From positions 1-64,000 of the forward strand of contig JAEUUC010000010.1 of the NCBI GenBank assembly GCA_016787665.1: 64,000 nucleotides of DNA, in the 5' to 3' direction. The notes under the pieces are model-generated. The model was not told the DNA's origin and did no database searches. It saw only the letters and a list, made by a program, of their open reading frames with translations. The position numbers were made by a program, and so were the translations under genes. Every line of letters begins with the position of its first letter. The first letter of the stretch is position 1. The stretch comes from Cyclobacteriaceae bacterium. Lineage in GTDB: Bacteria; Bacteroidota; Bacteroidia; Cytophagales; Cyclobacteriaceae. Shown here in pieces: positions 1 through 64,000 of this stretch.

Positions 1-84
<84 letters not shown>

Positions 85-433
85 AATAATTCTTCAGAAT
101 CCTCAACTAACCTCCCAGCCAGTCTCAGACCCCCGGTGGCACTTCTTACCAGAATTCAGAATTCAGTATATCGAATCCAGAATCCAGAATTAAGCCCACC
201 GCTATGTTGTTTCCCTAGTCTCATCTTAATCTTGTCCTCCAGTCTGACCTCTCAGCCAAACCAGAATTTAAAAGAATCGACTCGCCAAGTACCCTCTATC
301 GAGTACCTAGCGGGTCCGCTATCAACCATCATCTCAATGAACGTTTGGGCTGACATTTCAACCCACCGTAGGATCGGGTCATCAAAAACCCTTAAAAAAC
401 CCTAAAAATGAACTATTTCCCGTAAAGGGAGTG
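85..433 (-). other. rRNA operon leader, no gene
   Basis: A stretch of about 350 nt between the predicted rrn transcription start and the 16S 5' end. It would be transcribed as the pre-rRNA leader and normally holds processing stems and antitermination signals; I could not identify a definite boxA. It contains a short GAATTC/GGATTC-rich repeat listed separately. No coding potential is convincing here on either strand. Confidence 0.6.
149..190. repeat. degenerate CTGGATTCTGGAT-type repeat
   Basis: Several near copies of GAATCCAGAATCCAGAAT and GAATTCAGAATTCAG follow one another. Similar TCTGGATACTGGAT-like tracts occur at 9831-9863 and 39331-39400, always between genes. They look like a dispersed low-complexity intergenic element. 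Relatedness was judged by eye only. Confidence 0.45.
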
Positions 434-464
434 CAAAGGTAATCGATGTCGGCTGTTCCGCAAA
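434..464 (-). promoter_or_regulatory. rrn promoter (Bacteroidota type)
   Basis: On the minus strand the sequence reads TTTG, a 19-nt spacer, then TACCTTTG. This matches the Bacteroidota housekeeping sigma consensus TTTG / TAnnTTTG exactly. It points at the 16S gene. The -33 TTTG lies inside a perfect 8-bp-arm dyad (456-475, TTCCGCAA / TTGCGGAA) just past the stop codon of the upstream gene, so the dyad may act as a terminator remnant, a regulator site or both. Confidence 0.75.
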
Positions 465-482
465 TACTTGCGGAAATTTTTC

Positions 483-1013
483 CTAAAGCCCCTTTTCAGC
501 GGTTTTTGGGGCTTTATAGACAGGAACGGTGCTGCAGGGCTCCCCAAACATGATGCTGGCCGCCCAGGGCCGCAGCCGCGCGGTAGCTTCCAGGTAGGCC
601 GATGCAGGCACCGGAATTTTTCCGCAACCCTTTAATACCACCCGGGCCTCGCGGTAAACTGACCAGTCCGTAGTCAGAATTTTCTCCCTGAACAGGGCCG
701 CCTCCATTTCGGCTAACGTGCCCGCATGAACGAAAGTCGCATGGGGTTGCAGCGCTGCCGCCATCAACATATAGGCCCACGTGGGAATGATGGCATCTGC
801 CGAGCAATGCACTGCCACCAGTTTGCCTCGGTACTGCGACCAATCGTGCAAACGAATAAATTCACGGAAGTCTTTCTCACGCAGAATCATTCCCTGAAAA
901 AGCTGATCCTTCAAATCGATTGCCACGCGTTCGCCCGGTGTGTAGAATTCCTCGAGGTCAATCGTCTTGATTGCGCTGTTGGCTACCCGGTTAATGATCG
1001 GCTGCTCGTCCAT
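483..1013 (-). CDS. DUF2480 family protein
   Basis: A 176-residue cytoplasmic protein with the family's typical opening (IINRVANSAIKTIDLEEFY near residue 6) and the conserved GMILREKDFREF stretch. This family is widespread and nearly confined to Bacteroidota, and its function is not established. No signal peptide or membrane segment is seen. It is the last gene of the rpmH-rnpA-protease-tsaB run and starts 13 nt after the tsaB stop, so it is probably cotranscribed. It ends just before the rrn promoter, which places the rRNA operon immediately downstream on the same strand. Confidence 0.85.
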   Translation of the reverse strand: MDEQPIINRVANSAIKTIDLEEFYTPGERVAIDLKDQLFQGMILREKDFREFIRLHDWSQYRGKLVAVHCSADAIIPTWAYMLMAAALQPHATFVHAGTLAEMEAALFREKILTTDWSVYREARVVLKGCGKIPVPASAYLEATARLRPWAASIMFGEPCSTVPVYKAPKTAEKGL

Positions 1014-1026
1014 GGTTTTTACAACA

Positions 1027-1701
1027 CTAGAAAAATGCTTTTGGTTTTTTGGCTACAAAGTCCTTCAGATAGAATGGCTCAAAGCTTGCCGCATCCACCC
1101 ATTTCTTTTCCATCCACAATTGGCCGGCCAACTCACCCAGTTGCGCGGCCTGCGGATGAATGTTGTCCAGAAATTCTGCCTGCGGATGTTGAATCACCGA
1201 ACGGCATTTAGCGGCACCATCACCAAAAAAAAGTATGCGATGTTGGTCCAACTCGCTGCGGAACGACTGCGCATCGATAACGCGTGCGGATGTGGGCGCT
1301 GCCGTGCGCCCTTCTTCATCAAACAGCGCCACGTATACTTCCATGCGCCTGGCATCCAACATAGGGCAATACCAGTGATCACCCGGTTTTTGTTTGCGCA
1401 CCTGGTGCATCATCAACTCCAACGTGGGTACCGCCAGCAGCCTGGCGCCCGTAGCGAAACAAAGACCTTTGGCCGTGGCCACACCAATGCGCAAGCCGGT
1501 ATACGAGCCCGGCCCCGAAGCCACCGCAACCGCATCGGGCTTTTTTGAAGCGACTGACAGAACGTTTTGAATCGAAACGGCCAACTGCGATGCCGTTTGC
1601 TGGGCTTCCACACATTCGTCAGACGCTAAAAGCTCACCCTCCACATGCAACGCAACGGAATAGCGAAAAGTGGATGATTCAATACTCAGGATGCACGCCA
1701 T
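1027..1701 (-). CDS. tsaB: tRNA threonylcarbamoyladenosine biosynthesis protein TsaB
   Basis: TsaB is the partner of TsaD (with TsaE) in making t6A37 on ANN-decoding tRNAs. At 224 residues the length fits the family. It has the ASKHA-type N terminus (ILSIESST) and the hallmark GPGSYTGLRIG motif at residues 63-73. The C terminus (EPFYLKDFVA) is also characteristic. The ATG overlaps the stop codon of the upstream protease as TAATG, suggesting translational coupling. TsaB is a non-catalytic paralogue of TsaD, and no TsaD metal-binding His motif is present, as expected. Confidence 0.93.
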   Translation of the reverse strand: MACILSIESSTFRYSVALHVEGELLASDECVEAQQTASQLAVSIQNVLSVASKKPDAVAVASGPGSYTGLRIGVATAKGLCFATGARLLAVPTLELMMHQVRKQKPGDHWYCPMLDARRMEVYVALFDEEGRTAAPTSARVIDAQSFRSELDQHRILFFGDGAAKCRSVIQHPQAEFLDNIHPQAAQLGELAGQLWMEKKWVDAASFEPFYLKDFVAKKPKAFF

Positions 1702-3353
1702 TACCGGGGGGCCAGCAGCTTTCGGTATTGCTGGGAGTTGTTCAGCAGATCCAGCGCAGCCTTCAACTCCTTATCCGCCTGCAACGAAACTTCGGCCTGA
1801 CCTGCATGCAATTTGTAGTGGAACGCAATCTGCTGCTCAAGTAGCGCGGACACTTCAGGCTTGAACTTGGTCCAACTGGTTTGGTGGCTCTGCTCAATGC
1901 GCTTGTTGATTTCTTTCAGCGATGCCTCCAGATCGGGATAAAACCGTTCACGTTTTGCCGCTTCGCTTAACTCCTGTGCGCGCTTTTCCAGCGGTGTGGT
2001 GTACGTAAACTTTTGCTCCTGCAGCCACCGCACGAACTTACCGTACTCCTCATCGCTGAGTTTAAAACCCACCAGCGAAGCAGGGGCTGGGTGTGTGTGC
2101 ACATAGCGCGTGGCGTAGTCGAACACGTAGCCGGAATACGCCAACTCGGTAACCGCTGCACCCAACAAGTCGGACTCAATCTTAATCTCGGGCTCCAGGC
2201 CGGCACCATCATATACCGTGCGACCCGCTTTGGTGCGGAAGGCCCTGCGCAGCGAATCCGGGATAGTCGATGCCTCACCATCTTCCTGCCGGTGCTGATA
2301 ATCCAGCGCCTGCACGCAGCGCCCGCTGGGGATGTAGTATTTGGCGGTAGTCACCTTCAGTTGCGCATTGTAGGTGAGCGGGCGCGTGGTTTGCACCAGA
2401 CCTTTTCCAAAGGTGCGGTCACCCACCAGCACAGCCCGGTCATAGTCCTGAAGTGAGCCGGCCACAATTTCGGCAGCCGATGCCGTGCCCCGGCTCGTCA
2501 ACATCACCAGCGGCAATTCGGTATCCAGTGGAGCATTTAATGTTTTGTAGCTCTTGTTCCACTCCTCCAATTTGCCGCGGGTGGAAACCACTTCCACGCC
2601 TTTCGGCAAAAAGAGATTGGCAATGTTCACCGCCTCGTGCAACAGGCCTCCGGGGTTATCGCGCAAATCGATGATCAGACTTTTCGCGCCAGCGGCCTTC
2701 AGTTTCACCACGGCTTCTTCCACTTCTTTTCCGGCACCGGGTGTAAAGTCATCCAGCTTCAGGTAACCGACCTGGCCGGGCAGCACGGTTTGGTACACAA
2801 TGTTGCTGATCTTGATCTTTTCACGTTTCAATTTCAGCTTGATGTTTTCGCTTTTGCCAAATCGCTTCACTTCCACAGTTACATCCGTTTGCGGCTGACC
2901 TTTGAGTAGCGCACTCACTTCAGCCGTTGGTCGGCCCTGCACCGTTTGGCCATCCACGCTGATAAACTCATCGCCCACTTGCAGGCCACCCCGTTGAGCC
3001 GGGAAACCCGTATACGTTTCGGTGATCACGGTCTTCTTATTTACCACGCCAATCAACGCACCAATGCCCGCATACTGGCCTGTGGTCAAAATCGAAAAGC
3101 TTTCTAAGTCTTCCTCCGGAATGTAATCGGTGTACGGGTCAAGTGACTCCAACATGCCCTCAATGCCGTGGTTAATGAGCTTGCGCGGCTCCACTTCATC
3201 CACGTAATAGGCATTCACCTCTTTGAAGAGCGTGGCAAAAATGTCGAGGTTCTTGGCAATGTCGAAATACTTTTCGCCCGGGCCCATGAAGGCCCACAGG
3301 CCGCCTGCCATCACCACAAGGGCCGCCAACATCCATTTTCTACTTCTTTGCAT
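1701..3353 (-). CDS. S41 family C-terminal processing peptidase with PDZ domain
   Basis: A 550-residue Ctp/Tsp-type serine protease, probably periplasmic and membrane-tethered: one hydrophobic segment lies at residues 9-24. The PDZ domain spans about 95-165 (AGIGALIG, GLQVGDEFISVDG). The S41 core follows, with nucleophile Ser292 in TSRGTASAAE and general base Lys317 in GDRTFGKG, and RDNPGG around 231-236. The C-terminal 150 residues are helical, as in Bacteroidota members. The start overlaps the rnpA end by 14 nt. The family trims C-termini of exported or envelope proteins; the substrate here is unknown. Confidence 0.92.
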   Translation of the reverse strand: MQRSRKWMLAALVVMAGGLWAFMGPGEKYFDIAKNLDIFATLFKEVNAYYVDEVEPRKLINHGIEGMLESLDPYTDYIPEEDLESFSILTTGQYAGIGALIGVVNKKTVITETYTGFPAQRGGLQVGDEFISVDGQTVQGRPTAEVSALLKGQPQTDVTVEVKRFGKSENIKLKLKREKIKISNIVYQTVLPGQVGYLKLDDFTPGAGKEVEEAVVKLKAAGAKSLIIDLRDNPGGLLHEAVNIANLFLPKGVEVVSTRGKLEEWNKSYKTLNAPLDTELPLVMLTSRGTASAAEIVAGSLQDYDRAVLVGDRTFGKGLVQTTRPLTYNAQLKVTTAKYYIPSGRCVQALDYQHRQEDGEASTIPDSLRRAFRTKAGRTVYDGAGLEPEIKIESDLLGAAVTELAYSGYVFDYATRYVHTHPAPASLVGFKLSDEEYGKFVRWLQEQKFTYTTPLEKRAQELSEAAKRERFYPDLEASLKEINKRIEQSHQTSWTKFKPEVSALLEQQIAFHYKLHAGQAEVSLQADKELKAALDLLNNSQQYRKLLAPR

Positions 3354-3714
3354 AGTGTTGCTTCAGTTTTTCCAGGCTATCCTTCACCTTTTGATGAATA
3401 ACGGGCGAAGGCAATTTTTCTTTCGACAAATAAATATACGCAATCGATAAAATTTGGGTGCCGGCCAGCACCTCCTTCTGCAGCCGGTAGGCTTCACGCA
3501 GCCTGCGTTTCAGGGTATTGCGGTCAACCGCCTTCTTAAAATTGCGTTTGGGCACCGAAAAAAAAACCTGGTGGGGGCCGTGCGCGGGCGTGGGCTGAGG
3601 CAGCGCCAGCACTTTGAGTATGCCCAAATGAAAAGAGGAGCCCCGGTCAAAAAGCTCCTGAATGTAAAGCTTGCGGCTAAGCCGCTCCGCCTTCGAAAAA
3701 CTGTATTTCCCCAT
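3340..3714 (-). CDS. rnpA: ribonuclease P protein component
   Basis: A 124-residue basic protein that assists the RNase P RNA in 5' maturation of tRNAs. It opens with FSKAERLSRK, carries the VFFSVPKRNFKKAVDRN block and then the RNR-type signature (RNTLKRRLREAYR). Position directly downstream of rpmH is the classical arrangement. The ATG was chosen because it gives the standard short N terminus. It overlaps the downstream protease gene by 14 nt. The next expected neighbours (yidD, yidC) are replaced by the protease gene. Confidence 0.95.
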   Translation of the reverse strand: MGKYSFSKAERLSRKLYIQELFDRGSSFHLGILKVLALPQPTPAHGPHQVFFSVPKRNFKKAVDRNTLKRRLREAYRLQKEVLAGTQILSIAYIYLSKEKLPSPVIHQKVKDSLEKLKQHYAKK

Positions 3715-3751
3715 GGGGTTGGGGTGGGCAGCCCTATGCGGGCCGCGGTGG

Positions 3752-3913
3752 TTACTTGTGCTTAAGCGACTTTTCGTCCGAAACGGTCAGTTTCTTTCTT
3801 CCCTTCTTTCTGCGGGAAGCGAGCACCCTGCGGCCGTTGGCCGAGGCCATTCTTTCGCGGAAACCGTGCTTATTCTTTCTTTTTCTGCGGGAGGGCTGAT
3901 ACGTGCGCTTCAT
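3752..3913 (-). CDS. rpmH: 50S ribosomal protein L34
   Basis: A 53-residue, very basic protein beginning [20 protein letters not shown], the universal L34 opening, with the conserved [15 protein letters not shown] block. The length is slightly above the 44-46 residues of most bacteria; the extra C-terminal tail ([13 protein letters not shown]) is common in Bacteroidota. It is the first gene of the run. A candidate promoter lies within 70 nt upstream. Confidence 0.96.
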
Positions 3914-3949
3914 AACTATCTGATTTGGGCCTTTTTATCAAAAGGGCTG

Positions 3950-3980
3950 CAAATATGTGGCTTATTTCGGGTTTGTGCAA
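3950..3980 (-). promoter_or_regulatory. candidate promoter of rpmH operon
   Basis: Minus strand reads TTG, a 20-nt spacer, then CATATTTG, which is one base off TAnnTTTG. The predicted start would lie about 30 nt upstream of the rpmH ATG. Position and spacing agree with other promoters in this window. Confidence 0.4.
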
Positions 3981-4247
3981 GCGCTGGGGGTAGGCTTGCC
4001 AACCGAAGTTCCGTTAGCGGATAGCTTTTGGGGCGGCTACCGGGCTGCTTCGGGGTCGCTGTCCGCTCCGTGCTCACTACGTTCGCACCAAGCCCTACGC
4101 ATCCGCGGCCGCGCGTTGTGGATTCATAAAGTGGCGCATTAATCGGCTGCTGGGCAGGCGACCAACAGCAACGATGGGGTATAAAGGTAAAAGAAGTAAC
4201 AAGAATAATCCCACCATAGTGAATATCATCTTGTTGTGGCCAGTGCC
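3981..4247. other. spacer at left edge of accessory block
   Basis: Nothing convincing is coded here. The left part is GC-rich with short internal inverted elements (TCCGCGGCCGCGCG region near 4100); the right part turns AT-rich towards the downstream lipoprotein gene. It marks the compositional boundary between the rpmH run and the accessory block. Confidence 0.4.
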
Positions 4248-5036
4248 TTACTCAGTCCAGTTATTTATTTGCTCCCCTTTAAAAGTCTCTACGTTTATTG
4301 AAAGGTCAGCCTTGTACGGTTTACCATCAATTTTAATAACGTTTTTTAACTCTGATTCGTCACCGTCAAACTGAAAAATGAAAGCTTTAACAAAATAGTA
4401 TCCTGAATTCTGCATGTCAGTAACGATGTCACCATTTTCGTCAATCTCATAGTAAAAGTAGTGTCCGGGTGTTTGCTTGTTGAACTTAGCGCCCTTATTT
4501 GTCAGTTTTTGTAAAAACTCATTTACTAAATTGATGGAAGATGATTGATGATAACCAATTGTTCCCCAGTAGGTATTTTGTGGCACACGCTTCGTTATCG
4601 GTCTTACTATTTCTATTCCGGTCTGTTGGCTAAACACCAGTTGAATCTCACTGTCGTTAACTTTAAGTATTCCTCTGTTCTTTAGTTTCGCATTATTAAA
4701 TTCGATTGGATACTCTCCTGATTTTACTGATTTCAGGTCAACAACGGTGCTGGCCGGTCCAGGTGCCGTTAAACAAATCGTTATCTCACCAACACCTGTG
4801 AATGTAATTTGAAACGAATTGTCATTTATTCCTTTGTCGGTTAGGATTGGGAAGTTAACACAGGGGTAAATTTTTTCAGTTTTACAGTGAAAAGTTAAGC
4901 TCCGAAAATTTATGTCCAGTAATTCTCGCGTTTCTATGAAAATCTTTGAGTCAATAGGGTTGTTGGTCAGTCCCGTGTCATTGTATTCACAGGATAGAAG
5001 TAATGTCAGGGTGCAAAAAATCAATAGTCTGTTCAT
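4248..5036 (-). CDS. hypothetical lipoprotein
   Basis: A 262-residue protein from an internal ATG. I chose this start because it gives a clean type II signal peptide (MNRLLIFCTLTLLLSC, lipobox Cys16); the upstream in-frame extension has no signal and is probably untranslated. After the lipobox the protein is mostly beta-strand-like, with no domain I recognise. The gene is AT-rich compared with the rpmH run and stands alone between dyad elements, so it is probably acquired. It is predicted to be anchored in the envelope; its role is unknown. Confidence 0.7.
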   Translation of the reverse strand: MNRLLIFCTLTLLLSCEYNDTGLTNNPIDSKIFIETRELLDINFRSLTFHCKTEKIYPCVNFPILTDKGINDNSFQITFTGVGEITICLTAPGPASTVVDLKSVKSGEYPIEFNNAKLKNRGILKVNDSEIQLVFSQQTGIEIVRPITKRVPQNTYWGTIGYHQSSSINLVNEFLQKLTNKGAKFNKQTPGHYFYYEIDENGDIVTDMQNSGYYFVKAFIFQFDGDESELKNVIKIDGKPYKADLSINVETFKGEQINNWTE

Positions 5037-5067
5037 ATAAAACCTTAAACACAGAAATTCGCCAATT

Positions 5068-5106
5068 CGTTGTAACGGTGGCTGCCCAATGGCATTAACC
5101 ACAACG
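5068..5106. repeat. imperfect dyad next to lipoprotein gene
   Basis: CGTTGT at the left and ACAACG at the right enclose GGTGGC...TGCC / GGCATTAACC, giving a 39-nt imperfect hairpin with unpaired bases. It lies just upstream of the lipoprotein start. Geometry (short outer arms, interrupted inner arms) recalls integron attC or other cassette junctions, but that is inference. Confidence 0.45.
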
Positions 5107-5433
5107 TTTTGTGTTTATTTAGTTGCGGGAGTAGGAGGGCTTAAAAATGAAGCGCAGCGGAATGTCTGCTCCGAACTGTCCCCCGTGACCGACCTACATT
5201 GTGAAACATAGACTTCAATTTAACACTAAACCCCCGCATTGCATAAACATTTTGTTACCGCCTGTGCCCCTTCCCCCGTGTCGGCTGAAACAAAATTGTC
5301 AAATGTTGTCCACATTCTTTTGTCGTTTGCTTTTAATTTATTGGTCTCAGTCCACCGTCCCCGCGCGTGGCGGCAACTGTGGGAACTTTGTCTGCATACA
5401 CTAAACTACTCACTTGAATTTTACGTGCGTTGG
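5107..5433. other. non-coding spacer in accessory block
   Basis: About 330 nt between two dyads. Short open frames exist on the plus strand, but they have no recognisable start context or protein features. Text such as CCCCGCATTGCATAAAC looks like the tail of a cassette or repeat unit rather than a gene. Confidence 0.4.
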
Positions 5434-5498
5434 CAGCAGCACTCTTGCCTTAGCTTTGGTCGTGCGTTAGAATGTGTGGCTTGGCAAGTGTGCTGCTG
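5434..5498. repeat. long dyad A, 16-bp arms
   Basis: Left arm CAGCAGCACTCTTGCC and right arm GGCAAGTGTGCTGCTG pair at 15 of 16 positions around a 33-nt loop. The loop contains GCTTTGGTCG and ATGTGTGGC. The same loop and inner-arm motifs recur in the dyad at 9417-9476, so the two are homologous elements bracketing the two-gene unit between them. Confidence 0.7.
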
Positions 5499-5536
5499 GT
5501 CGGCATAATATTTTCGGGTAGGTATTCTGTCGTTTA

Positions 5537-7861
5537 TTACGAATTACTAAAATCCGTAATAATATCATATCTGACGTAGAATTCTTTTGTCCCTTCATGA
5601 ATATCAAAATATGAATTTAGTTCAGTAATTATTGGAATAAATATTCTATTCTCAGTAATAATTGTTGTTGTCGGTACGGCTTTTCCCCCAGTTGATTCAT
5701 CTGAGAGTTTTTCCTTCAATTCTATGTCGTAATAGAGCGATAGGTTGTTAGAAGCATGAGTGAAAATATAGACTACTTTGTGCATACTCCAGATTACCTT
5801 AGTCGTATGTGGTTCCAGAAAAAATTCCAATTGACTCTTGAAAAGTTTGTCCGAAAGGCTTAGAAATAAGCTAAAATCATTAAGGTGAGGATATGGCTTG
5901 TCAGTTTTTAGAATTTTTTTATCTGTTTTTGTTTCTCTCCTAATTATTGGCGGCACCGGACCATACTCATCAAATGAAGCCTTGTCAGCTGTATTATCTT
6001 CTATAATACTAGGTATTTCTTGTTCGACAGTTCCTACTTGATTCTTCCTTACAAATTGAGAATGAGTTCTAATTATTGTTGTAGATTTTTTTAGAACTTC
6101 AGGGAAATCAATGTCACCCGAAACGTATTCGGAAAGCAAAGACTCAAGAGCTCCCAGGTCAGAATATTCATACTTATATAGTTCTCGATTCCGCATTAGA
6201 ATTTTATGCAATGCGTCTGCACCTTGCCTTGTTGATGAAGGCACGTAGGGAGCGAATTTTTGATAAAGATGATTTCTTACAAAATCTTTCACGAAGCTTC
6301 CGAATAGCGACCAGTCTGTCGAATAAATTTGAAGAACTTGTTGAACAGCACTTGATTGCCTCGATAGGTACACAATTACAACATTGTCTTTATGCTCAAT
6401 TAAACTTGGAACTTGATGACTGATATCTGCAATGTATACTTTGGAATCAGCAATTAGATAATCTTCATTTAGAATATTCGTAATTCGTAATATTAGTGTC
6501 ACTTCGGAGAACGATAATTCCTTTGTTTCAAAAACTTTTAAAACTCTAGCTTTATCTGGAACCTCCTCTACACCTAACCTCTTAATATATTCTAATTGGA
6601 TTCTTCTTCTTGGATTGTCTTGGCTTAGCAATAATAAATAGGAATTTTCATTGCCAAATTGAAGAATTGTTGATGAATCTCTGCCAGAGTAGTAATATAC
6701 CTTCTTGCCTCCAACGGTTGACGCGATTTTGCTCAAGCTCCATCTTTCATCATTTGGCTGAACAACAATTTTTAGGTTTTTAGCTAATTCAAATTTATTG
6801 TTAGAGGACAAATAGTTTAAGAATCCTGAATTCAAGTCAGCTATGTCTAAATGGGAAATTGACTCAGCTATTTTAGCTTCAATTGAATTAATGATTTGCG
6901 AAACTAATTCTATGCTTTCCCTGCTTAATGCTTCTCTTCCTGCTGTTGGGTGTAAGACGGATAGATTAACCACTCCACCTAAATTGAAAAATCCTGAAAC
7001 TGGAATTGGAGCTAAACCGAAGTAATTTCTAAGTCCGTAAATCCCACCGCCCCCTTGTGAAAGCACAATATCACCAATCATCGTTTGTCCATTTCTAGTG
7101 ATATCCGAGCAATAAACTTTTACGATATTTTGATTTGTATAATTTATTTGTAGAGTGAAGCTTGAGTTGTTTGGTGTAACAATTTTGTGTGATTCGGTCT
7201 TGAAAAGATTCTCAGGGCGAACTTCAAAAATATCCGTGTATTTGTTCTGACTAACAGTCGTACCATTTATTATAACAGGAATATTTAAGTGTTTGACGTA
7301 AGGATTAAGATAGCTTATCGCTCCTTGAGCTGTAAGATTCAGCGCATCATCAAGTTCAGCAATAATTTGTGTACCCGCTTCCCTTTCTTCAACGATTGTC
7401 TTAATATCAATGCACTCCTCTGTTATAGAGAGGGATTCCCTTCTTGCAAAGGTTTCAATAGTTTCATTTCCTTGGGCATAATGGGTAATTACTTTTATTG
7501 ATTTGCAAACACCGAAATTCGCCATCGCACCTATTCCAAATGTTCCAACTACTCCAGCTTTTTGAGCTATTTCGTTATTCTTTCCGCTTGAGCCTGCTTT
7601 CCAGAAGTTATTACTTACAACATCTCTATTCATACCAATTCCATTGTCTTCAATTGTAATGTATTTGGAGTTGATATTTACATTTATCTTTGGCGCAAAT
7701 GAATCTTTGCCATTGAGCTGCATTCTCATTAAGATAGCATCATACCCATTCTGAATATTTTCACGAAGTAAAGCATACGGTGAGTCATAAATATCATTTG
7801 AAAGAATTTCAAGAACCCTCCTAACTTCAATTTGAAACGATAATTTGCTTGTGTTACTCAT
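5537..7861 (-). CDS. HSP90-like GHKL ATPase protein
   Basis: A 774-residue protein with an N-terminal GHKL ATPase fold: N-box E34-N35...N38 (RENIQNGYDA), G1 motif DNGIGM at 72-77, and lid motif GTFGIGAM at 106-113. A region resembling the HSP90 S5-like middle domain follows (PYVKHLNIPVIING around 187, HPTAGREALSRES near 307). The C-terminal half is not recognised and does not match the HtpG dimerisation domain, so this is not ordinary HtpG. The start overlaps the stop of the metallophosphoesterase gene as ATGA. It is strongly AT-rich relative to flanking genes. The pairing suggests an ATP-driven sensor or effector module, possibly anti-phage; the function is not shown by sequence alone. Confidence 0.75.
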   Translation of the reverse strand: MSNTSKLSFQIEVRRVLEILSNDIYDSPYALLRENIQNGYDAILMRMQLNGKDSFAPKINVNINSKYITIEDNGIGMNRDVVSNNFWKAGSSGKNNEIAQKAGVVGTFGIGAMANFGVCKSIKVITHYAQGNETIETFARRESLSITEECIDIKTIVEEREAGTQIIAELDDALNLTAQGAISYLNPYVKHLNIPVIINGTTVSQNKYTDIFEVRPENLFKTESHKIVTPNNSSFTLQINYTNQNIVKVYCSDITRNGQTMIGDIVLSQGGGGIYGLRNYFGLAPIPVSGFFNLGGVVNLSVLHPTAGREALSRESIELVSQIINSIEAKIAESISHLDIADLNSGFLNYLSSNNKFELAKNLKIVVQPNDERWSLSKIASTVGGKKVYYYSGRDSSTILQFGNENSYLLLLSQDNPRRRIQLEYIKRLGVEEVPDKARVLKVFETKELSFSEVTLILRITNILNEDYLIADSKVYIADISHQVPSLIEHKDNVVIVYLSRQSSAVQQVLQIYSTDWSLFGSFVKDFVRNHLYQKFAPYVPSSTRQGADALHKILMRNRELYKYEYSDLGALESLLSEYVSGDIDFPEVLKKSTTIIRTHSQFVRKNQVGTVEQEIPSIIEDNTADKASFDEYGPVPPIIRRETKTDKKILKTDKPYPHLNDFSLFLSLSDKLFKSQLEFFLEPHTTKVIWSMHKVVYIFTHASNNLSLYYDIELKEKLSDESTGGKAVPTTTIITENRIFIPIITELNSYFDIHEGTKEFYVRYDIITDFSNS

Positions 7862-9333
7862 CTTGTAAGTGCTTCAATTTTTTTGATTAAATCTGCTACT
7901 TCTTTACTTATTGATGAAAGTGACTTGACCTTTTCGGACATCTCCCTCATTTGAACCTTATTTCCTAATTGGATAGTAGCATTTAAAAGAGTGATAGCCT
8001 CCTCGTTTGTTTGAGGGTCAGAAAAAACCTTTAACGCCAATTCGAAATCTTCAGTTTGCAGAATGCATTCAACTAAGAACTTTCTTACAAAGTCATTTTT
8101 TATGTCAAGGTTCAATAACCTTTGTTTAACCTCTGGATAGTTTCCATCATTCATTAACTTTTCAATTTCCAGAAACGTAGTGCTTGCGTCTGAGACGATG
8201 GGCTTTTCAATTTCTAAAGTATAGTGGCTCACATTTTTCGAGTCAATTCTCCCAGCTGTCCAAATTGGATTATCAAATGGTGAAGAGTCGGTTTTCTCTC
8301 TTACATGCAATGTAATTTGCAAGTTTGGACTTTCTTCTTGGCTATCAATTTCAATGATATTGTATTGTCTGTTGTTCCCGACTGGCAATTCATTAGGACC
8401 ACCGCATAGTGTTCCAGCACTGAACACAATAATTTTCTTTTGTTCAATTACATCGCTGAATTCATGTATAAGTTCAGTTTTGTGTTGATGGCCATGAAAA
8501 CCTATTGAAATACCTGAATCAATGAAATTTTTGAGCCGACTATTATCCATATATGTGGAATCATAGGGTAAACCTTTTGTATTGTGGTGCCATGTGGACA
8601 ATATTAGCCTACCTTTTCTCTGAAGCTCGCGAAGTTTCAAATTAACATTGGCAATACATTCAGGATGAATATCTCCGACAAGTCTTAAATGGTCATTATT
8701 ATAGCAGCTATTGAACGCAGCGATTGTTAAATTATACTGTGGATAATCAAAAATGTCATATTGTGCTCTCGGGTCGATGCTGTAGGTTCTTTTCCCTTCA
8801 TAAAAGGTTGTGTAACAATTGGCAAATGCTTGTAACCTTTTATTGTACTTATCTGCGTCCACAATCTTGTAAAACGAGAGGTCTTTCCAAGACCAACGAG
8901 TAATAGAATTTTGATTCAGAGCTTCTTTGAGTATCTCCCACTTAAGTGTATTATTTTCATCGAAAACCTTGGCGTTATCAATTTTTTCCATGCTTTCTTT
9001 TGAAAACTTCCAGTCTATATCATGGTTTCCTGGAATTATTACAATTCTATTTTTGTCTCCTCCCAAAAAGTATTTTACTAAATCATTGAGAAATGAAATA
9101 GCCTCATCATACTGGTTTTGTACTTCTTCCTCCGAGCCATCTGGTTTAATCGAGCCACGGATAACATCACCACTAACTACAATAATGTCAGGTGCCTTTA
9201 TTTTGGGTGATTCAGAAACGGAGTATCTATCCTTGTCCTTTAACAATGAAGAAAGCAAAGCAACATTGGATATTTCACAACCTTTGCTTCTGTGTAAATC
9301 TGAGATATGCAGTATCGATATTTTTCCGTTCAT
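7858..9333 (-). CDS. calcineurin-like metallophosphoesterase with helical C-terminal region
   Basis: A 491-residue protein. The N-terminal 290 residues hold the full metallophosphoesterase motif set: D12-L-H14, G55-D56, GNHD 102-105, His249/His250 in STWHHN, and H280-G-H282-Q-H284. The enzyme is therefore expected to bind two metal ions and hydrolyse a phosphoester, possibly nucleic acid or nucleotide. After a beta-rich linker, residues 385-491 are helical repeats of TPR-like character, a likely protein-contact surface. It is the first gene of a two-gene unit with the HSP90-like ATPase (ATGA overlap). No signal peptide is seen. AT-rich composition indicates transfer. Confidence 0.8.
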   Translation of the reverse strand: MNGKISILHISDLHRSKGCEISNVALLSSLLKDKDRYSVSESPKIKAPDIIVVSGDVIRGSIKPDGSEEEVQNQYDEAISFLNDLVKYFLGGDKNRIVIIPGNHDIDWKFSKESMEKIDNAKVFDENNTLKWEILKEALNQNSITRWSWKDLSFYKIVDADKYNKRLQAFANCYTTFYEGKRTYSIDPRAQYDIFDYPQYNLTIAAFNSCYNNDHLRLVGDIHPECIANVNLKLRELQRKGRLILSTWHHNTKGLPYDSTYMDNSRLKNFIDSGISIGFHGHQHKTELIHEFSDVIEQKKIIVFSAGTLCGGPNELPVGNNRQYNIIEIDSQEESPNLQITLHVREKTDSSPFDNPIWTAGRIDSKNVSHYTLEIEKPIVSDASTTFLEIEKLMNDGNYPEVKQRLLNLDIKNDFVRKFLVECILQTEDFELALKVFSDPQTNEEAITLLNATIQLGNKVQMREMSEKVKSLSSISKEVADLIKKIEALTR

Positions 9334-9369
9334 TGGTGTCTAAGTGTCAACGATTTTAATTCGCATTAT

Positions 9370-9377
9370 CAAATATA
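9370..9377 (-). promoter_or_regulatory. -7 element upstream of the phosphoesterase gene
   Basis: Minus strand TATATTTG matches TAnnTTTG exactly, about 37 nt upstream of the start codon. No clear TTTG is seen at -33, so it may be a weak or regulated promoter. Confidence 0.4.
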
Positions 9378-9416
9378 AACTACTTCCGCTTTAATTCGGA
9401 GGATACTGCTCGGGGA

Positions 9417-9476
9417 TTTGGCTCTTGCCATTGCTTTGGTTCGCGGGCGGGATGTGTGGCAATGGCATGTGCCAAA
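9417..9476. repeat. long dyad B, 18-bp arms
   Basis: Left arm TTTGGCTCTTGCCATTGC and right arm GCAATGGCATGTGCCAAA pair at 16 of 18 positions around a 24-nt loop. Loop text TTTGGTTCG...ATGTGTG corresponds to the loop of dyad A. The two dyads enclose the phosphoesterase/ATPase unit. Confidence 0.7.
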
Positions 9477-9726
9477 TGTGCAGTGGGTGAGATTCTTTCT
9501 AAGTTGCCAGCGCGGTGGGCATTCGTAGCTATTCTCTTTGTCGTCCACCGTTCAAGTTAGATGGACGTCACCCTTTAATTTTTTCTCCCTCCCCTTTAAT
9601 TTTTGAAACACCCTCTAGTCAACATGGAAAATCTTTGTTAGTAGAATGTCCACCGTTAATTCTTTTTTGTCTGCGGAAACGAATCTTTATCAATTTACTC
9701 CGTCATTGTCCGCGGAACGAAGGGGT
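9477..9726. other. non-coding spacer
   Basis: No gene is supported. The tract has T-rich and CCCTTTAATTTTT-like direct repeats (near 9570-9605) and no start site with protein-like content. Confidence 0.35.
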
Positions 9727-9783
9727 ATTGGCGGTAACACCTCGGTATATGCAACGCCCATATACCGCTATGCTAATGCCAAT
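9727..9783. repeat. compound palindrome
   Basis: Inner arms CGGTATATG / CATATACCG are perfect (9 bp) around the 7-nt loop CAACGCC; outer arms ATTGGC / GCCAAT extend the structure. It marks the right edge of the accessory block and could be another cassette-type junction. Confidence 0.55.
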
Positions 9784-9830
9784 TTACAGCGGCTGCCTTT
9801 ACGCCTGACACGGAGGGTCGGATTTTTTTA

Positions 9831-9863
9831 CTAGATGCTAGTTTCTGGGTACTGGATGCTGGG
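9831..9863. repeat. degenerate TACTGGATGCTGG-type repeat
   Basis: Contains CTAGATGCTAG and TACTGGATGCTGGG, resembling the tracts at 149-190 and 39331-39400. Confidence 0.35.
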
Positions 9864-9960
9864 AAAACCCAAAAAAAGAAAAAAACCGCATTCTGAGTGC
9901 CGCAGGCGAGGAGAAAGAACCCCCTTTTTAGAACTTCGGTATTGCGATTAGGGGATCCTT

Positions 9961-10108
9961 CCCGCCTATTTGGCGGGCAAGCGGCACGCGAGGCGCGTGC
10001 CTCAGGATAAAGCTCCGAAGTTTTTGGGACGTTGGCCTTAGAATACGGACTGTCAGCTTGTCGAAGGCGGAAGGATATTAAAACCGGTTTCGACAAGCTC
10101 AACCTGAC
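9961..10108. repeat. cluster of REP-like palindromes
   Basis: Three hairpins follow one another: CCCGCC/GGCGGG (9961-9977), GGCACGCG/CGCGTGCC (9983-10001), and a longer one with CTTGTCGAA / TTCGACAAG arms and outer GTCAG/CTGAC (10052-10108). The last resembles the TTCGACAAGCTCA palindromes common between genes in many bacteria. The open frame that spans this tract on the minus strand is an artefact of the palindromes. Confidence 0.6.
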
Positions 10109-10204
10109 ATGATGTTTAGCCAGCCTCGGAGGGGGCCGCCAAAAAAAAGTTGCCGGCAAAGGCTTCTGTATAAATGGTGCGTTCTCGCCTTTTTGGTTCG
10201 GTAT

Positions 10205-10236
10205 TTTGGTGGTCCGCTCCCACAACCTGATATTTG
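10205..10236 (+). promoter_or_regulatory. candidate promoter of the secreted-protein gene
   Basis: TTTG, a 20-nt spacer, then GATATTTG (one base off TAnnTTTG). The -7 box overlaps a possible TTG start, which argues for the ATG at 10252 and a 5' leader of roughly 10 nt. Confidence 0.45.
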
Positions 10237-10251
10237 ACATCAAAAAAAACG

Positions 10252-11085
10252 ATGCGACACCTCAGCCCCCTGCTCATAACTGTCTTTCTGCTGGCTTCCC
10301 TTTATGGCAACGCGCAGCAGGGAAAATTTAAGGTGAATGGCTTCAAGGCTGAGTATGGATGCCCCATTCCTTTTTATAATTATAATCCAAAGAAATCCCC
10401 CGAAGAGCGGTATTACGATTCGCGTGTTTTGGGTTATCCGCGCTTTTCACCCGGATACCTGGTGATGTTAACCGGTGAAAAAGTGGAGGGCAATATTGCC
10501 ACCTTTAACGATGAACTTAATGACTGGAAGTTCGTAAAACGATGTCTCTTAATTGTGCCGACCGGAGAACAGGAAGCTCAATACATCAAGAACGGTGTTG
10601 CGTTGATCAGCCTGCAGAAAAAAGACGAGGAGGTTGTCTACGATTTTTATAAAGGAGCTTACCTGGAACGATTGGTCTCCGGCAAAATGCGGTTGAGTTA
10701 TAACCCGGACGCCAATACGTCTAAAAAAGTTACGGATTTTGTGTCGCCAAATTTTCTGGATTCGATGCGGGCAAACGCGGGCAGGCGGTCGATCCAGGAA
10801 AGTCTGAAAGACGGTGAAAGCATTCAGGCTTCGATGGAAAAGGCTGCCGCCAAAGACCTGGCCTTTCAGGTAGGAAGTGCCATCGAAATCACGGAGAAGG
10901 AGTATTTGTTGTTCAACGAAAGCTCAGGTAAAACGGTACTGATTACAAAAGATAACTTCGAAGCGGTGATGGTTGAGCTTTTCCAATCGTGCCCCACCAT
11001 GGATGCAAAAACGGTTAAGCCGTTTACCCGGAATTATGGCAACATGGTAGAGGCAATTAAAGCTTACAATTCCAGCTGCCAATAG
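10252..11085 (+). CDS. secreted protein of unknown function
   Basis: A 277-residue protein with an N-terminal signal peptide (MRHLSPLLITVFLLASLYGNAQ), so it is exported to the periplasm or beyond. The ATG was preferred to the in-frame TTG 18 nt upstream, because that TTG falls inside the predicted -7 promoter box. The mature part is mixed alpha/beta with charged helical segments; no domain was recognised. It faces the PfkB-type kinase gene convergently and stands alone downstream of the palindrome cluster. Composition is typical of the core chromosome rather than of the accessory block. Confidence 0.75.
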   Translation: MRHLSPLLITVFLLASLYGNAQQGKFKVNGFKAEYGCPIPFYNYNPKKSPEERYYDSRVLGYPRFSPGYLVMLTGEKVEGNIATFNDELNDWKFVKRCLLIVPTGEQEAQYIKNGVALISLQKKDEEVVYDFYKGAYLERLVSGKMRLSYNPDANTSKKVTDFVSPNFLDSMRANAGRRSIQESLKDGESIQASMEKAAAKDLAFQVGSAIEITEKEYLLFNESSGKTVLITKDNFEAVMVELFQSCPTMDAKTVKPFTRNYGNMVEAIKAYNSSCQ

Positions 11086-11143
11086 CGGTTGCCTGTAGCC
11101 GTCCGATTTTTATCCGATCAAACACATCTCAGCCTGCGATGGG

Positions 11144-12157
11144 CTATTGAAGCAGATCACTGAGGATGCGCTGGGCATCTGCGGGTGTCAGGCGAGGGCC
11201 CCACTGCGTAACCACGCGCGAAGAAGCAAGTGACGCCAGCTTGCCGGCCTGCGCATAGCTGTGGCCGTGGGTGATGCCGTATAAAAATGCTCCGGCAAAC
11301 ATATCGCCCGCCCCATTGGTATCAATGGCGCGCACGGGGTACGGTTCAATGTCAATAAAGGTATCGCCATCAAAAATCATGGCGCCATTGGCACCCAGCG
11401 TGATGGCAAACCGCCTGGCCACCTGGCGCAGTTTCTCGCGCGCAGCACCTAGCGTATCTGTGCCGGTGAAGATCATCGCTTCTTCTTCGTTACAAAACAG
11501 CATGTCTACACTGGCGCCCACAATTTCTTCCATTTGTTTGGAGAAGTACTTGACCATGCTGGCATCCGAAAACGTGAGGGCCACATCCACTTTATGCCGT
11601 TGGGCCAGCCGCTTGGTTTCTTTCATGGCCTCCAGGCCTTTGGGGCTGGCCACGAGGTAGCCTTCGAGGTAAACGTACTGCGAATTATTAATGGCGTGTT
11701 CATCCAGGTGCTCGGGTGAGAGAAAGGAACTCACGCCCAGGAAGGTATTCATGGTGCGCTGGGCATCGGGCGATGTCATAACGAGGCAGCGACCGCTGTG
11801 CCCGTCCGGGCAGTTTTCATATTTCAGATTTGTGTCCACCCCGTTGCGGGCGAGGTCTTTGAGGAAAAACTCGCCCAGTTCATCGTGCGCCACCAGGCAG
11901 GAGTAAAAACTCTTGCCGCCAAACTGGTTGAGGGCTACTACCGTGTTGCCGGCCGAGCCTCCGCCCGACATCTTGCTGCGTTTCATGTCGATGGCTTTCA
12001 TCAACTGAAGCTGGCGTTTTTCGTCCACCAGCGTCATCACGCCTTTTTCCACTTCGTGTTTTTCAAAAAAGTCGTGGTCCACTTCGGTTACTATATCCAC
12101 AATGGCATTGCCGATGCCGTAGACGTTGTATTGATGCTGGTTATTGGATGCGTGCAT
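11144..12157 (-). CDS. PfkB-family carbohydrate kinase, adenosine kinase-like
   Basis: A 337-residue ribokinase-fold kinase. The glycine-rich substrate motif GGGSAGNT lies near residues 66-73 and the PfkB signature DTNGAGDMFAGAFLYG begins at 279, with the catalytic base expected at Asp285. Overall sequence (GIGNAIVDIVTEVD at the N terminus) resembles the adenosine kinase subgroup common in Bacteroidota, which would convert adenosine to AMP. Sugar specificity cannot be excluded from sequence. It is cytoplasmic and monocistronic, converging with the gene to its left. Confidence 0.85.
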   Translation of the reverse strand: MHASNNQHQYNVYGIGNAIVDIVTEVDHDFFEKHEVEKGVMTLVDEKRQLQLMKAIDMKRSKMSGGGSAGNTVVALNQFGGKSFYSCLVAHDELGEFFLKDLARNGVDTNLKYENCPDGHSGRCLVMTSPDAQRTMNTFLGVSSFLSPEHLDEHAINNSQYVYLEGYLVASPKGLEAMKETKRLAQRHKVDVALTFSDASMVKYFSKQMEEIVGASVDMLFCNEEEAMIFTGTDTLGAAREKLRQVARRFAITLGANGAMIFDGDTFIDIEPYPVRAIDTNGAGDMFAGAFLYGITHGHSYAQAGKLASLASSRVVTQWGPRLTPADAQRILSDLLQ

Positions 12158-12252
12158 AATGGAAAATTGGGTGCAATGATAACACGAAAACCCGAATTGA
12201 TCGCGACTCTGTTTCCCGCCTTCCCGCTTAATCCTTAGCGGCCAGGACTTGG

Positions 12253-12987
12253 CTATTTTCTCCGGGCACGTGACCAGTGCCAGGCGGTGCCGAGATTAAG
12301 TTGAAAAAACCAGTAGTTGAACGAATCGGCTGGCGCGTCACTGAATGTGGTGAATGATGATTCCCAGGGATAGGCGCTCTCGGGAGAAATTCGGTATCCT
12401 ATCCGAATCGACTCAAAAACGGAGTTCTTCCTCCGCTGATCCTGAAGATCAATACCGAACCCAAAAAGGAACCCACCTGAGAAATGATTCAACTGCACGG
12501 TATTTCCGGGAGTTGCCAGTAAGCCAGAGAGCGAGGATGGCGCTGTAGGTTTAGAGACGAAGAGCCGGGCATCTGTTGCCGACAACGCCAGATAGGGGTA
12601 GAGCGATAAACCCGGCCTGCGGTAGACATGGAAGGCTGAATACAGATTGGATGTTACGGCCATTCGAACCAACTCGGAACCCAAATCCGGGCGCTGCCTG
12701 GTTTGGTACGAAACCATGGCTTCGATGCCCAATACAAAACGATTCCATCGGTAGTGAGATCCCAAACCCCAGCTGAAATTGCCCCGAGGCAGTTGCGGAT
12801 ATCCGTTGGCAACCAAAACGCCATTTAACGCGCTTGGCGCACCGGTGGCAAAAGCCGGAGTTACGGCATAAAGGGCGAGACTCCGGTTGTTCACTGAATC
12901 ACGCAAATGAGTCTGTGCCCAGCCCCGCGCAGAAAGGCACAATGTAATCGCAATAAAAAATCCGTGGAATGAAACACGCTTCATCAT
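12253..12987 (-). CDS. outer membrane beta-barrel-like protein
   Basis: A 244-residue protein starting at a Met-Met pair that gives a signal peptide (MMKRVSFHGFFIAITLCLSARGWAQ); the longer in-frame start adds a charged stretch that would spoil export. The mature part alternates hydrophobic and polar residues with aromatic girdles (GNFSWGLGSHYRWNRFVLGIEA, split over two strands) and ends in an aromatic-rich strand, as in small outer membrane barrels. No specific family is recognised. It lies upstream of the kinase gene on the same strand but is separated by about 95 nt. Confidence 0.7.
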   Translation of the reverse strand: MMKRVSFHGFFIAITLCLSARGWAQTHLRDSVNNRSLALYAVTPAFATGAPSALNGVLVANGYPQLPRGNFSWGLGSHYRWNRFVLGIEAMVSYQTRQRPDLGSELVRMAVTSNLYSAFHVYRRPGLSLYPYLALSATDARLFVSKPTAPSSLSGLLATPGNTVQLNHFSGGFLFGFGIDLQDQRRKNSVFESIRIGYRISPESAYPWESSFTTFSDAPADSFNYWFFQLNLGTAWHWSRARRK

Positions 12988-13098
12988 TCGATAGGTTAAA
13001 CACCGCATATCCTCTTCGCCCAAATGGCGAGCTAAGATATGAAACACCTAACCTCTTTAATAAATGTCTTATCACTATCTGTTTCTTCGTGGAGAAAA

Positions 13099-13421
13099 CT
13101 AAAATCCACAGGTCAACTTATCTGAATAAAAGTTAGCCTCTTGTTCGAATGGATTGTCAAAATAACAGGCGTGATCTGTACCTCTGGCCGTAAACATTCA
13201 ACTTGTTATTAAGCTGATGGCAAAATCAAAACTCAGGAAGATATCCGGATCGTCTAATACGGAAATGGGGCAGAGGTTGAATCGTTGATGATGGGTTCCG
13301 CATTACCCGGAACAAATGCGAGAGTATGCAAACCAGCTGAAGCCGTGAATTCTCCTTTTTAACCTGCCGAATCGGATACGAAACCGGTGAACGATAGGAG
13401 GATCAGAATTGAGTGCTTCAT
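13099..13421 (-). pseudogene. decayed small secreted-protein gene
   Basis: Reading from an ATG at the high-coordinate end gives a signal-peptide-like start (MKHSILILLSFTGFVSDSAG) and then a stop. The same frame continues protein-like (FTASAGLHTLAFVPGNAE) to a second stop. A shifted frame then reads DDPDIFLSFDFAIS and, after another stop, DHACYFDNPFEQEANFYSD. Protein-like text in successive frames with three stops suggests a recently broken gene. No family was recognised. It fills most of the gap between the barrel gene and the exporter operon end. Confidence 0.35.
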
Positions 13422-13537
13422 TTCGGCCATCGAAAACGTGAGAGCAGTAAAGTTTCCCTCTGATGGGGGCATAAAGCCAAACTCAAGTGAGGGTTAAGGC
13501 AGATCAGAAACTGACACCGGTAAAACATGCTAAACAA

Positions 13538-15721
13538 TTACCTTACCACCTGTAGGCCTTCGCTGTAGAAATTCGAGAAAGACCGAAGTTGTTCTGGAGT
13601 ACCTTTTAATTGAATTTTCCCATTTTCGAGGATGTATACCCGGTCACACCGCTGCGCAGTAGCCATGCGGTGAGTTACCAATACGGTGATTCGGTCTTGC
13701 TTCGCCTTCTCAAGCAAACGTACCACGAAGGCTTCGGTATTCCGGTCCATGGCGGACATCGACTCATCCAGCAACAGCACCTTCGGTTGACGGAAGAGTG
13801 CCCGTGCCAATGCAACCAACTGCTTTTGGCCGCCCGACAAATTCACTCCCTCTTCTCCAAGTAGTGTAAGATATCCTTGCGGAAAGTCGGCAAAAAAAAT
13901 ATTGAAGCCTGATTGATCCAAAAATTGTGCAGCACGTTGCAATTCAATCACATCATCATTCAGCACAACATTGAAGAGCAAATGCCCATTGAAAATCTTG
14001 GGGTCCTGCGGGATAGCGGAAATATTGGTTCGCAACTCGCGCAAATCCAGATCGGCATATCGGAGGCCATCTATGGAAATACTCCCACCCTCCGGATCAT
14101 AGAATTTTTGAAGTAGTTGAAGTAACGTGCTCTTCCCCCGGCCGCTTTCACCCACCAAGGCAATCATCTCTCCTCGTTTAACTTCAAATGAAACGTCTTG
14201 GAGAATCTGTTTTCGCCCCGGGAATCGAAAGGAAACATTATTGACCGCTAGTGAATCAAAAGATAATTTGTGGTCGATCGCCCGCTCATCTTCTTTATCC
14301 ATCGAAACAAACTCGTACATGCGTTCAAATGCAACCAACGCCTCCTGAATCTGAATATTGGAAACCATCAGGCGATTGACGGCCGGAATGATTCCTCCGG
14401 CAATCCCCAGCAGCGCCACCAACTCACCAATCTGAAGCTGTTTAGAGATAACCAGCCAGGACGACATCCCAAAAACCGTCATCATAAAAATGACACCCAT
14501 GACTTCGGACAGTACCGAAAAACGGATTTGGAGTTTGCCCAAATCCGCCATTCTCGTCTGAAAAAAGCCATAGACTGCAGCATTCAGTCTTTCAAAAAAT
14601 TCCAACTTATTGGCCAACTTGATATCCGCCACGCCTTGTATGGTGTCGATAAAATTACTCTCAGCATAGGCATAACCTGCCATCACTTCCTTTTGTGACC
14701 TTATGACGGGTTGGTTAAACCGGATCAGCAACAAGGCGAACACTGGCAGGCAGCCGAGCATGATCAATCCAATGGCGGTGGAGTACACAAACACGAATAT
14801 CAGCGAGACAATCACCACCAACACGTCAATACTGACGCTGCCAAACAACACTGCCAACACGCTCTGAATTCTGCGTGTATCATTCATGCGGGCAATCAGA
14901 TCGCCTGTTTTACGGGTATCAAAAAAAGATTTGGGCAACCTCAGCAGACTGTTGTAAAAGCTCTGGATGATCCGGTTGTTAAAGTCTACCCCCTGCCTGA
15001 TCATAAACAACCCGCGTAAAAAGCCGACCCCGCTGCGGGCTAACAGAAGCAACGTAACCAGTATGACACTGAGAATTAATTTCTCATAATTCTCATTGGG
15101 CAATATATCATCAATCAGTTTTTGGGAGAAGATGGCCGAGGAAATGCCCAGCATGGCGATAAGCAATCCGAGAACCATCGAAATGGTTAGGATGCTCAGG
15201 TCTTCGCGGACCAGTGAGAAAATCCACTGTCTTTTCTTTGCCTTCTGCAAAGTGACCTTCTCAAATTTCTCATTCGGTACCAGTTTCAAAAGCGCTTTGC
15301 TTTTCCAGATGCCATCCAACTCTTCAGGCGAAAGATCAAGAATGCCCCTTGCCGGATCACCAATCTTCAGCTTAGCCTGTCTGTTGGCGGAAAAGGATTG
15401 CGAAGCATCCGGATAATAAACTACGTAGTGCTGAAGTCGGTTGTCGATCACCACATGCAGGATGGCTGGATCCGATACCTCACTCAGATTATAGACGGTT
15501 TCAGCCTCAAGGCCTTCGGCATCAAAACCCAGCTGTTGTGCTGCTTGCAGAAGGCCCAGTAACGTGGTACCCTGACGGGAAGTGCCGCTAAGTTTACGCA
15601 GTTGCTCGAGGCTGTGATGCCCGCCATGATATTTGATGACCGACAACAGGCAGGCCACACCGCAGTCAGACTGGTCGTGTTGGCGTAGGTGTGTACGCTC
15701 GATTACTCTATTGTCGGGCAT
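13538..15721 (-). CDS. C39 peptidase-containing ABC exporter (leader-processing)
   Basis: A 727-residue exporter of the type that cleaves double-glycine leaders and secretes the mature peptide. N-terminal C39 peptidase: Cys20 in QSDCGVACLL, His98 in LQHYVVYYP, Asp122 in IGDPA. Six membrane segments follow (about 170-450). The nucleotide-binding domain has Walker A GESGRGKST, signature LSGGQKQ and Walker B VLLLDESMSAMD, all intact. It is the last gene of a minus-strand operon headed by a 53-residue precursor with a matching leader, and overlaps the thioredoxin-like gene by 14 nt. No HlyD-type adaptor is encoded nearby. Confidence 0.92.
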   Translation of the reverse strand: MPDNRVIERTHLRQHDQSDCGVACLLSVIKYHGGHHSLEQLRKLSGTSRQGTTLLGLLQAAQQLGFDAEGLEAETVYNLSEVSDPAILHVVIDNRLQHYVVYYPDASQSFSANRQAKLKIGDPARGILDLSPEELDGIWKSKALLKLVPNEKFEKVTLQKAKKRQWIFSLVREDLSILTISMVLGLLIAMLGISSAIFSQKLIDDILPNENYEKLILSVILVTLLLLARSGVGFLRGLFMIRQGVDFNNRIIQSFYNSLLRLPKSFFDTRKTGDLIARMNDTRRIQSVLAVLFGSVSIDVLVVIVSLIFVFVYSTAIGLIMLGCLPVFALLLIRFNQPVIRSQKEVMAGYAYAESNFIDTIQGVADIKLANKLEFFERLNAAVYGFFQTRMADLGKLQIRFSVLSEVMGVIFMMTVFGMSSWLVISKQLQIGELVALLGIAGGIIPAVNRLMVSNIQIQEALVAFERMYEFVSMDKEDERAIDHKLSFDSLAVNNVSFRFPGRKQILQDVSFEVKRGEMIALVGESGRGKSTLLQLLQKFYDPEGGSISIDGLRYADLDLRELRTNISAIPQDPKIFNGHLLFNVVLNDDVIELQRAAQFLDQSGFNIFFADFPQGYLTLLGEEGVNLSGGQKQLVALARALFRQPKVLLLDESMSAMDRNTEAFVVRLLEKAKQDRITVLVTHRMATAQRCDRVYILENGKIQLKGTPEQLRSFSNFYSEGLQVVR

Positions 15722-16217
15722 ACTTCAGAATTGCCTCTACTTTCGTCTCGCCTTTAAACTCCTTGATTAACCTGCCGTTGGTCCCGTAGATAAGTATGGT
15801 AGGGTAGCGCACGGTGCCAAAATTGTCAAACACGTCCTCCGGATTGATCTTGACAAAATTCACATTGCGGTTACCCTCAAAAGGCAGAGCAGATTGTTTT
15901 ATGGCCGGAATCGGCTCGGAGGACAAAAAAACCAACTCAATATCATTAAACGAATTGATCTCTGCATTTATCTGGGAAAGTTCATACTGACAGTGTTCGC
16001 AGGTTGAATTGAAAAGTATTAGAACGACTGGTTTTCCGGTAGGAATAGTAAAACGTCCACCATCCAAAGCAAAAAGACCCGCCTTAATAGGTAAAAACCC
16101 ACTTCTAGCTTGCAATTCCCGTTGCTGCATCGCCCGATCAACAATCAGGTATGTCAAAAACGCCACGATCGCTGCAAAAGTGGCAAGCATAGCTATTAAC
16201 AGCCCCTGTCTATTCAT
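15708..16217 (-). CDS. membrane-anchored thioredoxin-like protein
   Basis: A 169-residue protein with one N-terminal membrane segment (residues 5-26) and a periplasmic thioredoxin-fold domain. The redox motif is Cys73-Glu-His-Cys76 in LFNSTCEHCQYEL, followed by the cis-Pro region RYPTILIY. It resembles TlpA/ResA-type oxidoreductases. In this operon the likely job is handling cysteine oxidation of the exported peptide, which has two cysteines after the leader; this is inference. It sits between a membrane protein (1-nt gap) and the exporter (14-nt overlap). Confidence 0.82.
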   Translation of the reverse strand: MNRQGLLIAMLATFAAIVAFLTYLIVDRAMQQRELQARSGFLPIKAGLFALDGGRFTIPTGKPVVLILFNSTCEHCQYELSQINAEINSFNDIELVFLSSEPIPAIKQSALPFEGNRNVNFVKINPEDVFDNFGTVRYPTILIYGTNGRLIKEFKGETKVEAILKYARQ

Positions 16218-16218
16218 T

Positions 16219-16878
16219 TTAGCTGAAGCTTACCGAAATGAACATGACTAAAACCATCCACAACAAAAGGCCTAAACCATAAGTACTGGCAACAAACACC
16301 AGACTCCCTGTAAAATCCCTTCCTAAAAAACCCTTCAACTGCCAAGCTAAAATGCACCAGTAAGTCACTTCAAACAGATTCAGCATCCGTAAAGGATAGA
16401 CTAGCCAAGGCTCAATCTCGTTCGAATCTATGATACCTATAACAGAAAGCGGTGAAAAATGATAAACATCGGCCAACCCAAAATCGGACCGAAAAAAGCC
16501 GAACCAAAAAATTTTCACAAGAATTGGTAATAGGGCAACAAAATGAGCCAACAGAACAATCTTTAACAAGTCAATTATTCGTCCACCTAATTGGCATACA
16601 AAACAACCAATGTAAAGACATGAAAAAATCAAAAAACATTTGATCAACAGAAAAATTGGACTAAGAAGATAAGAGAGCCATTTCCATTTCTTTCCGTCTT
16701 CCAACATTTTTTCAATTCTATCATGGGATAATTGATCTTGCCAAAACTCGTAGTACAAGGAATCATCAACTAGAAACGAGTCAGCTAACAGCATTAGAAA
16801 AATTTGAAAAGTCACTAATAAGCTTACCAAACCCATCAAGCCGACTTTTTGCTCGTTATGCGTAATGCGCTCAACCAT
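16219..16878 (-). CDS. multi-pass membrane protein of the peptide-export operon (copy 2)
   Basis: A 219-residue protein with about five or six membrane segments. It shares layout and text with the next gene upstream: both have a short N-terminal membrane segment, an acidic loop (DSLYYEFWQDQ here), a central segment pair, and a conserved block of the type PLSVxxxxDxxEI followed by a PLxxLxxxxLF segment. The two look like diverged tandem duplicates with a Yip1-like membrane arrangement. I do not recognise a defined family. Likely roles are immunity to the exported peptide or an export accessory. Confidence 0.68.
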   Translation of the reverse strand: MVERITHNEQKVGLMGLVSLLVTFQIFLMLLADSFLVDDSLYYEFWQDQLSHDRIEKMLEDGKKWKWLSYLLSPIFLLIKCFLIFSCLYIGCFVCQLGGRIIDLLKIVLLAHFVALLPILVKIFWFGFFRSDFGLADVYHFSPLSVIGIIDSNEIEPWLVYPLRMLNLFEVTYWCILAWQLKGFLGRDFTGSLVFVASTYGLGLLLWMVLVMFISVSFS

Positions 16879-16897
16879 TTCATTTTGGCTTAACAGA

Positions 16898-17533
16898 CTA
16901 CATGAAGATATACCATATCCCGAAGAACAAGATGAGAGGAAGGATGTAACAGGTTGTTACAACCTTAATCAGTTCGCCAATGGTTGCCCCCGACAAAAGA
17001 CGAAACGAGGCGATTATTACAATTATTTTTAACAGGTGGAATAAATCAACTGATTGCAGGGCATAAGATAGCGGAAAACCGATTTCCTGATTGTCAACTA
17101 GTGAAAAAACCGAGAGTGGGTTAAGGTTAAAAACTTCAGAACTAACAAAAGACCCCCTTGCCTTAAACCAAAAAAAAATCACGAACTCTTTCACAATCTC
17201 TGAGCATGAGGCAAATGAACAAACATTAAACACAACTCTGGTCGGGAAGCCCAACTGGAACAGTGTCGTTCCTAAGAGGAACAGACCTGAAGTCACTACT
17301 ATTGTGGCGGAAAAAAACAAAACCAAAAGGGAATACTTTACCCTTCTAAAACCTCTAAGGCCCTCGAGGTAGCGATCAAAATCTTGTCCCTTGAATTCTT
17401 GAAATAGCATATCCTCGGTAACAAGCAATTCATGTTTAGCATAAATCGAAATCAGGTAGGCAAGCCCAACTATCAATGCAACAACCCAGGGGTTCGAATT
17501 AAAAACGCCTTTTACCTTTTGCATTTCTCTCAA
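16898..17533 (-). CDS. multi-pass membrane protein of the peptide-export operon (copy 1)
   Basis: A 211-residue, strongly hydrophobic protein with about five membrane segments and the same PLSVFSLVDNQEI block as its neighbour. The start overlaps the end of the upstream carboxypeptidase-like-domain gene by 26-35 nt; an ATG three codons downstream is an alternative start. A/T content is higher than in core genes. Similarity to the following gene suggests duplication. No catalytic motif is seen. As with its partner, immunity or export assistance are the most reasonable guesses. Confidence 0.68.
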   Translation of the reverse strand: MREMQKVKGVFNSNPWVVALIVGLAYLISIYAKHELLVTEDMLFQEFKGQDFDRYLEGLRGFRRVKYSLLVLFFSATIVVTSGLFLLGTTLFQLGFPTRVVFNVCSFASCSEIVKEFVIFFWFKARGSFVSSEVFNLNPLSVFSLVDNQEIGFPLSYALQSVDLFHLLKIIVIIASFRLLSGATIGELIKVVTTCYILPLILFFGIWYIFM

Positions 17534-18794
17534 ACTGATTATCTAACGACTCCTTTTTTTCGAGTGAGAATCTCTGATTTGGGCCTATGGGGTTAAGTGT
17601 AACCATGTTATAAGTCTCCCAAAACTGCTTGTTGTATGGACGAGCCTTTTCGTAAATATCATCATCCGCGAATTCTCTTTCCCTCCTCTTGATTCGATCG
17701 TAATCCGACCTTTTCAGCAATATTTCATTAATCATAATTGATGATTCCTTGAACTGCAACTTTCCTTTAGCGCCAGTAACGCCCGGGATAGGCTCAAAAC
17801 AAGTGATATAAAAAGGGTAGTACTTGGAATTAATCTTATGGTACTCTACAACTATTTTGAACCTTAAGCGATTATCAAAAAAAACAAGTTCCTGATTAGG
17901 AAATGTGAACTTGGGGTTTGCCACCCATGAGTAAGTCATTCGTCTTATGGCTAAGTCTCCTAGCGAAACAAAGATTTCGCCAACAAAGTAGGGACCATTA
18001 CGCTCTTCATCAGTAGAAAATACAATTTTTGCAACTTGGTTTTGGTCCGTCCCCAGAATAGTATCTAATCGCAGGTTATATGTTAAAATAGAGCTTGACC
18101 TAATCAACTTCCCGCTTTGTCGAAGAAAGTCAGATCGATATGTCTTTAGCAAATCATTTTCCGAACCAAGAAAGACTTGCACCAAAGATTTGGTCCATGA
18201 ATACTCAACATAATCATTGCTCTTTCTTATTTGATCAACCCTTACTCTAACGTTCTCATCCTTTCCTGAGTATCCTGGGTCCTGAATGCTTATTGCAGCC
18301 TCTACGAGCCGGGATGATGAGTCTCCATTTTGACTTATCTGCCTGAAAAATCCAGACGAAAAAAAATCATCTGTAGGATAGTTTGATTTCACCTTTTCTA
18401 AGACCCGCTGTATGAATTCATGCAATGAATCCTGTTTTATGGCTTCAACAACCACCTCGTTTAGCATAACAATGTCCGGAATTAAAAAAATTGAATCGGC
18501 CATGTCGCGAGACGCCAAAAACTCACGGATGGGCAAACTAAGGCTCTTGAAGCCAATACAACTAAACACAACATTTCGGTTGGACAATGTGTCCGGTAAA
18601 ATCAAATGAAATTGGCCCGCGTAATTAGTAACCACCCCAATAGATAAATTTTCTATGTGTACGTGAACAAAAGGAACTGTCGAAGAGTCTTGCTTACTAA
18701 ATACCGTACCCCTGAACCCTAAAGTCTGGGCAAAAGAGATTGAAAACGCTGAGACAAACAGCAGAAGCATGAAAAAAACATGTTTCATATTCAT
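17499..18794 (-). CDS. secreted protein with carboxypeptidase-like regulatory domain
   Basis: A 431-residue protein with a signal peptide (MNMKHVFFMLLLFVSAFSISFAQ). A CarboxypepD_reg-like beta-sandwich covers about residues 25-110 (GFRGTVFSKQDSSTVPFVHVHI, split; IGFKSLSLPI). The remaining 300 residues are an uncharacterised region also seen behind this domain in other Bacteroidota proteins, ending in a charged tail (RNAKGKRRF). It is not a TonB receptor: the plug and barrel are missing. Placement directly after the peptide gene, and before the membrane proteins and exporter, suggests it works at the outer membrane in export or surface display of the peptide. That is inference. Confidence 0.72.
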   Translation of the reverse strand: MNMKHVFFMLLLFVSAFSISFAQTLGFRGTVFSKQDSSTVPFVHVHIENLSIGVVTNYAGQFHLILPDTLSNRNVVFSCIGFKSLSLPIREFLASRDMADSIFLIPDIVMLNEVVVEAIKQDSLHEFIQRVLEKVKSNYPTDDFFSSGFFRQISQNGDSSSRLVEAAISIQDPGYSGKDENVRVRVDQIRKSNDYVEYSWTKSLVQVFLGSENDLLKTYRSDFLRQSGKLIRSSSILTYNLRLDTILGTDQNQVAKIVFSTDEERNGPYFVGEIFVSLGDLAIRRMTYSWVANPKFTFPNQELVFFDNRLRFKIVVEYHKINSKYYPFYITCFEPIPGVTGAKGKLQFKESSIMINEILLKRSDYDRIKRREREFADDDIYEKARPYNKQFWETYNMVTLNPIGPNQRFSLEKKESLDNQFERNAKGKRRF

Positions 18795-18802
18795 TAAACT
18801 TA

Positions 18803-18831
18803 AAGAGAAGCCGATTTTCTCGGCTTCTCTT
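18803..18831 (-). terminator. hairpin between precursor gene and downstream operon
   Basis: Perfect 12-bp arms AAGAGAAGCCGA / TCGGCTTCTCTT around a 5-nt loop, 23 nt past the precursor stop and 8 nt before the next start. Only a short T tract (TTTA) follows on the minus strand. It may therefore be a leaky terminator or an mRNA-stabilising stem, which would give more precursor than exporter transcript. Confidence 0.65.
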
Positions 18832-18854
18832 GAGACAGCAAATTTGCAGTTCTA

Positions 18855-19016
18855 CTATTGCTGATTGGTACAATGCCTGCCGTACATCTCCCAAGCAAAA
18901 AGATAGAGTTCATTCGACCCTTGAAAATTGCCACCTGTTAGCACAGCCCACATGTTATCACAGTAGGTGCTGCCCGCTGAAATTACCTCAATTTCCTCAA
19001 CATTCAATTTTTTCAT
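18855..19016 (-). CDS. double-glycine-type leader peptide precursor (bacteriocin- or signal-like)
   Basis: A 53-residue precursor. The leader (residues 1-15, MKKLNVEEIEVISAG) fits the C39 consensus: Leu at -12, Glu at -8, Ile at -7, Ile at -4, Ala-Gly at -2/-1. Cleavage after Gly15 would release a 38-residue peptide with two cysteines (19 and 49), aromatic residues and a GG pair in the middle. I chose the ATG directly before KKLN because the upstream seven-codon extension would break the leader pattern. It is the first gene before the exporter operon on the same strand. Function (antimicrobial, signal, or modified peptide) is not decided by sequence. Confidence 0.78.
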   Translation of the reverse strand: MKKLNVEEIEVISAGSTYCDNMWAVLTGGNFQGSNELYLFAWEMYGRHCTNQQ

Positions 19017-19119
19017 ACTGGTATATTTGATTAGCACCCAGAAACCCGTCTGGTACGGTTGTTTTGCAAAACTTTGGAAGATAAGTTGAAAGAGATGTTA
19101 CTAGGCACAGCACCCCGAA

Positions 19120-19155
19120 AAATAGGGGTACCACACTTCCCGGGAAATAGGGATA
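19120..19155. promoter_or_regulatory. direct repeats in the precursor/regulator divergent region
   Basis: AAATAGGGGTA and AAATAGGGATA occur 25 bp apart, with the palindrome TTCCCGGGAA between them. They lie in the 164-bp region between the divergent peptide and response-regulator genes, so they are plausible binding sites for that LuxR-type regulator. Purely pattern-based. Confidence 0.35.
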
Positions 19156-19180
19156 TTTCGACATAAATCTCGTTGACAGC

Positions 19181-19807
19181 ATGGCGTGGGCAGTTTTGGT
19201 GGTAGATGACCACAGTATGGTGGGGGAATTGATGGCGGCTGCCTTGCAGGATTGGAATCAGATAAAATCGGTTTCCTGTAGTACCTCGGCCGAAGATGCG
19301 CTACATCGGGTGCGCCAGCATCCACCCGATATTGCATTTGTGGACGCCCGTATGCCCGGCACCAGCGGGGTTGAATTGATCAAAAATCTGAAATCGGAAT
19401 ATACCCGAACAAGACTGGTAGGTATGACTAGCTTTGAAGAAGACGAAACGCTGGCCGAAATGCTACAAGCCGGTGTGCACGGCCTGCTGCTCAAACGCAG
19501 TACCAGCCGCCAGGAAATACGACTTTGTCTTGAGCAAGTCATGGCAGGACGAAGTTACTTTTCGGCTCAGGTAACTCAGCGCATCACAGCATCACCTAAA
19601 CTATTACAACCCCCTCCGCACCTATCCAGTCGAGAGCTTCAGATTCTACAGCTCATTTGCCAGGGCTATTCGACCAAACAAATTGCCGACCACGTGCAGT
19701 TGAAGGAAATGACGGTCGATGACTACCGTAAAAAAATGCTATCGAAAACCCACACTAAAAATGCTGCTGAGTTGGTTGACTTTGCTCATCGCAACGGGCT
19801 AGTTTAA
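19181..19807 (+). CDS. LuxR/NarL-type response regulator
   Basis: A 208-residue two-domain regulator. The receiver has Asp9/Asp10, phosphoacceptor Asp55 (AFVDARMP), Thr83 and Lys105. A LuxR-type helix-turn-helix spans about 145-208 (LSSRELQILQLICQGYSTKQIADH). It is divergent from the peptide precursor and convergent with a HisKA_3 histidine kinase, whose stop overlaps its own by 9 nt. The pair probably forms a two-component system controlling the export locus. Start chosen at ATG with the usual short N terminus. Confidence 0.9.
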   Translation: MAWAVLVVDDHSMVGELMAAALQDWNQIKSVSCSTSAEDALHRVRQHPPDIAFVDARMPGTSGVELIKNLKSEYTRTRLVGMTSFEEDETLAEMLQAGVHGLLLKRSTSRQEIRLCLEQVMAGRSYFSAQVTQRITASPKLLQPPPHLSSRELQILQLICQGYSTKQIADHVQLKEMTVDDYRKKMLSKTHTKNAAELVDFAHRNGLV

Positions 19808-20629
19808 AAAACGGTTGGGCAGGCGTACAACTACGTGAAGTCCGAGGGTGATAGTAACAAAATCAATTTCGGCCCCAATGCGGCTTGCCCTCTCCTGCAA
19901 GCTCTGCATGCCCAATCCGAAGCCTCGGCCCCGTGCCATACCCTGTCCATTATCTTCCATATGGATCTTGAGAAGCTCACGACTCCAACTGAGTGTGCAT
20001 CGAAGTTGAAAGCCCATTGAACTCTTCAGAAAATTATGACAAACTTCGTGCATGATGTAATACAAGTCGTGTTTTACAGTAGCGGGGATATCAAATTCAA
20101 ACGAATCGTCTACACTTTTATATGTGATCTTCAGGTGATGCATCGCGCTCAGCGAATCCGTAAGCGTCTTCGCTAGTACGGAGAATGGGAGCTTTTCAAA
20201 CCGCGGCTGCGTCAACCCATTAATCAAGAACCGAAGCGTGCCTACAATATCATCCAGTTCTTGCCTGAGTTGATCCACCTGCTTTTCAACACGTTCTGGA
20301 GAATTAGAATACAGAATTTGCTCCAACTTAAACCGGGCCGCAACAATACGTTGGACCGTATCATCATGTAGTTCGTGTGCAATTCGTTTTTGCTCATGGG
20401 CAATTATGAGCTCATTTCGAGCCATTTCATCGTTCAATTCAAGCTTTAATCGGCTGATCTGCTCTCGCAGCCCTTCCAAAGTAAATTGTAAACTGCGTTT
20501 TTCGCTTTTCGCTTCGCGAATGGCCAATTGATATCTTCTTTTTAGCCAAAATTTGGTAATCCAAAACACAAGCACGGACGAAATCACTACGGCCCCAAAA
20601 ATAACCGTCATGAATTTCCAATCTATCAT
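19799..20629 (-). CDS. HisKA_3 sensor histidine kinase
   Basis: A 276-residue kinase with one N-terminal membrane segment (about 8-29), a coiled-coil linker, the HisKA_3 dimerisation motif with phospho-His near 88 (AHELHDDTVQRI), and an HATPase_c domain (DNGQGM, GFGLGMQSLQERA). There is no periplasmic sensor domain, so it must sense through the membrane helix, the linker or a partner. The ATG overlaps the stop of the upstream GDPD gene (TGATG); an adjacent GTG one codon earlier is possible. The cognate regulator is most likely the convergent LuxR-type gene. Confidence 0.88.
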   Translation of the reverse strand: MIDWKFMTVIFGAVVISSVLVFWITKFWLKRRYQLAIREAKSEKRSLQFTLEGLREQISRLKLELNDEMARNELIIAHEQKRIAHELHDDTVQRIVAARFKLEQILYSNSPERVEKQVDQLRQELDDIVGTLRFLINGLTQPRFEKLPFSVLAKTLTDSLSAMHHLKITYKSVDDSFEFDIPATVKHDLYYIMHEVCHNFLKSSMGFQLRCTLSWSRELLKIHMEDNGQGMARGRGFGLGMQSLQERASRIGAEIDFVTITLGLHVVVRLPNRFLN

Positions 20630-21537
20630 CACCTTCCCTCCCGCTTGATGCTCAGCGTCATCTTGTATTTGGCCGCACGGTCCGGGTAGTCGGTGATGAA
20701 CCCATCCACGCCCATGCCTTTGATGGCCAGCATGTCTTTCTCTTCATTAACGGTCCACGGAATAACCCGCATCTTCAGTTTCTTCAGGTACTTCACTTTC
20801 TCGCGATCAAGCAACTTGAAATCGGGGCTATAAATGGCCGGCTGAAAGCCCAGCTCGGCCAGGTTTTCGTCAATGGATTTTTTGTTTTCCACCAGTGCGG
20901 CCAGCCGCACCTCCGGGTATTTCTCGTGCCAGTACTTCAGCACGCGGAAATCAAACGACTGAATCACCACACGTTCCCAGGGAAGGTACTGGTCAATCAA
21001 CTGGTACACCACATCGGAAAACTCGGCCGGTACTGGATGAAATTTGTTGTCCCCTGCCGGCAGACTTTTGATTTCGATGTTGTAATCCACCTCGTAGCGG
21101 GAGAAGCTTTTGATATGATCTTCCACGGCCGCAATCACATCGCGCAGTAGCGGCTTGTGCACCGCCATCTTTTCCTGTTCGGGAAACCGCGCATTCCCCT
21201 TACTGCCGCAGTCAAACTGCTTCACTTCATCATACGTCATCTGGTAGATGTTGTACGCCATCTCCGTCTTAGCCTCAATCGGCTGGCCATCGGGCTGCGT
21301 GCAAATGGCGGCCGACATCCACGGCTCGTGCGACACGATCACCTTTTTGTCCTTCGTGATCGCCAGATCCAACTCCAGCGTGGTGACTCCGTAGTCCAGG
21401 GCCGCAAGAAAAGCCGGGATGGTGTTCTCCGGTTTTAAACCGCGGGCGCCCCGGTGGCCCTGCACATCAAACTTGGGGTGGTGAATCTGCGCGAAAGACG
21501 CTACCGATGTTGCCATGAGCAGAATAACAAGCTTCAT
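20629..21537 (-). CDS. glycerophosphodiester phosphodiesterase
   Basis: A 302-residue exported enzyme that would hydrolyse glycerophosphodiesters to glycerol-3-phosphate and an alcohol. The TIM-barrel GDPD signature HRGARGLKPENTIPAF lies just after the signal peptide (MKLVILLMATSVASFAQ); ELDLAITKDKKVIVSHEP provides metal and catalytic residues, and the C terminus has the usual GVDGFITDYPD. A start 33 nt upstream is possible but gives a less typical signal. It is coupled to the histidine kinase gene. Why a phosphodiesterase and a sensor kinase should be linked is unclear. Confidence 0.9.
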   Translation of the reverse strand: MKLVILLMATSVASFAQIHHPKFDVQGHRGARGLKPENTIPAFLAALDYGVTTLELDLAITKDKKVIVSHEPWMSAAICTQPDGQPIEAKTEMAYNIYQMTYDEVKQFDCGSKGNARFPEQEKMAVHKPLLRDVIAAVEDHIKSFSRYEVDYNIEIKSLPAGDNKFHPVPAEFSDVVYQLIDQYLPWERVVIQSFDFRVLKYWHEKYPEVRLAALVENKKSIDENLAELGFQPAIYSPDFKLLDREKVKYLKKLKMRVIPWTVNEEKDMLAIKGMGVDGFITDYPDRAAKYKMTLSIKREGR

Positions 21538-21610
21538 GACGCAAGATAGAGAGTTCCTCTTTTGTTTCACGCAGAATCGCCAAGCGGCTCTGCGCCAGGT
21601 GATGCTGCGG

Positions 21611-24412
21611 TTAATTGCGGATCATCATCCGCATGCCACCGCCACCGGGCCTGCGCATGCCCATGGGGTTGAGCTGTTTGTTCAGCGCGTAGGTAAAACT
21701 CAGCATGAAGTATCGCCCCAAATTGTTGGTCACCTGCTGCTGGTAGTAGTTGGCGGTGGCCGTTTGGGTTACACTCTGACTTTGATCCAGCGCATTTACC
21801 ACACCCAACTTCAACTCACCCGTTTTGTTTTTTAAGATAAACCGCGAGATCGAGATATCCAGCAACGGAATCGTTTCTTCAAAATCCGTGGTCTGGCTGT
21901 TGTAGATGAAGTAGTTGAAATTGGTATTGAATGCATAGTTCTTCAGGAAATTCAGGTTGAACTCTGCGCCATACGTTTTATTGAAGAACACCTGGTCCTG
22001 CTGATTATCAAATTCATACATCGTTTGTTGATGACTGAGGTTGGCGCTCAGGTCAAGCGTTACAATCTCTTTGAAGGTGAAGTTGTAGCGCACGGTACCC
22101 CCGGCCGTTTGCTGGCGAATGATGTTTTCCTGGCCGTTCAGCAAGTTAACGCTGCGGGTACGGTTCGCGGTTGGGCCGATGTTAACGCGGCTCTTCAGCT
22201 TTTTGATCGGGAAACCAAAGTTCACATTGCCTGTCAGCACCAGGGCATAATCGGTGTTTACCGGGCGGGTGAGGCTTTGCAAGGTTTGTGGATCTACATT
22301 TTGAGAGTTCGTGATGGCATTCTTGTTATAGGTGGCCGTGAAGAACGCAAACAGGTTCACAAACTTGCCCGGATCGAAGGTGGTGAAGTTGGCTGTCAGG
22401 CGGTGCTGGTAAGCGGGTGCCAGTTCGGGGTTACCTATGTATAAGTTCAGCGGATCGCTGTTGTCAATCACCGGCTGCAACTGCCGGATGGTCGGTTCCT
22501 GCATGGAGGTTTCATAGTCGAGGCGCAGATGCTTGAAACTGCTGAAGTCGTAATTGAAACGGGCCGATGGCAGGAAGTTCTCGAATGTACGGTCGATGGT
22601 CACGTTTTGAATTTCGAGATCGCCCGTGAGGTTGGTAACCTGGTAACTGCCACCAACGGTAAGGTTGTACTTCTGCCGGTTGAGGCGGAAATTGAGGCCG
22701 GGCCGGTTGAACAAAAAGTTGCTGGTGTAAATGTTGCTTAACTGCGGATTGAACGTGAGGCTGCCGCCTTGCTCATCAAATACCTGCCGATCGAAGTCGT
22801 TGATGTTTGAGCGAAAGGTGTAGTTGGCCTCCAGGTACTTGCGGTTGCCCAGCGGCTCGGTATAGGCTACCGTGGCCGCGTAGGTATAGTTGGTGTTCTC
22901 CTGCGTGTTGGTTTGCAGAATGTCCACTTGTTCGGGTTGGTTACCGAAAAACTCGTTGGTGGATTGCTGGTTGCCATCACTGTCCGTGAGCCCGAGGCCA
23001 AACGTGAGGTTGGTGGTGAGAAAGCGACCCTTCTTCTCAAACCGGTGGCGCCACAGCAGATTGGTGTTCAGTGTGGTTGCGGCCGTTTGCTGAAACGTGG
23101 CGCGCTGACTCGTGTTTTGCAGTGAGCCATCGGGCAAGCGCGACTCACTGTCGCTGGCAAGTGTCTGCTCCGATTCATTGTAGGAAAGATTGGCGGTGAG
23201 CTTCAGCGAGTTGGATGAATCCAACTTGTGATCGAGCACGAGGTTAGCCCGGTGGTTATCGTTGAGGTTGAGCTGGCGGGTTTGCTGATTGAACGTGTAG
23301 TTTCCGGCCGGAAAATAATTCACCCGGGTGAGGTCGGTGTTCAGGCTTTGATCCACGTGGTTGTAGAAATAACTGGTGCTGACTTGCGTCTTGGGGTTAA
23401 CGTCTTTGTTGAAATTAATGCCGCCCGCATAGTTCGTGACGATGCCATTTTGGCGGCCGCCAAAATTCAAGGGTACCCCCGAATTATCGCCACCCAGGTT
23501 AACCGTGAAGCGCCCACCACCTCCACCACCCATGAGTTGCTGCGAGCCACCAGAAAAATTCATGTAGTCATCAACGGAAAAGCCCTGCTCGTTCACGTTG
23601 TTGCCCATGCCGAGAAACGAGAGTTGCTGGCCCTTCGAAAACTTGTTGATGCTGGCACGGGCCTGAAACCGGTCTTCCGTTCCGGCTCCGGCCATAAGCG
23701 TTCCAAACGCTCCTTTCCGCTTCTCTTCCTTCAATTCGAGGTTGATTGTCTTTTCGCGTTGTCCGTCTTCAATGCCGGTGAACACGGCCTGATCGGATTT
23801 CTTATCGTACACCTGCACCTTATCCACCGCATCGGCCGGCAGGTTGCGCGTAGCCAGTTTGGGATCGCGGCCAAAAAATTCGCGGCCATCTACCATCACG
23901 CGTTGTACCTGTTCGCCTTGTGCTTTAATGCTTCCATCGGTCTCCACTTCTACTCCGGGTAACTTCTTCAGCAGATCTTCAACGGTGGCGTTGGTTTTCA
24001 CCTGGAAGGACCCCGCATTAAACTCGATGGTATCCTTTTTCACGGTCACGGGATTTTTCTCACCCTGCACGATCAACTCTGCCAACTCCTGCGTCAAGGG
24101 CTGCATGAGCAATATGCCCAAATCAAGTTCCGGCTCACCGAGCGCTTCTACGGTTTGAAACAACGGCTTATACCCCACAAACGTAATCTTCAGCCAATAA
24201 CGCCCGCGGCTTATTCCCTTCACCTCAAAATATCCCTTCGAATTGCTCACCCCGAAGTTGACCAGCGATGAATCGGCCGAAGACAGCAGCATGACCGTGG
24301 CCGAGGGCAGCGCACTTTTTGCAGAGTCCAGTACCTGGCCACGCAGGTTGGTCTTTTGCGCCACGGCCGCACTGGTAATCAAGCATAGCACGGCTAGTAA
24401 TGAATGTCTCAT
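21611..24412 (-). CDS. outer membrane beta-barrel protein with carboxypeptidase-like domain (TonB receptor-related)
   Basis: A 933-residue outer membrane protein. Signal peptide 1-18; CarboxypepD_reg-like domain about 22-105; plug-like region 110-230 (TVEDLLKKLPGVEVETDG, VMVDGREFFGRDP); then a large barrel ending in aromatic strands. This arrangement matches the outer membrane barrel family related to TonB-dependent receptors. Glycine-rich tracts occur in the loops and at the C terminus (GMRRPGGGGMRMM). It follows a GLPGLI-family gene 31 nt upstream, a common Bacteroidota pair. Substrate unknown. A divergent two-component system upstream could control it. Confidence 0.85.
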   Translation of the reverse strand: MRHSLLAVLCLITSAAVAQKTNLRGQVLDSAKSALPSATVMLLSSADSSLVNFGVSNSKGYFEVKGISRGRYWLKITFVGYKPLFQTVEALGEPELDLGILLMQPLTQELAELIVQGEKNPVTVKKDTIEFNAGSFQVKTNATVEDLLKKLPGVEVETDGSIKAQGEQVQRVMVDGREFFGRDPKLATRNLPADAVDKVQVYDKKSDQAVFTGIEDGQREKTINLELKEEKRKGAFGTLMAGAGTEDRFQARASINKFSKGQQLSFLGMGNNVNEQGFSVDDYMNFSGGSQQLMGGGGGGRFTVNLGGDNSGVPLNFGGRQNGIVTNYAGGINFNKDVNPKTQVSTSYFYNHVDQSLNTDLTRVNYFPAGNYTFNQQTRQLNLNDNHRANLVLDHKLDSSNSLKLTANLSYNESEQTLASDSESRLPDGSLQNTSQRATFQQTAATTLNTNLLWRHRFEKKGRFLTTNLTFGLGLTDSDGNQQSTNEFFGNQPEQVDILQTNTQENTNYTYAATVAYTEPLGNRKYLEANYTFRSNINDFDRQVFDEQGGSLTFNPQLSNIYTSNFLFNRPGLNFRLNRQKYNLTVGGSYQVTNLTGDLEIQNVTIDRTFENFLPSARFNYDFSSFKHLRLDYETSMQEPTIRQLQPVIDNSDPLNLYIGNPELAPAYQHRLTANFTTFDPGKFVNLFAFFTATYNKNAITNSQNVDPQTLQSLTRPVNTDYALVLTGNVNFGFPIKKLKSRVNIGPTANRTRSVNLLNGQENIIRQQTAGGTVRYNFTFKEIVTLDLSANLSHQQTMYEFDNQQDQVFFNKTYGAEFNLNFLKNYAFNTNFNYFIYNSQTTDFEETIPLLDISISRFILKNKTGELKLGVVNALDQSQSVTQTATANYYQQQVTNNLGRYFMLSFTYALNKQLNPMGMRRPGGGGMRMMIRN

Positions 24413-24443
24413 CGGTTACTGTTGGTGTAAGAGTGTGAAAAAA

Positions 24444-25226
24444 TCAATTGCGAATCATGAAGCCGCCATTGGCGCGCATCTCCTTCATTTTTTCGTCCAC
24501 CATCTTGCGGAATTCCGCCTGTGTAGTTTTGGTGCCTTTAGCCGGCATCACCAACTCGTTTTTCTTCAGCGGCCGCGGGTCAATTTTCTTCGCTACCATC
24601 ACGCGCTCACCATTGTTGATGTCTACTGCCAGCACAGCACCGGGCAACGTATTGAATCGATCAGGGCCTAAAAACGGCCGGAGCTGGTTGGTAAACCAGG
24701 CCGTTACTTCGCGTTTCTCGGTTACTTCTTCGCCATTGCGGTTGATCTTAACCTCATCCGTATAGTACGCCTGCTGGCAGGCATATCCCAAAATCTCGCG
24801 CGTCTCAGTGCCAAACTTCCAGGGCGATACCTTCACCGAGTCTTCAATAAGGTAATCCTTCCCCATAAACTCTTGCTTGGAAATGGTTCTGGATGTCTCC
24901 CGGTTAGTGTAAAATTCATTGTTCGGCATATTGAATCGCATGACCACACCTCCGCCCGAAGACAACTCTTCCTCGTCATCTTCGATCAGCGGCTTAAAGA
25001 TGGATTCATGGTTGTTGAAAAACAGATTGTCCGTGTTGGTGCGGAACTGCGGAATCATAGCCTTCATATCGGCCCGCTCAGGAGGGAGACGTCTGTGCAG
25101 GTCAATCTTGGTTTCGTACGTGATTACGCCTTCCACTGTTTGTGCCCACATCACCTCAGCTGCCAGCAGACCTACCAGCACGCCCATCAGAATAATTATT
25201 CGCTTCATGGAGTTTGAAATTTTCAT
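24444..25226 (-). CDS. GLPGLI family secreted protein
   Basis: A 260-residue exported protein with a signal peptide (MKRIIILMGVLVGLLAAEVMWAQ after a short charged extension). The family-defining loop reads FNTLPGAVLAVD here, with CQQAYYTDEV upstream. The family is confined mostly to Bacteroidota and has no settled biochemical role. It usually sits next to a TonB-receptor-like barrel, as here. The two proteins end in the same short motif (MIRN). An exact -7 element lies about 15 nt upstream of the start. Confidence 0.85.
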   Translation of the reverse strand: MKISNSMKRIIILMGVLVGLLAAEVMWAQTVEGVITYETKIDLHRRLPPERADMKAMIPQFRTNTDNLFFNNHESIFKPLIEDDEEELSSGGGVVMRFNMPNNEFYTNRETSRTISKQEFMGKDYLIEDSVKVSPWKFGTETREILGYACQQAYYTDEVKINRNGEEVTEKREVTAWFTNQLRPFLGPDRFNTLPGAVLAVDINNGERVMVAKKIDPRPLKKNELVMPAKGTKTTQAEFRKMVDEKMKEMRANGGFMIRN

Positions 25227-25240
25227 GGTTGATTACAGAA

Positions 25241-25248
25241 CAAACATA
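25241..25248 (-). promoter_or_regulatory. -7 element of the GLPGLI/barrel operon
   Basis: Minus strand TATGTTTG matches TAnnTTTG exactly, just upstream of the GLPGLI start. No clear -33 box. Confidence 0.35.
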
Positions 25249-25334
25249 CGCCTGAAGATGAGGCACGGTGGTTAATGGTTCTGAAAGCAAGGTTAATTAA
25301 GGTTAAAAGAGCATCAGGCGGCTTCATTTAGCCG

Positions 25335-25342
25335 TATTTTTG
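25335..25342 (+). promoter_or_regulatory. -7 element of the kinase/regulator operon
   Basis: TATTTTTG matches TAnnTTTG exactly only 8 nt before the kinase ATG, which would make the message leaderless or nearly so. Confidence 0.35.
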
Positions 25343-25349
25343 CAAAGGC

Positions 25350-26852
25350 ATGAATGCGAATAAACACCTGCTCACCGTCTTGTTAATCGCCAGCAGCATT
25401 TTGTTGCTCGTGGCGCTGCAGGTGTTTTGGATCCGGGCCAGCTACTTGGGTGAGGTGGGTGATTTACGAAGAGAAACCAGTAGTGTTTTGCGAGCCACCG
25501 TACTTCAACTTCGCGATTCTATTTTGTTCAGCGACTTGAAACCCGCTGTCGATAGCCTCGTTAATGGCCGCCCGGAGGGTACAATTATGATGCGTTCGGG
25601 AAAAATAACCGACACTGTGGTGGTCGGCCAGCGTTCCTCATCCATTCAGGTTTTCCTTTCCGACTTTCCGCAAAAAGACTCCCTCACCAAGGCCATCCGG
25701 CCTTTGGCTCAAAAGCTAAAACGGATGCAAGCCGAAGATGGCGCGAACTTCACCATTCGAATCATCTCCGATTCCATTCCGCTCGATACACTACAGTATT
25801 ATTATGACAGCAATCTAAGGGAAGCGAAACTCGGGATTACCGCGAAAGTCGAAGAATTCCGATTCAGCCCGTGGCGTGGGCGAGACTGGCCGCGCAAAAT
25901 GCCGCTGAGCTTTCCGCCACCTGAAGCTATTGGCGAAATGCAAATTCCGCCCATCAACTCCAACGTATTCAGCGATACCCTGTATACCGATCCAGCCCGG
26001 TTAAATCCATCACACATTTACGGTGCACGGCTGACCGGTGTTAGGCAGGAAGTGCTCGGACGCATCACACCTCAGATTCTGTTTTCCCTTTTCCTGACTA
26101 CCGTTACCATCTTAGCCTTCGTAGTCGTCTACCGCACCTTAAGGCAACAGCAGCGATTGGTAGAGCTGAAAGACGACTTTATCCGCAACATGACCCACGA
26201 GTTAAAGACACCCGTGGCCACGGTAAGTGTCGCACTTGAATCACTCAAGAATTTCAATGCGCTCAACGACCCGCAACGCACGCAGGAGTACATCGCCATC
26301 GCACAGGGAGAACTTACCCGGCTGAATTTACTCACGGACAAGATTCTGAAAACAACCGCCATGGCCGAGAGCGGGCACTCGATGCCCCTGGAAGACGTAG
26401 ACCTGCATCCGATTGTGCACGAAACCATTCAATCGCTTCGCCTGGTGGCTGAAAAGAACAAGATTGAAATCCGGCAGGAGCAATCCGGCACCCGCTGGAC
26501 GGTTAGGGGCGCGGCTGATCATCTTGCTACGGTGATTTACAATCTCCTCGACAATGCGATCAAATACAGTCCGAATGGCGGAAAGCTGACCGTTTCTCTT
26601 GCCGAAAAAGGGGAAGAAATAGAACTGGCCGTGACCGATCAGGGCATTGGCATTGCACCGGAGTTTCAGGACAAGATATTCGATCAGTTCTTTCGTGTAC
26701 CCACGGGCGATGTGCACACGATTAAAGGTTACGGCCTGGGCTTACACTACGTAAAAAAAGTAGTAGAGCAACATGGCGGCAGCATCCGGGTAACCAGCGC
26801 ACCCGGATACGGCAGTACCTTTACCCTTCATTTACCAGCCGTTCACGCGTGA
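25350..26852 (+). CDS. sensor histidine kinase (HisKA type)
   Basis: A 500-residue membrane kinase. Membrane segments at about 7-29 and 242-262 enclose a 210-residue periplasmic sensor region with no recognised fold. The HisKA motif has phospho-His283 (NMTHELKTPVA), and the HATPase domain shows N, G1 and G2 boxes (YNLLDNAIKYS, DQGIGI, GYGLGL). The stop overlaps the GTG start of the OmpR-type regulator gene (GTGA). It is divergent from the GLPGLI/barrel operon, making that a plausible target. Confidence 0.92.
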   Translation: MNANKHLLTVLLIASSILLLVALQVFWIRASYLGEVGDLRRETSSVLRATVLQLRDSILFSDLKPAVDSLVNGRPEGTIMMRSGKITDTVVVGQRSSSIQVFLSDFPQKDSLTKAIRPLAQKLKRMQAEDGANFTIRIISDSIPLDTLQYYYDSNLREAKLGITAKVEEFRFSPWRGRDWPRKMPLSFPPPEAIGEMQIPPINSNVFSDTLYTDPARLNPSHIYGARLTGVRQEVLGRITPQILFSLFLTTVTILAFVVVYRTLRQQQRLVELKDDFIRNMTHELKTPVATVSVALESLKNFNALNDPQRTQEYIAIAQGELTRLNLLTDKILKTTAMAESGHSMPLEDVDLHPIVHETIQSLRLVAEKNKIEIRQEQSGTRWTVRGAADHLATVIYNLLDNAIKYSPNGGKLTVSLAEKGEEIELAVTDQGIGIAPEFQDKIFDQFFRVPTGDVHTIKGYGLGLHYVKKVVEQHGGSIRVTSAPGYGSTFTLHLPAVHA

Positions 26853-27532
26853 GCATAAAAGTACTTTACGTAGAAGACGAACCCTTTCTGGCGCGCATCG
26901 TCAAAGAAAGCCTGGAGAGCCGCGACTTTGCCGTGCACCTGGTCAATGATGGCAAGGCGGCCGTAAATGTCTTCGAAGAGGTGAAACCGGACATTTGCGT
27001 TCTGGATGTGATGCTGCCTCACCGCGATGGATTTACTCTGGCGGGTGACATCCGGCAACGCAATCCGAACATTCCGATCATTTTTCTGACAGCCAAAAAT
27101 CAAACGGAAGACGTAATCAAGGGATTTGAATCAGGCGGAAATGATTATTTGCGCAAGCCCTTCAGCATGGAGGAACTTATTGTGCGCATCAATAACCTGA
27201 TGGTCCTTAGCCGGAAAACGAGTTCAGTTGTTGCCGATCACATTCGTCTTGGTCAGTTCGTCTTTCATCCTTCGCGCTACGAATTGCAACGGGGCGATCA
27301 GGTGCGTAAGCTCTCGCACCGCGAGGCGACTTTGCTGCAGTTGCTGGCCGCGCATCAGAACAAAATTGTGAACCGAAAAGAGATATTGCTCCAACTGTGG
27401 GGCGATGATTCCTTCTTCAACTCACGCAACCTGGACGTGTACATCACGAAACTGCGCGACTACCTGAAGGAGGATGCCACCCTTGAAATCATGACCATTA
27501 AAGGTGTTGGGTATCACTTTCGGGTGGGCTGA
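26849..27532 (+). CDS. OmpR/PhoB-type response regulator
   Basis: A 227-residue regulator with receiver domain (Asp10, phosphoacceptor Asp53 in VLDVMLP, Lys about 103) and a winged-helix DNA-binding domain (SHREATLLQLLAAHQNKIV, NLDVYITKLRDYL). The start is GTG and overlaps the kinase stop by 4 nt, so the two are translationally coupled. It should bind direct repeats near its targets; the closest candidate is the intergenic region in front of its own operon and the divergent GLPGLI gene. Confidence 0.93.
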   Translation: MSIKVLYVEDEPFLARIVKESLESRDFAVHLVNDGKAAVNVFEEVKPDICVLDVMLPHRDGFTLAGDIRQRNPNIPIIFLTAKNQTEDVIKGFESGGNDYLRKPFSMEELIVRINNLMVLSRKTSSVVADHIRLGQFVFHPSRYELQRGDQVRKLSHREATLLQLLAAHQNKIVNRKEILLQLWGDDSFFNSRNLDVYITKLRDYLKEDATLEIMTIKGVGYHFRVG

Positions 27533-27558
27533 ACCGGTCAAATGATTATCTTCGTTAC

Positions 27559-27999
27559 ATGTTTCGTCTCCTGATTGCCGTCTTGCTGATCTCGGGGGTT
27601 TGTTCAGCCCAGAATCAAGCCGGTTTCTTTTTCGTGCTCAACAGCAAAAAAAACTGCCCTCAAAAAGTAAGTTCCATCTCCGGTCGACAGCAGTATTGCA
27701 TCGCCTCTGAACCCATCATCCGCGCCAGCGAATTCGAGTCCGTGAGCGATCTGAAGAAGGACGAGCGGCAGCACACCTATCTAGAACTAACGCTCTCCGA
27801 AGTGGGCGTGGCGAACTTACGAACATTATCGGCCAGGCTGCCGGACAGCCAGCTCGTGTTGGTGGTGGATGATAAAGTAGTGGGCGAATTTGAAAATCTC
27901 GGACGAATCGTAAACCGTACGATACCCATCAGCGACAAAAACAATTCCGGTCAGATGACGTGGATTCGCGACCGGTTAAAAGCCGCAATCACAAACTAG
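27559..27999 (+). CDS. secreted SecDF P1 head-like domain protein
   Basis: A 146-residue protein with a signal peptide (MFRLLIAVLLISGVCSAQ). The mature part (YLELTLSEVGVANLRTLSARLPDSQLVLVVDDKVV, read in parts) resembles the periplasmic P1 head subdomain of SecD, which helps pull proteins across the membrane, but no membrane segments of SecD follow. Two cysteines (about 34 and 47) lie in the mature N terminus. Its 3' end overlaps that of the convergent dehydrogenase gene by 4 nt. It begins 26 nt after the regulator gene and may be cotranscribed. The family assignment is tentative. Confidence 0.6.
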   Translation: MFRLLIAVLLISGVCSAQNQAGFFFVLNSKKNCPQKVSSISGRQQYCIASEPIIRASEFESVSDLKKDERQHTYLELTLSEVGVANLRTLSARLPDSQLVLVVDDKVVGEFENLGRIVNRTIPISDKNNSGQMTWIRDRLKAAITN

Positions 28000-30167
28000 T
28001 GCCCAATTAAAATTCTGGCGTATGGCTTATCGGGAGTCTTGATCAGATAAAGGCCATTTGCCAAGTCACTCACGTCAACGCGATTTTCCTTTCCCGTGCG
28101 CTCTACCGTGCGGAGGTACGTTCTTCCGCACACATCCACAAAATGAATATCACCCTGTACAGATGACGGCACAAATAACCACTTGCTAGCCGGCACTGGA
28201 TAAAACACGGCCTCATCGGCAGGCACAACACCGACAATCAGGTTGAACGCGGCCGTGAAGGTGACATCATCAACGGGCGTGGTCACGGTCTGCTGAGGTG
28301 CGCCTCCATGCAGCCAGGCCGAAAAATCAAACTCATCGTTGCCCAATACCTGAGGTGTCACCACTCCAATATCCCGCAGTAATCCCTCCACGCTGGTAAC
28401 CGTAAAAGGCGTAGTCTGAGGTTGGCCATCCAGTGTAACTTGCAAGCCGGGTGGCACAGTGACAAACGTCACTTGGGATTTGCGCGGAAACACGTCAACC
28501 GTATCCTTTCCTGCTGCCCCGCGTGAATCCGTTACCGTTAGAATAAACCGATACCAAACATTAGACGATGTCTCCCCCGAATTCGGAATCGCGAACACGC
28601 CCGACTTCACACCTGTAATAGGCGGCTGATCGTGGAAGTGGGTATCATGGTGAAAGTTGACTTCCCAACTGAAGGCGTTGGCTGGTAATTCACCATCTTC
28701 TGCATCCATACCTGTGCCCGAGAAATTCAGGTTGGTTCCCGCGCTATACAAAAAAGAGCCCACCGGTGCCGTGATGGTCGCAACCGGTTTTGCATTTGGA
28801 TTCACCGTGAGCGTTGCTGCATTGCTGATGGCTGCCCCGGCTTGGTTCGTTACGCGCACCCGGTAGGAAGCGCCATCCGTCAGTTGTACCGGGCTTATGG
28901 TGTACGAGGCCTCGGTGGCGCCCGTTATGTTCACATTATTTCTTTGCCACTGAAACGCAAGCGGTGTGGTGCCGGTAGCGGTGACACTCAACGTCACCGA
29001 TGAACCTTCGGCCACAGTCTGCGATTGCGGGTGTGTCGTAATCACCGGTTGCGTAGCATTGGTAGACACAATGCGGTACAACGCCTGGTTGCTGCGACTG
29101 AGATAATACAGATTGCCATCAGGGCCGGTGGTCAGGCTCAGGCTGTTCCCGCCCACGCCACTCGCAAACAAAACGGGCGTGGGGTTGCTAACCGTTGGGT
29201 CAATGTAGTAGATCCAGCCGCTGCAATAATCCTGAAAGAAGTATTTGCCGATGTAAGACGCGGGGTAGGTCGTAAACTCCGGATTGAAAAAGGTTCCACC
29301 GGTAATAGCGCAGCCCGTTGGCTGCGCACCCGTGTGCGCGTACGCATACACCGGTGATGTAAAACTCGGGTTTGTGGTTGGGCCCTCAGTAGATGGCCAT
29401 CCAAAATTTCGTCCTCCCGCGGAGGCGTCATTAATTTCCTCCCATGCATTTTGCCCCACTTCGTTGACAAAAATCCGGCCCGTGAAAGGTTGAATGGAAA
29501 AGGTGTACGGATTGCGCAGGCCGTAGGACCATACCCGCTGGCGTTGGGCGCTGGGTGAACCGGTATTGAACGGATTATCGGCCGGGGCGCTACCGTCTTT
29601 GTTGATGCGCAGCATTTTACCGTGGTAGGTATCCAAATTCTGAGGCGTAGTGGTATTCGCATTATCGCCCACCGCTACATATAGTCTTCCATCTGTGCCA
29701 AATGCTAATGCGCCCCCATTGTGGTTGGTAGCTCCGCTCAGGGCATCTAGCTCCAGAATGATGACTTCACTACCGGCCAGTGCCACATCACCATTCGCGG
29801 TGAAACGACTGATCCGGTTTCGCGCAGGCGAGGTGTTCAACGTATAATACACGTAGATGAATTGGTTGCTGGCAAAGTCGGGGTCGAGCGCCACCCCAAT
29901 GAGCCCGCGTTCACCGGAGGCATTAACGGAAAGCGTAACAAACGGTGTGGTGAGTAACTGATTGTTTTTGACTACCCGAAGATTGCCCCCTTGCTGACCA
30001 ACAAAAATTCGGCCATCCGGGGCGAATGCCATCACGGTGGGATTAGCTATTGCCGGGTTGGCCCCGCCCGCATCGCCAACGCGAATCCGATTAAAACCCG
30101 ATGGGAAGGTCTGTGCCAACCCAAGGGCTGCAAACGACAAGAACAAAAGTGTATACGAGAGCCGCAT
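27996..30167 (-). CDS. PQQ-type sugar dehydrogenase with Ig-like domain and T9SS C-terminal tail
   Basis: A 723-residue exported protein; the ATG giving the signal peptide (MRLSYTLLFLSFAALGLAQ) was chosen. Residues 20-365 form a soluble glucose dehydrogenase-like six-bladed propeller (GERGLIGVALDPDF, HNGGALAFGTDGRLYVAVGD, WSYGLRNPYTF). An Ig-like domain follows (about 375-460, QWQRNNVNITGA), then a PKD-like region (ETSSNVWYRFILTVTDSRG) and a type IX secretion tail (VFYPVPASKWLFV to the end). It is expected to be secreted or surface-anchored through T9SS. Oxidation of sugars or sorbosone-like aldoses is the family role; the substrate is not determined. Confidence 0.88.
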   Translation of the reverse strand: MRLSYTLLFLSFAALGLAQTFPSGFNRIRVGDAGGANPAIANPTVMAFAPDGRIFVGQQGGNLRVVKNNQLLTTPFVTLSVNASGERGLIGVALDPDFASNQFIYVYYTLNTSPARNRISRFTANGDVALAGSEVIILELDALSGATNHNGGALAFGTDGRLYVAVGDNANTTTPQNLDTYHGKMLRINKDGSAPADNPFNTGSPSAQRQRVWSYGLRNPYTFSIQPFTGRIFVNEVGQNAWEEINDASAGGRNFGWPSTEGPTTNPSFTSPVYAYAHTGAQPTGCAITGGTFFNPEFTTYPASYIGKYFFQDYCSGWIYYIDPTVSNPTPVLFASGVGGNSLSLTTGPDGNLYYLSRSNQALYRIVSTNATQPVITTHPQSQTVAEGSSVTLSVTATGTTPLAFQWQRNNVNITGATEASYTISPVQLTDGASYRVRVTNQAGAAISNAATLTVNPNAKPVATITAPVGSFLYSAGTNLNFSGTGMDAEDGELPANAFSWEVNFHHDTHFHDQPPITGVKSGVFAIPNSGETSSNVWYRFILTVTDSRGAAGKDTVDVFPRKSQVTFVTVPPGLQVTLDGQPQTTPFTVTSVEGLLRDIGVVTPQVLGNDEFDFSAWLHGGAPQQTVTTPVDDVTFTAAFNLIVGVVPADEAVFYPVPASKWLFVPSSVQGDIHFVDVCGRTYLRTVERTGKENRVDVSDLANGLYLIKTPDKPYARILIGH

Positions 30168-30194
30168 GTGGTCGTGAATAGCTAAAGGTATCAA

Positions 30195-30317
30195 ATGGTA
30201 ATCGCTCGTCTATCGATTAACCGTTGAACGGGCGTCTGAACAGGTCAAGTCGCCACAAATTGAATCGCTCGGATTCAGGATTCGCTCTTTCGCTGCGCAA
30301 CAGATACACCTCACTGC
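30195..30317. other. spacer left of the tRNA remnants
   Basis: No gene is seen. The stretch has short repeats (GGATTCAGGATTCGCT) and leads into the decayed tRNA copies. Confidence 0.3.
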
Positions 30318-30373
30318 GAGGGCAGGGAACCCTCGACCCCTACCCTGACAAGGTAGTGCTCTAACCTCCCGAT
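30318..30373 (-). pseudogene. tRNA fragment (decayed tRNA-Val copy)
   Basis: Minus strand holds a D-arm remnant, the anticodon arm CTACCTTGTCAGGGTAG and a damaged T arm. No acceptor stem can be formed. The loop would read GTC instead of GAC because of a single base change. The D-loop side carries GGGAGG, as in the second decayed copy. Confidence 0.6.
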
Positions 30374-30388
30374 GAAAATTAAATGAAG

Positions 30389-30479
30389 TGGGTATTACAG
30401 GATTCGAACCTGTGACCCCTACCCTGTCAAGGTAGTGCTCTAAACCTCCCGATCGAAGATCGGGATGAGCTAACCGTTA
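30389..30479 (-). pseudogene. tRNA-Val copy with palindrome inserted in the D loop
   Basis: The anticodon arm (CTACCTTGACAGGGTAG, GAC), the T arm and the 3' acceptor strand AATACCC are intact. The D loop is interrupted by a palindrome (CCCGATCTTCGATCGGG), and the 5' acceptor strand no longer pairs with the 3' one. It therefore cannot fold as a normal tRNA. Confidence 0.65.
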
Positions 30480-30493
30480 TAAACTCATTTCAG

Positions 30494-30568
30494 TGGGATG
30501 TGGGGGATTCGAACCCTCGACCCCTACCCTGTCAAGGTAGTGCTCTAAACCAGCTGAGCTAACACCCC
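30494..30568 (-). tRNA. tRNA-Val (GAC)
   Basis: A complete cloverleaf: acceptor GGGGTGT pairing with ACATCCC (one G-U), D arm AGCTCAGCTGGTTTAGAGC, anticodon stem CTACC/GGTAG with loop TTGACAG, anticodon GAC (valine, codons GUC/GUU), T arm with GGTTCGAATCC. CCA is not encoded. It is the only intact member of the group of three. Confidence 0.93.
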
Positions 30569-30598
30569 ATTTATCAATTACGGCTCAAAGGTAACGCG

Positions 30599-31453
30599 TT
30601 ACTCGTCCAGTACAAAGATCCGAACATCGGGCAGATGTAAATTAAAAAAGCCAAGGCCGCCATTCACATTGGTGGGATAATTCAGCGGCTCACTGGCCAG
30701 CTCAGCAAAGGCATAGCGGTTGTCCTTGCGCAGTTTCAGGTAATCGTAATACTCTTTCTGCACGTTGGTAAGGAAAACAGCTACCGAATCACCAGCTGAA
30801 AAATCGCGGAAGAAAACACGAAACTGATCATCGAAGCGCTGCCCGTCAAAGGCGCGATCGTCATTGAGATGCAAAAACACATCGGGATTCAACAATGAGC
30901 CCAGTTGTTGGTTGGCCGAGAATTCCTGAAACGCTACCACATAATAGTTGGCCCCTGGCGGGTCTTGCAGACTGTAGGAGACCTCGGCCAGTGAATCAAA
31001 CTCGGTTACGAAAAGGCGGGCTTCGGCTGTCTGAAAGGGCACGCGGGCAAGCGGCCGGGCAAAAGCATTGACGCGACCAAATTCAGGCGAGTTGACCCTC
31101 AATTCATAAACTTCGCTGCTTTGCCAGTCAATACCCAAGCCGCCATAAAAGCCATTGCCCAGCGATGCGAGCGTATCCAAGCCACCGGTATAATGAAGAG
31201 TTACCAAGGCATCATTAATCACAATCTGATTCAATAACGCCTGCGCATCGGTACCATCACCAGCATCAAGAGCACCCAGGCTACGGGTAAGAAAAACCAC
31301 AAGCCCCTGCCCGGGTATGATCTGCGAGGCCACCACAATCTTTTGCTCCAGTTTGGGCAGATCATCGACCGGAAGCGGTTCCGGCACGCAACCCCATGCC
31401 GCCATGACTACAACCGCAGCAAGAAATTTCAATGATCGACTACTTATCTCCAT
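30599..31453 (-). CDS. DUF4249 family lipoprotein
   Basis: A 284-residue lipoprotein (signal peptide with lipobox AAWGC, Cys22). The mature sequence is beta-rich and ends with the family-typical EPLNYPTNVNGGLGFFNLH block. DUF4249 proteins are the usual partners of TonB-dependent receptors outside polysaccharide loci in Bacteroidota and probably act as surface lids or substrate binders. The gene starts 11 nt after the TonB receptor stop, so the two form an operon. The substrate is unknown. Confidence 0.85.
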   Translation of the reverse strand: MEISSRSLKFLAAVVVMAAWGCVPEPLPVDDLPKLEQKIVVASQIIPGQGLVVFLTRSLGALDAGDGTDAQALLNQIVINDALVTLHYTGGLDTLASLGNGFYGGLGIDWQSSEVYELRVNSPEFGRVNAFARPLARVPFQTAEARLFVTEFDSLAEVSYSLQDPPGANYYVVAFQEFSANQQLGSLLNPDVFLHLNDDRAFDGQRFDDQFRVFFRDFSAGDSVAVFLTNVQKEYYDYLKLRKDNRYAFAELASEPLNYPTNVNGGLGFFNLHLPDVRIFVLDE

Positions 31454-31464
31454 GTATTCCAGAT

Positions 31465-33735
31465 TTATTGAAACTTAAAACCATAGCTGATGAAGGGAAG
31501 CAAGCCAAAAAGCCCCGGTTGCTGATAGCGGAAAGAGCCATCACCATTGGGTTCAATTGAGATGCCGATGGGTGCGGCCCGGTTGTAAACATTGTACACC
31601 CCGGCAAACCATTCACCCTGCCAGCGCTTTCGCTGACGACCGCGCAATTTTACCCCCAGATCCAGGCGGTGGGTGTCCGCCAGCTTAACGGAGTTGATGG
31701 GCGCAAACACCGGCACCAGATCCACACCAATGAGCGTGGGTGAGGGCAGGGCATACTGCCCAATCACGGGAGTAAACCGTGAGCCCGATATAAACTCAAA
31801 CACAGCGGAGAGTGACCAGCGGCCGGTGAGCTGATAGTTGGCCACTACGGCTCCGTTGTGCCTGCGGTCGTACCGTGCCAGGAAGGAAGTGCCCTGATTG
31901 ATCTCATCAAACTGCCGCGTAGACTTCGACAAGGTGTAGCTAATCCACCCCGTGAGTTTTCCGGATTCCTTCTTTAACAAGAACTCCAGACCATACGCAC
32001 GGCCCCGCCCCTGTATCAATTGATCTTCAAACTCCGTGTTCAAAAAGAGATTTGTGCCCTCGCGATAGCCGATTAACTGATTCATGTCTTTGTAGTACGC
32101 TTCCAGGCTCACAAACAAGCCACGCGCGGGTATCACGTGCTGCCAGGCCAGCGTTCCCTGATTGGCGGTTTGGGGACTAACCCGATTGGTTACCGGATAC
32201 CAAATGTCGGTAGGGAAGGCAACCGCAGCGCTGGAAACGCGATGGAGGTATTGCGCCATGCGCGAGTAGCTGACTTTCACCGCTGATCGTTCGCTGATCT
32301 GGTAACGAAGTGCCACGCGCGGTTCGGGCTCGGTATACAGTTTGTTCGTTACCCAGGCCGATGAAAGCCGGAAGCCGACACTCCAGGTCCAGCGGTTTTG
32401 CCATGCACCATCTGCCTGCACAAAGGCTGAAGTTTCCAAACTTGTTTGCGGGCGGGTCGCGCTGCTTTGCAATAACTCCGATATCTCGCCAGACGTGTTG
32501 ATCACATTCGGGCTCACCCGGTGGTGCACCGACTCGAGACCACCGGATAGCGAGACGGAACCGAGCGAATCCCATTGCATTTTCCACTTGCCGCCCCAGT
32601 CCTGAATACTGGAATTCACGAACAAACGACTGTCTTCAAAAGTATTTTCGATCGTGTAGTTAAACTTCGTGCCGAAAAGATTGAGCTCCGAGTGAAGATT
32701 TCTTCGCAGACTCTTGCGCCAAAAGAGTGTTTGTGTGCGATTGCCGATGATGAAGTCTGAGTTGATGTTTCTCCGTTCGCTGCGCTGAAAATCGAGAACA
32801 TCTTGTCCGGAATAGTAAGTGAACTCCAGGTAATCACGGGCCGAAGGCCGGTAACTTACTTTGGCGTTGAGATCATAAAAAAAATAAGGCAACGATTCGC
32901 CCACCACCCGTACAACCTGATCGATGTAGGTTCTGCGGCCCGCCACCCAAACGTCAAGTTTGTTTTTGATCACCGGCTGCGCTACCATTAAACGCGAGGC
33001 CAGCAAACCCACATTGCCATTCATGCGAAAGCGATCTACCGGCCGCGATTGACTGCGCACATTCAGAATAGACGACAACCGCCCGCCATAGGAGGCCGGA
33101 AACGCTCCATTCATGGCTTCCACGCCTTCCAAAATGTCGGGATTAAATACCGAAAGGAACCCAAACAAATGGCCGGTGTTGTAGACGGGCGCTCCATCCA
33201 ACAATACGAGATTCTGATCAGCCGCTCCTCCCCGCACAAACAGGTCGCTGGTACCCTCTACTCCTTTGGAAACACCCGGAAGCAATTGAATGGTTTTGAT
33301 CAAATCCGCCTCCCCGCCCAGAACGGGTATCGAACTAATCTCCTTCCCACTGAGCGTGTACGTGCTGGCCCGCGTCTCGGAAAACTGGTCAGACTGCAAC
33401 AGACGGTCGGCTGAGACCACCACTTCATCCAGTTGCTCGGTCAACGATTCCATAAACACCGTGATGAGCGTATCGCGGGTTAGGGTGAACTTCAACGATA
33501 ATTTTTGAAAGCCCGTGTGCGAAAGCACCAGCGTAACGGAACCGTGGGGCAGCACCAAGCGAAAATCACCCTCGACCCCGGTAGCGGTTGACTTTTGCCG
33601 GTTGACCGCCTGCACATTGGTGCCTGGTAGCGGCTTACCCTGGCCGTCAAAAACACGGCCCTGTACCGTAGGCTGGGCCACACTACAGGTTGCCCACCAG
33701 GATAAAACCAACAGGATGCTCACCCGACACCACAT
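31465..33735 (-). CDS. TonB-dependent receptor with carboxypeptidase-like domain
   Basis: A 756-residue outer membrane transporter. Signal peptide 1-20 (SILLVLSWWATCSVAQ), CarboxypepD_reg-like domain about 22-105 (VQGRVFDGQGKPLPGTNV), plug domain 115-230 (LPGVSKGVEGTSDLFVRGG, LLDGAPVYNTGHLFGF), then a barrel ending in the aromatic strand FISYGFKFQ. It pairs with the downstream DUF4249 lipoprotein. It should import an unknown ligand using energy from TonB-ExbBD. No sigma/anti-sigma genes adjoin it. Confidence 0.92.
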   Translation of the reverse strand: MWCRVSILLVLSWWATCSVAQPTVQGRVFDGQGKPLPGTNVQAVNRQKSTATGVEGDFRLVLPHGSVTLVLSHTGFQKLSLKFTLTRDTLITVFMESLTEQLDEVVVSADRLLQSDQFSETRASTYTLSGKEISSIPVLGGEADLIKTIQLLPGVSKGVEGTSDLFVRGGAADQNLVLLDGAPVYNTGHLFGFLSVFNPDILEGVEAMNGAFPASYGGRLSSILNVRSQSRPVDRFRMNGNVGLLASRLMVAQPVIKNKLDVWVAGRRTYIDQVVRVVGESLPYFFYDLNAKVSYRPSARDYLEFTYYSGQDVLDFQRSERRNINSDFIIGNRTQTLFWRKSLRRNLHSELNLFGTKFNYTIENTFEDSRLFVNSSIQDWGGKWKMQWDSLGSVSLSGGLESVHHRVSPNVINTSGEISELLQSSATRPQTSLETSAFVQADGAWQNRWTWSVGFRLSSAWVTNKLYTEPEPRVALRYQISERSAVKVSYSRMAQYLHRVSSAAVAFPTDIWYPVTNRVSPQTANQGTLAWQHVIPARGLFVSLEAYYKDMNQLIGYREGTNLFLNTEFEDQLIQGRGRAYGLEFLLKKESGKLTGWISYTLSKSTRQFDEINQGTSFLARYDRRHNGAVVANYQLTGRWSLSAVFEFISGSRFTPVIGQYALPSPTLIGVDLVPVFAPINSVKLADTHRLDLGVKLRGRQRKRWQGEWFAGVYNVYNRAAPIGISIEPNGDGSFRYQQPGLFGLLPFISYGFKFQ

Positions 33736-33871
33736 ACCGAATATTGAACCAATATCTTCCGCTTTATACTGTTTAACACCTAAACCGTAAAAAATATTAT
33801 GTAACAGGCTGAATCCTTAACAAGGAGCGTGTATCTTTTGGTGGTTTGTCACAAACTTTCTCTGTTCTATT

Positions 33872-35143
33872 ATGAAAACAATCGTTTGCCTGGCCGCGGT
33901 GTTCATTATCGGAGCGTGCCAGCCACCGCCCCGCGACCCGAAATTCAAGCTCATCTCCACGGAGAAGTTTGTCTTCAACTCCTTTGTGGATTGCAACATG
34001 GCCGAAGCCTGGGTAGGCGATACCCTGCGCATCTTCCCCGGCAAGTATGGCGAGGATCCCGTGTGGGGCGATGCCCGTGAATTGAAGTATGCCAACGGGC
34101 GCCATGCCGATGAGGTCTTTCTGACTCCGCGCGAAAAGTTCATTGACCCGATAATGCCGGCCAATGTGCCCCCCGGCACACCCGGCCTTCACGGAGCGGT
34201 GTGGTTCGAAACGATGTATCAGGACAAAAACGACCCCACCGGCCGAACGTTGTATGGCATCTACCACAACGAAAATTATCCGCAAACACTTCCCTACGAT
34301 TCCGCCACGGGGGTCGGTTACAAAAATGAAAACTGGCCCGAAGGACTTCGCGGGCCGGAGTCGGCTGCAGCCGTATGTCGTATCGGTATCATGAAATCGA
34401 CCGATGGCGGAAAAAGTTGGGAGAACAAAGGCATTTTCATCGAAGATCTGCAGGCCAACATGATCCTGAAGCCAGACAATGTTTCGCTCACCTTTGCAGG
34501 CGGAGTGGGCGATCCTTCGGCCGTAGCCAGTGGCGATTCGCTGTACCTCTTCTTCGGTGAATACAGCTATCCCGAGCCGTATGCCAGCGACCGATACACC
34601 GAAGAAACCGAGTGGAGCGGCCAGTGCATCAGTGTGGCGCGCATCGCGCTACGCGATCTCGATCAGCCGGAGGGCAAAGCCAGGCGCTGGGATGGCCGTG
34701 GATTCAACACCGCGCACAACCAAATCGGTAAACCGATACCTGCGTTGCAGATACCACGTGAAGCCGGGGGCGGACCAGCGTCCAGGGCCGGCCAATACCA
34801 CTGGGGTCCATCCGTCAGTTGGAACTACTACCTCAACTGCTGGGTGATGCTCATGGGTAAAGTGGAAGAGCCGAAGTGGAAAGGCAGCAGCATCTACATT
34901 TCGTTCAACCGGAATAAAGACCTCGGTGTTGGTGACCATGCTGTGCAATGGAGCAAACCTCAATTATTGCTTACCAAGCCCGGTCGCGTGTTGTGGTATC
35001 CGTCACTTCAGCCCATGAACACGCCCGAAGATATTGCCAATAAAAACACGTGCCTGCATTTAGGTCAGCGCGCGCGGCTGTTTGTGAAAGACAGTGAGGC
35101 GAATGAGTATAGTTCGGAATATGTGATTGAGTTTGAGAATTGA
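33872..35143 (+). CDS. lipoprotein with predicted five-bladed propeller (glycosidase/sialidase-like)
   Basis: A 423-residue lipoprotein (MKTIVCLAAVFIIGAC, Cys16). The mature part contains a sialidase-type Asp-box-like segment (IMKSTDGGKSWENKGIFIED) and repeated strands (GVGDPSAVASGDSLYLFFGEYS, HWGPSVSWNYYLNCWVMLMG) as in five-bladed propellers of DUF4185- or GH43/GH117-like proteins. It is expected on the periplasmic or surface side of the outer membrane. Catalytic residues cannot be assigned with confidence. Divergent from the TonB receptor operon. Confidence 0.65.
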   Translation: MKTIVCLAAVFIIGACQPPPRDPKFKLISTEKFVFNSFVDCNMAEAWVGDTLRIFPGKYGEDPVWGDARELKYANGRHADEVFLTPREKFIDPIMPANVPPGTPGLHGAVWFETMYQDKNDPTGRTLYGIYHNENYPQTLPYDSATGVGYKNENWPEGLRGPESAAAVCRIGIMKSTDGGKSWENKGIFIEDLQANMILKPDNVSLTFAGGVGDPSAVASGDSLYLFFGEYSYPEPYASDRYTEETEWSGQCISVARIALRDLDQPEGKARRWDGRGFNTAHNQIGKPIPALQIPREAGGGPASRAGQYHWGPSVSWNYYLNCWVMLMGKVEEPKWKGSSIYISFNRNKDLGVGDHAVQWSKPQLLLTKPGRVLWYPSLQPMNTPEDIANKNTCLHLGQRARLFVKDSEANEYSSEYVIEFEN

Positions 35144-35178
35144 TCATCTTGAAATGATGAACCGAACTGGCAAGAATA

Positions 35179-35877
35179 TCACATCGGCTTGCGATAATCA
35201 GGGTTTTGTTGGGCTGGAGTCGTTCGATAAGTACCCTGGATGATTTTGCCATCATAAAAATCAAACTCAATCACCTGTGCGCGCTTTGGATCGTTAATTA
35301 TCAAATGATGTACGTTATCATCATACACGGCAGGAAAATTAGGAATGGTATCACCAGTGCGAAAAAAATATATATCCGTAATCAGTGTATCATAAAAGTA
35401 AAGTGCTGATCGAAACTGTTCGCCCGCCTCGTAAAAACTCTCCGAGTTTTGATGACGAAGGCCTTTTTTGAAGTACGTGCTGGCCGCTTTGCCTCCTTTC
35501 TTAAAATAGTCAACTTTTTGCTCAAGTCCGTTCGGTAGTCGGCCTCTAAATGTGGTAAACAGTTTCGTTTTGTCCTCGTATTTTTCTTTTCGCCTTGCTT
35601 TAAAATCAATTGAGCTGTATACCAAAACCATGCAACAAACAATAATGCAGAACGCAATCAGTGTGAGGATACGAGTAATTGTATCGCGCTTCTTGCTTTT
35701 GTTTATTCTTTCCGTTACACGAACCCGAATCGATTCCAGATGTTCATCTTTGTGACTTCCAGAAGTTCGTCTAATCTCTTCTTTATAGACTTCACGCAAT
35801 GACTTTCTCTTCCCCAGCAAGTCTCGATTATACTTCAGGGAATCATTCATTTGCTTTAGAAACCCGCCACCGAACAT
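35179..35877 (-). CDS. hypothetical single-pass membrane protein
   Basis: A 232-residue protein. A basic, helical N-terminal region (1-65, many Lys/Arg/Glu) is followed by one membrane segment (about 68-88, ILTLIAFCIIVCCMVLVYSSI) and a C-terminal domain of about 140 residues with Tyr/Phe-rich strands (FYEAGEQFRSALYFYDTLITD). The C-terminal part resembles MORN-like or antitoxin-type YwqK repeats only weakly. It begins 17 nt after the CotH gene, so it is probably cotranscribed with it. Function unknown. Confidence 0.6.
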   Translation of the reverse strand: MFGGGFLKQMNDSLKYNRDLLGKRKSLREVYKEEIRRTSGSHKDEHLESIRVRVTERINKSKKRDTITRILTLIAFCIIVCCMVLVYSSIDFKARRKEKYEDKTKLFTTFRGRLPNGLEQKVDYFKKGGKAASTYFKKGLRHQNSESFYEAGEQFRSALYFYDTLITDIYFFRTGDTIPNFPAVYDDNVHHLIINDPKRAQVIEFDFYDGKIIQGTYRTTPAQQNPDYRKPM

Positions 35878-35894
35878 TTGACTTAATTAACTGG

Positions 35895-37337
35895 TTAAAA
35901 TGCACCGATCGTTGCATCCATCCAGGCTGCCCGTTGTTGCAGAAACTGCCGCAGGTCGCTCACGGACTGATCGTAATTTACGCCAATGCCCTGGTCCCAC
36001 TTGTCGTAGTTTCGCCTGACGGCTCCATTTGCTTTCAAATAATCAGCGGTGTTGCTAACCAACGCACTGAGGGTGGCGTTGCTGAGCGCATTCGCGCGTA
36101 GTGCCTGCCACCGTTGCTTTACCTCTGCTCTAAACTGTTGATCTTCCATCAACCGAGGCCACCAGAACGGCATCATCCAGGCATCGCTTGCTACGTGCTG
36201 GTTGTAGTTAATCACCCAATCGTTCATCGGTATGCGTCCACCATTATCAAACCCAATATCAAAATCCCACACCGGGCCCATGGCCAGCTTGCCGTCCCGG
36301 TCTTTTTGCAAATAGGTGCTCAGCCGGTAAGCATCCACGTTGCGGCATAACTCGTTGATGATAAAGTAATCCACGAAACTGGACCGGTCAATAAAGTTTG
36401 TATAGGTGCGTGTGCCCGAAGTAAAGTTGTCCGTCAGCAGGGCAGTTTCAAACTGATCAACGTAGTTGGCGATATACTGCTTTTGCGCATCCGTGATGTC
36501 TGCGGCATCGGGGTACTCGTACAGAAAATAGGTTTCGAGGTATTTTTGCGGATGGTACGGAGGGCCGAAAGCCGGGAATGAAATTATCCCCCGATTGATA
36601 TCGTAGCGGCTGCGAAAGCTGTTCTGAGCGGTGTAACGAGCGTCATCATCCCAGTTGTTATCGAAATAGGAAAGAGGTTTGCCGATGGCCGCATCGCCAA
36701 GCGATACTTTGTCGATGGTGAGGATGTAACCACCGGTAAGATTAGTCGAACTTGAATTAAGTGAACGTATGTTGATGCGGTTACTGTCGCGCTTCGGCCT
36801 TTCCGTGAAAACGTACACACCCAGATATTCTCCGTTGAGCTCCAGCTCCACGAACTTGCAACGGGCGGCATATCGGCCTATGCTTCGCGAAAGCTCATAC
36901 GCCACAAAGTTGTACATCAATGTTCTATCGAAAATGTACTTGTCGTTCAGGTTGACCACGTGACCAATCAGTCGCCAGTCTTCCTCAGCCGGAAAACCAA
37001 AAAATGAAACGTCCATATCCTGCCCGGCTCCATCGGTTGTCTCAAAATTGTAGCCCTTCTTGTTGGAAAGCCGGTAGGATGTTTTGCCGCGGTAATCGAT
37101 GCCGATACTTTGTTCCTGCACGAGGTTTTTACGCTCGTACACCTTCAGCGTTGCAGGCGTTTTCGGCTCAAACTGAATTTGGGCACCCCGCGTGTCAATC
37201 ACGATGTAGGGAATTTCGCTGCTTCCAACGTCTACGGCAAAATCACGTGGGGGCGGCTCTGCTTCGCGGCACGCCTGATTCAGGGCTACGAATACGAGTA
37301 AGCCAACGGCAAATCCAAACTTCAACACGCGCATCAT
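35895..37337 (-). CDS. CotH kinase family lipoprotein
   Basis: A 480-residue lipoprotein (lipobox near LNQACREAEP). The CotH family is an atypical protein-kinase fold, first known from spore coat protein CotH. Recognisable blocks: GIDYRGKTSYRLSNKKGYNFET, WRLIGHVVNLNDKYIFDRTLMYNFVAYELSRS (read in parts), LNGEYLGVYVFTE, and the late GPVWDFDIGFDNGG metal-binding motif. The DFD motif suggests it may be catalytically active as a secreted kinase. An N-terminal Ig-like strand region precedes the kinase core. Two Met codons at the start differ by one residue. Confidence 0.87.
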   Translation of the reverse strand: MMRVLKFGFAVGLLVFVALNQACREAEPPPRDFAVDVGSSEIPYIVIDTRGAQIQFEPKTPATLKVYERKNLVQEQSIGIDYRGKTSYRLSNKKGYNFETTDGAGQDMDVSFFGFPAEEDWRLIGHVVNLNDKYIFDRTLMYNFVAYELSRSIGRYAARCKFVELELNGEYLGVYVFTERPKRDSNRINIRSLNSSSTNLTGGYILTIDKVSLGDAAIGKPLSYFDNNWDDDARYTAQNSFRSRYDINRGIISFPAFGPPYHPQKYLETYFLYEYPDAADITDAQKQYIANYVDQFETALLTDNFTSGTRTYTNFIDRSSFVDYFIINELCRNVDAYRLSTYLQKDRDGKLAMGPVWDFDIGFDNGGRIPMNDWVINYNQHVASDAWMMPFWWPRLMEDQQFRAEVKQRWQALRANALSNATLSALVSNTADYLKANGAVRRNYDKWDQGIGVNYDQSVSDLRQFLQQRAAWMDATIGAF

Positions 37338-37407
37338 ACAGCTAATATACGTAGCCGATGGAATTGATCCAGAAAAAAGCGAATGACAACGTTAAACAAG
37401 AGAGGTG

Positions 37408-37836
37408 CTACCCCTGGAAGCCGGCTTTGCGGTGGCTGCCGTCACAGTACGGTTTGTTTTGCGAAGCCCCGCACCGGCAAAAGGCGGTCACATTATTCTT
37501 CTTCGTCAGCACACCCAGGGCATCTTTCACGGTCACGTTGCCGTACACCAGCAGCGGACCATTGGGCGATGTCTCCACAATGGTCTCCGACTCTACTTTC
37601 ACCGGGCGGTCGCCCGCATCCGCATTCAGGTAGTAGCTTAAAGCACCACTCGGGCATTTCTTCACTTGATCAATGATGCGTTCGGTGCTGGCCCCCTCGG
37701 GTGTAATCCACGGCCGCTTCTGTGGATCGAACACTTCACCCAATCCTTTGAAACAGATAGCTGAATGAATACAGGTGTCCGGCTTCCAAACAATGGTTAC
37801 TTCTCCGTTGGTGTATTTTTTGGTGATGTCTTTCAT
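37408..37836 (-). CDS. iron-sulfur protein: divergent 4Fe-4S domain plus CDGSH domain
   Basis: A 142-residue cytoplasmic protein. The N-terminal half has Cys22, Cys28 and Cys61 in a divergent ferredoxin-like (Fer4_19) arrangement; the C-terminal half has the CDGSH motif with Cys120, Cys122, Cys131 and His135, which binds a redox-active 2Fe-2S cluster. This two-domain form is frequent in bacterial stress loci. It is the last gene of the co-oriented redox cluster and probably serves as an electron carrier. Spacing to the OsmC gene is about 60 nt. Confidence 0.87.
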   Translation of the reverse strand: MKDITKKYTNGEVTIVWKPDTCIHSAICFKGLGEVFDPQKRPWITPEGASTERIIDQVKKCPSGALSYYLNADAGDRPVKVESETIVETSPNGPLLVYGNVTVKDALGVLTKKNNVTAFCRCGASQNKPYCDGSHRKAGFQG

Positions 37837-37894
37837 AGGGCTGGTTGGGGTGCTTGATTTTGACTCCGGGAAGATACTCTTTTGCGCTTTACGA

Positions 37895-38278
37895 TCAGGA
37901 CTTCAAGGAAGTGTTTATTTCCATTGGCCCTGTCAATAGCTTATGAATGGGGCAGGCATTGGCAATTTGCATCAGGCGCTGACGTTGCTCCTCATCCAGC
38001 GCCCCGTTGAGTTGAACTTCGCGTTCAAAAATGGTTTTGCCGTCCTCTTTGCGGAAGTCGACCTCCACGTGAACCTGCTCGAGCGGCCACTGTTTGCGGT
38101 CGGCATACATGCGCAGGGTTATGGCGGTGCACGAAGCCAGGGACATCATGAGGAACTGGCCGGGTGAAGGCCCCGCGTGCTGCCCACCGAGTTCTTCCGG
38201 TTCATCGGCCAGCAGGGTGTGGCCGGTGGCCGTCAGCTCCGTGCGGTAGTGTTCGCGGCCCAGCGTTGCCGACACCAT
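37895..38278 (-). CDS. OsmC family peroxide-reducing protein
   Basis: A 127-residue protein with the two catalytic cysteines of the OsmC/Ohr family: Cys50 (MSLASCTAITL) and Cys109 (ANACPIHKLL). It should reduce organic hydroperoxides in the cytoplasm. It begins 3 nt after the nitroreductase stop, indicating tight coupling. It lacks the Ohr-specific features, so it is a YhfA/OsmC-like member rather than Ohr. Confidence 0.88.
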   Translation of the reverse strand: MVSATLGREHYRTELTATGHTLLADEPEELGGQHAGPSPGQFLMMSLASCTAITLRMYADRKQWPLEQVHVEVDFRKEDGKTIFEREVQLNGALDEEQRQRLMQIANACPIHKLLTGPMEINTSLKS

Positions 38279-38281
38279 ATA

Positions 38282-38878
38282 TTAAAAGGTGTTATTCATC
38301 ACGAAGAACTCCTGCGTGAAGCGTTCGCGTGGTGCAGTCTCGCGGGTTTTGAACGGCTCTGCCAGTTGCTCAGGCGTACCCGGGTAGCCGATGGCCAATA
38401 CCACAACGGGCTCGTGTGTATCCGGTATGTTGAGGTTACGGATGATCTTCTCTTTTTCAAAGCCGCCCATCTGGTGCACGTTCAAACCCAGATGGGTTGC
38501 CTGCAGGGAAAGGAACGCGTTGGCTGCTCCCAGGTCGAACCGGGCCGAGCCATTCGGTTTGTCATTCTTCAAAAAGTTTTTCCGAACCATCGACACGACC
38601 AACAGCGGGGCTTCCCTCGCCCAGAATTTATTACCCTCCATCAGCGAATCAAAGATCTTTTCCCAAAGCTCAGGCTGATCTTTTGTAGCGTATAGATAGG
38701 CCCACGGCTGTTCATTGCTGCTGCTGGGTGCCCAGCGCGCAGCTTCAAAAAGAGACTTGATCGTCTCACCGCTCACCGGAGTGGGCAAGTATGCTCTGCG
38801 GCTCTTTCGCTCGCGGATTTCTGCGAACACCGGATGTTCAATGGTATTGGATTTCAATTCGATTGTCTGCGTTTCCAT
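38282..38878 (-). CDS. nitroreductase family protein
   Basis: A 198-residue FMN-dependent oxidoreductase. The N-terminal RKSRRAYLPTPV and ARWAPSSSNEQPWAYL blocks bind FMN phosphate and ring, and the C-terminal VVVLAIGYPG is typical. Such enzymes reduce nitroaromatics, quinones or enones with NAD(P)H. It is in the stress-type cluster between OsmC and a small membrane protein. The first residues (METQT) are identical to those of the neighbouring DUF6069 protein, perhaps by chance or through shared initiation sequence. Confidence 0.88.
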   Translation of the reverse strand: METQTIELKSNTIEHPVFAEIRERKSRRAYLPTPVSGETIKSLFEAARWAPSSSNEQPWAYLYATKDQPELWEKIFDSLMEGNKFWAREAPLLVVSMVRKNFLKNDKPNGSARFDLGAANAFLSLQATHLGLNVHQMGGFEKEKIIRNLNIPDTHEPVVVLAIGYPGTPEQLAEPFKTRETAPRERFTQEFFVMNNTF

Positions 38879-38909
38879 GATTTACTTAACAAGAAAGAGT
38901 TCAAACAGT

Positions 38910-39305
38910 TTACTTCGACCATTTGGGTATGCCCCACGTGGCCAGAAATCCCGAAATGATGTGCATGGGTCCGGCTAACAAAGGAAAGGTGCTGTCCAAT
39001 ACCGTGCCGTCCGGCAACTGTGGAGTATTAAATACGGGAAACAGACTGAGCAGCGAAAAGGCAACACCCACAATATACCAGACCAGCTTTCCTTTGGCCA
39101 TATACTTAACGAGCAAAAAGTAGATCACGCCCCCGATCAAAACCGGGAATAGTGAGGACATGACAATAGCAAATGTGAACCCGGGGGGAATGGTGGCGCC
39201 CAATCCGTTGGCCACAAGGCTCCAGATGTTGTTGGCCCCGGCCCCGATTAATCCGGCAATACCGGCCGCTTTCAGTGCTTTCAAAAAGGTGGTTTGTGTT
39301 TCCAT
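38910..39305 (-). CDS. DUF6069-like four-segment membrane protein
   Basis: A 131-residue protein with four predicted membrane segments and the motif GAGANNIWSLVANGLG near the start, then FTFAIVMSSLFPVLIGGVIY and HIISGFLATWGIP at the end. This fits the small membrane family DUF6069, whose role is unknown. It lies between the nitroreductase and pirin genes and is probably part of the same transcription unit. A degenerate repeat tract separates it from the pirin gene. Confidence 0.75.
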   Translation of the reverse strand: METQTTFLKALKAAGIAGLIGAGANNIWSLVANGLGATIPPGFTFAIVMSSLFPVLIGGVIYFLLVKYMAKGKLVWYIVGVAFSLLSLFPVFNTPQLPDGTVLDSTFPLLAGPMHIISGFLATWGIPKWSK

Positions 39306-39330
39306 GTTTTAAGTTGTTTAGGTTATTTTC

Positions 39331-39400
39331 GATTCTGGATATTGGATTCTAGATACTGGATAGAAAGTACAGGATTAAGTATCCTGCATCTTGCATCCGG
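39331..39400. repeat. TCTGGATATTGGATTCTAGA-type repeat
   Basis: Four or more degenerate copies of GGATTCTAGATACTGGAT and ATCCTGCATCTTGCAT. Resembles the tracts at 149-190 and 9831-9863. Confidence 0.45.
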
Positions 39401-39401
39401 T

Positions 39402-40271
39402 TTACTCTTCAATCAATACGCCCATCTTGCCCATTTGATAGTCGCGCATGGCCTCCAGTATTTGGGTCTGGGTGTTCATGACAAACGGGCCGTACGATAC
39501 CACCTCTTCATTAAGCGGTTCGCCTGAAAGGAACAGGATGCGGGTGTCCTCCAACGCAGTAAGCGCAATGCCTTCGCCATCGTTTTTGAAGTGCACGATA
39601 TGCAGGCCCTCTACCATGCCGAAACCTTCTACCTTCAACTTGCCATCCAGCAAATAAATGAGGGTATTGTGCGTGGCCGGTGTTGGAATTGACAGGCTGC
39701 CCTGGCTCTTGAGTTCAAACGTGGCCGCATTCACTACAGCTTGCGAAGGAATTGGCCCTTTTGTGCCGAGTACCTCACCGGAAAAAACTTTTCCGGTCAC
39801 CAGCCCATGGGCAAGGCTGATCTTCGGAGCTTCTTCGGCACTCAGCGGGTAGTAGGCCGGCTGATCCATTTTGTTTTTAGCCGGTGTGTTAATCCACAAT
39901 TGGATAATCTCCTGCCGGCCACCAATCTCATGAATGTCATGAGGCGGGCGCTCACTGTGAATGATGCCCATTCCGGCATTCATCCATTGTGCGCCCCCGG
40001 CATAAATCACACTGTCGTTTCCCCGGCTGTCGCGGTGATGGACACCGCCTTGAAAGATAAACGTCACGGGGGAAAATCCACGGTGCGGGTGCGGCCCCAC
40101 TCCCGCGTCATCGGGATCAACATGTGAAGGGGCTTTGATGTTGGCGTGATGAAGAAGAAGAAAAGGATCAATCTGCTCCACCTGCTGGGTAGGTAAAGGT
40201 TGGCGAATGGGCAGGCCACCCATATCTACCTGCTGGGCATATAACAGACGTGAAACGGTTCGTGTTTTCAT
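39402..40271 (-). CDS. pirin family protein
   Basis: A 289-residue bicupin. The ATG giving MKTRTVSRLLYAQQ was chosen over one nine codons upstream because it matches the usual pirin N terminus. The metal-binding cupin motifs are present: PHPHRGFSPVTFIFQG, HHRDSRGN and MGIIHSE. Pirins of this class act as quercetinase-like dioxygenases or redox-linked regulators. It is one of two pirins in this cluster. Confidence 0.9.
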   Translation of the reverse strand: MKTRTVSRLLYAQQVDMGGLPIRQPLPTQQVEQIDPFLLLHHANIKAPSHVDPDDAGVGPHPHRGFSPVTFIFQGGVHHRDSRGNDSVIYAGGAQWMNAGMGIIHSERPPHDIHEIGGRQEIIQLWINTPAKNKMDQPAYYPLSAEEAPKISLAHGLVTGKVFSGEVLGTKGPIPSQAVVNAATFELKSQGSLSIPTPATHNTLIYLLDGKLKVEGFGMVEGLHIVHFKNDGEGIALTALEDTRILFLSGEPLNEEVVSYGPFVMNTQTQILEAMRDYQMGKMGVLIEE

Positions 40272-40309
40272 ACTCAATCTTTCTGCAAGCGCGGTCACTC
40301 CTGAGTGGA

Positions 40310-40612
40310 CTAACCGTTAATGGCCTGCTGTATCTCGTTAAATAATAGTCCGCTGCCGCCACCGTAGTGACGAATCACTTTGACATCGGGTCGGCTGGAC
40401 AAAAATGTTTGCTTCAGCTTTTGCTCCGACTCCTCTTCCACACCGCCACCAATCAATACCACGTCAAAGGCAGATGCGGAAAATTTTTGGCGGGCCTCGT
40501 CATCCGTCAGGGCCCCTTGGGCATGCCAGTAGGGCTGGGTGTTTACAAGGCGCAGCACCGTTTCCATAATCTGGGCGTGCCGGCCGATGACGAGAATGTT
40601 CACCGCGCTCAT
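40310..40612 (-). CDS. small receiver-like Rossmann protein
   Basis: A 100-residue protein with an alternating beta/alpha pattern (NILVIGRHAQIMETVLRL, FDVVLIGGGVEEESEQ, VKVIRHYGGGSGLL). It looks like a shortened receiver or CheY-like fold, but the phosphoacceptor Asp is replaced by Gly (LIGGG) and the N-terminal acidic pair is missing. It cannot be phosphorylated in the usual way. It sits between the two pirin genes (3 nt from one), so it belongs to the same operon. Function unknown. Confidence 0.65.
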   Translation of the reverse strand: MSAVNILVIGRHAQIMETVLRLVNTQPYWHAQGALTDDEARQKFSASAFDVVLIGGGVEEESEQKLKQTFLSSRPDVKVIRHYGGGSGLLFNEIQQAING

Positions 40613-40615
40613 CGC

Positions 40616-41464
40616 TTATTTGATCATCGGCACTTCCATCAGCAGCAATTCCGCATCGCTGTCAGCGGAAATTTCCAAGCCATCGACATCCCAAATACCG
40701 AAACCGTCACGCTGGTTCAGCAACTGGCCATTGACCCGCACATCGCCCTGAATGACGAAGGCATATATGCCATTGCCCTTTTGGTGAAGTTGATAGGTAG
40801 TGGTAAAGCCTTTGGTGAACGTACCCAGATTAAACCAGGCATCCTGGTTAATCCATACGCCATCGTCTTCGTGCGAGGGGCTCACGATTTGCTGAAGTTT
40901 GTTCACCCGGTCTTGCGGGCGGAAGGTGATCTGGTCGTAGCGCGGCTCAATGTTGCGCTTCTTGGGGAAAACCCAGATCTGAAGGAAGTTGACTTTCTTA
41001 TCCTTGTTCTTGTTGTATTCGCTGTGGTAAATGCCGGTGCCCGCACTCATGATTTGCACATCGTTCTGACGGATGACCGCGGTATTCCCCATGCTGTCCT
41101 TATGCTCCAGGTCGCCTTCGAGGGGAATGGAAATGATCTCCATATTGTCATGCGGGTGCGTCCCGAAACCCATGCCGCCCTCCACGATATCATCGTTAAG
41201 CACGCGCAGGGCACCGAAGTGAATGCGGTTAGGATCATAGTAGTGCGCGAAACTAAACGTGTGGTGACTGTCCAACCAGCCGTGGTTAGCATGGCCGCGT
41301 GTGTTGGCTTTGTGCAGTACAGTATTCATAGTTGTCGTGTTTACAGATGGTAAATGATTGAAGCCCACCGGCTCCGCATGTGCTTCGGCCGGGGCAGCCG
41401 CAGCGGGCACCGTTAAAACAGCGGCCGCAGCCAGGCTGTTGCGAAGAAATTCTTTCCGGTTCAT
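40616..41464 (-). CDS. pirin family protein with an N-terminal signal-like extension
   Basis: A 282-residue protein. A YhhW-type pirin core begins at about residue 46 (MNTVLHKANTRGHANHGWLD) with intact cupin metal motifs (THPHDNMEIIS, EHKDSMGN, YHSEYN). Before it is a 45-residue extension starting NRKEFLRNSLAAAAVLTVPAAAA, which looks like a Tat- or Sec-type signal but has only one arginine. Either the protein is exported, which is unusual for pirins, or translation begins at the internal ATG. It is the first gene of the redox cluster, just behind the operator-like palindromes. Confidence 0.85.
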   Translation of the reverse strand: MNRKEFLRNSLAAAAVLTVPAAAAPAEAHAEPVGFNHLPSVNTTTMNTVLHKANTRGHANHGWLDSHHTFSFAHYYDPNRIHFGALRVLNDDIVEGGMGFGTHPHDNMEIISIPLEGDLEHKDSMGNTAVIRQNDVQIMSAGTGIYHSEYNKNKDKKVNFLQIWVFPKKRNIEPRYDQITFRPQDRVNKLQQIVSPSHEDDGVWINQDAWFNLGTFTKGFTTTYQLHQKGNGIYAFVIQGDVRVNGQLLNQRDGFGIWDVDGLEISADSDAELLLMEVPMIK

Positions 41465-41496
41465 GACTTCCTCTAACGTTGTAGCGCAAACAAAGT

Positions 41497-41520
41497 TATA
41501 TACAATTGTTGTATATACAA
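41497..41520. promoter_or_regulatory. operator-like palindromes upstream of the redox cluster
   Basis: TATATACAA and TTGTATATA form a perfect 9-bp dyad with a 3-nt centre, and overlapping it TTGTATATACAA is a perfect 12-bp palindrome. GTATANNNTATAC-like sites are bound by MarR- and HxlR-type sensors of quinones in other bacteria. They lie 33-56 nt upstream of the second pirin's start. A related half-site (CATATACAATG) lies at about 41670 before the divergent gene. Confidence 0.5.
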
Positions 41521-41688
41521 TGTTTTATTCTAAAAGTCGCGTAATCATCTGATAGTCAATACAATAAATCAACATTTTGTCTGTTGATCACCAGCGGATT
41601 TCTTCGCCCAGATCAGTTGTTGATCGTGCCTCCCGACTCTTTCGGCATTGACTCGAGTCGATTACATTTACATATACAATGAGACAAC

Positions 41689-42441
41689 ATGGCGAGGTGG
41701 CAAGCCTTTTCTCTGGTGATGATTCTGGCCTGCAGTGATTCAGACCCGTTTCCTGGCTACTGTTATCTCCTGGCGTTTAATGGTGATCTACTTGGCCAAA
41801 ATGTAAAATCACTGATCATTGACTACAAAACGGGCACTAATAACTGCATTGACCGGATATTTCTGAAACGAGATGTTTCCGGAGTTATACAAAACAGCAC
41901 GTTCACGCCCCGGTTCGGACCTTCGTGCTCGATCGAATATGGCCTGACGAATTCTGGAACCAATGAAACGTTCGAGGTAGGCATGTCTGATGAACGACTA
42001 TGGTATATAAAACACCACTACGTTTTTGAGGGCACTCCTTACACCGATGTAAAAAACATTCAGCGCGAAAATGACCGGATTTCCCGAATAGACTATCGAA
42101 AACGGGATGGCGAATATTCAGCCTCGTTCAAGTATTCAAGCCCCAATTCACAAAACCCGTCTTCCATAACTTATAAATTTGATGGCTATGATGTCATCAT
42201 GCAATATCAATACGATAACAATCCCACGCCCTTCCACAGTTTGCAGGAACTTGCTTTGATTTTTGATCAGTTTGGCGTCAATAACGTTGTCCGTGTGACC
42301 AGAAAAACGGTAACCACAAGCGGTCAACAACTCGGCCCAGATGTTTTGACCAATTATTCGTACACCTATAATGAGCAATTGTACCCCACGCAGATATTGC
42401 GCGATGGCGTATTGAATACATTTGGCTACAATTGCCAGTAG
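41689..42441 (+). CDS. hypothetical lipoprotein
   Basis: A 250-residue protein with a short lipoprotein signal (MARWQAFSLVMILAC, Cys15). The mature part is beta-rich, with repeated strands ending in Tyr-Asn or Tyr-Thr (ASFKYSSPNSQNPSSITYKF, NYSYTYNEQLYPTQI), similar in style to Rhs/YD-like or DUF4595-type Bacteroidota lipoproteins. No catalytic motif. It is divergent from the redox cluster, and its promoter region may share the operator palindromes. Confidence 0.65.
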   Translation: MARWQAFSLVMILACSDSDPFPGYCYLLAFNGDLLGQNVKSLIIDYKTGTNNCIDRIFLKRDVSGVIQNSTFTPRFGPSCSIEYGLTNSGTNETFEVGMSDERLWYIKHHYVFEGTPYTDVKNIQRENDRISRIDYRKRDGEYSASFKYSSPNSQNPSSITYKFDGYDVIMQYQYDNNPTPFHSLQELALIFDQFGVNNVVRVTRKTVTTSGQQLGPDVLTNYSYTYNEQLYPTQILRDGVLNTFGYNCQ

Positions 42442-42601
42442 AAACGCCCAGGATTGTGCCCCATCTCAATACAAAATAAGACACCGCCTCCAGAGCTGGT
42501 CCACTGGTGTAAATGCGGCAATTATTGCCCAGTTAGCTGACGTACGTCATAGGAATTCACATAAGGGCGCACGACCTTATGGCACATTAACCCCTGAAGG
42601 T

Positions 42602-43051
42602 ATGGCACTTAATTTTGATAAAATGGCCGCTAAGGGAAACGAGTTTGTGAACCGGCTGGCCGAGCACCTGGGTGACCGCGAAAATCGCGACCGGGCTGCC
42701 CGCGTGTTACGTTGTGTACTGCACGCTTTACGCGACCGCCTCACCGCAGAGGAATCGCTCCAACTGATGGCTCAATTACCTATGGCCATCAAAGCGGTTT
42801 ACGTGGATGGCTGGAAACTTAAACCGCACCATCGCATCCGCACTACGGAAGAATTTAGCCTGGCCGTGATGCAGGAAGATGGCCGCTCCGCCTGGCGGGA
42901 CTTTGCCAGTGTGGACGAAGCCTTACTGGCATGTCAGGCCGTGATGCGCACGTTGGCCGACTACGTATCGGCTGGTGAATTGCACGACATCATCGCCATT
43001 CTGCCGGAAGAGATGAAGTTGGACTTTATGACCTGGATGCACACGCCTTGA
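42602..43051 (+). CDS. DUF2267 domain-containing protein
   Basis: A 149-residue cytoplasmic helical protein. The start at MALNFDKMAAKGNEF was chosen because upstream in-frame sequence lacks protein character and overlaps the preceding gene. Family blocks: NEFVNRLAEHLGDRENRDRAARVLRCVLHALRDRL (in parts), EESLQLMAQLPMAIKAVYVDGW, and ILPEEMKLDF near the C terminus. DUF2267 proteins are two-fold helical repeats of unknown function, often in stress loci. It converges with the CDP-alcohol phosphatidyltransferase gene. Confidence 0.87.
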   Translation: MALNFDKMAAKGNEFVNRLAEHLGDRENRDRAARVLRCVLHALRDRLTAEESLQLMAQLPMAIKAVYVDGWKLKPHHRIRTTEEFSLAVMQEDGRSAWRDFASVDEALLACQAVMRTLADYVSAGELHDIIAILPEEMKLDFMTWMHTP

Positions 43052-43081
43052 TCAAAAGCAGTTCAGGATCATACGTAGGAA

Positions 43082-43720
43082 CTACCCGGACTTGTCGGTC
43101 GCCCGCGCGCGGAACAGCCAGTACAGTCCACGCACATTCGTTTGCCAGGTGGGCAGCAGGCGTACCATAATGATCTCCTCCACCAGCTCGATGGAGGTGA
43201 CGACCGAAGCCGTATAAAACCATACATACCACGGCTCCCGAAAAAAGAACAGGCTGCAGAGAAATACTGCTTGTAACACCGCAGCTAGTTTGGCCAGCAC
43301 CGTGTGAAAACTGGTAATTCGGCCATAGCGCCACAACGCGTAGGTCATCTGGATAAAAAACAGGGACAGTGGAATTGCAAAGGCGATCCACTCCTGCTGA
43401 ATGAACAGCCAACGTGATTTCACCATCCCGATCAAAGCCGCCAACACCGTCAGGTCATCCCCGATAGAGTCCAGGCGCGAGCCGAGCACACTGTTGACTT
43501 TGAATTTCCGCGATAAAAAGCCATCAATGGAATCAGTGAAAAAGCTTAGGGCCAGCATCCATTTGAACCAATCCCATTGGTCAGTAAAAATCAACACCAG
43601 CAAAACCGGGAACGCAACCGTGCGGTACAATGTCACGAGGTTGACCCACAACGCGGGTCCGCGTGCATTCCGCAGATCACGAATACGGACTAACCTCCGG
43701 CCGTCCTTCATCACCAACAA
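43082..43720 (-). CDS. CDP-alcohol phosphatidyltransferase family protein
   Basis: A 212-residue integral membrane enzyme with about five or six membrane segments. The catalytic motif reads DSIDGFLSRKFKVNSVLGSR followed by LDSIGDD, fitting D-x2-DG-x2-(A/S)R-x8-G-x3-D-x3-D, with all aspartates present. It would condense CDP-diacylglycerol or a CDP-alcohol with a second alcohol, as in phosphatidylglycerophosphate or related lipid synthesis. The acceptor cannot be deduced. The basic N terminus (KDGRRLVRIRDLRNARG) is cytoplasmic. Confidence 0.85.
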   Translation of the reverse strand: MLVMKDGRRLVRIRDLRNARGPALWVNLVTLYRTVAFPVLLVLIFTDQWDWFKWMLALSFFTDSIDGFLSRKFKVNSVLGSRLDSIGDDLTVLAALIGMVKSRWLFIQQEWIAFAIPLSLFFIQMTYALWRYGRITSFHTVLAKLAAVLQAVFLCSLFFFREPWYVWFYTASVVTSIELVEEIIMVRLLPTWQTNVRGLYWLFRARATDKSG

Positions 43721-43752
43721 AGTACGGACTTTCAGCTTACGAACGAAAGCAT

Positions 43753-44373
43753 TCAGCGTTTCACCACGCGGAACGCCAGGTTTCGCCCGTGGCCCTGCAT
43801 GATGGCCAGGTTGATCCAGCTTAGTGCAAACTTCTCGAGAAGTTCCACTTTGTCATCGCCACCAAAATCCCAACACGAACCAAATCCAATGTCAGCCGCG
43901 AGTTGTTGTGCCACTTTTTTGGATTCTGCATCATTTCCGGCACAAAACATATCAATGCCGCTAAAGCCCGGATAGACCGGGTTGGCCATGTTCTCAAAGC
44001 CCGTGCTATTGAAACACTTCACTACTTTTTCGGATTGCGTGATGGCCTTCAGCGCATGAAAAGCCGTAGCATACGGCTCGGGCCGGGTTCGAATTGAATT
44101 GGTCGCATCAATCAAGACCTTCTTTTTCACATCACCCAACTCAGGGACTAATGCCAACACCGCTTCGGGCGGAGTGGTGAGGATGATTACATCAGCACCC
44201 GCACAGGCTTCGCGCACCGTTGAAAAACCAACGCCCGTCACCAACGTGGCCGCTTTCTCCGACTTGGCCGAAGCCGGATTGCGCACGCCAAAGCTAACGG
44301 TATGCCCTGCCTTGTGCAGGCCCGATGCCAGGGCCGAACCCACATTTCCGGAACCGATTATGGCAATATTCAT
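43753..44373 (-). CDS. NADPH-dependent F420 reductase-like protein
   Basis: A 206-residue Rossmann-fold protein. The dinucleotide motif GSGNVGSALASGL lies at 7-19, then FGVRNP (NADP-recognition loop), DATNSI, and a late region KCFNSTGFENMANPVYPG typical of the Fno/YqjQ-like family. Without F420 in Bacteroidota, the actual role is probably another NADPH-linked reduction. It lies 27 nt after the barrel gene and is likely the third gene of the DJ-1/hydrolase operon. Confidence 0.82.
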   Translation of the reverse strand: MNIAIIGSGNVGSALASGLHKAGHTVSFGVRNPASAKSEKAATLVTGVGFSTVREACAGADVIILTTPPEAVLALVPELGDVKKKVLIDATNSIRTRPEPYATAFHALKAITQSEKVVKCFNSTGFENMANPVYPGFSGIDMFCAGNDAESKKVAQQLAADIGFGSCWDFGGDDKVELLEKFALSWINLAIMQGHGRNLAFRVVKR

Positions 44374-44400
44374 AGCAGTAAATTTTCGGAAATTAATGAT

Positions 44401-45057
44401 TTAGGGGAATTCATAACGGAGAAAAACTCCGGCATTGGTGGTGGTCGAATACTGACTGCGGCCAGTCGATACCCAGTCGCATCCCAAACCTACTTGCACC
44501 GCGTTTCGCCTGACGCCCACGCGCACCCGCTGAATGAAGCTGTAGTTATCTCCCCCAGCCGTTGGGAAAGCGTTGACCAGTTCGAGTTGCGAAAACAACT
44601 TCAGCTTTTCGCTGAGCGGGGGCTCCCAGCGCGCCAATACAAACCAATCGGCCAGCGGGTCACGGGCAAGTTCAACCACGGTCCACGTGAACAGCGTCAC
44701 GTGCTCGGACCGATGAAAATACTGAAGGCCGGCTTTTGGGAAAACACCAGTATTGAAAACCTGAACCGTTACCACAGGTGCCAGCCCTTTCAGCGCAGGA
44801 TGATTGTACGAAATCGCCTCCGTGAATCCGAAAGTTGGCAGGTAGGTTGTGCTGGTTTGCCGGTAATCCACACTCGCCCGGTTGCGGTTAAAAAACAAGA
44901 AGCGAGAATTCTCCTTCGCCTGATTCTTGACGTATTTAAAGAACAAGACATCCAGCGTGGTGCGCTCATGGCCGCCAAACACCTCCACCGGCACCTGGGC
45001 AAGTGCAACCTTGCCCAGGGCGAGGAGTAATAATCCGAGTAAGGCGAAACGCGGCAC
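44401..45057 (-). CDS. outer membrane beta-barrel-like secreted protein
   Basis: A 218-residue protein with a GTG start and a signal peptide (MPRFALLGLLLLALGKVALAQ). The GTG overlaps the stop of the DJ-1/hydrolase gene (TAGTG), so translation is coupled. The mature part alternates aromatic and polar residues (LGCDWVSTGRSQYSTTTNAG) and ends in FLRYEFP, a barrel-type C terminus. No family recognised. Probably located in the outer membrane. Confidence 0.7.
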   Translation of the reverse strand: MPRFALLGLLLLALGKVALAQVPVEVFGGHERTTLDVLFFKYVKNQAKENSRFLFFNRNRASVDYRQTSTTYLPTFGFTEAISYNHPALKGLAPVVTVQVFNTGVFPKAGLQYFHRSEHVTLFTWTVVELARDPLADWFVLARWEPPLSEKLKLFSQLELVNAFPTAGGDNYSFIQRVRVGVRRNAVQVGLGCDWVSTGRSQYSTTTNAGVFLRYEFP

Positions 45058-46574
45058 TACTTCAGCGAAGTGAGAATTTCAATGAACCGCTGGGGCTGCA
45101 CCACAAAAGGCAAGTGCGATGTTTCCATCACGGCCGTTTTCTTCACGGCACCGTTGGCTTTCACCATCTGCTGTTGCAGGGCATACCCCACGGCCTGATC
45201 GCGACTGGTGTAGATGTAAAACTTGGGTACGCTGCCGAATTTCGGATTTGTCAGTACAACTTTCTCACTCAGCGGTTTTGCCGGTTCAGCCCGATGATAC
45301 TTCACCAGTGCTTCTTTCAAAAAGTCCGGGCAATCCGCACACACCGCAGGAGCGATCATCTCCTTTTTGATGGTGGCGGCTGAAAAATCTGCATTAAACT
45401 CCAAGGCTCCTCCTACTTTACTTTCTGCGTCCTGCTTCGAAAGCGAGAGCAAATCTTCTCCGTTCCGCGGCAGGTAGGCGGCCACATAAACCAATCGGTC
45501 AATCCGGGTTGGCACCTTTTCCGCCACCTGGGAAATCACGATGCCGGCCATGCTATGACCCACCAGCACCACATTACCAGGCTGCTTGTTGATGACCGTA
45601 ACGACCGCGTTAACGTAGTCGTTCAGGGATACGGCATTGGCAGCCGCCAGATCAATGCCGTGAGCGGGCAAATTCACGACTTCGACATTTGCCCGCACCG
45701 CTAATGCGCTGCGCACAAAACCCCAGGCACTCTCATCGGCCCAGGCCCCATGAACCAGTACATACGTGGGATAGTTTTTTCGCTGCCTTTCCAACTCGGC
45801 AATCACCAACGCAGCAGCCGCAGCACCGGAGTTTTGTTGTTGCCCGGTGATGAGATTCCCATCTTGAACCGCAAAGGGTGCAAAGGGCGCACCCACCAAA
45901 AATTTGCTATTGGGCATTTTGCGCGCTTCATCTTCGATGCGGAAGGGTTGAATCTGCATGCCCACATAATTGTCGGCATATTGCTCCTCAGCGGAAGCGA
46001 AGCCTGTCCATTTCTTTCCGTCCACCAGAAATTTGCCATTGGGCAATTTCGTCTTCAGCAAAATGCTGGTGCCATGACAAATAGCCGCAGCCGGCTTGCC
46101 GGTCAGGTAGAAGTCGACAAAGAACTGGTGCAGTTCTGCATTGTCGATGAACGTATACATGGGCCCCTGCCCGCCACAAACAAAAATGGCTTTGTAGTCC
46201 GCAGGGTTTACGGTGGAAAGTTTCAGCGTATTCCTGACCTGCTCCATTCGGGCCAGATCTTTTTTAAATCCGAGTGATACATAGTCAAAGGCCGCATAGC
46301 GGCTCGGATCTTCGGGGTCGCTGAAGGCGTCAAACTTGATTTCACCACCGTCCGGACTGGCGATGTCCACGGTATACCCGGCCTCCGCAAACTCCCAATA
46401 CGGGTGTGCCACTTCGGCAAACCACACGCCAATAGGCCACCCGGTTTGCTTGCTTACTGATGGGTTAGAGGCAATTAACAGGACTTTGCCGTTGTGGCCG
46501 GCATTGTGTTGAGCCCCAGCAAGCAACCCGCTGGTGATCGCCAGGAAAAGGATGATCAATTTCTTCATATTCAT
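45057..46574 (-). CDS. DJ-1/PfpI amidotransferase-like domain fused to an alpha/beta hydrolase
   Basis: A 505-residue exported fusion protein, signal peptide MNMKKLIILFLAITSGLLAGAQ. Residues 28-262: DJ-1/PfpI fold with Glu54 and nucleophile Cys166 (AAAICHGTSILL), as in Hsp31/glyoxalase III-type proteins. Residues 268-505: alpha/beta hydrolase of the MES/EstA-like type with nucleophile Ser341 (LVGHSMAG) and a C-terminal His in METSHLPF. Both domains keep their key residues. The fusion and its export are unusual. It is divergent from an HxlR regulator and heads a three-gene operon, suggesting a role in reactive aldehyde or quinone handling. Confidence 0.85.
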   Translation of the reverse strand: MNMKKLIILFLAITSGLLAGAQHNAGHNGKVLLIASNPSVSKQTGWPIGVWFAEVAHPYWEFAEAGYTVDIASPDGGEIKFDAFSDPEDPSRYAAFDYVSLGFKKDLARMEQVRNTLKLSTVNPADYKAIFVCGGQGPMYTFIDNAELHQFFVDFYLTGKPAAAICHGTSILLKTKLPNGKFLVDGKKWTGFASAEEQYADNYVGMQIQPFRIEDEARKMPNSKFLVGAPFAPFAVQDGNLITGQQQNSGAAAAALVIAELERQRKNYPTYVLVHGAWADESAWGFVRSALAVRANVEVVNLPAHGIDLAAANAVSLNDYVNAVVTVINKQPGNVVLVGHSMAGIVISQVAEKVPTRIDRLVYVAAYLPRNGEDLLSLSKQDAESKVGGALEFNADFSAATIKKEMIAPAVCADCPDFLKEALVKYHRAEPAKPLSEKVVLTNPKFGSVPKFYIYTSRDQAVGYALQQQMVKANGAVKKTAVMETSHLPFVVQPQRFIEILTSLK

Positions 46575-46657
46575 TTTTATTTGGTTTCGTATCATCAACC
46601 AAAAATGCAGCGGGTATGTGCCCCAGTTCAATGTATACGCTACGAAGTAGGTAACTC

Positions 46658-46671
46658 ACTTTTTGGAAAGT
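46658..46671. promoter_or_regulatory. candidate HxlR operator
   Basis: ACTTTTTGGAAAGT is a palindrome with 5-bp arms (ACTTT/AAAGT) in the divergent region between the HxlR gene and the DJ-1/hydrolase operon. Position 48 nt before the regulator start suits autoregulation. Confidence 0.4.
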
Positions 46672-46718
46672 ATGGGTAGATTCAGATAATTTGAGGAACC
46701 TTTGCTAACCCCATTCTT

Positions 46719-47066
46719 ATGCCCGATTTCGTCTACGATAAAAAAGTCTACTACAACCCGGTGGAGTTCGCTATGGATCGCATTGGCGGAACCTGGAAGA
46801 TGCCCATCCTCTGGCGCTTGCGCGACAAAACGCTGCGCTACTCCGATCTCAAAAAAGACCTGCCGCACATTACGCATAAGATGTTGTCCAGCGTGCTGCG
46901 CGACCTGGAGCGAGAGGGATTCGTGACGCGAAAGGTATATGCCGTAGTGCCACCCAAAGTGGAGTACACGATTACCAGACGCGGGCTGAAGGCCGTGCCG
47001 GTTATTGAAACCATACGCAAGTATGGCGCGGAATTGATGAAAGAGTTAGGCGTTAAAGAAAAGTAA
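46719..47066 (+). CDS. HxlR family transcriptional regulator
   Basis: A 115-residue winged-helix regulator. Family text: FAMDRIGGTWKMPILWRL, LRYSDLKKDLPHITHKMLSSVLRDLEREGFVTR (in parts) and VEYTITRRGLKAVPVI. HxlR/DUF24 regulators often sense aldehydes, quinones or disulfide stress through a cysteine; here no cysteine is visible, so sensing must differ or be ligand-based. Divergent from the DJ-1/hydrolase operon, which is its most likely target. The redox cluster 5 kb away could be a second target. Confidence 0.92.
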   Translation: MPDFVYDKKVYYNPVEFAMDRIGGTWKMPILWRLRDKTLRYSDLKKDLPHITHKMLSSVLRDLEREGFVTRKVYAVVPPKVEYTITRRGLKAVPVIETIRKYGAELMKELGVKEK

Positions 47067-47147
47067 GGTGGTGTTTTCCCGGAGCCCGCTTGTTTGATTT
47101 TTTTATCTCAGCATTAAATTAATCTGTGCGTGGGTAGTCTAACCAGC

Positions 47148-48188
47148 ATGTATCACCGAATGCTTTTACCAGCCGTTTTCTTTTTTCTCATTCAATGCAG
47201 CCCAACCCAGGCTCCCGTACCCGAACTGCGTGAGCTTTCCCTGCTCTCCGTGGTGGAGCAGCTTCCCCCGGAACTTGTCAATGGACTTGCCAAAGCCCCG
47301 GCAGCCAACGGAGCGCTGGGGCTCAACAAAGACGGATACTTTCATGTGCGCTTTCAAATCAGTCTGGCTGCTAATGCGGCCTATGCCGTCTATTTCACGG
47401 AGCCAACTGCGGTTGAATCCGTAGCAAAAAGCATCGCGTATTCATTTACGCATCAAAAACCAGCCGGAGACTTTGAGATTCAGGTGCCGGCCTCCTTACA
47501 ATCTTTTGGAACACCGTCACCGGCAGACCTGGCAAGTGGCACGGCATTTTTCGGAAGCGCGCTGGCCTCAACTCTTCACCTGCTGGATCAATCCGCCTGG
47601 TTTAAATCCTTGAGCCAACCCGGTAAACAGGTGATTGACAGCCAGCGTCAATCGGTGCAACGCATGACCGACTGGTTGAAAAGCCAAAGCGAAGTGTTAA
47701 AGCAAGCGGATCATCGCGCGGCCAATCGCCTGCTGTGGGATGCGCATTGCTTTTTCGGGTTGGGGGTATATCTCGAGGACGCTACCTCTAAAGAACTGGG
47801 CGAAGAATTTCTTCGGGCTGCCCTGCAGCGCCAGGCTTCGGCCGGCTATTTCACCGAGAACGAAGGCTTTGACAGCAGCTACAATGGCGTATCTCTGCTG
47901 ATGGGACTGCAATTGTATACGCTGCTCCCACCAGGGCAACTGAAACGGGATTTAGGCGCTGCGCTGGTCCGGGCAGCCGAGTGGCAGAAGTCGCGCATTT
48001 TGCCATCCGGAGAAATTACGACAGCCGGGAACACCCGTGTTTTTCCGAGAGGTGAACAATTTTTAGGTGCCGAAAAGAACGTGGCCTGGGTAGACACGGT
48101 GCAGGCGTTCTATTGGCTGGCCATTTTAACGGACTCACCTGAAGCCTATCGCGGGTTTGCAGAAAAAATTCGGAGCTATTACGAATAG
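47148..48188 (+). CDS. hypothetical lipoprotein, helical
   Basis: A 346-residue lipoprotein; the ATG giving MYHRMLLPAVFFFLIQC (lipobox Cys17) was preferred to an upstream GTG. The N-terminal 100 residues are beta-rich; the rest is helical with a layout suggestive of an (alpha/alpha) toroid (NRLLWDAHCFFGLGVYLED, GFDSSYNGVSLLMGLQLY, WVDTVQAFYWLAIL). Such folds occur in polysaccharide lyases and glycosidases, but I cannot assign a catalytic site. Its 3' end overlaps the convergent DUF2461 gene by 10 nt. Confidence 0.65.
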   Translation: MYHRMLLPAVFFFLIQCSPTQAPVPELRELSLLSVVEQLPPELVNGLAKAPAANGALGLNKDGYFHVRFQISLAANAAYAVYFTEPTAVESVAKSIAYSFTHQKPAGDFEIQVPASLQSFGTPSPADLASGTAFFGSALASTLHLLDQSAWFKSLSQPGKQVIDSQRQSVQRMTDWLKSQSEVLKQADHRAANRLLWDAHCFFGLGVYLEDATSKELGEEFLRAALQRQASAGYFTENEGFDSSYNGVSLLMGLQLYTLLPPGQLKRDLGAALVRAAEWQKSRILPSGEITTAGNTRVFPRGEQFLGAEKNVAWVDTVQAFYWLAILTDSPEAYRGFAEKIRSYYE

Positions 48189-48862
48189 GGCTCGCCATTT
48201 GCGTTTGTGGTCAGCACCTCACTCATGTAATCGAAGAAGGGACGAATGGCTCGAAAGTCGTTGTTCACCTGTTTCAGAAAGTTCTTTCCAACCACCTCGG
48301 CATCGGTGTACGACCTTTCAAACCAGAATTGTTTGAACCGCAAAAGGTCGATGGCCGGATGATCTTTGGGGTAACCCCTCGGTGCGGATTTCACCTGGTC
48401 GCCTTGCATCTCGCCAAACACCGATTGCAATTTTTTCTGCCGGAGTATTTTCCGCCAATCAGCATAATTCAAATCAATATCCTGCCGAATGCGGGCCAAG
48501 TCCGTGGCGTTCGGATACGTAAAGCCACAACCAATGCGTGAGGCTCCGGGCTTGATCCAGAAATAATAACCTCCACGCAAATGGGGTTTTATCCGCTTCA
48601 GGTTACCGGCAAAGCGCGGGTTGTACGGAGTCTTGTCTGTTGAAAAACGAACATCATTATAAATGCGGTAGAGTGCTTCCTTACCAGTGCGCGTCTCCAA
48701 CTGGTCGTGCTTATTCATTTCAGCAATAAGTGCATCCACCCACACCTGCACATCACCTTGTGTTGCCCGATAGCGGTCGATATTTCGCTGAAACCATTCG
48801 CGGTGGTTGTGACGGGCCAGCGCACGTAAAAAGGCAAGCGTTTCGGTTGATATTGCACTCAT
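48179..48862 (-). CDS. DUF2461 family protein (TIGR02453)
   Basis: A 227-residue cytoplasmic protein. The start at MSAISTETLAFLRALARHNHREWF was chosen because this is the usual family N terminus and the upstream extension looks untranslated. Conserved blocks: NDVRFSTDKTPYNPRFAGNL, GGYYFWIKPGASRIGCGF and HPAIDLLRFKQFWFERSY. The family is common and of unknown function. Monocistronic here and convergent with the lipoprotein gene on its left. Confidence 0.9.
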   Translation of the reverse strand: MSAISTETLAFLRALARHNHREWFQRNIDRYRATQGDVQVWVDALIAEMNKHDQLETRTGKEALYRIYNDVRFSTDKTPYNPRFAGNLKRIKPHLRGGYYFWIKPGASRIGCGFTYPNATDLARIRQDIDLNYADWRKILRQKKLQSVFGEMQGDQVKSAPRGYPKDHPAIDLLRFKQFWFERSYTDAEVVGKNFLKQVNNDFRAIRPFFDYMSEVLTTNANGEPYS

Positions 48863-48970
48863 CGTGTTGCGGACACTAATTTCAACTGCGTTCGGCCCGT
48901 AATATTCAAACAAAAATCAGACGAAACCGAAACCCAAACGCTATCTTTCGAGTATACGTCAAAAACTTCC

Positions 48971-49681
48971 ATGTTCATGAAAAAGACTCTCTCTGTTGCC
49001 CTATTGGTTTTGACTACAGCTTTTGCCTGGGCACAACCGACCCTCATCCCACGTCTTGGCCTTACGCTGTCGAACACCAGTGCCGAAGAACAAGCCGGAA
49101 CAAGCAAAAAGATGACTACCGGCTTTTCGCTCGGTGTAGGCTTCGAGTTCAATTTGCACCCTTCGCTGTCCGTTCAGCCCGAATTGAACTATGTTCAAAA
49201 AGGATTTGGCTTTGAGCTCAGTGAGCAAGACCCGGACTTAGGGTTTACCGTGTCGATTGATAACCAAATCCACATCAATTATCTGGAACTTCCCGTGCTG
49301 GTCAAATTTTATCCAAATGCAGAAACAAAATCGTTGTACCTGCTGGCGGGGCCATCGCTGGGATTGGGCTTGGGTGGCAAAAACAAGGCCCAGGTTTCCT
49401 CCTCCTTTCTTGGCCAGTCGTTTAATCTCTCCTTTACCAGCGATGTGAAGTTTGGCGATCCGCCTGCATCCTACAATCCCGATGAAGATACCGATATCTA
49501 CCTGGACAATCGCATCGATTTTGGATTACAGGGTGGATTGGGCGTGCTCATTGCCAAGAAGGTTGTGCTGGAAGCGCGCTACAACCTCGGCTTCTCAGAC
49601 CTGGTGGATAACGAGAACAGCAAGAATCGCGTCCTTCATTTTTCAGTCGGCCTGCCCATTAACATCGCCAAAAAGAACTAG
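48971..49681 (+). CDS. porin-family outer membrane beta-barrel protein
   Basis: A 236-residue protein with a signal peptide (MFMKKTLSVALLVLTTAFAWAQ; an ATG two codons on is an alternative). The mature part is an eight-strand-type barrel (LGVGFEFNLHPSLSVQPELNY, LELPVLVKFYPN, YLLAGPSLGLGLGGKNKA), matching the OMP_b-brl_2 family. It ends in strand text LHFSVGLPINIAKKN. Monocistronic, followed by a strong terminator. The role is probably structural; no ligand is implied. Confidence 0.88.
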   Translation: MFMKKTLSVALLVLTTAFAWAQPTLIPRLGLTLSNTSAEEQAGTSKKMTTGFSLGVGFEFNLHPSLSVQPELNYVQKGFGFELSEQDPDLGFTVSIDNQIHINYLELPVLVKFYPNAETKSLYLLAGPSLGLGLGGKNKAQVSSSFLGQSFNLSFTSDVKFGDPPASYNPDEDTDIYLDNRIDFGLQGGLGVLIAKKVVLEARYNLGFSDLVDNENSKNRVLHFSVGLPINIAKKN

Positions 49682-49700
49682 ACCTTTCACGGTATACAGG

Positions 49701-49728
49701 AAAAGCGGGCCACCTCGGTCCGCTTTTT
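49701..49728 (+). terminator. rho-independent terminator after the porin-family gene
   Basis: AAAAGCGG and CCGCTTTTT form an 8-bp stem, extended by GC pairs into an 11-nt apical part and followed by T-rich text (TTTTTGTATTTTT). It lies 20 nt after the stop codon. Confidence 0.8.
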
Positions 49729-49798
49729 GTATTTTTAGGCAGATGATAAACCGATCATCAACTCGAAATTTCTAGTTGAGGTTACAAACGAATTAGCG

Positions 49799-50488
49799 AT
49801 GAAGACTATACTCGTCACCGGTTCAAACAAAGGCATTGGCTTCGAAGTGGTGCGTCAACTGGCCCGGGCCGGCCACCGGGTAATACTGGCTGCGCGCGAT
49901 GCCCAAAAAGGCGAAGCCGCTGCCGCCCTGCTGGCGAAGGACCCAATAGCCGTTACACTGGTCGTGCTGGATGTTGCCGATCCCGTCAGCATCGAACAGG
50001 CGGCCCAGCGCGTGAAGGCGGAGTTCGGAACGCTGGACGTGCTGATCAACAACGCAGCCGTTCTGCTAAAAGAAGATCAGTCGCTGGCTACCGGCACAGC
50101 CGAAGTCTTTCACAAAACCATGCGCACCAATGTGTTTGGCCCCGTGACGGTTACCCGTGCGTTTCTGCCGCTGATGCCCGCAGGCGCCCGCGTGATCATG
50201 ACCAGCAGCGGAGGAGGCAGCATGACCGATCCGGTGGGGGGTTGGTCACCGGTGTATTGCGTGAGTAAATCTTCGCTCAATGCCGCCACGCGACACCTGG
50301 CTTTCGAACTCAACAGTCGTAATGTTAGCGTGAATGCGTATTGCCCCGGCTGGGTGAAAACCGATATGGGCGGCAAATCGGCCCCGCGCAACGTGGAGCA
50401 GGGAGCGGACACCGCGGTGTGGCTGGCCACTGCCGACAAGACCGGCACCGGAAAATTTTATCGCGATCGCCAGGAGATTCCCTGGTGA
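49799..50488 (+). CDS. short-chain dehydrogenase/reductase
   Basis: A 229-residue classical SDR. Cofactor motif TGSNKGIG at 7-14, NNAA at 84-87, catalytic Ser136/137, Tyr153 and Lys157 (YCVSK), and PGWVKTDMGG. The pattern resembles carbonyl-reductase-like SDRs that use NADPH. The substrate is not predictable. An inverted repeat (TCAACT / AGTTGA, 49758-49779) lies 20 nt upstream and may be an operator or promoter element. The 3' end faces the MBL-like gene. Confidence 0.9.
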   Translation: MKTILVTGSNKGIGFEVVRQLARAGHRVILAARDAQKGEAAAALLAKDPIAVTLVVLDVADPVSIEQAAQRVKAEFGTLDVLINNAAVLLKEDQSLATGTAEVFHKTMRTNVFGPVTVTRAFLPLMPAGARVIMTSSGGGSMTDPVGGWSPVYCVSKSSLNAATRHLAFELNSRNVSVNAYCPGWVKTDMGGKSAPRNVEQGADTAVWLATADKTGTGKFYRDRQEIPW

Positions 50489-50498
50489 ACCGAATACC

Positions 50499-51650
50499 TC
50501 AATGTGCTTTGTTTCGTGCCCAGGTAGCCAGCGCATCGGGGAAGTTTGGGGCATCCAGGCGTTGCAACACACGGCTGTAGTACTCCGCCATCGACAAGTT
50601 GCCGGATTGATAGTAGGCCTCGCCCAGCGTGTCGATATAGTTCGGATCTCCCGGTTCTATCAGGTTGAGGAGGTGCGCCCACGCCACGGCCTGCGGCCAC
50701 GCCTGCTCGCGTAAACACGCATACACCACCGAGTTGAGTAGCGCGGGCGATACCTTTTGCTGCACCAACACGTTCAACAGACTGTCGCGGTCATGGTTTA
50801 ACCGATCCAACGCTATGGCCGTGTACGCCTTCACAGCCACATGCAGGGGCGTGCCGCGTTGTTTGAATTCCGAAAAATATGCCTGCGAAAACACCGGCTC
50901 GCGGTGCGTGTTGGTGGTGGCATCATATTCTGCATTTAGTTTGATAAGGTGTTCCACCGGCACCTGTCGCACGCGAATGGCGTGGTCCAGGTCGCTCACG
51001 CGGTCGTTATACAAAAACGTGGGTCGTTGTGAAAAATCCACGTGGTTCATGGCGCACATGCACGAGGCATGCAGCGCCTGGCTTTTGGGGAAGTAAAAGA
51101 ACAGGTAGTCCTTGGTGGGCTTGAAGCGGTATTGCTCGTCCAGAAACCACACCTCAATGGGGTTGGCGGATTTCGCCAGCAACACGGTATCGCGTGTGAC
51201 CGAAATCACCTGCTTGCGGTATTGCTGCGCCACGGCCTGCGGCAGCAAGCCCTGCTCCAGGCTATAGCGCCAATTGGACTGGGCCACCACCAGTTGCGCG
51301 CCATGTTCAAAAAACGGAGTGATGCCCGAGAGGCTGTGCAGATGCCAGTGCGTGCTGAGCACGTACTTCACCGGTTTCTGGTACTCGCGGGTGAGGTATT
51401 GTAAATAGCGCTGGGCTTTCGGCACATCTTCGGCCAGGTTAGTGGCGCGGTTAGCGCCCGCATCAATCATGGGCAGCTCGATGACGATCAAAAACTTTGG
51501 ATACTCGATAACGGTCGAACGCACACCTTTGGCTGAATCCAGTTGGATGAATGATACCTCGCGGGAATGCTGCGTGCGCTGAAAGGAAAAAGGTTGCTGG
51601 GCAGCCGCCCACCAGGGCAACAAAACGAGCAACAGGGCTGAGCATTTCAT
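50499..51650 (-). CDS. secreted MBL-fold-like protein with degenerate metal site and helical C terminus
   Basis: A 383-residue exported protein (signal MKCSALLLVLLPWWAAAQ). The N-terminal 230 residues look like the metallo-beta-lactamase fold (KFLIVIELPMIDAGANR, VKYVLSTHWHLHSLSGI), but the HxHxDH motif reads H101-W-H103-L-H-S, so the Asp and last His of the motif are missing and metal binding is doubtful. Residues about 270-383 contain TPR-like helices (YIDTLGEAYYQSGNLSMAEYYSRVL). It is monocistronic and converges with the SDR. It may be a non-catalytic binding protein. Confidence 0.65.
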   Translation of the reverse strand: MKCSALLLVLLPWWAAAQQPFSFQRTQHSREVSFIQLDSAKGVRSTVIEYPKFLIVIELPMIDAGANRATNLAEDVPKAQRYLQYLTREYQKPVKYVLSTHWHLHSLSGITPFFEHGAQLVVAQSNWRYSLEQGLLPQAVAQQYRKQVISVTRDTVLLAKSANPIEVWFLDEQYRFKPTKDYLFFYFPKSQALHASCMCAMNHVDFSQRPTFLYNDRVSDLDHAIRVRQVPVEHLIKLNAEYDATTNTHREPVFSQAYFSEFKQRGTPLHVAVKAYTAIALDRLNHDRDSLLNVLVQQKVSPALLNSVVYACLREQAWPQAVAWAHLLNLIEPGDPNYIDTLGEAYYQSGNLSMAEYYSRVLQRLDAPNFPDALATWARNKAH

Positions 51651-51766
51651 GGGTTAGTGTTTCCTGCAAAAGTACACGGCACACAAACCCGGGTTTGTTA
51701 AGCGATTGGTAAATGTTGTTACCGGGTAGTTAAAAGGGTGGACATTCTGAGTCGATTCAATCAAAT

Positions 51767-52789
51767 TCAGATTTTCCAAATTTTTGCTCTCTCTAGAATA
51801 AGTCTTCTTGCCAAGAACTGTGCATTTGCAACATCAAAAACAGAAAGATCCATAATTCTTCTCCCAACTGCGTGCGAGGAAATCTTACTACGCAGAAAAC
51901 TGATATGGTTTATTGCGTCCGGAATAGACACAAATCCGTCTTCTACCTTTAACAAGTCTCCATACTCATGACTTTCGTGATGAGCCCAGTCCGCTTTTTT
52001 TATCACCTTAATTGGACGTACTCTTTCAGTCTTTGTGGCCTCCCCCCGGATCATCCAAGAGATGTTTTCGTTTAAGTTAATCCCCGTATTAATTAGCCTA
52101 CCAGTTAGATCATTTAGTACTTTTTCATCCCATTCGCCACCATCCAATTTACTTCTGCCGCTTGGAGAAACCTTGACATTAACTGACAAGCCTAATTCTT
52201 CAACCACCGAAAAAGCGCTAATAATTGCATACGCAAACCGCATTTGAATAAACGGATAATCAGTTGTCTTCCAATCAATGCCCCCTTGCAAGTCCATGTT
52301 GTGCATAGAGTACAGTTGTGTGCTTATCTGAAATTTTATGATCGCATTTTCAAGCTTGTAGTCTTTGCTTGCTAAGATTGCCAGATAAAAATATTCCGGG
52401 ATTGAATTACTCGAAAATCCCAAAATGGGCGGTCCGTCCGGGTTCAAATTGTCGTATTTATCAATAGTGCCATACTCATGAGGATAATGAGGCTCATCAC
52501 TCCATGTCACCTTTCCTTCAATTACAGCAGCAGCACAAAGAACATTAAACAGTAAGTTTTGGGCCTTCTCAAAAGTATCTGTGACAATAATAAATTCAAG
52601 ACCGTTGAATCGCTGGCTGTATTCCCAATCGATTTTGTACATCTCAGAAGAATAATTCGAAGAAATCAACCTCAGCTTTGCGACCCGTATCAATTGATCG
52701 GAATAATCGCGCGCATCGAACACCTTACCACCGAGTTGTAAGTAATAACCTGAGTGATATCTTTTTCTTGCACTGCCACAATCAAACAT
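51767..52789 (-). CDS. AT-rich orphan protein of unknown function
   Basis: A 340-residue cytoplasmic protein. The gene is clearly more AT-rich than its neighbours and stands alone, flanked by long non-coding stretches, consistent with recent acquisition. Mixed alpha/beta N-terminal part (GLEFIIVTDTFEKAQNLLFN); the C-terminal part is helical (INHISFLRSKISSHAVGRRIMD) with a HEPN-like feel but no clear RX4-6H motif. I do not recognise the family. A defence or toxin-related role is possible but unsupported. Confidence 0.6.
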   Translation of the reverse strand: MFDCGSARKRYHSGYYLQLGGKVFDARDYSDQLIRVAKLRLISSNYSSEMYKIDWEYSQRFNGLEFIIVTDTFEKAQNLLFNVLCAAAVIEGKVTWSDEPHYPHEYGTIDKYDNLNPDGPPILGFSSNSIPEYFYLAILASKDYKLENAIIKFQISTQLYSMHNMDLQGGIDWKTTDYPFIQMRFAYAIISAFSVVEELGLSVNVKVSPSGRSKLDGGEWDEKVLNDLTGRLINTGINLNENISWMIRGEATKTERVRPIKVIKKADWAHHESHEYGDLLKVEDGFVSIPDAINHISFLRSKISSHAVGRRIMDLSVFDVANAQFLARRLILERAKIWKI

Positions 52790-53063
52790 AAATACTTAGG
52801 TTAAGCCAACACACAGTCATGACCGATTTTGTTCAAGGTAGCTTTTCCATTTGTTAACCCCTCAATGATGTTCACTGCTTCCCATGTTTGATTCAGGTCC
52901 CTTCACCCAAATACCAAGTCAACTTTCATAAAATATTCCATCACCTTTTGATTTTTTAGGTTCCAACCCCAATTTACCGCACTAACAAACACGTGTAACA
53001 TGGAGGGGCCTATTTTTTTTCGAGGCAATGAATTCTAGTCATGGCCCGTGGCCCGCAGCACAC
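52790..53063. other. non-coding spacer
   Basis: About 270 nt upstream of the orphan gene and downstream of the TonB receptor. No gene, repeat or tRNA was found; it is AT-rich on the left and GC-rich next to the terminator. Confidence 0.4.
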
Positions 53064-53091
53064 AAAACGGGCCTGCCTTTCGGCAGACCCG
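53064..53091 (-). terminator. rho-independent terminator after the TonB receptor gene
   Basis: Minus strand CGGGTCTGCC / GGCAGGCCCG stem (10 bp with one internal mismatch), GAAA loop, followed by TTTTGTGTG. It lies 26 nt after the receptor stop. Confidence 0.75.
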
Positions 53092-53116
53092 CTGAACACC
53101 CCGCACCCCCGCGCGA

Positions 53117-55546
53117 TCAAAACGTAAACCGCACGTAGGGCACCGGAAAGAAACCCTGCTGGTATTGCGTGACAATCGCATTCGTACGCGGGTTGTAGCT
53201 CTGCGCAAAAATGTTCTGGTTGTTGGTCACGTTCTGCAGGTCAAGCGCCAGCTCCAGCGTACTCTTGCGGTACTCCTTGCGGTAGCTGATGCGGAAGTCG
53301 GTACGGAAATAATCGTCCTGCTTCTCGCTAAACGCTTCACTCTCTTTATAGATGGCGCTGCCGTACTGCTGCGATTTCTGAAAATCGATAGGGGTCAGGT
53401 ACTTGCCGCCAATAGTGGTTACCTTCAGGTTGAGCGACAAAAATTTGCTGCCTGCCCCCAACTTCCACTCTTTGCCGGCCAACAGGTTGAATACCTGGCC
53501 CGTGTTGTAGGCCGTGTTGCGCTCCACACCATCGCTGCCCTCATACTTCGAGTCGAACACCGATGCAGTGGCCAGAAAATAATAGCCGCGGCTGAAGAAG
53601 CGTTCCAGCGTAAGCTCCACACCCGTGTTGGTGCCGGTGCCGTTGTTGATCAGGTTCGCTTTGTCGCTCGGAATAAAACTGGCGCCCGTATTGATGGCCG
53701 AGAAGGAACTGGGGTCGCGCTCCACGGGCACATCGCGCAACTGCTGGTAATAGCCTTCGGCTTTCAGGCGCAGGTGTTCCGTTATGTTCCAGTCGTACGT
53801 GAGCACATAATGGTCACTGTTGATAAATCCGAGATTACGGTTGGTGAGCTGCGGCCCGGCCGGTGAAGGCGTTTGCACAAACGTGGTGTAGATGCCGGCT
53901 GCCTGGCTGTGGCGGCCGTACCCTACACTCAGGGCATGGTTGGCATGCAAGCGATACTGCAACCCTACGCGCGGCCCGATGGCGAGTTCTTCGTTGAGCG
54001 AGTAGTATTGCAAATGCACCCCCGCGTTAAGCGTTAACCGGTTGCCGAAGCGATGCTTCCACGTGGAGTAGGCCTGGTAAAGCTGGGCCTGGTCGTCCAC
54101 ATCCAACCGCACGGAATCTTTGCCCACGTTGGGGTACACATCGCGGTTGAATAAATCAAAGCCGGTAGCATCAATATAAAAACCGGAGGTGAGGCTGTTG
54201 CGCGCATTGAATTTGGTGCGCGTAAGGAACGCCAGCGAACCTTTGTTAGTGGTGAGTTCTGCATTGCCTTTGTTGAACCGGGCGACCACGTTTTGCTCGC
54301 TGTCGCGAACCAGCGAATCGGCCCGGAATTCTTCATACGTGTGGCTGATGCCCGCAGTAGCTTTAATGAACGTGCGGGCCGAAACGTTTTTCTCGTAGCT
54401 GATGCCCGCTATGCCCGTGCGGTAGCGCGGATAGCTGTCGAGATTTTCAGTGCCATACAAATCTTCGCTGGTGGAGGTGAGGTCTGCTTCGCTGCCGAGC
54501 AGGTCGATGGAGCTTACGCCACCCAGTCCGAACACGGTCCACTTGCCCCCGGATTTGGTCGGCACGGAAATCTTAAAATTCAAATCCTGATAGAGCGGCA
54601 CGTTGCTGCCGGTGCCGAAGTCTATGCCCAGGGCATTGAACACGCCCAGCGTGGAGTAGCGGTAGTTGGCGATGAAGCTGGCTTTTGAGTTTTTCGAGAA
54701 CGGGCCTTCGGCTCCGATTTCAAAACCATTGAAGCCAACCTGTGCTACAAACTCCTGCTTCCGGTTGTTGCCATCGCGCAAGCGGATATCAAATACACCG
54801 GCCGTAGCATTGCCATATTGAGCCGGGAAGGCACTGGTGATAAAATCCGATTTATCGAGGTTGTTGTTGTTGAGCATGCTCACGGGGCCACCGGTGCTGG
54901 TGAGCGAGCCGAAGTGATTGGGGTTGGGAATGTTCAACCCTTCCAATTGCCAGAGCATGCCTTGCGGTGAGTTACCCCGCACGACAATGTCATTGCGCGA
55001 GTCATCGCCTCCGATGACACCGGCAAAGTTGGCGGCCATGCGCGAAGGATCGCCCAGTGCACCGGCATACCGTTTGGTGTCATCTACATTGAATGAGCGG
55101 GCGCTCACCACGGCCAGGTCGTTGTTGGTGGCTGTTTTGTCCTCGCGGCTGTCGGCCACAATCACCACTTCATCGAGGCTGTTCACGCTCTCGGTTAAGG
55201 CGATGTTGAGGATGACTTCCTTACCGGCCGTAACCACGATGTTGGGTGTGACTTGTTCTTCAAAACCCACGTAAGTGATCTTGATGGTTTGGCGGCCAAC
55301 GGGTACACCGGTGATGAGGTAGTCGCCATTGGCATCGGTGGAAGCACCCAGGGGCACATCGCCCACGTTGAGCACCACCACGTTAACCCCCACCAGGGGT
55401 GTTTGACTTACGGCATCGACCACGCGGCCGCGCACGGTTTGTACGGATTGAGCCAGGGCGGTAGCGGAGGCGAGCAACGCCACCATCAGCCCGAGGGCCA
55501 GCAGGAGATTTCTTTTTCGGAGTGTCCAGATTTCTGAAGTGTTCAT
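53117..55546 (-). CDS. TonB-dependent receptor with carboxypeptidase-like domain
   Basis: An 809-residue outer membrane transporter. Start chosen at the ATG that gives the signal peptide (NLLLALGLMVALLASATALAQ). CarboxypepD_reg-like domain about 35-125 (VRGRVVDAVSQTPLVGVNVV), plug about 150-260 (NDIVVRGNSPQGMLWQLEGL), then barrel ending YVRFTF. Unlike the other receptor in this window there is no DUF4249 or SusD partner. FNR-like palindromes and a hairpin lie directly upstream, next to a Crp/Fnr gene, so oxygen- or nitric-oxide-linked control is plausible. Ligand unknown. Confidence 0.92.
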   Translation of the reverse strand: MNTSEIWTLRKRNLLLALGLMVALLASATALAQSVQTVRGRVVDAVSQTPLVGVNVVVLNVGDVPLGASTDANGDYLITGVPVGRQTIKITYVGFEEQVTPNIVVTAGKEVILNIALTESVNSLDEVVIVADSREDKTATNNDLAVVSARSFNVDDTKRYAGALGDPSRMAANFAGVIGGDDSRNDIVVRGNSPQGMLWQLEGLNIPNPNHFGSLTSTGGPVSMLNNNNLDKSDFITSAFPAQYGNATAGVFDIRLRDGNNRKQEFVAQVGFNGFEIGAEGPFSKNSKASFIANYRYSTLGVFNALGIDFGTGSNVPLYQDLNFKISVPTKSGGKWTVFGLGGVSSIDLLGSEADLTSTSEDLYGTENLDSYPRYRTGIAGISYEKNVSARTFIKATAGISHTYEEFRADSLVRDSEQNVVARFNKGNAELTTNKGSLAFLTRTKFNARNSLTSGFYIDATGFDLFNRDVYPNVGKDSVRLDVDDQAQLYQAYSTWKHRFGNRLTLNAGVHLQYYSLNEELAIGPRVGLQYRLHANHALSVGYGRHSQAAGIYTTFVQTPSPAGPQLTNRNLGFINSDHYVLTYDWNITEHLRLKAEGYYQQLRDVPVERDPSSFSAINTGASFIPSDKANLINNGTGTNTGVELTLERFFSRGYYFLATASVFDSKYEGSDGVERNTAYNTGQVFNLLAGKEWKLGAGSKFLSLNLKVTTIGGKYLTPIDFQKSQQYGSAIYKESEAFSEKQDDYFRTDFRISYRKEYRKSTLELALDLQNVTNNQNIFAQSYNPRTNAIVTQYQQGFFPVPYVRFTF

Positions 55547-55550
55547 AATT

Positions 55551-55572
55551 GTTTGCGTTTTGTGACGCAAAC
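55551..55572. promoter_or_regulatory. hairpin in the 5' leader of the TonB receptor gene
   Basis: GTTTGCGT and ACGCAAAC form a perfect 8-bp stem with a 6-nt loop, ending 4 nt before the ATG on the minus strand. Such a position could limit ribosome access or protect the transcript. CATGTTTG overlapping the stem is one base off a -7 element. Confidence 0.5.
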
Positions 55573-55598
55573 ATGGCGGGCGCTTGCCGTTGCGGACG

Positions 55599-55612
55599 TT
55601 GACCTGAGTCAA
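55599..55612. promoter_or_regulatory. FNR/Crp-type palindrome 1
   Basis: TTGACCTGAGTCAA is a perfect TTGAC-N4-GTCAA palindrome, the form bound by many Crp/Fnr-family regulators. It lies 53-66 nt upstream of the TonB receptor start and 74 nt from the end of the neighbouring Crp/Fnr gene. Confidence 0.6.
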
Positions 55613-55635
55613 GAAGGGCCGGCTGGGCACCGATC

Positions 55636-55649
55636 TTAACCCAGATCAA
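55636..55649. promoter_or_regulatory. FNR/Crp-type palindrome 2 (weaker)
   Basis: TTAACCCAGATCAA matches palindrome 1 at 10 of 14 positions, with centres 37 bp apart. Confidence 0.4.
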
Positions 55650-55685
55650 TACGCAGGGGCCGGGGCGTAACCACCCGTAGCGAAA

Positions 55686-56285
55686 TCAGATTTTCTTAGC
55701 GGTGGCAAGGCGCTTGCGGATGCGACTGAGGGACTCGGGCCGCAGGCCGAGGTAAGAGGCGATGTAGTGCTGGGGCACGTTGGCAAACACTTTCGGCCGG
55801 GTTTTCATCAGGTTCAGGTACTGCTCCTCGGGGCTCAGAAACAGCATGGCGCGGTTGCGCTCGGCTATGCCAATGATAATGAACTCGGCAATGAGCCGGC
55901 CAAATTTGTCCCACCCCGGAAACTGTTTGTACAAGTCCTGCATGTCGTCATACGACACGGTGATCACCTCCACATCATCCAGCGCTTCGTGTGTTTCACT
56001 GGAGGGCTGCCGCGTGAGAAAACTGGAATAGTCGGTGATGAAATTGCCTTCGAACCAAAAATTGTAGGTCACCTCCTCGCCTTTCACCAGGCAGTAGGAA
56101 CGCAAATGTCCTTTGTTGATGAACGCAATGCCAGTGCAAACCTCCCCCGCCTTCAACAGGTGGCCTCCTTTAGGAACGGTTTGGCGCACCATACGTTGCT
56201 GCATGGCGGCAAAGTCCGGCTCCGGCAAAACCATAAACCGATTGACATACGCCCGCAGCCTGCTAAACTCCTCATCCGACACCAT
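55686..56285 (-). CDS. Crp/Fnr family transcriptional regulator
   Basis: A 199-residue regulator: N-terminal cyclic-nucleotide-binding-like domain (KGGHLLKAGEVCTGIAFINKG) and a C-terminal helix-turn-helix (VPQHYIASYLGLRPESLSRIRKRL). The ATG at MVSDEEFSRLRAYVN was chosen because it matches the family start; upstream in-frame codons look untranslated. It belongs to the Bacteroidota subgroup without an iron-sulfur cysteine cluster, so the signal is unknown. The receptor gene downstream on the same strand, with FNR-like sites in front, is the most likely target. Confidence 0.9.
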   Translation of the reverse strand: MVSDEEFSRLRAYVNRFMVLPEPDFAAMQQRMVRQTVPKGGHLLKAGEVCTGIAFINKGHLRSYCLVKGEEVTYNFWFEGNFITDYSSFLTRQPSSETHEALDDVEVITVSYDDMQDLYKQFPGWDKFGRLIAEFIIIGIAERNRAMLFLSPEEQYLNLMKTRPKVFANVPQHYIASYLGLRPESLSRIRKRLATAKKI

Positions 56286-56405
56286 GGCAAAAAGAAAGGG
56301 TTGAAGATAGCAAACGAGACGAAAACTTGTACTGAATTTGTTGCGACTGTACAGCCTAAACACGCGTAGGATATAGCCACATTTTTACCGTTCTTTCACC
56401 TTACG

Positions 56406-59051
<2,646 letters not shown>

Positions 59052-59166
59052 TCTTATCGCGAGGTCGCCCGGCCCTGATGCCACAGTAACACCTCATCCT
59101 GTTTGATCGCGTTACGGAAACGATTACAGGCCGATTGCGTTACTTGCGTGTAAACCCCTGCCCTTC

Positions 59167-60408
59167 ATGAGTGAGTTACCCCTGCCCGACCGCCAATTCA
59201 CCGGGTATCAGATTTTTGTAATTGCCATTCTGTCCATCCTCCAGTTCACCATTATCCTGGATTTTATGGTGTTGTCGCCACTGGGCGCCATGTTATTGCC
59301 GAAACTGAAGATCACGACCGCACAATTCGGTTTGGTGGTGAGTGCGTATGCCTTTAGCGCAGGCGGGGCCGGTTTACTGGCCGCAGGCTTTGCCGATAAG
59401 TTTGATCGGAAAAAATTGCTGTTGTTCTTTTATACCGGATTTTTGCTGGGCACGGTCCTCTGCGCCCTTGCGCCCTCCTACGAATTCCTGTTATTCGCAC
59501 GCATCGTCACCGGCATTTTTGGCGGTGTGATCGGGTCGGTCAGCTTTGCCATCATCAGCGACTTGTTCGCGTTTGAAGTTCGCGGCCGCGTGATGGGTTT
59601 TGTGCAAATGGCATTTGCCGCCAGCCAGATTCTCGGTCTACCTATCGGCCTCATGCTCGCCAACGCGTTTGACTGGCATGCCCCGTTTTGGATGATCGCC
59701 ATCTTCGGTGCCGCAGTGGGCGTGCTCATGGTGGTCTATTTGCGGCCCGTAACGGATCACCTGAAAATTCAGACCGAACGAAATGCCTTGCAACATCTGG
59801 TCAAGACATTTAGCGTACCAGACTATGTCAAGGGCTATCTGAGCACGGCCCTGCTCGCGACCGGGGGCTTCATGTTGATGCCTTTCGGCAGCGCCTTCAG
59901 CACCAATAACCTCGGCCTTACGCTCGAACAACTGCCGATCGTCTATCTGATTGTCGGCATCTTCTCGATTGCCACGGGCCCGCTCATCGGAAGTTTGAGC
60001 GACCGCGTGGGTAAGTTTAGAGTATTCTTGTACGGAACGCTGGTCGGTTGCATCACCGTGGCCATCTACACACCCCTGGGCATCACGCCTGTGTGGTTAG
60101 TGATTGTGATCAGCGTGATCATGTTTGCCGGCATCACGGCCCGTATGATCAGTTCCTCCGCCCTGATGTCAGCCGTACCGGCTGCGCGCGACCGCGGAGC
60201 GTTTATGGCCATCAACTCGTCCATCCAACAAATTTCAGGCGGCATTGCCTCAGGCGTGGCCGGGCTGATTGTGTTCCAGGCACCCGATGGCAAGATCGAG
60301 CGCTACCCGCTGCTGGGTGGCGTGGTGATCGTCACCATGATCATTACCATTTTTTCCATGTATTGGATCGACCGGCATATTCAAAAAACTGCGGCAGCAA
60401 AAAAATAA
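59167..60408 (+). CDS. MFS transporter (DHA1-like)
   Basis: A 413-residue protein with about 12 membrane segments. The loop 2-3 motif reads GFADKFDRKKLLLF, a standard MFS motif A variant, and the DHA1-type motif appears in segment 5 (AASQILGLPIGLMLANAFDWHAPFWM, in parts). Probably a drug or small-molecule exporter driven by the proton gradient; specificity is unknown. It follows the glucosidase gene by 115 nt and may be independent. Confidence 0.9.
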   Translation: MSELPLPDRQFTGYQIFVIAILSILQFTIILDFMVLSPLGAMLLPKLKITTAQFGLVVSAYAFSAGGAGLLAAGFADKFDRKKLLLFFYTGFLLGTVLCALAPSYEFLLFARIVTGIFGGVIGSVSFAIISDLFAFEVRGRVMGFVQMAFAASQILGLPIGLMLANAFDWHAPFWMIAIFGAAVGVLMVVYLRPVTDHLKIQTERNALQHLVKTFSVPDYVKGYLSTALLATGGFMLMPFGSAFSTNNLGLTLEQLPIVYLIVGIFSIATGPLIGSLSDRVGKFRVFLYGTLVGCITVAIYTPLGITPVWLVIVISVIMFAGITARMISSSALMSAVPAARDRGAFMAINSSIQQISGGIASGVAGLIVFQAPDGKIERYPLLGGVVIVTMIITIFSMYWIDRHIQKTAAAKK

Positions 60409-60494
60409 GACGCTCCGGAATTGCAGTCGGTATGAACCCTCACTCCAATTGAAATAGTGAAAAACACCAATCGAATCTAAGGCATCACGGAAAC

Positions 60495-60863
60495 ATGCAG
60501 CGCGTTATCAACATCTTGATCATCTTAACTTCCTGGCTGGGCTATCTCGAGTGGGGTGACAGCCAGTCAGCGTTTTTGATTGAGGTGGAGTGGCTGCTGC
60601 TCTCCGGTCAGTCGGCCTCAGCAAGTGATTTTGCGCATCCTATCATTTTCTTGCCGCTGACCGGACAATTGCTGGTCCTGATTGCCTTGCTTCAGAAAAA
60701 ACCCAGCAGGCGGTTAACCACCATTGGGCTGGTTTTGATCGCAATTTTGTTGTTGCTCGTAATGGTGGCGGGGTTGACCAGCTTCAATATCCGCATCTTC
60801 GGTTCTACCCTTCCCTTTTTCGTGGTAAGTATCTGGCACCTGCGAAGAAAGCAGGCAAACTAG
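60495..60863 (+). CDS. small four-segment membrane protein
   Basis: A 122-residue hydrophobic protein with four predicted membrane segments (about 5-22, 47-64, 72-92, 100-115) and no recognised family. The loop around residues 21-45 has acidic residues (YLEWGDSQ, EVEW). It ends in RRKQAN. It converges with the glycerate kinase gene with a 4-nt overlap. Function unknown. Confidence 0.7.
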   Translation: MQRVINILIILTSWLGYLEWGDSQSAFLIEVEWLLLSGQSASASDFAHPIIFLPLTGQLLVLIALLQKKPSRRLTTIGLVLIAILLLLVMVAGLTSFNIRIFGSTLPFFVVSIWHLRRKQAN

Positions 60864-61963
60864 CCCGTCCGCATGGCACGCAACAGTCGTTCGCCCATTC
60901 TGACCAGCGCATCAGCCGTGTGGGCCATCGCATAGTCAAGACCAAACTCCTCAGCCAGGCTGATCACCGGCACCGGAAAGTTTTTCACGTGGCTTTGACC
61001 ACAAACCACAACTACGCGTTTGCCCTTCGCGCGTTGCCACACGCCCGCCACTACTTTTCCATTTAATGTTTGATGATCCACGCGGCCTTCACCGGTCACA
61101 ATCACATCGGCCCACTGTGCGGCCTCATCAAAATGGGCGAGATCAAGGATCACCTCAATGCCCGGCTTGAGTTCGGCACCCAGCCACGCCTGCAAGCCAC
61201 CGGCCAGCCCACCACCGGCACCGGAGCCGGGCACACGTTGAAGATCAACACCTGAATAGTTTTGTGTAATTACCGCCCAATGTCGCAGGGCATTATCCAA
61301 TGCTGCCACATCCGCGGGTGTGGCTCCCTTCTGCGGACCGTACACATGTGCGGCTCCGTGTTCTCCGTAGAACGGATTTTGCACATCGCAGAAAGCAACG
61401 AATGTCGCGTCATTACCTATCGGCCCGCGCTCAGGCCACTCCACCCGGGCCACTCGTGCGAGTTCACCACCCACGGGCGGCACCTCATTTCCAACGGCAT
61501 CCACCAGCCGCGCACCGAGCGCGCACAATACGCCTGCCCCGCCATCGGTTGTGGCGCTGCCGCCAATGCCGATCAACACGTTTTTTGCTCCTCGCCTAAT
61601 CGCATCGCGAATCAACTCACCCGTTCCAAAAGTAGTCGTGCGCAGCGGATTCCGCTCCTCATCGCGCAGCCGCACCAGTCCGCTCGCCTGCGCCATTTCG
61701 ACAAAAGCGGTTTGCGTTTCCGGCAGCCATGCATAGTCGGCTTTGATTGGTCGCATCAACGCATCGTGTACATCGGCCCGCACGCGCTCACAGCCCGGTT
61801 GGGTGAGAAAAAAATCCAGTGTGCCATCGCCACCATCGGCCAACGGCAGACTGCGCACCTGCCATGATTTCTCCGAGGCAAGCAACCCCTGCGCGATAGC
61901 CTCACACACCTGCGCAGCTGCCAGCGTTCCTTTGAATTTGTCCGGGGCGATCAACACCTTCAT
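60860..61963 (-). CDS. glycerate kinase (GlxK/GarK family)
   Basis: A 367-residue kinase that phosphorylates glycerate. Family blocks: MKVLIAPDKFKGTLAAAQV at the start, IGIGGSATTDGGAGVLCALG at about 134-153, CDVQNPFYGEHGAAHVYGPQ, and GEGRVDHQTLNGKVVAGV. The sequence is complete and close to the usual length (about 380). It is cytoplasmic. The start overlaps the stop of the gntP-like gene (ATGA), so uptake and phosphorylation of a sugar acid are probably coupled in expression. Confidence 0.92.
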   Translation of the reverse strand: MKVLIAPDKFKGTLAAAQVCEAIAQGLLASEKSWQVRSLPLADGGDGTLDFFLTQPGCERVRADVHDALMRPIKADYAWLPETQTAFVEMAQASGLVRLRDEERNPLRTTTFGTGELIRDAIRRGAKNVLIGIGGSATTDGGAGVLCALGARLVDAVGNEVPPVGGELARVARVEWPERGPIGNDATFVAFCDVQNPFYGEHGAAHVYGPQKGATPADVAALDNALRHWAVITQNYSGVDLQRVPGSGAGGGLAGGLQAWLGAELKPGIEVILDLAHFDEAAQWADVIVTGEGRVDHQTLNGKVVAGVWQRAKGKRVVVVCGQSHVKNFPVPVISLAEEFGLDYAMAHTADALVRMGERLLRAMRTG

Positions 61964-62721
61964 ACGCCTGCGAACGTCACGTGGAGCAATTCAAACGTGG
62001 AACCTGCTGCAATTAACACGACCGGCAATACAATCAACACCAGAGCCCGTGTAGCCGAACCACCCGCCACAGTGGAATCGTGCATCGCTTTCGATTCATC
62101 GAAGCGCAAGGCGGGTCCGCGCCATTGGGCAAAGGCATACACCGCCAGGGCCACCGGCACCGCCACCACCAGGCCGAGCAGCATCACCAATCCGAGCACA
62201 GACGAAGCGCCCAAATTGCCCGCAGCCGCCACCGGCCCCGGTGTGGGCGGCACCAACGTGTGTGTCGTGTACAAACCTCCCGCCAGGCTTAACGACATGG
62301 TGGGCAGAGCCGTAGCCGTAGTAGCCGCCATGGATTTGGCGAGACCAATTAAGATGATGAAACCCGAATCGCAGAACACCGGAATGCCCAGCAGCATACC
62401 CAATAGCGCAAGGCCGAGAGCCGGGCGCCTGGAGCGTGCGCTCACCAGGGATTGCCCCAATCGCTGAACTGAGCCGGAGTCTTCGAGCAACGCACCCAAT
62501 ACACTCCCCAACACAATCACCAGGCCGATGTTGCCAATAAGCTGCCCGAATCCCTGCATCAACGCTTCGAGCAACTCATTTGCCGGCATGGCCGTGAGTA
62601 AACCAAACAACAACGCAGCCGATAGCAAACTAAACAGGGGGGACCATTTTAGTCGGCTGCCCGAAAAAATAATCCAGCCGATGGTCAGGGCCAATACCCC
62701 CAGCAGATAAGCCGTGCTCAT
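61960..62721 (-). CDS. GntP-family permease, half-length (truncated)
   Basis: A 253-residue membrane protein matching the N-terminal half of gluconate/GntP permeases, which normally have about 440 residues and 12-14 membrane segments; about seven segments are present here. Recognisable text: LLGIPVFCDSGFIILIGLAKSMA and THTLVPPTPGPVAAAGNLGAS. The C-terminal half is absent, and the stop codon is the one in the ATGA overlap with glycerate kinase. It may be an internal deletion that left the operon junction intact; activity is doubtful unless it acts as a dimer of halves. Confidence 0.8.
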   Translation of the reverse strand: MSTAYLLGVLALTIGWIIFSGSRLKWSPLFSLLSAALLFGLLTAMPANELLEALMQGFGQLIGNIGLVIVLGSVLGALLEDSGSVQRLGQSLVSARSRRPALGLALLGMLLGIPVFCDSGFIILIGLAKSMAATTATALPTMSLSLAGGLYTTHTLVPPTPGPVAAAGNLGASSVLGLVMLLGLVVAVPVALAVYAFAQWRGPALRFDESKAMHDSTVAGGSATRALVLIVLPVVLIAAGSTFELLHVTFAGV

Positions 62722-62903
62722 GCGTTAAAGATAGGACGAAAACTTCGGCCACTACCGGTATGTAAATTCATGATCGTGCGGAAATTTTTTCAGGGCGTGC
62801 CCCTGCGGTAGTTGGGGTAGTCATGAGTTAAACACACGCATTACTGGGAATTGGCTTGCCTTTCCCCTCTTTCGTAGGTAAGCCAAACAACAGCTAATTT
62901 TGT

Positions 62904-62911
62904 TAACTTTG
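62904..62911 (+). promoter_or_regulatory. -7 element of the DUF4242 gene
   Basis: TAACTTTG matches TAnnTTTG exactly about 26 nt upstream of the ATG. No convincing -33 box is seen. Confidence 0.35.
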
Positions 62912-62936
62912 ATTTTTTGCACTAGTTCTAAACAAT

Positions 62937-63212
62937 ATGCCAAAGTTCATTATTGAAAGAGACGTTCCGGGAGCGGGTTCCTTATCGGCCGAACAGCTAC
63001 GAGCACTAGCTCAAAAGTCGCGTGATGTATTAAATGCGTTGGGCACGGAAATTCAATGGGTACAGAGTTACGTAACCGGAGATAAACTGTATTGTGTCTA
63101 TATCGCTCCCAGCGAAGAGCTGATTTACAAACATGCCAAATTAGGAGGCTTCCCTGCCAATAATGTTTGCCGGGTGTCCTCCATTATTGAACCCCTGACT
63201 GCGGAGTCGTAA
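62937..63212 (+). CDS. DUF4242 domain-containing protein
   Basis: A 91-residue cytoplasmic protein. Family text: FIIERDVPGAGSLSAEQLRALA at the start, IQWVQSYVTGDKLYCVYIAPSEE in the middle and KLGGFPANNVCRVSSIIEPLTA at the end. The family (SCO4226-like) is a small ferredoxin-like fold, some members of which bind nickel; the role in Bacteroidota is unknown. A partial membrane-protein gene follows 12 nt later on the same strand and may be cotranscribed. Confidence 0.87.
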   Translation: MPKFIIERDVPGAGSLSAEQLRALAQKSRDVLNALGTEIQWVQSYVTGDKLYCVYIAPSEELIYKHAKLGGFPANNVCRVSSIIEPLTAES

Positions 63213-63224
63213 ACGTCAACCCCG

Positions 63225-64000
63225 TTGAAGCATTTTCTTAGCTTTCGACTTGTTTTTGGCGTATGCCTGTTCATTTCTTTAGCAGCACTTTTTTTCGATA
63301 AAGAAATTGGTGTCAATCTGCTCACGGAACTTGGTGGGGTTGCGCTTACCGTCTTCATCATTGATGGGATCATCGAAAGACGGGAACGCCAGAAGCGGAT
63401 TTCGATCGATCAACGCATTTTGTCCGAGTTGCAGTTCATCATTGCTTCCTACTACTCGATCTGGAAGCATTTGTACTGGCCATACCTACCGGCTGAAAAA
63501 ATCACCAATGCCTCCGATCTCGTTAGAGTGTACCCCACCCTGGTAACGACTGCAAACATCACGCATCGGTTTGACACCGTATCCATCAACCATCCGGAAT
63601 CCTGGGATTTGTTTTTTTACAACAGAACGATTGGAGAATGTTTTAAAAACTACCATGAAGCCGTGACCAAAGGAATCAAAACATTCATTAATGATTTCAA
63701 GATCTACATTGAACCCGAGTTGCTCGATATTTTATTGAGCTTGTTGGAAAGTCAGTACTTTAAGGATCTCGTGTTGATGCATCAGGAGACCACCCCGGCC
63801 CTTTTCCGCGATGTACTTAATCAGGATCCTGACAAACTTGAGTCCTATTTAAAGCCATCGTCAGTCAAAAACATTGAGCAAATAACAATTTTAGAAGAGT
63901 ATTCGGAGCGCCTCAATAAGGTGATCCTGCGTTTCAAAACGCATGATGTGCCGCTGTATCGTATCGAAACCTATTTTCTCCACCCAACCCAACAATTTTC
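63225..64000 (+). CDS. membrane protein with large C-terminal domain (3' end beyond window)
   Basis: An open frame from a TTG start 12 nt after the DUF4242 stop and running past the window end, at least 258 residues. Two membrane segments (about 5-21 and 29-47, LFISLAALFF, GVALTVFIIDGIIERRERQ) are followed by a long helical cytoplasmic domain (ISIDQRILSELQFIIASYYSIWKHLYW, in parts; LLDILLSLLESQYFKDLV). No family recognised. The start is uncertain because no ATG is available at the N terminus; TTG gives a sensible membrane-segment start. The 3' end is missing. Confidence 0.6.
   Translation, partial: MKHFLSFRLVFGVCLFISLAALFFDKEIGVNLLTELGGVALTVFIIDGIIERRERQKRISIDQRILSELQFIIASYYSIWKHLYWPYLPAEKITNASDLVRVYPTLVTTANITHRFDTVSINHPESWDLFFYNRTIGECFKNYHEAVTKGIKTFINDFKIYIEPELLDILLSLLESQYFKDLVLMHQETTPALFRDVLNQDPDKLESYLKPSSVKNIEQITILEEYSERLNKVILRFKTHDVPLYRIETYFLHPTQQF

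Follow-up and report, generated by a model that had tools for sequence, protein, structure and literature searches.

A probable bacteroidetocin-type peptide export locus in a Cyclobacteriaceae bacterium, with a cargo cassette that appears exchangeable and a secreted partner linked to the peptide

The window analysed here comprises 64,000 nucleotides of a Cyclobacteriaceae bacterium (assembly GCA_016787665.1, contig JAEUUC010000010.1, positions 1-64,000 of the forward strand). One run of minus-strand genes encodes a 53-residue precursor, a protein named carb, two membrane proteins (tmA and tmB), a thioredoxin-like protein and a C39 exporter (Table 1); an original prediction, made from the sequence alone, had described this gene set and its order, and every reading frame was found where it had been placed. 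Within the run only carb and the C39 exporter reach Pfam cut-offs, and none of the six genes has a modification-enzyme match in Pfam or NCBIfam of the kind that would mark a modified RiPP. A membrane-fusion protein gene, as expected for ColV-type class II microcins, is absent among the genes at 13538-20632, and the locus encodes no outer-membrane exit route. The response regulator gene is divergent from the precursor gene, and the regulator/kinase pair and the promoter elements are part of the locus.

Table 1. Genes and sequence elements of the locus (positions in the window)
Feature	Position	Strand	Evidence
Precursor peptide gene, 53 aa	18855..19016	-	ORF, family alignments A1/A6, dN/dS
carb, predicted secreted protein	17499..18794	-	PF13715 E=2.9e-11; position after precursor in related loci
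tmA, membrane protein	16898..17524	-	Profile match; tree
tmB, membrane protein, putative resident-lineage TM component of exporter	16219..16878	-	Sequence searches; tree
Membrane-anchored thioredoxin-like thiol-disulfide oxidoreductase	15708..16217	-	CEHC motif; weak ResA-like match
C39 peptidase / ABC exporter	13538..15721	-	PF03412, PF00664, PF00005
5'-leader RNA element	19038..19063	-	Conservation in related loci
Two tandem dyads	19113..19152	strand-neutral	Read from sequence; recurs in related loci
NarL/LuxR-type response regulator	19181..19807	+	PF00072, PF00196
HisKA_3 histidine kinase	19799..20632	-	PF07730
Cargo interval without nucleotide match in G036	16011..19111	strand-neutral	Comparison with closest relative

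The precursor is formed by a 15-residue leader, MKKLNVEEIEVISAG (18972-19016), and a mature peptide of 38 residues, STYCDNMWAVLTGGNFQGSNELYLFAWEMYGRHCTNQQ (18858-18971). The leader has the residues predicted from the C39 consensus at all key positions (Leu -12, Glu -8, Ile -7, Ile -4 and Ala-Gly at -2/-1), and the mature peptide carries the two expected cysteines, Cys19 and Cys49, which are invariant throughout alignment A6. In the family alignments, the Ala-Gly cleavage site of the window precursor stands against Gly-Gly in nearly all relatives. The precursor has no Pfam or NCBIfam match, and the YGNGVxC motif that defines class IIa is absent from the mature peptide. Copies beside C39 exporters had been proposed as a check: a homologue is indeed found in a genome of the same family (E=8e-9), where carb and a C39 exporter come just after it. 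The motif YC-x8-GGxFQG...C recurs in at least 11 Cyclobacteriaceae relatives, and profile and pattern searches extend this peptide family, which is most likely previously undescribed, to at least 8 named genera of Cyclobacteriaceae. No convincing homologue was seen in the sampled genomes of the same genus; within the family to which genome G816 belongs, the peptide occurs in G816 alone, and its distant copies have neither partner nor exporter in the piece of sequence read. The claim of an export locus headed by a new double-glycine-type precursor was to fall if the frame lacked conservation in related genomes or a synonymous bias; it is upheld on both counts, since the family recurs in many genera and dN/dS is about 0.06-0.25 in close pairs, indicating purifying selection. 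By these sequence comparisons the 53-residue frame is a genuine gene.

Between the precursor and the response-regulator gene lie two tandem dyads, CCCCGAAAAATAGGGG and CCCGGGAAATAGGG. Tandem dyads of the form CCCC-N6-GGGG are carried by the precursors that stand beside a HisKA_3/NarL pair, and a scan of 1.7 Mb of collected loci gave 13 matches, 11 of them at distinct places, lying in loci of the window's type and before precursors wherever the gene was read; they are proposed as a candidate binding site of the response regulator. The pair also adjoins loci L074-L077 and L124-L126 and is absent from family loci L085, L086, L135, L146, L150, L151 and L159; as a strict locus marker the histidine kinase was rejected, being not exclusive to such loci. 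Closer to the precursor is a covarying 5'-leader RNA element (consensus AACAA-CCG-TA-CCAGA-CGG-GTT-TCTGG), present at many precursors in the window's genus, whose two interleaved helices are either pseudoknot-like or mutually exclusive; Rfam gave nothing above threshold on 18800-19250.

The two membrane proteins are related, as had been supposed (pairwise search E=5.7e-6; a profile built up from tmB matches tmA at 1e-33), and the most likely start codon of tmA is ATG 17524 rather than TTG 17533. In the TM tree tmB groups with the same-genus loci L074-L077 (support 98/94) and tmA, weakly, with TM proteins of some other carb-type loci (86/85, an uncertain placement on long branches). The TM family profile (A5) also matches the TM proteins of L246 (E=2e-26) and L245 (8e-27), loci of bacteroidetocin architecture that were used for this score in place of a published bacteroidetocin TM protein; the gene order of L246, namely TM protein, four-cysteine KFWG peptide, thiol oxidoreductase and C39 exporter, is the bacteroidetocin order. 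The C39 exporter, sole Peptidase_C39 gene of the genome, retains the catalytic residues Cys20, His98 and Asp122, as predicted, together with intact Walker motifs (Walker A GESGRGKS, signature LSGGQ, LLLDE). The CEHC motif of the thioredoxin-like protein bears out the suggestion that this neighbour fits a disulfide in the peptide. Bacteroidetocins, or class IIf bacteriocins, have a TM protein, a thiol oxidoreductase and a C39 ABC exporter as their ancillary genes (Coyne 2019, PMC6671954); with a small cysteine-containing double-glycine peptide these make up the bacteroidetocin set, so the original remark that the genes were not recognised as a named system is not supported. The export locus, the precursor and the disulfide fit stood, and the cassette swap, the alternative partners and the two-component pair with its promoter elements had been missed.

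The carb protein contains a CarboxypepD_reg-like domain at residues 28-116, followed by about 310 C-terminal residues, for which AF2 without an alignment gave a pLDDT of 32 and where the sequence pattern raised the mere suspicion of a LolA-like half-barrel; a PDB profile search found a confident match only to the N-terminal regulatory domain of SusC-type receptors. Homologues of carb are numerous away from exporters, so the family is not immunity-specific, and none were found in viral contigs; the carb alignment had no stretch conserved enough for a contig scan, and a DNA pattern was used in its place. Nearly every member of the peptide family has a secreted protein as next gene, which is either carb (window, L085, L086, L150, L175) or a lipocalin-like protein (L135, L146/L182, L151/L199, L159/L200, L183, L188, L189, L194, L196, L197, L201) confidently predicted to be a lipocalin/FABP-like barrel (pLDDT 90). 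Peptide and barrel distances are correlated (Mantel r=0.63, p=0.0005, 12 pairs), with species relatedness not fully removed, and the third peptide-barrel pair of Algoriphagus mannitolivorans is nearest to that of A. marinus, not to the other pairs of its own genome. As judged from gene order, the peptide is associated with two or more secreted partners that replace one another, carb among them. Published bacteroidetocins have no immunity gene and inhibit their own producers (PMC6671954); cognate immunity or periplasmic carriage is therefore the best guess for the partner, and for the same reason this role is proposed by analogy only. Literature searches yielded no paper that gives a lipocalin or a carboxypeptidase-regulatory protein as the partner of a bacteriocin. 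The two partners belong to the same sequence families as the Lipocalin_4 (PF13648) and CarboxypepD_reg-like (PF13715) proteins of Bacteroidota; differently from these proteins in general, they are tied to a bacteriocin precursor, in a role not named in the papers searched.

In the closest relative, G036 (locus L074), the 3.1-kb cargo is wholly replaced by another one holding a different two-cysteine precursor, while the flanking DNA is 95% and 93% identical. Such similar flanks around an entirely different cargo point to cassette exchange; by this comparison the cargo is a cassette swapped at the locus between related bacteria.

Most likely, the product of the locus is a small antibacterial peptide that is oxidised and exported, and there is good reason to regard it as a bacteroidetocin-type (class IIf-like) bacteriocin locus with an interchangeable cargo cassette and a peptide-specific secreted partner. 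The two-component pair would turn on the precursor promoter through the dyads; the C39 exporter would cleave the leader after Ala-Gly and carry the peptide across the inner membrane, assisted by the TM protein(s), and the thioredoxin-like protein would form the Cys19-Cys49 disulfide in the periplasm. The released peptide may act on competing bacteria, probably other Bacteroidota, and carb would be its specific partner, most likely an immunity protein but perhaps a periplasmic carrier; its counterpart would be the lipocalin-like protein found at this position in sister loci. The precursor-carb-tmA cassette would have been set onto a resident tmB-thioredoxin-C39 chassis, and recombination in the flanks would pass it from one relative to another in exchange for a different cargo. 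A more tentative generalisation, offered by analogy and at somewhat less than even confidence, is that secreted lipocalin-like and CarboxypepD_reg-like proteins may be dedicated, interchangeable immunity (or carrier) proteins for a family of disulfide-bonded peptide bacteriocins of Bacteroidota, and that the TM-thioredoxin-C39 chassis may stay fixed while toxin-partner cassettes on it change hands; this would be the first kind of immunity for systems of the bacteroidetocin class.

It is possible, though rather unlikely, that carb or the barrel is solely a peptide-specific periplasmic carrier, or an outer-membrane export helper, for a hydrophobic oxidised peptide, self-protection being absent as in the self-inhibiting bacteroidetocins. 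The lack of an outer-membrane export gene at the locus, the secretion of the partner and the ligand-binding fold of its barrel form agree with this role; however, several loci (L159/L200, L183, L194, L201) contain a surplus second barrel gene without its own peptide, as expected of immunity genes, and where the same chassis carries a Gly-rich precursor, an ABC transporter often takes the place of the secreted partner. The surplus genes fit immunity better.

It is improbable that the peptide is a pheromone, with the neighbouring histidine kinase as its sensor, and not a toxin: the divergent pair in the window, L074-L077 and L124-L126 and the dyads before the precursors would suit a signal, but the kinase has a single N-terminal hydrophobic segment and no sensor domain recognised by Pfam, most family loci are devoid of the pair, and unrelated Gly-rich class II-like peptides are also placed under the same promoter element. 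A chance reading frame, with carb and the TM, thioredoxin and C39 proteins serving another substrate, would explain the small size, the missing Pfam/NCBIfam match, the Ala-Gly site and the lack of a convincing same-genus homologue; it is extremely improbable and was rejected, given the homologues at the same gene position in other genera and the strong synonymous bias, to which the 5'-leader element just upstream can be added.

Bacteroidetocins are described without an immunity gene; since nearly every locus read in this family joins a putative toxin to a covarying secreted partner, immunity or periplasmic carriage can be put to a direct test here. The cassette swap suggests how, in environmental Bacteroidota, a single export chassis receives a varying load of presumably antibacterial peptides, and the dyads, leader elements and chassis genes together are a handle for locating many unannotated precursors.

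Among known systems, class IIa (pediocin-like) bacteriocins share the double-glycine-type leader, the C39 exporter and two cysteines; the locus differs in the absence of YGNGVxC and of a recognised class IIa immunity protein, in the 15-residue leader, the Gram-negative host and the presence of thiol oxidoreductase and TM protein. Shared with class II microcins (colicin V type) are a Gram-negative producer and a C39-type exporter, whereas the locus has its own thiol oxidoreductase and TM protein and no membrane-fusion protein gene. The likeness is closest to the bacteroidetocins, whose target is BamA (PMC8546649): both have a small peptide with at least two cysteines, a double-glycine-type leader (15-16 residues) cut by a C39 ABC exporter, a TM protein, an adjacent thiol oxidoreductase, a Bacteroidota host and a precursor that is often unannotated. 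This likeness lies in gene set and architecture, and by eye the mature peptide does not resemble the four-cysteine KFWG peptides of L128, L133, L245 and L246. Conversely, bacteroidetocins have four cysteines in 42-48 residues, against two in 38 here, and the locus is distinguished by the YC...GGxFQG motif, the peptide as first gene, the secreted partner (carb or lipocalin-like), a second TM gene and the adjacent two-component pair. The export machinery is already known; the peptide family and its secreted partner are new.

On sequence evidence, a real gene encodes the 53-aa precursor. A homologue in a genome of the same family (locus L086; 40% identity, E=8e-9) lies directly 5' of carb, which encodes a secreted protein with a CarboxypepD_reg-like domain, and of a C39 exporter. 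A precursor family, gathered from ORFs around >50 related exporters and by a pattern scan of GTDB genomes, was found in the Cyclobacteriaceae Cognataquiflexum nitidum, Arthrospiribacter ruber, Belliella calami, Nitritalea halalkaliphila, Algoriphagus marinus, Indibacter alkaliphilus, Mongoliitalea lutea and Rhodonellum psychrophilum, with three copies in Algoriphagus mannitolivorans; divergent forms were also found. The consensus consists of the leader MEKLxxDQMENLVGG and the core YC-x8-GGxFQG...C, and both cysteines are invariant across the alignment (17 sequences). Conservation of the 53-residue frame beside the exporter was thus borne out, and the synonymous/non-synonymous pattern, likewise checked, gave a dN/dS of about 0.06-0.25 between close pairs. 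Two divergent members occur in a genome of another family (G816, locus L167 8383-8886); TM, thioredoxin-like and C39 genes were not found in the 18 kb read around them.

ORF reading and the C39 and CEHC residues confirmed the gene run of the original prediction. Spacing is tight, adjacent genes overlapping or being separated by 2-61 bases; in the exporter, all three residues listed and the ATPase motifs are intact (residue check), and the CEHC motif is carried by the thioredoxin-like protein. This C39 is the single Peptidase_C39 family member (Pfam) of the 3.74-Mb genome.

Features of the export locus in the window
Feature	Position	Strand	Basis
precursor	18855-19016	-	ORF reading
carb	17499-18794	-	ORF reading; CarboxypepD_reg-like domain
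tmA	about 16898-17524	-	ORF reading
tmB	16219-16878	-	ORF reading
thioredoxin-like protein	15708-16217	-	ORF reading; CEHC motif
C39 exporter	13538-15721	-	ORF reading; C20, H98, D122
5'-leader RNA element	19038-19063	-	upstream of precursor; two interleaved covarying helices

The precursor is followed by carb in the window, L085, L086, L150 and L175, and elsewhere by a secreted protein of 140 aa that has a lipocalin-like domain (PF13648) and whose AF2 model (pLDDT 90) is similar to lipocalin/FABP-like barrels. A. mannitolivorans has three precursor-barrel pairs, the third being closest to A. marinus and not to its neighbours; mature peptide and barrel distances are correlated (Mantel r=0.63, p=0.0005; 12 pairs, species relatedness controlled only in part). 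In several loci there is an extra barrel gene that has no peptide of its own. Other two-Cys precursors (L125, L127, L142) likewise have a carb-type protein after them, as do the four-Cys peptides of L128, L133 and L245, where it is shorter. The CarboxypepD_reg-like domain of carb is clear, and no recognised relative was found for the 310 residues beyond it. We propose, as a specific claim open to test, that the secreted partner may serve in immunity to the peptide or in its carriage. In L153 (oriented, 5049-6242) an IS3-like transposase pair separates orphan lipocalin-like genes from the exporter, and the precursor is shortened.

Comparison with the closest relative, G036, revealed a cassette exchange: window positions 13551-16010 and 19112-21655 are 95% and 93% identical, but nothing in G036 corresponds to 16011-19111. 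Of the two breakpoints, one falls shortly before the CEHC codons of the thioredoxin-like gene and the other at the dyad element's edge. At the same site G036 encodes a different precursor, MKSLGVEKMATTIGG|WELVCDIDWGFMLWGSDWFYGYFKVSNCRFTD; it also has a protein of 247 aa whose N-terminus is signal-like. In the TM tree, tmB clusters with same-genus exporters (98/94) and tmA tends towards carb-type loci (86/85, long branches); this suggests that precursor, carb and tmA were loaded onto a resident tmB-thioredoxin-C39 unit.

The TM-thioredoxin-C39 unit recurs with differing cargos. Some are class II-like peptides rich in Gly, often accompanied by ABC transporters; others are two-Cys peptides together with their secreted partners; and others again bear glycosyltransferase or LanC-like genes, identified by eye from sequence. 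The same exporter family lies beside UGT-like glycosyltransferase genes in L149, L154, L155 and L156 and beside a 595-aa LanC-like gene in L083, and the cargos there are possibly modified (glycosylated or lanthionine). Two genera share a near-identical pair of Gly-rich GG precursors (L076 7776-8241, L126 5788-6247), which resembles a two-peptide (class IIb-like) bacteriocin carried by this chassis; in L238 (6403-7806) one such unit is preceded by a row of small GG precursors, six in number and all different. The C39 gene is split in G036 (L074 5866-8045) and fragmentary in G023 (L081 7761-8080), pointing to decay of the exporter, or else to an error of assembly. Nearly every sampled genome of the genus has one conserved gene for a related TM protein that belongs to no Pfam family (L091 6522-7178; G000:C3:95584-96168), and the exporter TM may derive from it.

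A NarL-type regulator and a HisKA_3 kinase are divergent from the precursor in the window, L074-L077 and L124-L126, with two tandem CCCC-N6-GGGG dyads in between, found also 5' of further precursors in the same loci. Across 1.7 Mb of locus sequence, the strict pattern matched 13 times (11 distinct places), in loci of this type; the window dyads (19113-19152) are a degenerate version (by eye). Tandem dyads mark precursor promoters in L075, L076, L077, L124, L125 and L126, and further copies lie 3' of C39 in L124 and L126. The 5'-leader element precedes many precursors of the genus in two forms, AACAACCGnnCCAGACGGGTTyCTGG and AACTGCAGnnGGAGCAGGGTTT; pairing of both helices is kept in 10/10 copies examined, with compensatory changes in each (hand alignment), and Rfam gave no match. 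It occurs in L074, L075, L076, L077, L080, L081, L208 and L209, once in the genome of the window, and in G013 and G007 also upstream of different secreted-protein genes.

A peptide-export locus with a genuine precursor, as originally predicted, is upheld by the homologues and dN/dS; the gene set, then taken as unrecognised, is instead bacteroidetocin-like. Bacteroidetocin loci contain genes for a TM protein, for a Cys-containing peptide whose 15-aa leader is of the GG type, for a thiol oxidoreductase and for a C39 ABC exporter, in this order; activity is attenuated when the gene for the TM protein or for the oxidoreductase is deleted, and an immunity gene was not found (PMC6671954). A TM profile built from the present loci matches TM proteins in L245 and in L246, which has exactly the bacteroidetocin gene order and a four-Cys peptide. 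Because of these matches and the ancillary genes, the locus probably works like a bacteroidetocin system, being likened to it by gene content and TM profile, not placed in the family. It shares the thiol oxidoreductase, C39 exporter and Cys-containing peptide and has TM proteins related at profile level to those of L245 and L246, but differs in peptide family, covarying secreted partner, second TM gene, adjacent regulator pair and cassette exchange.
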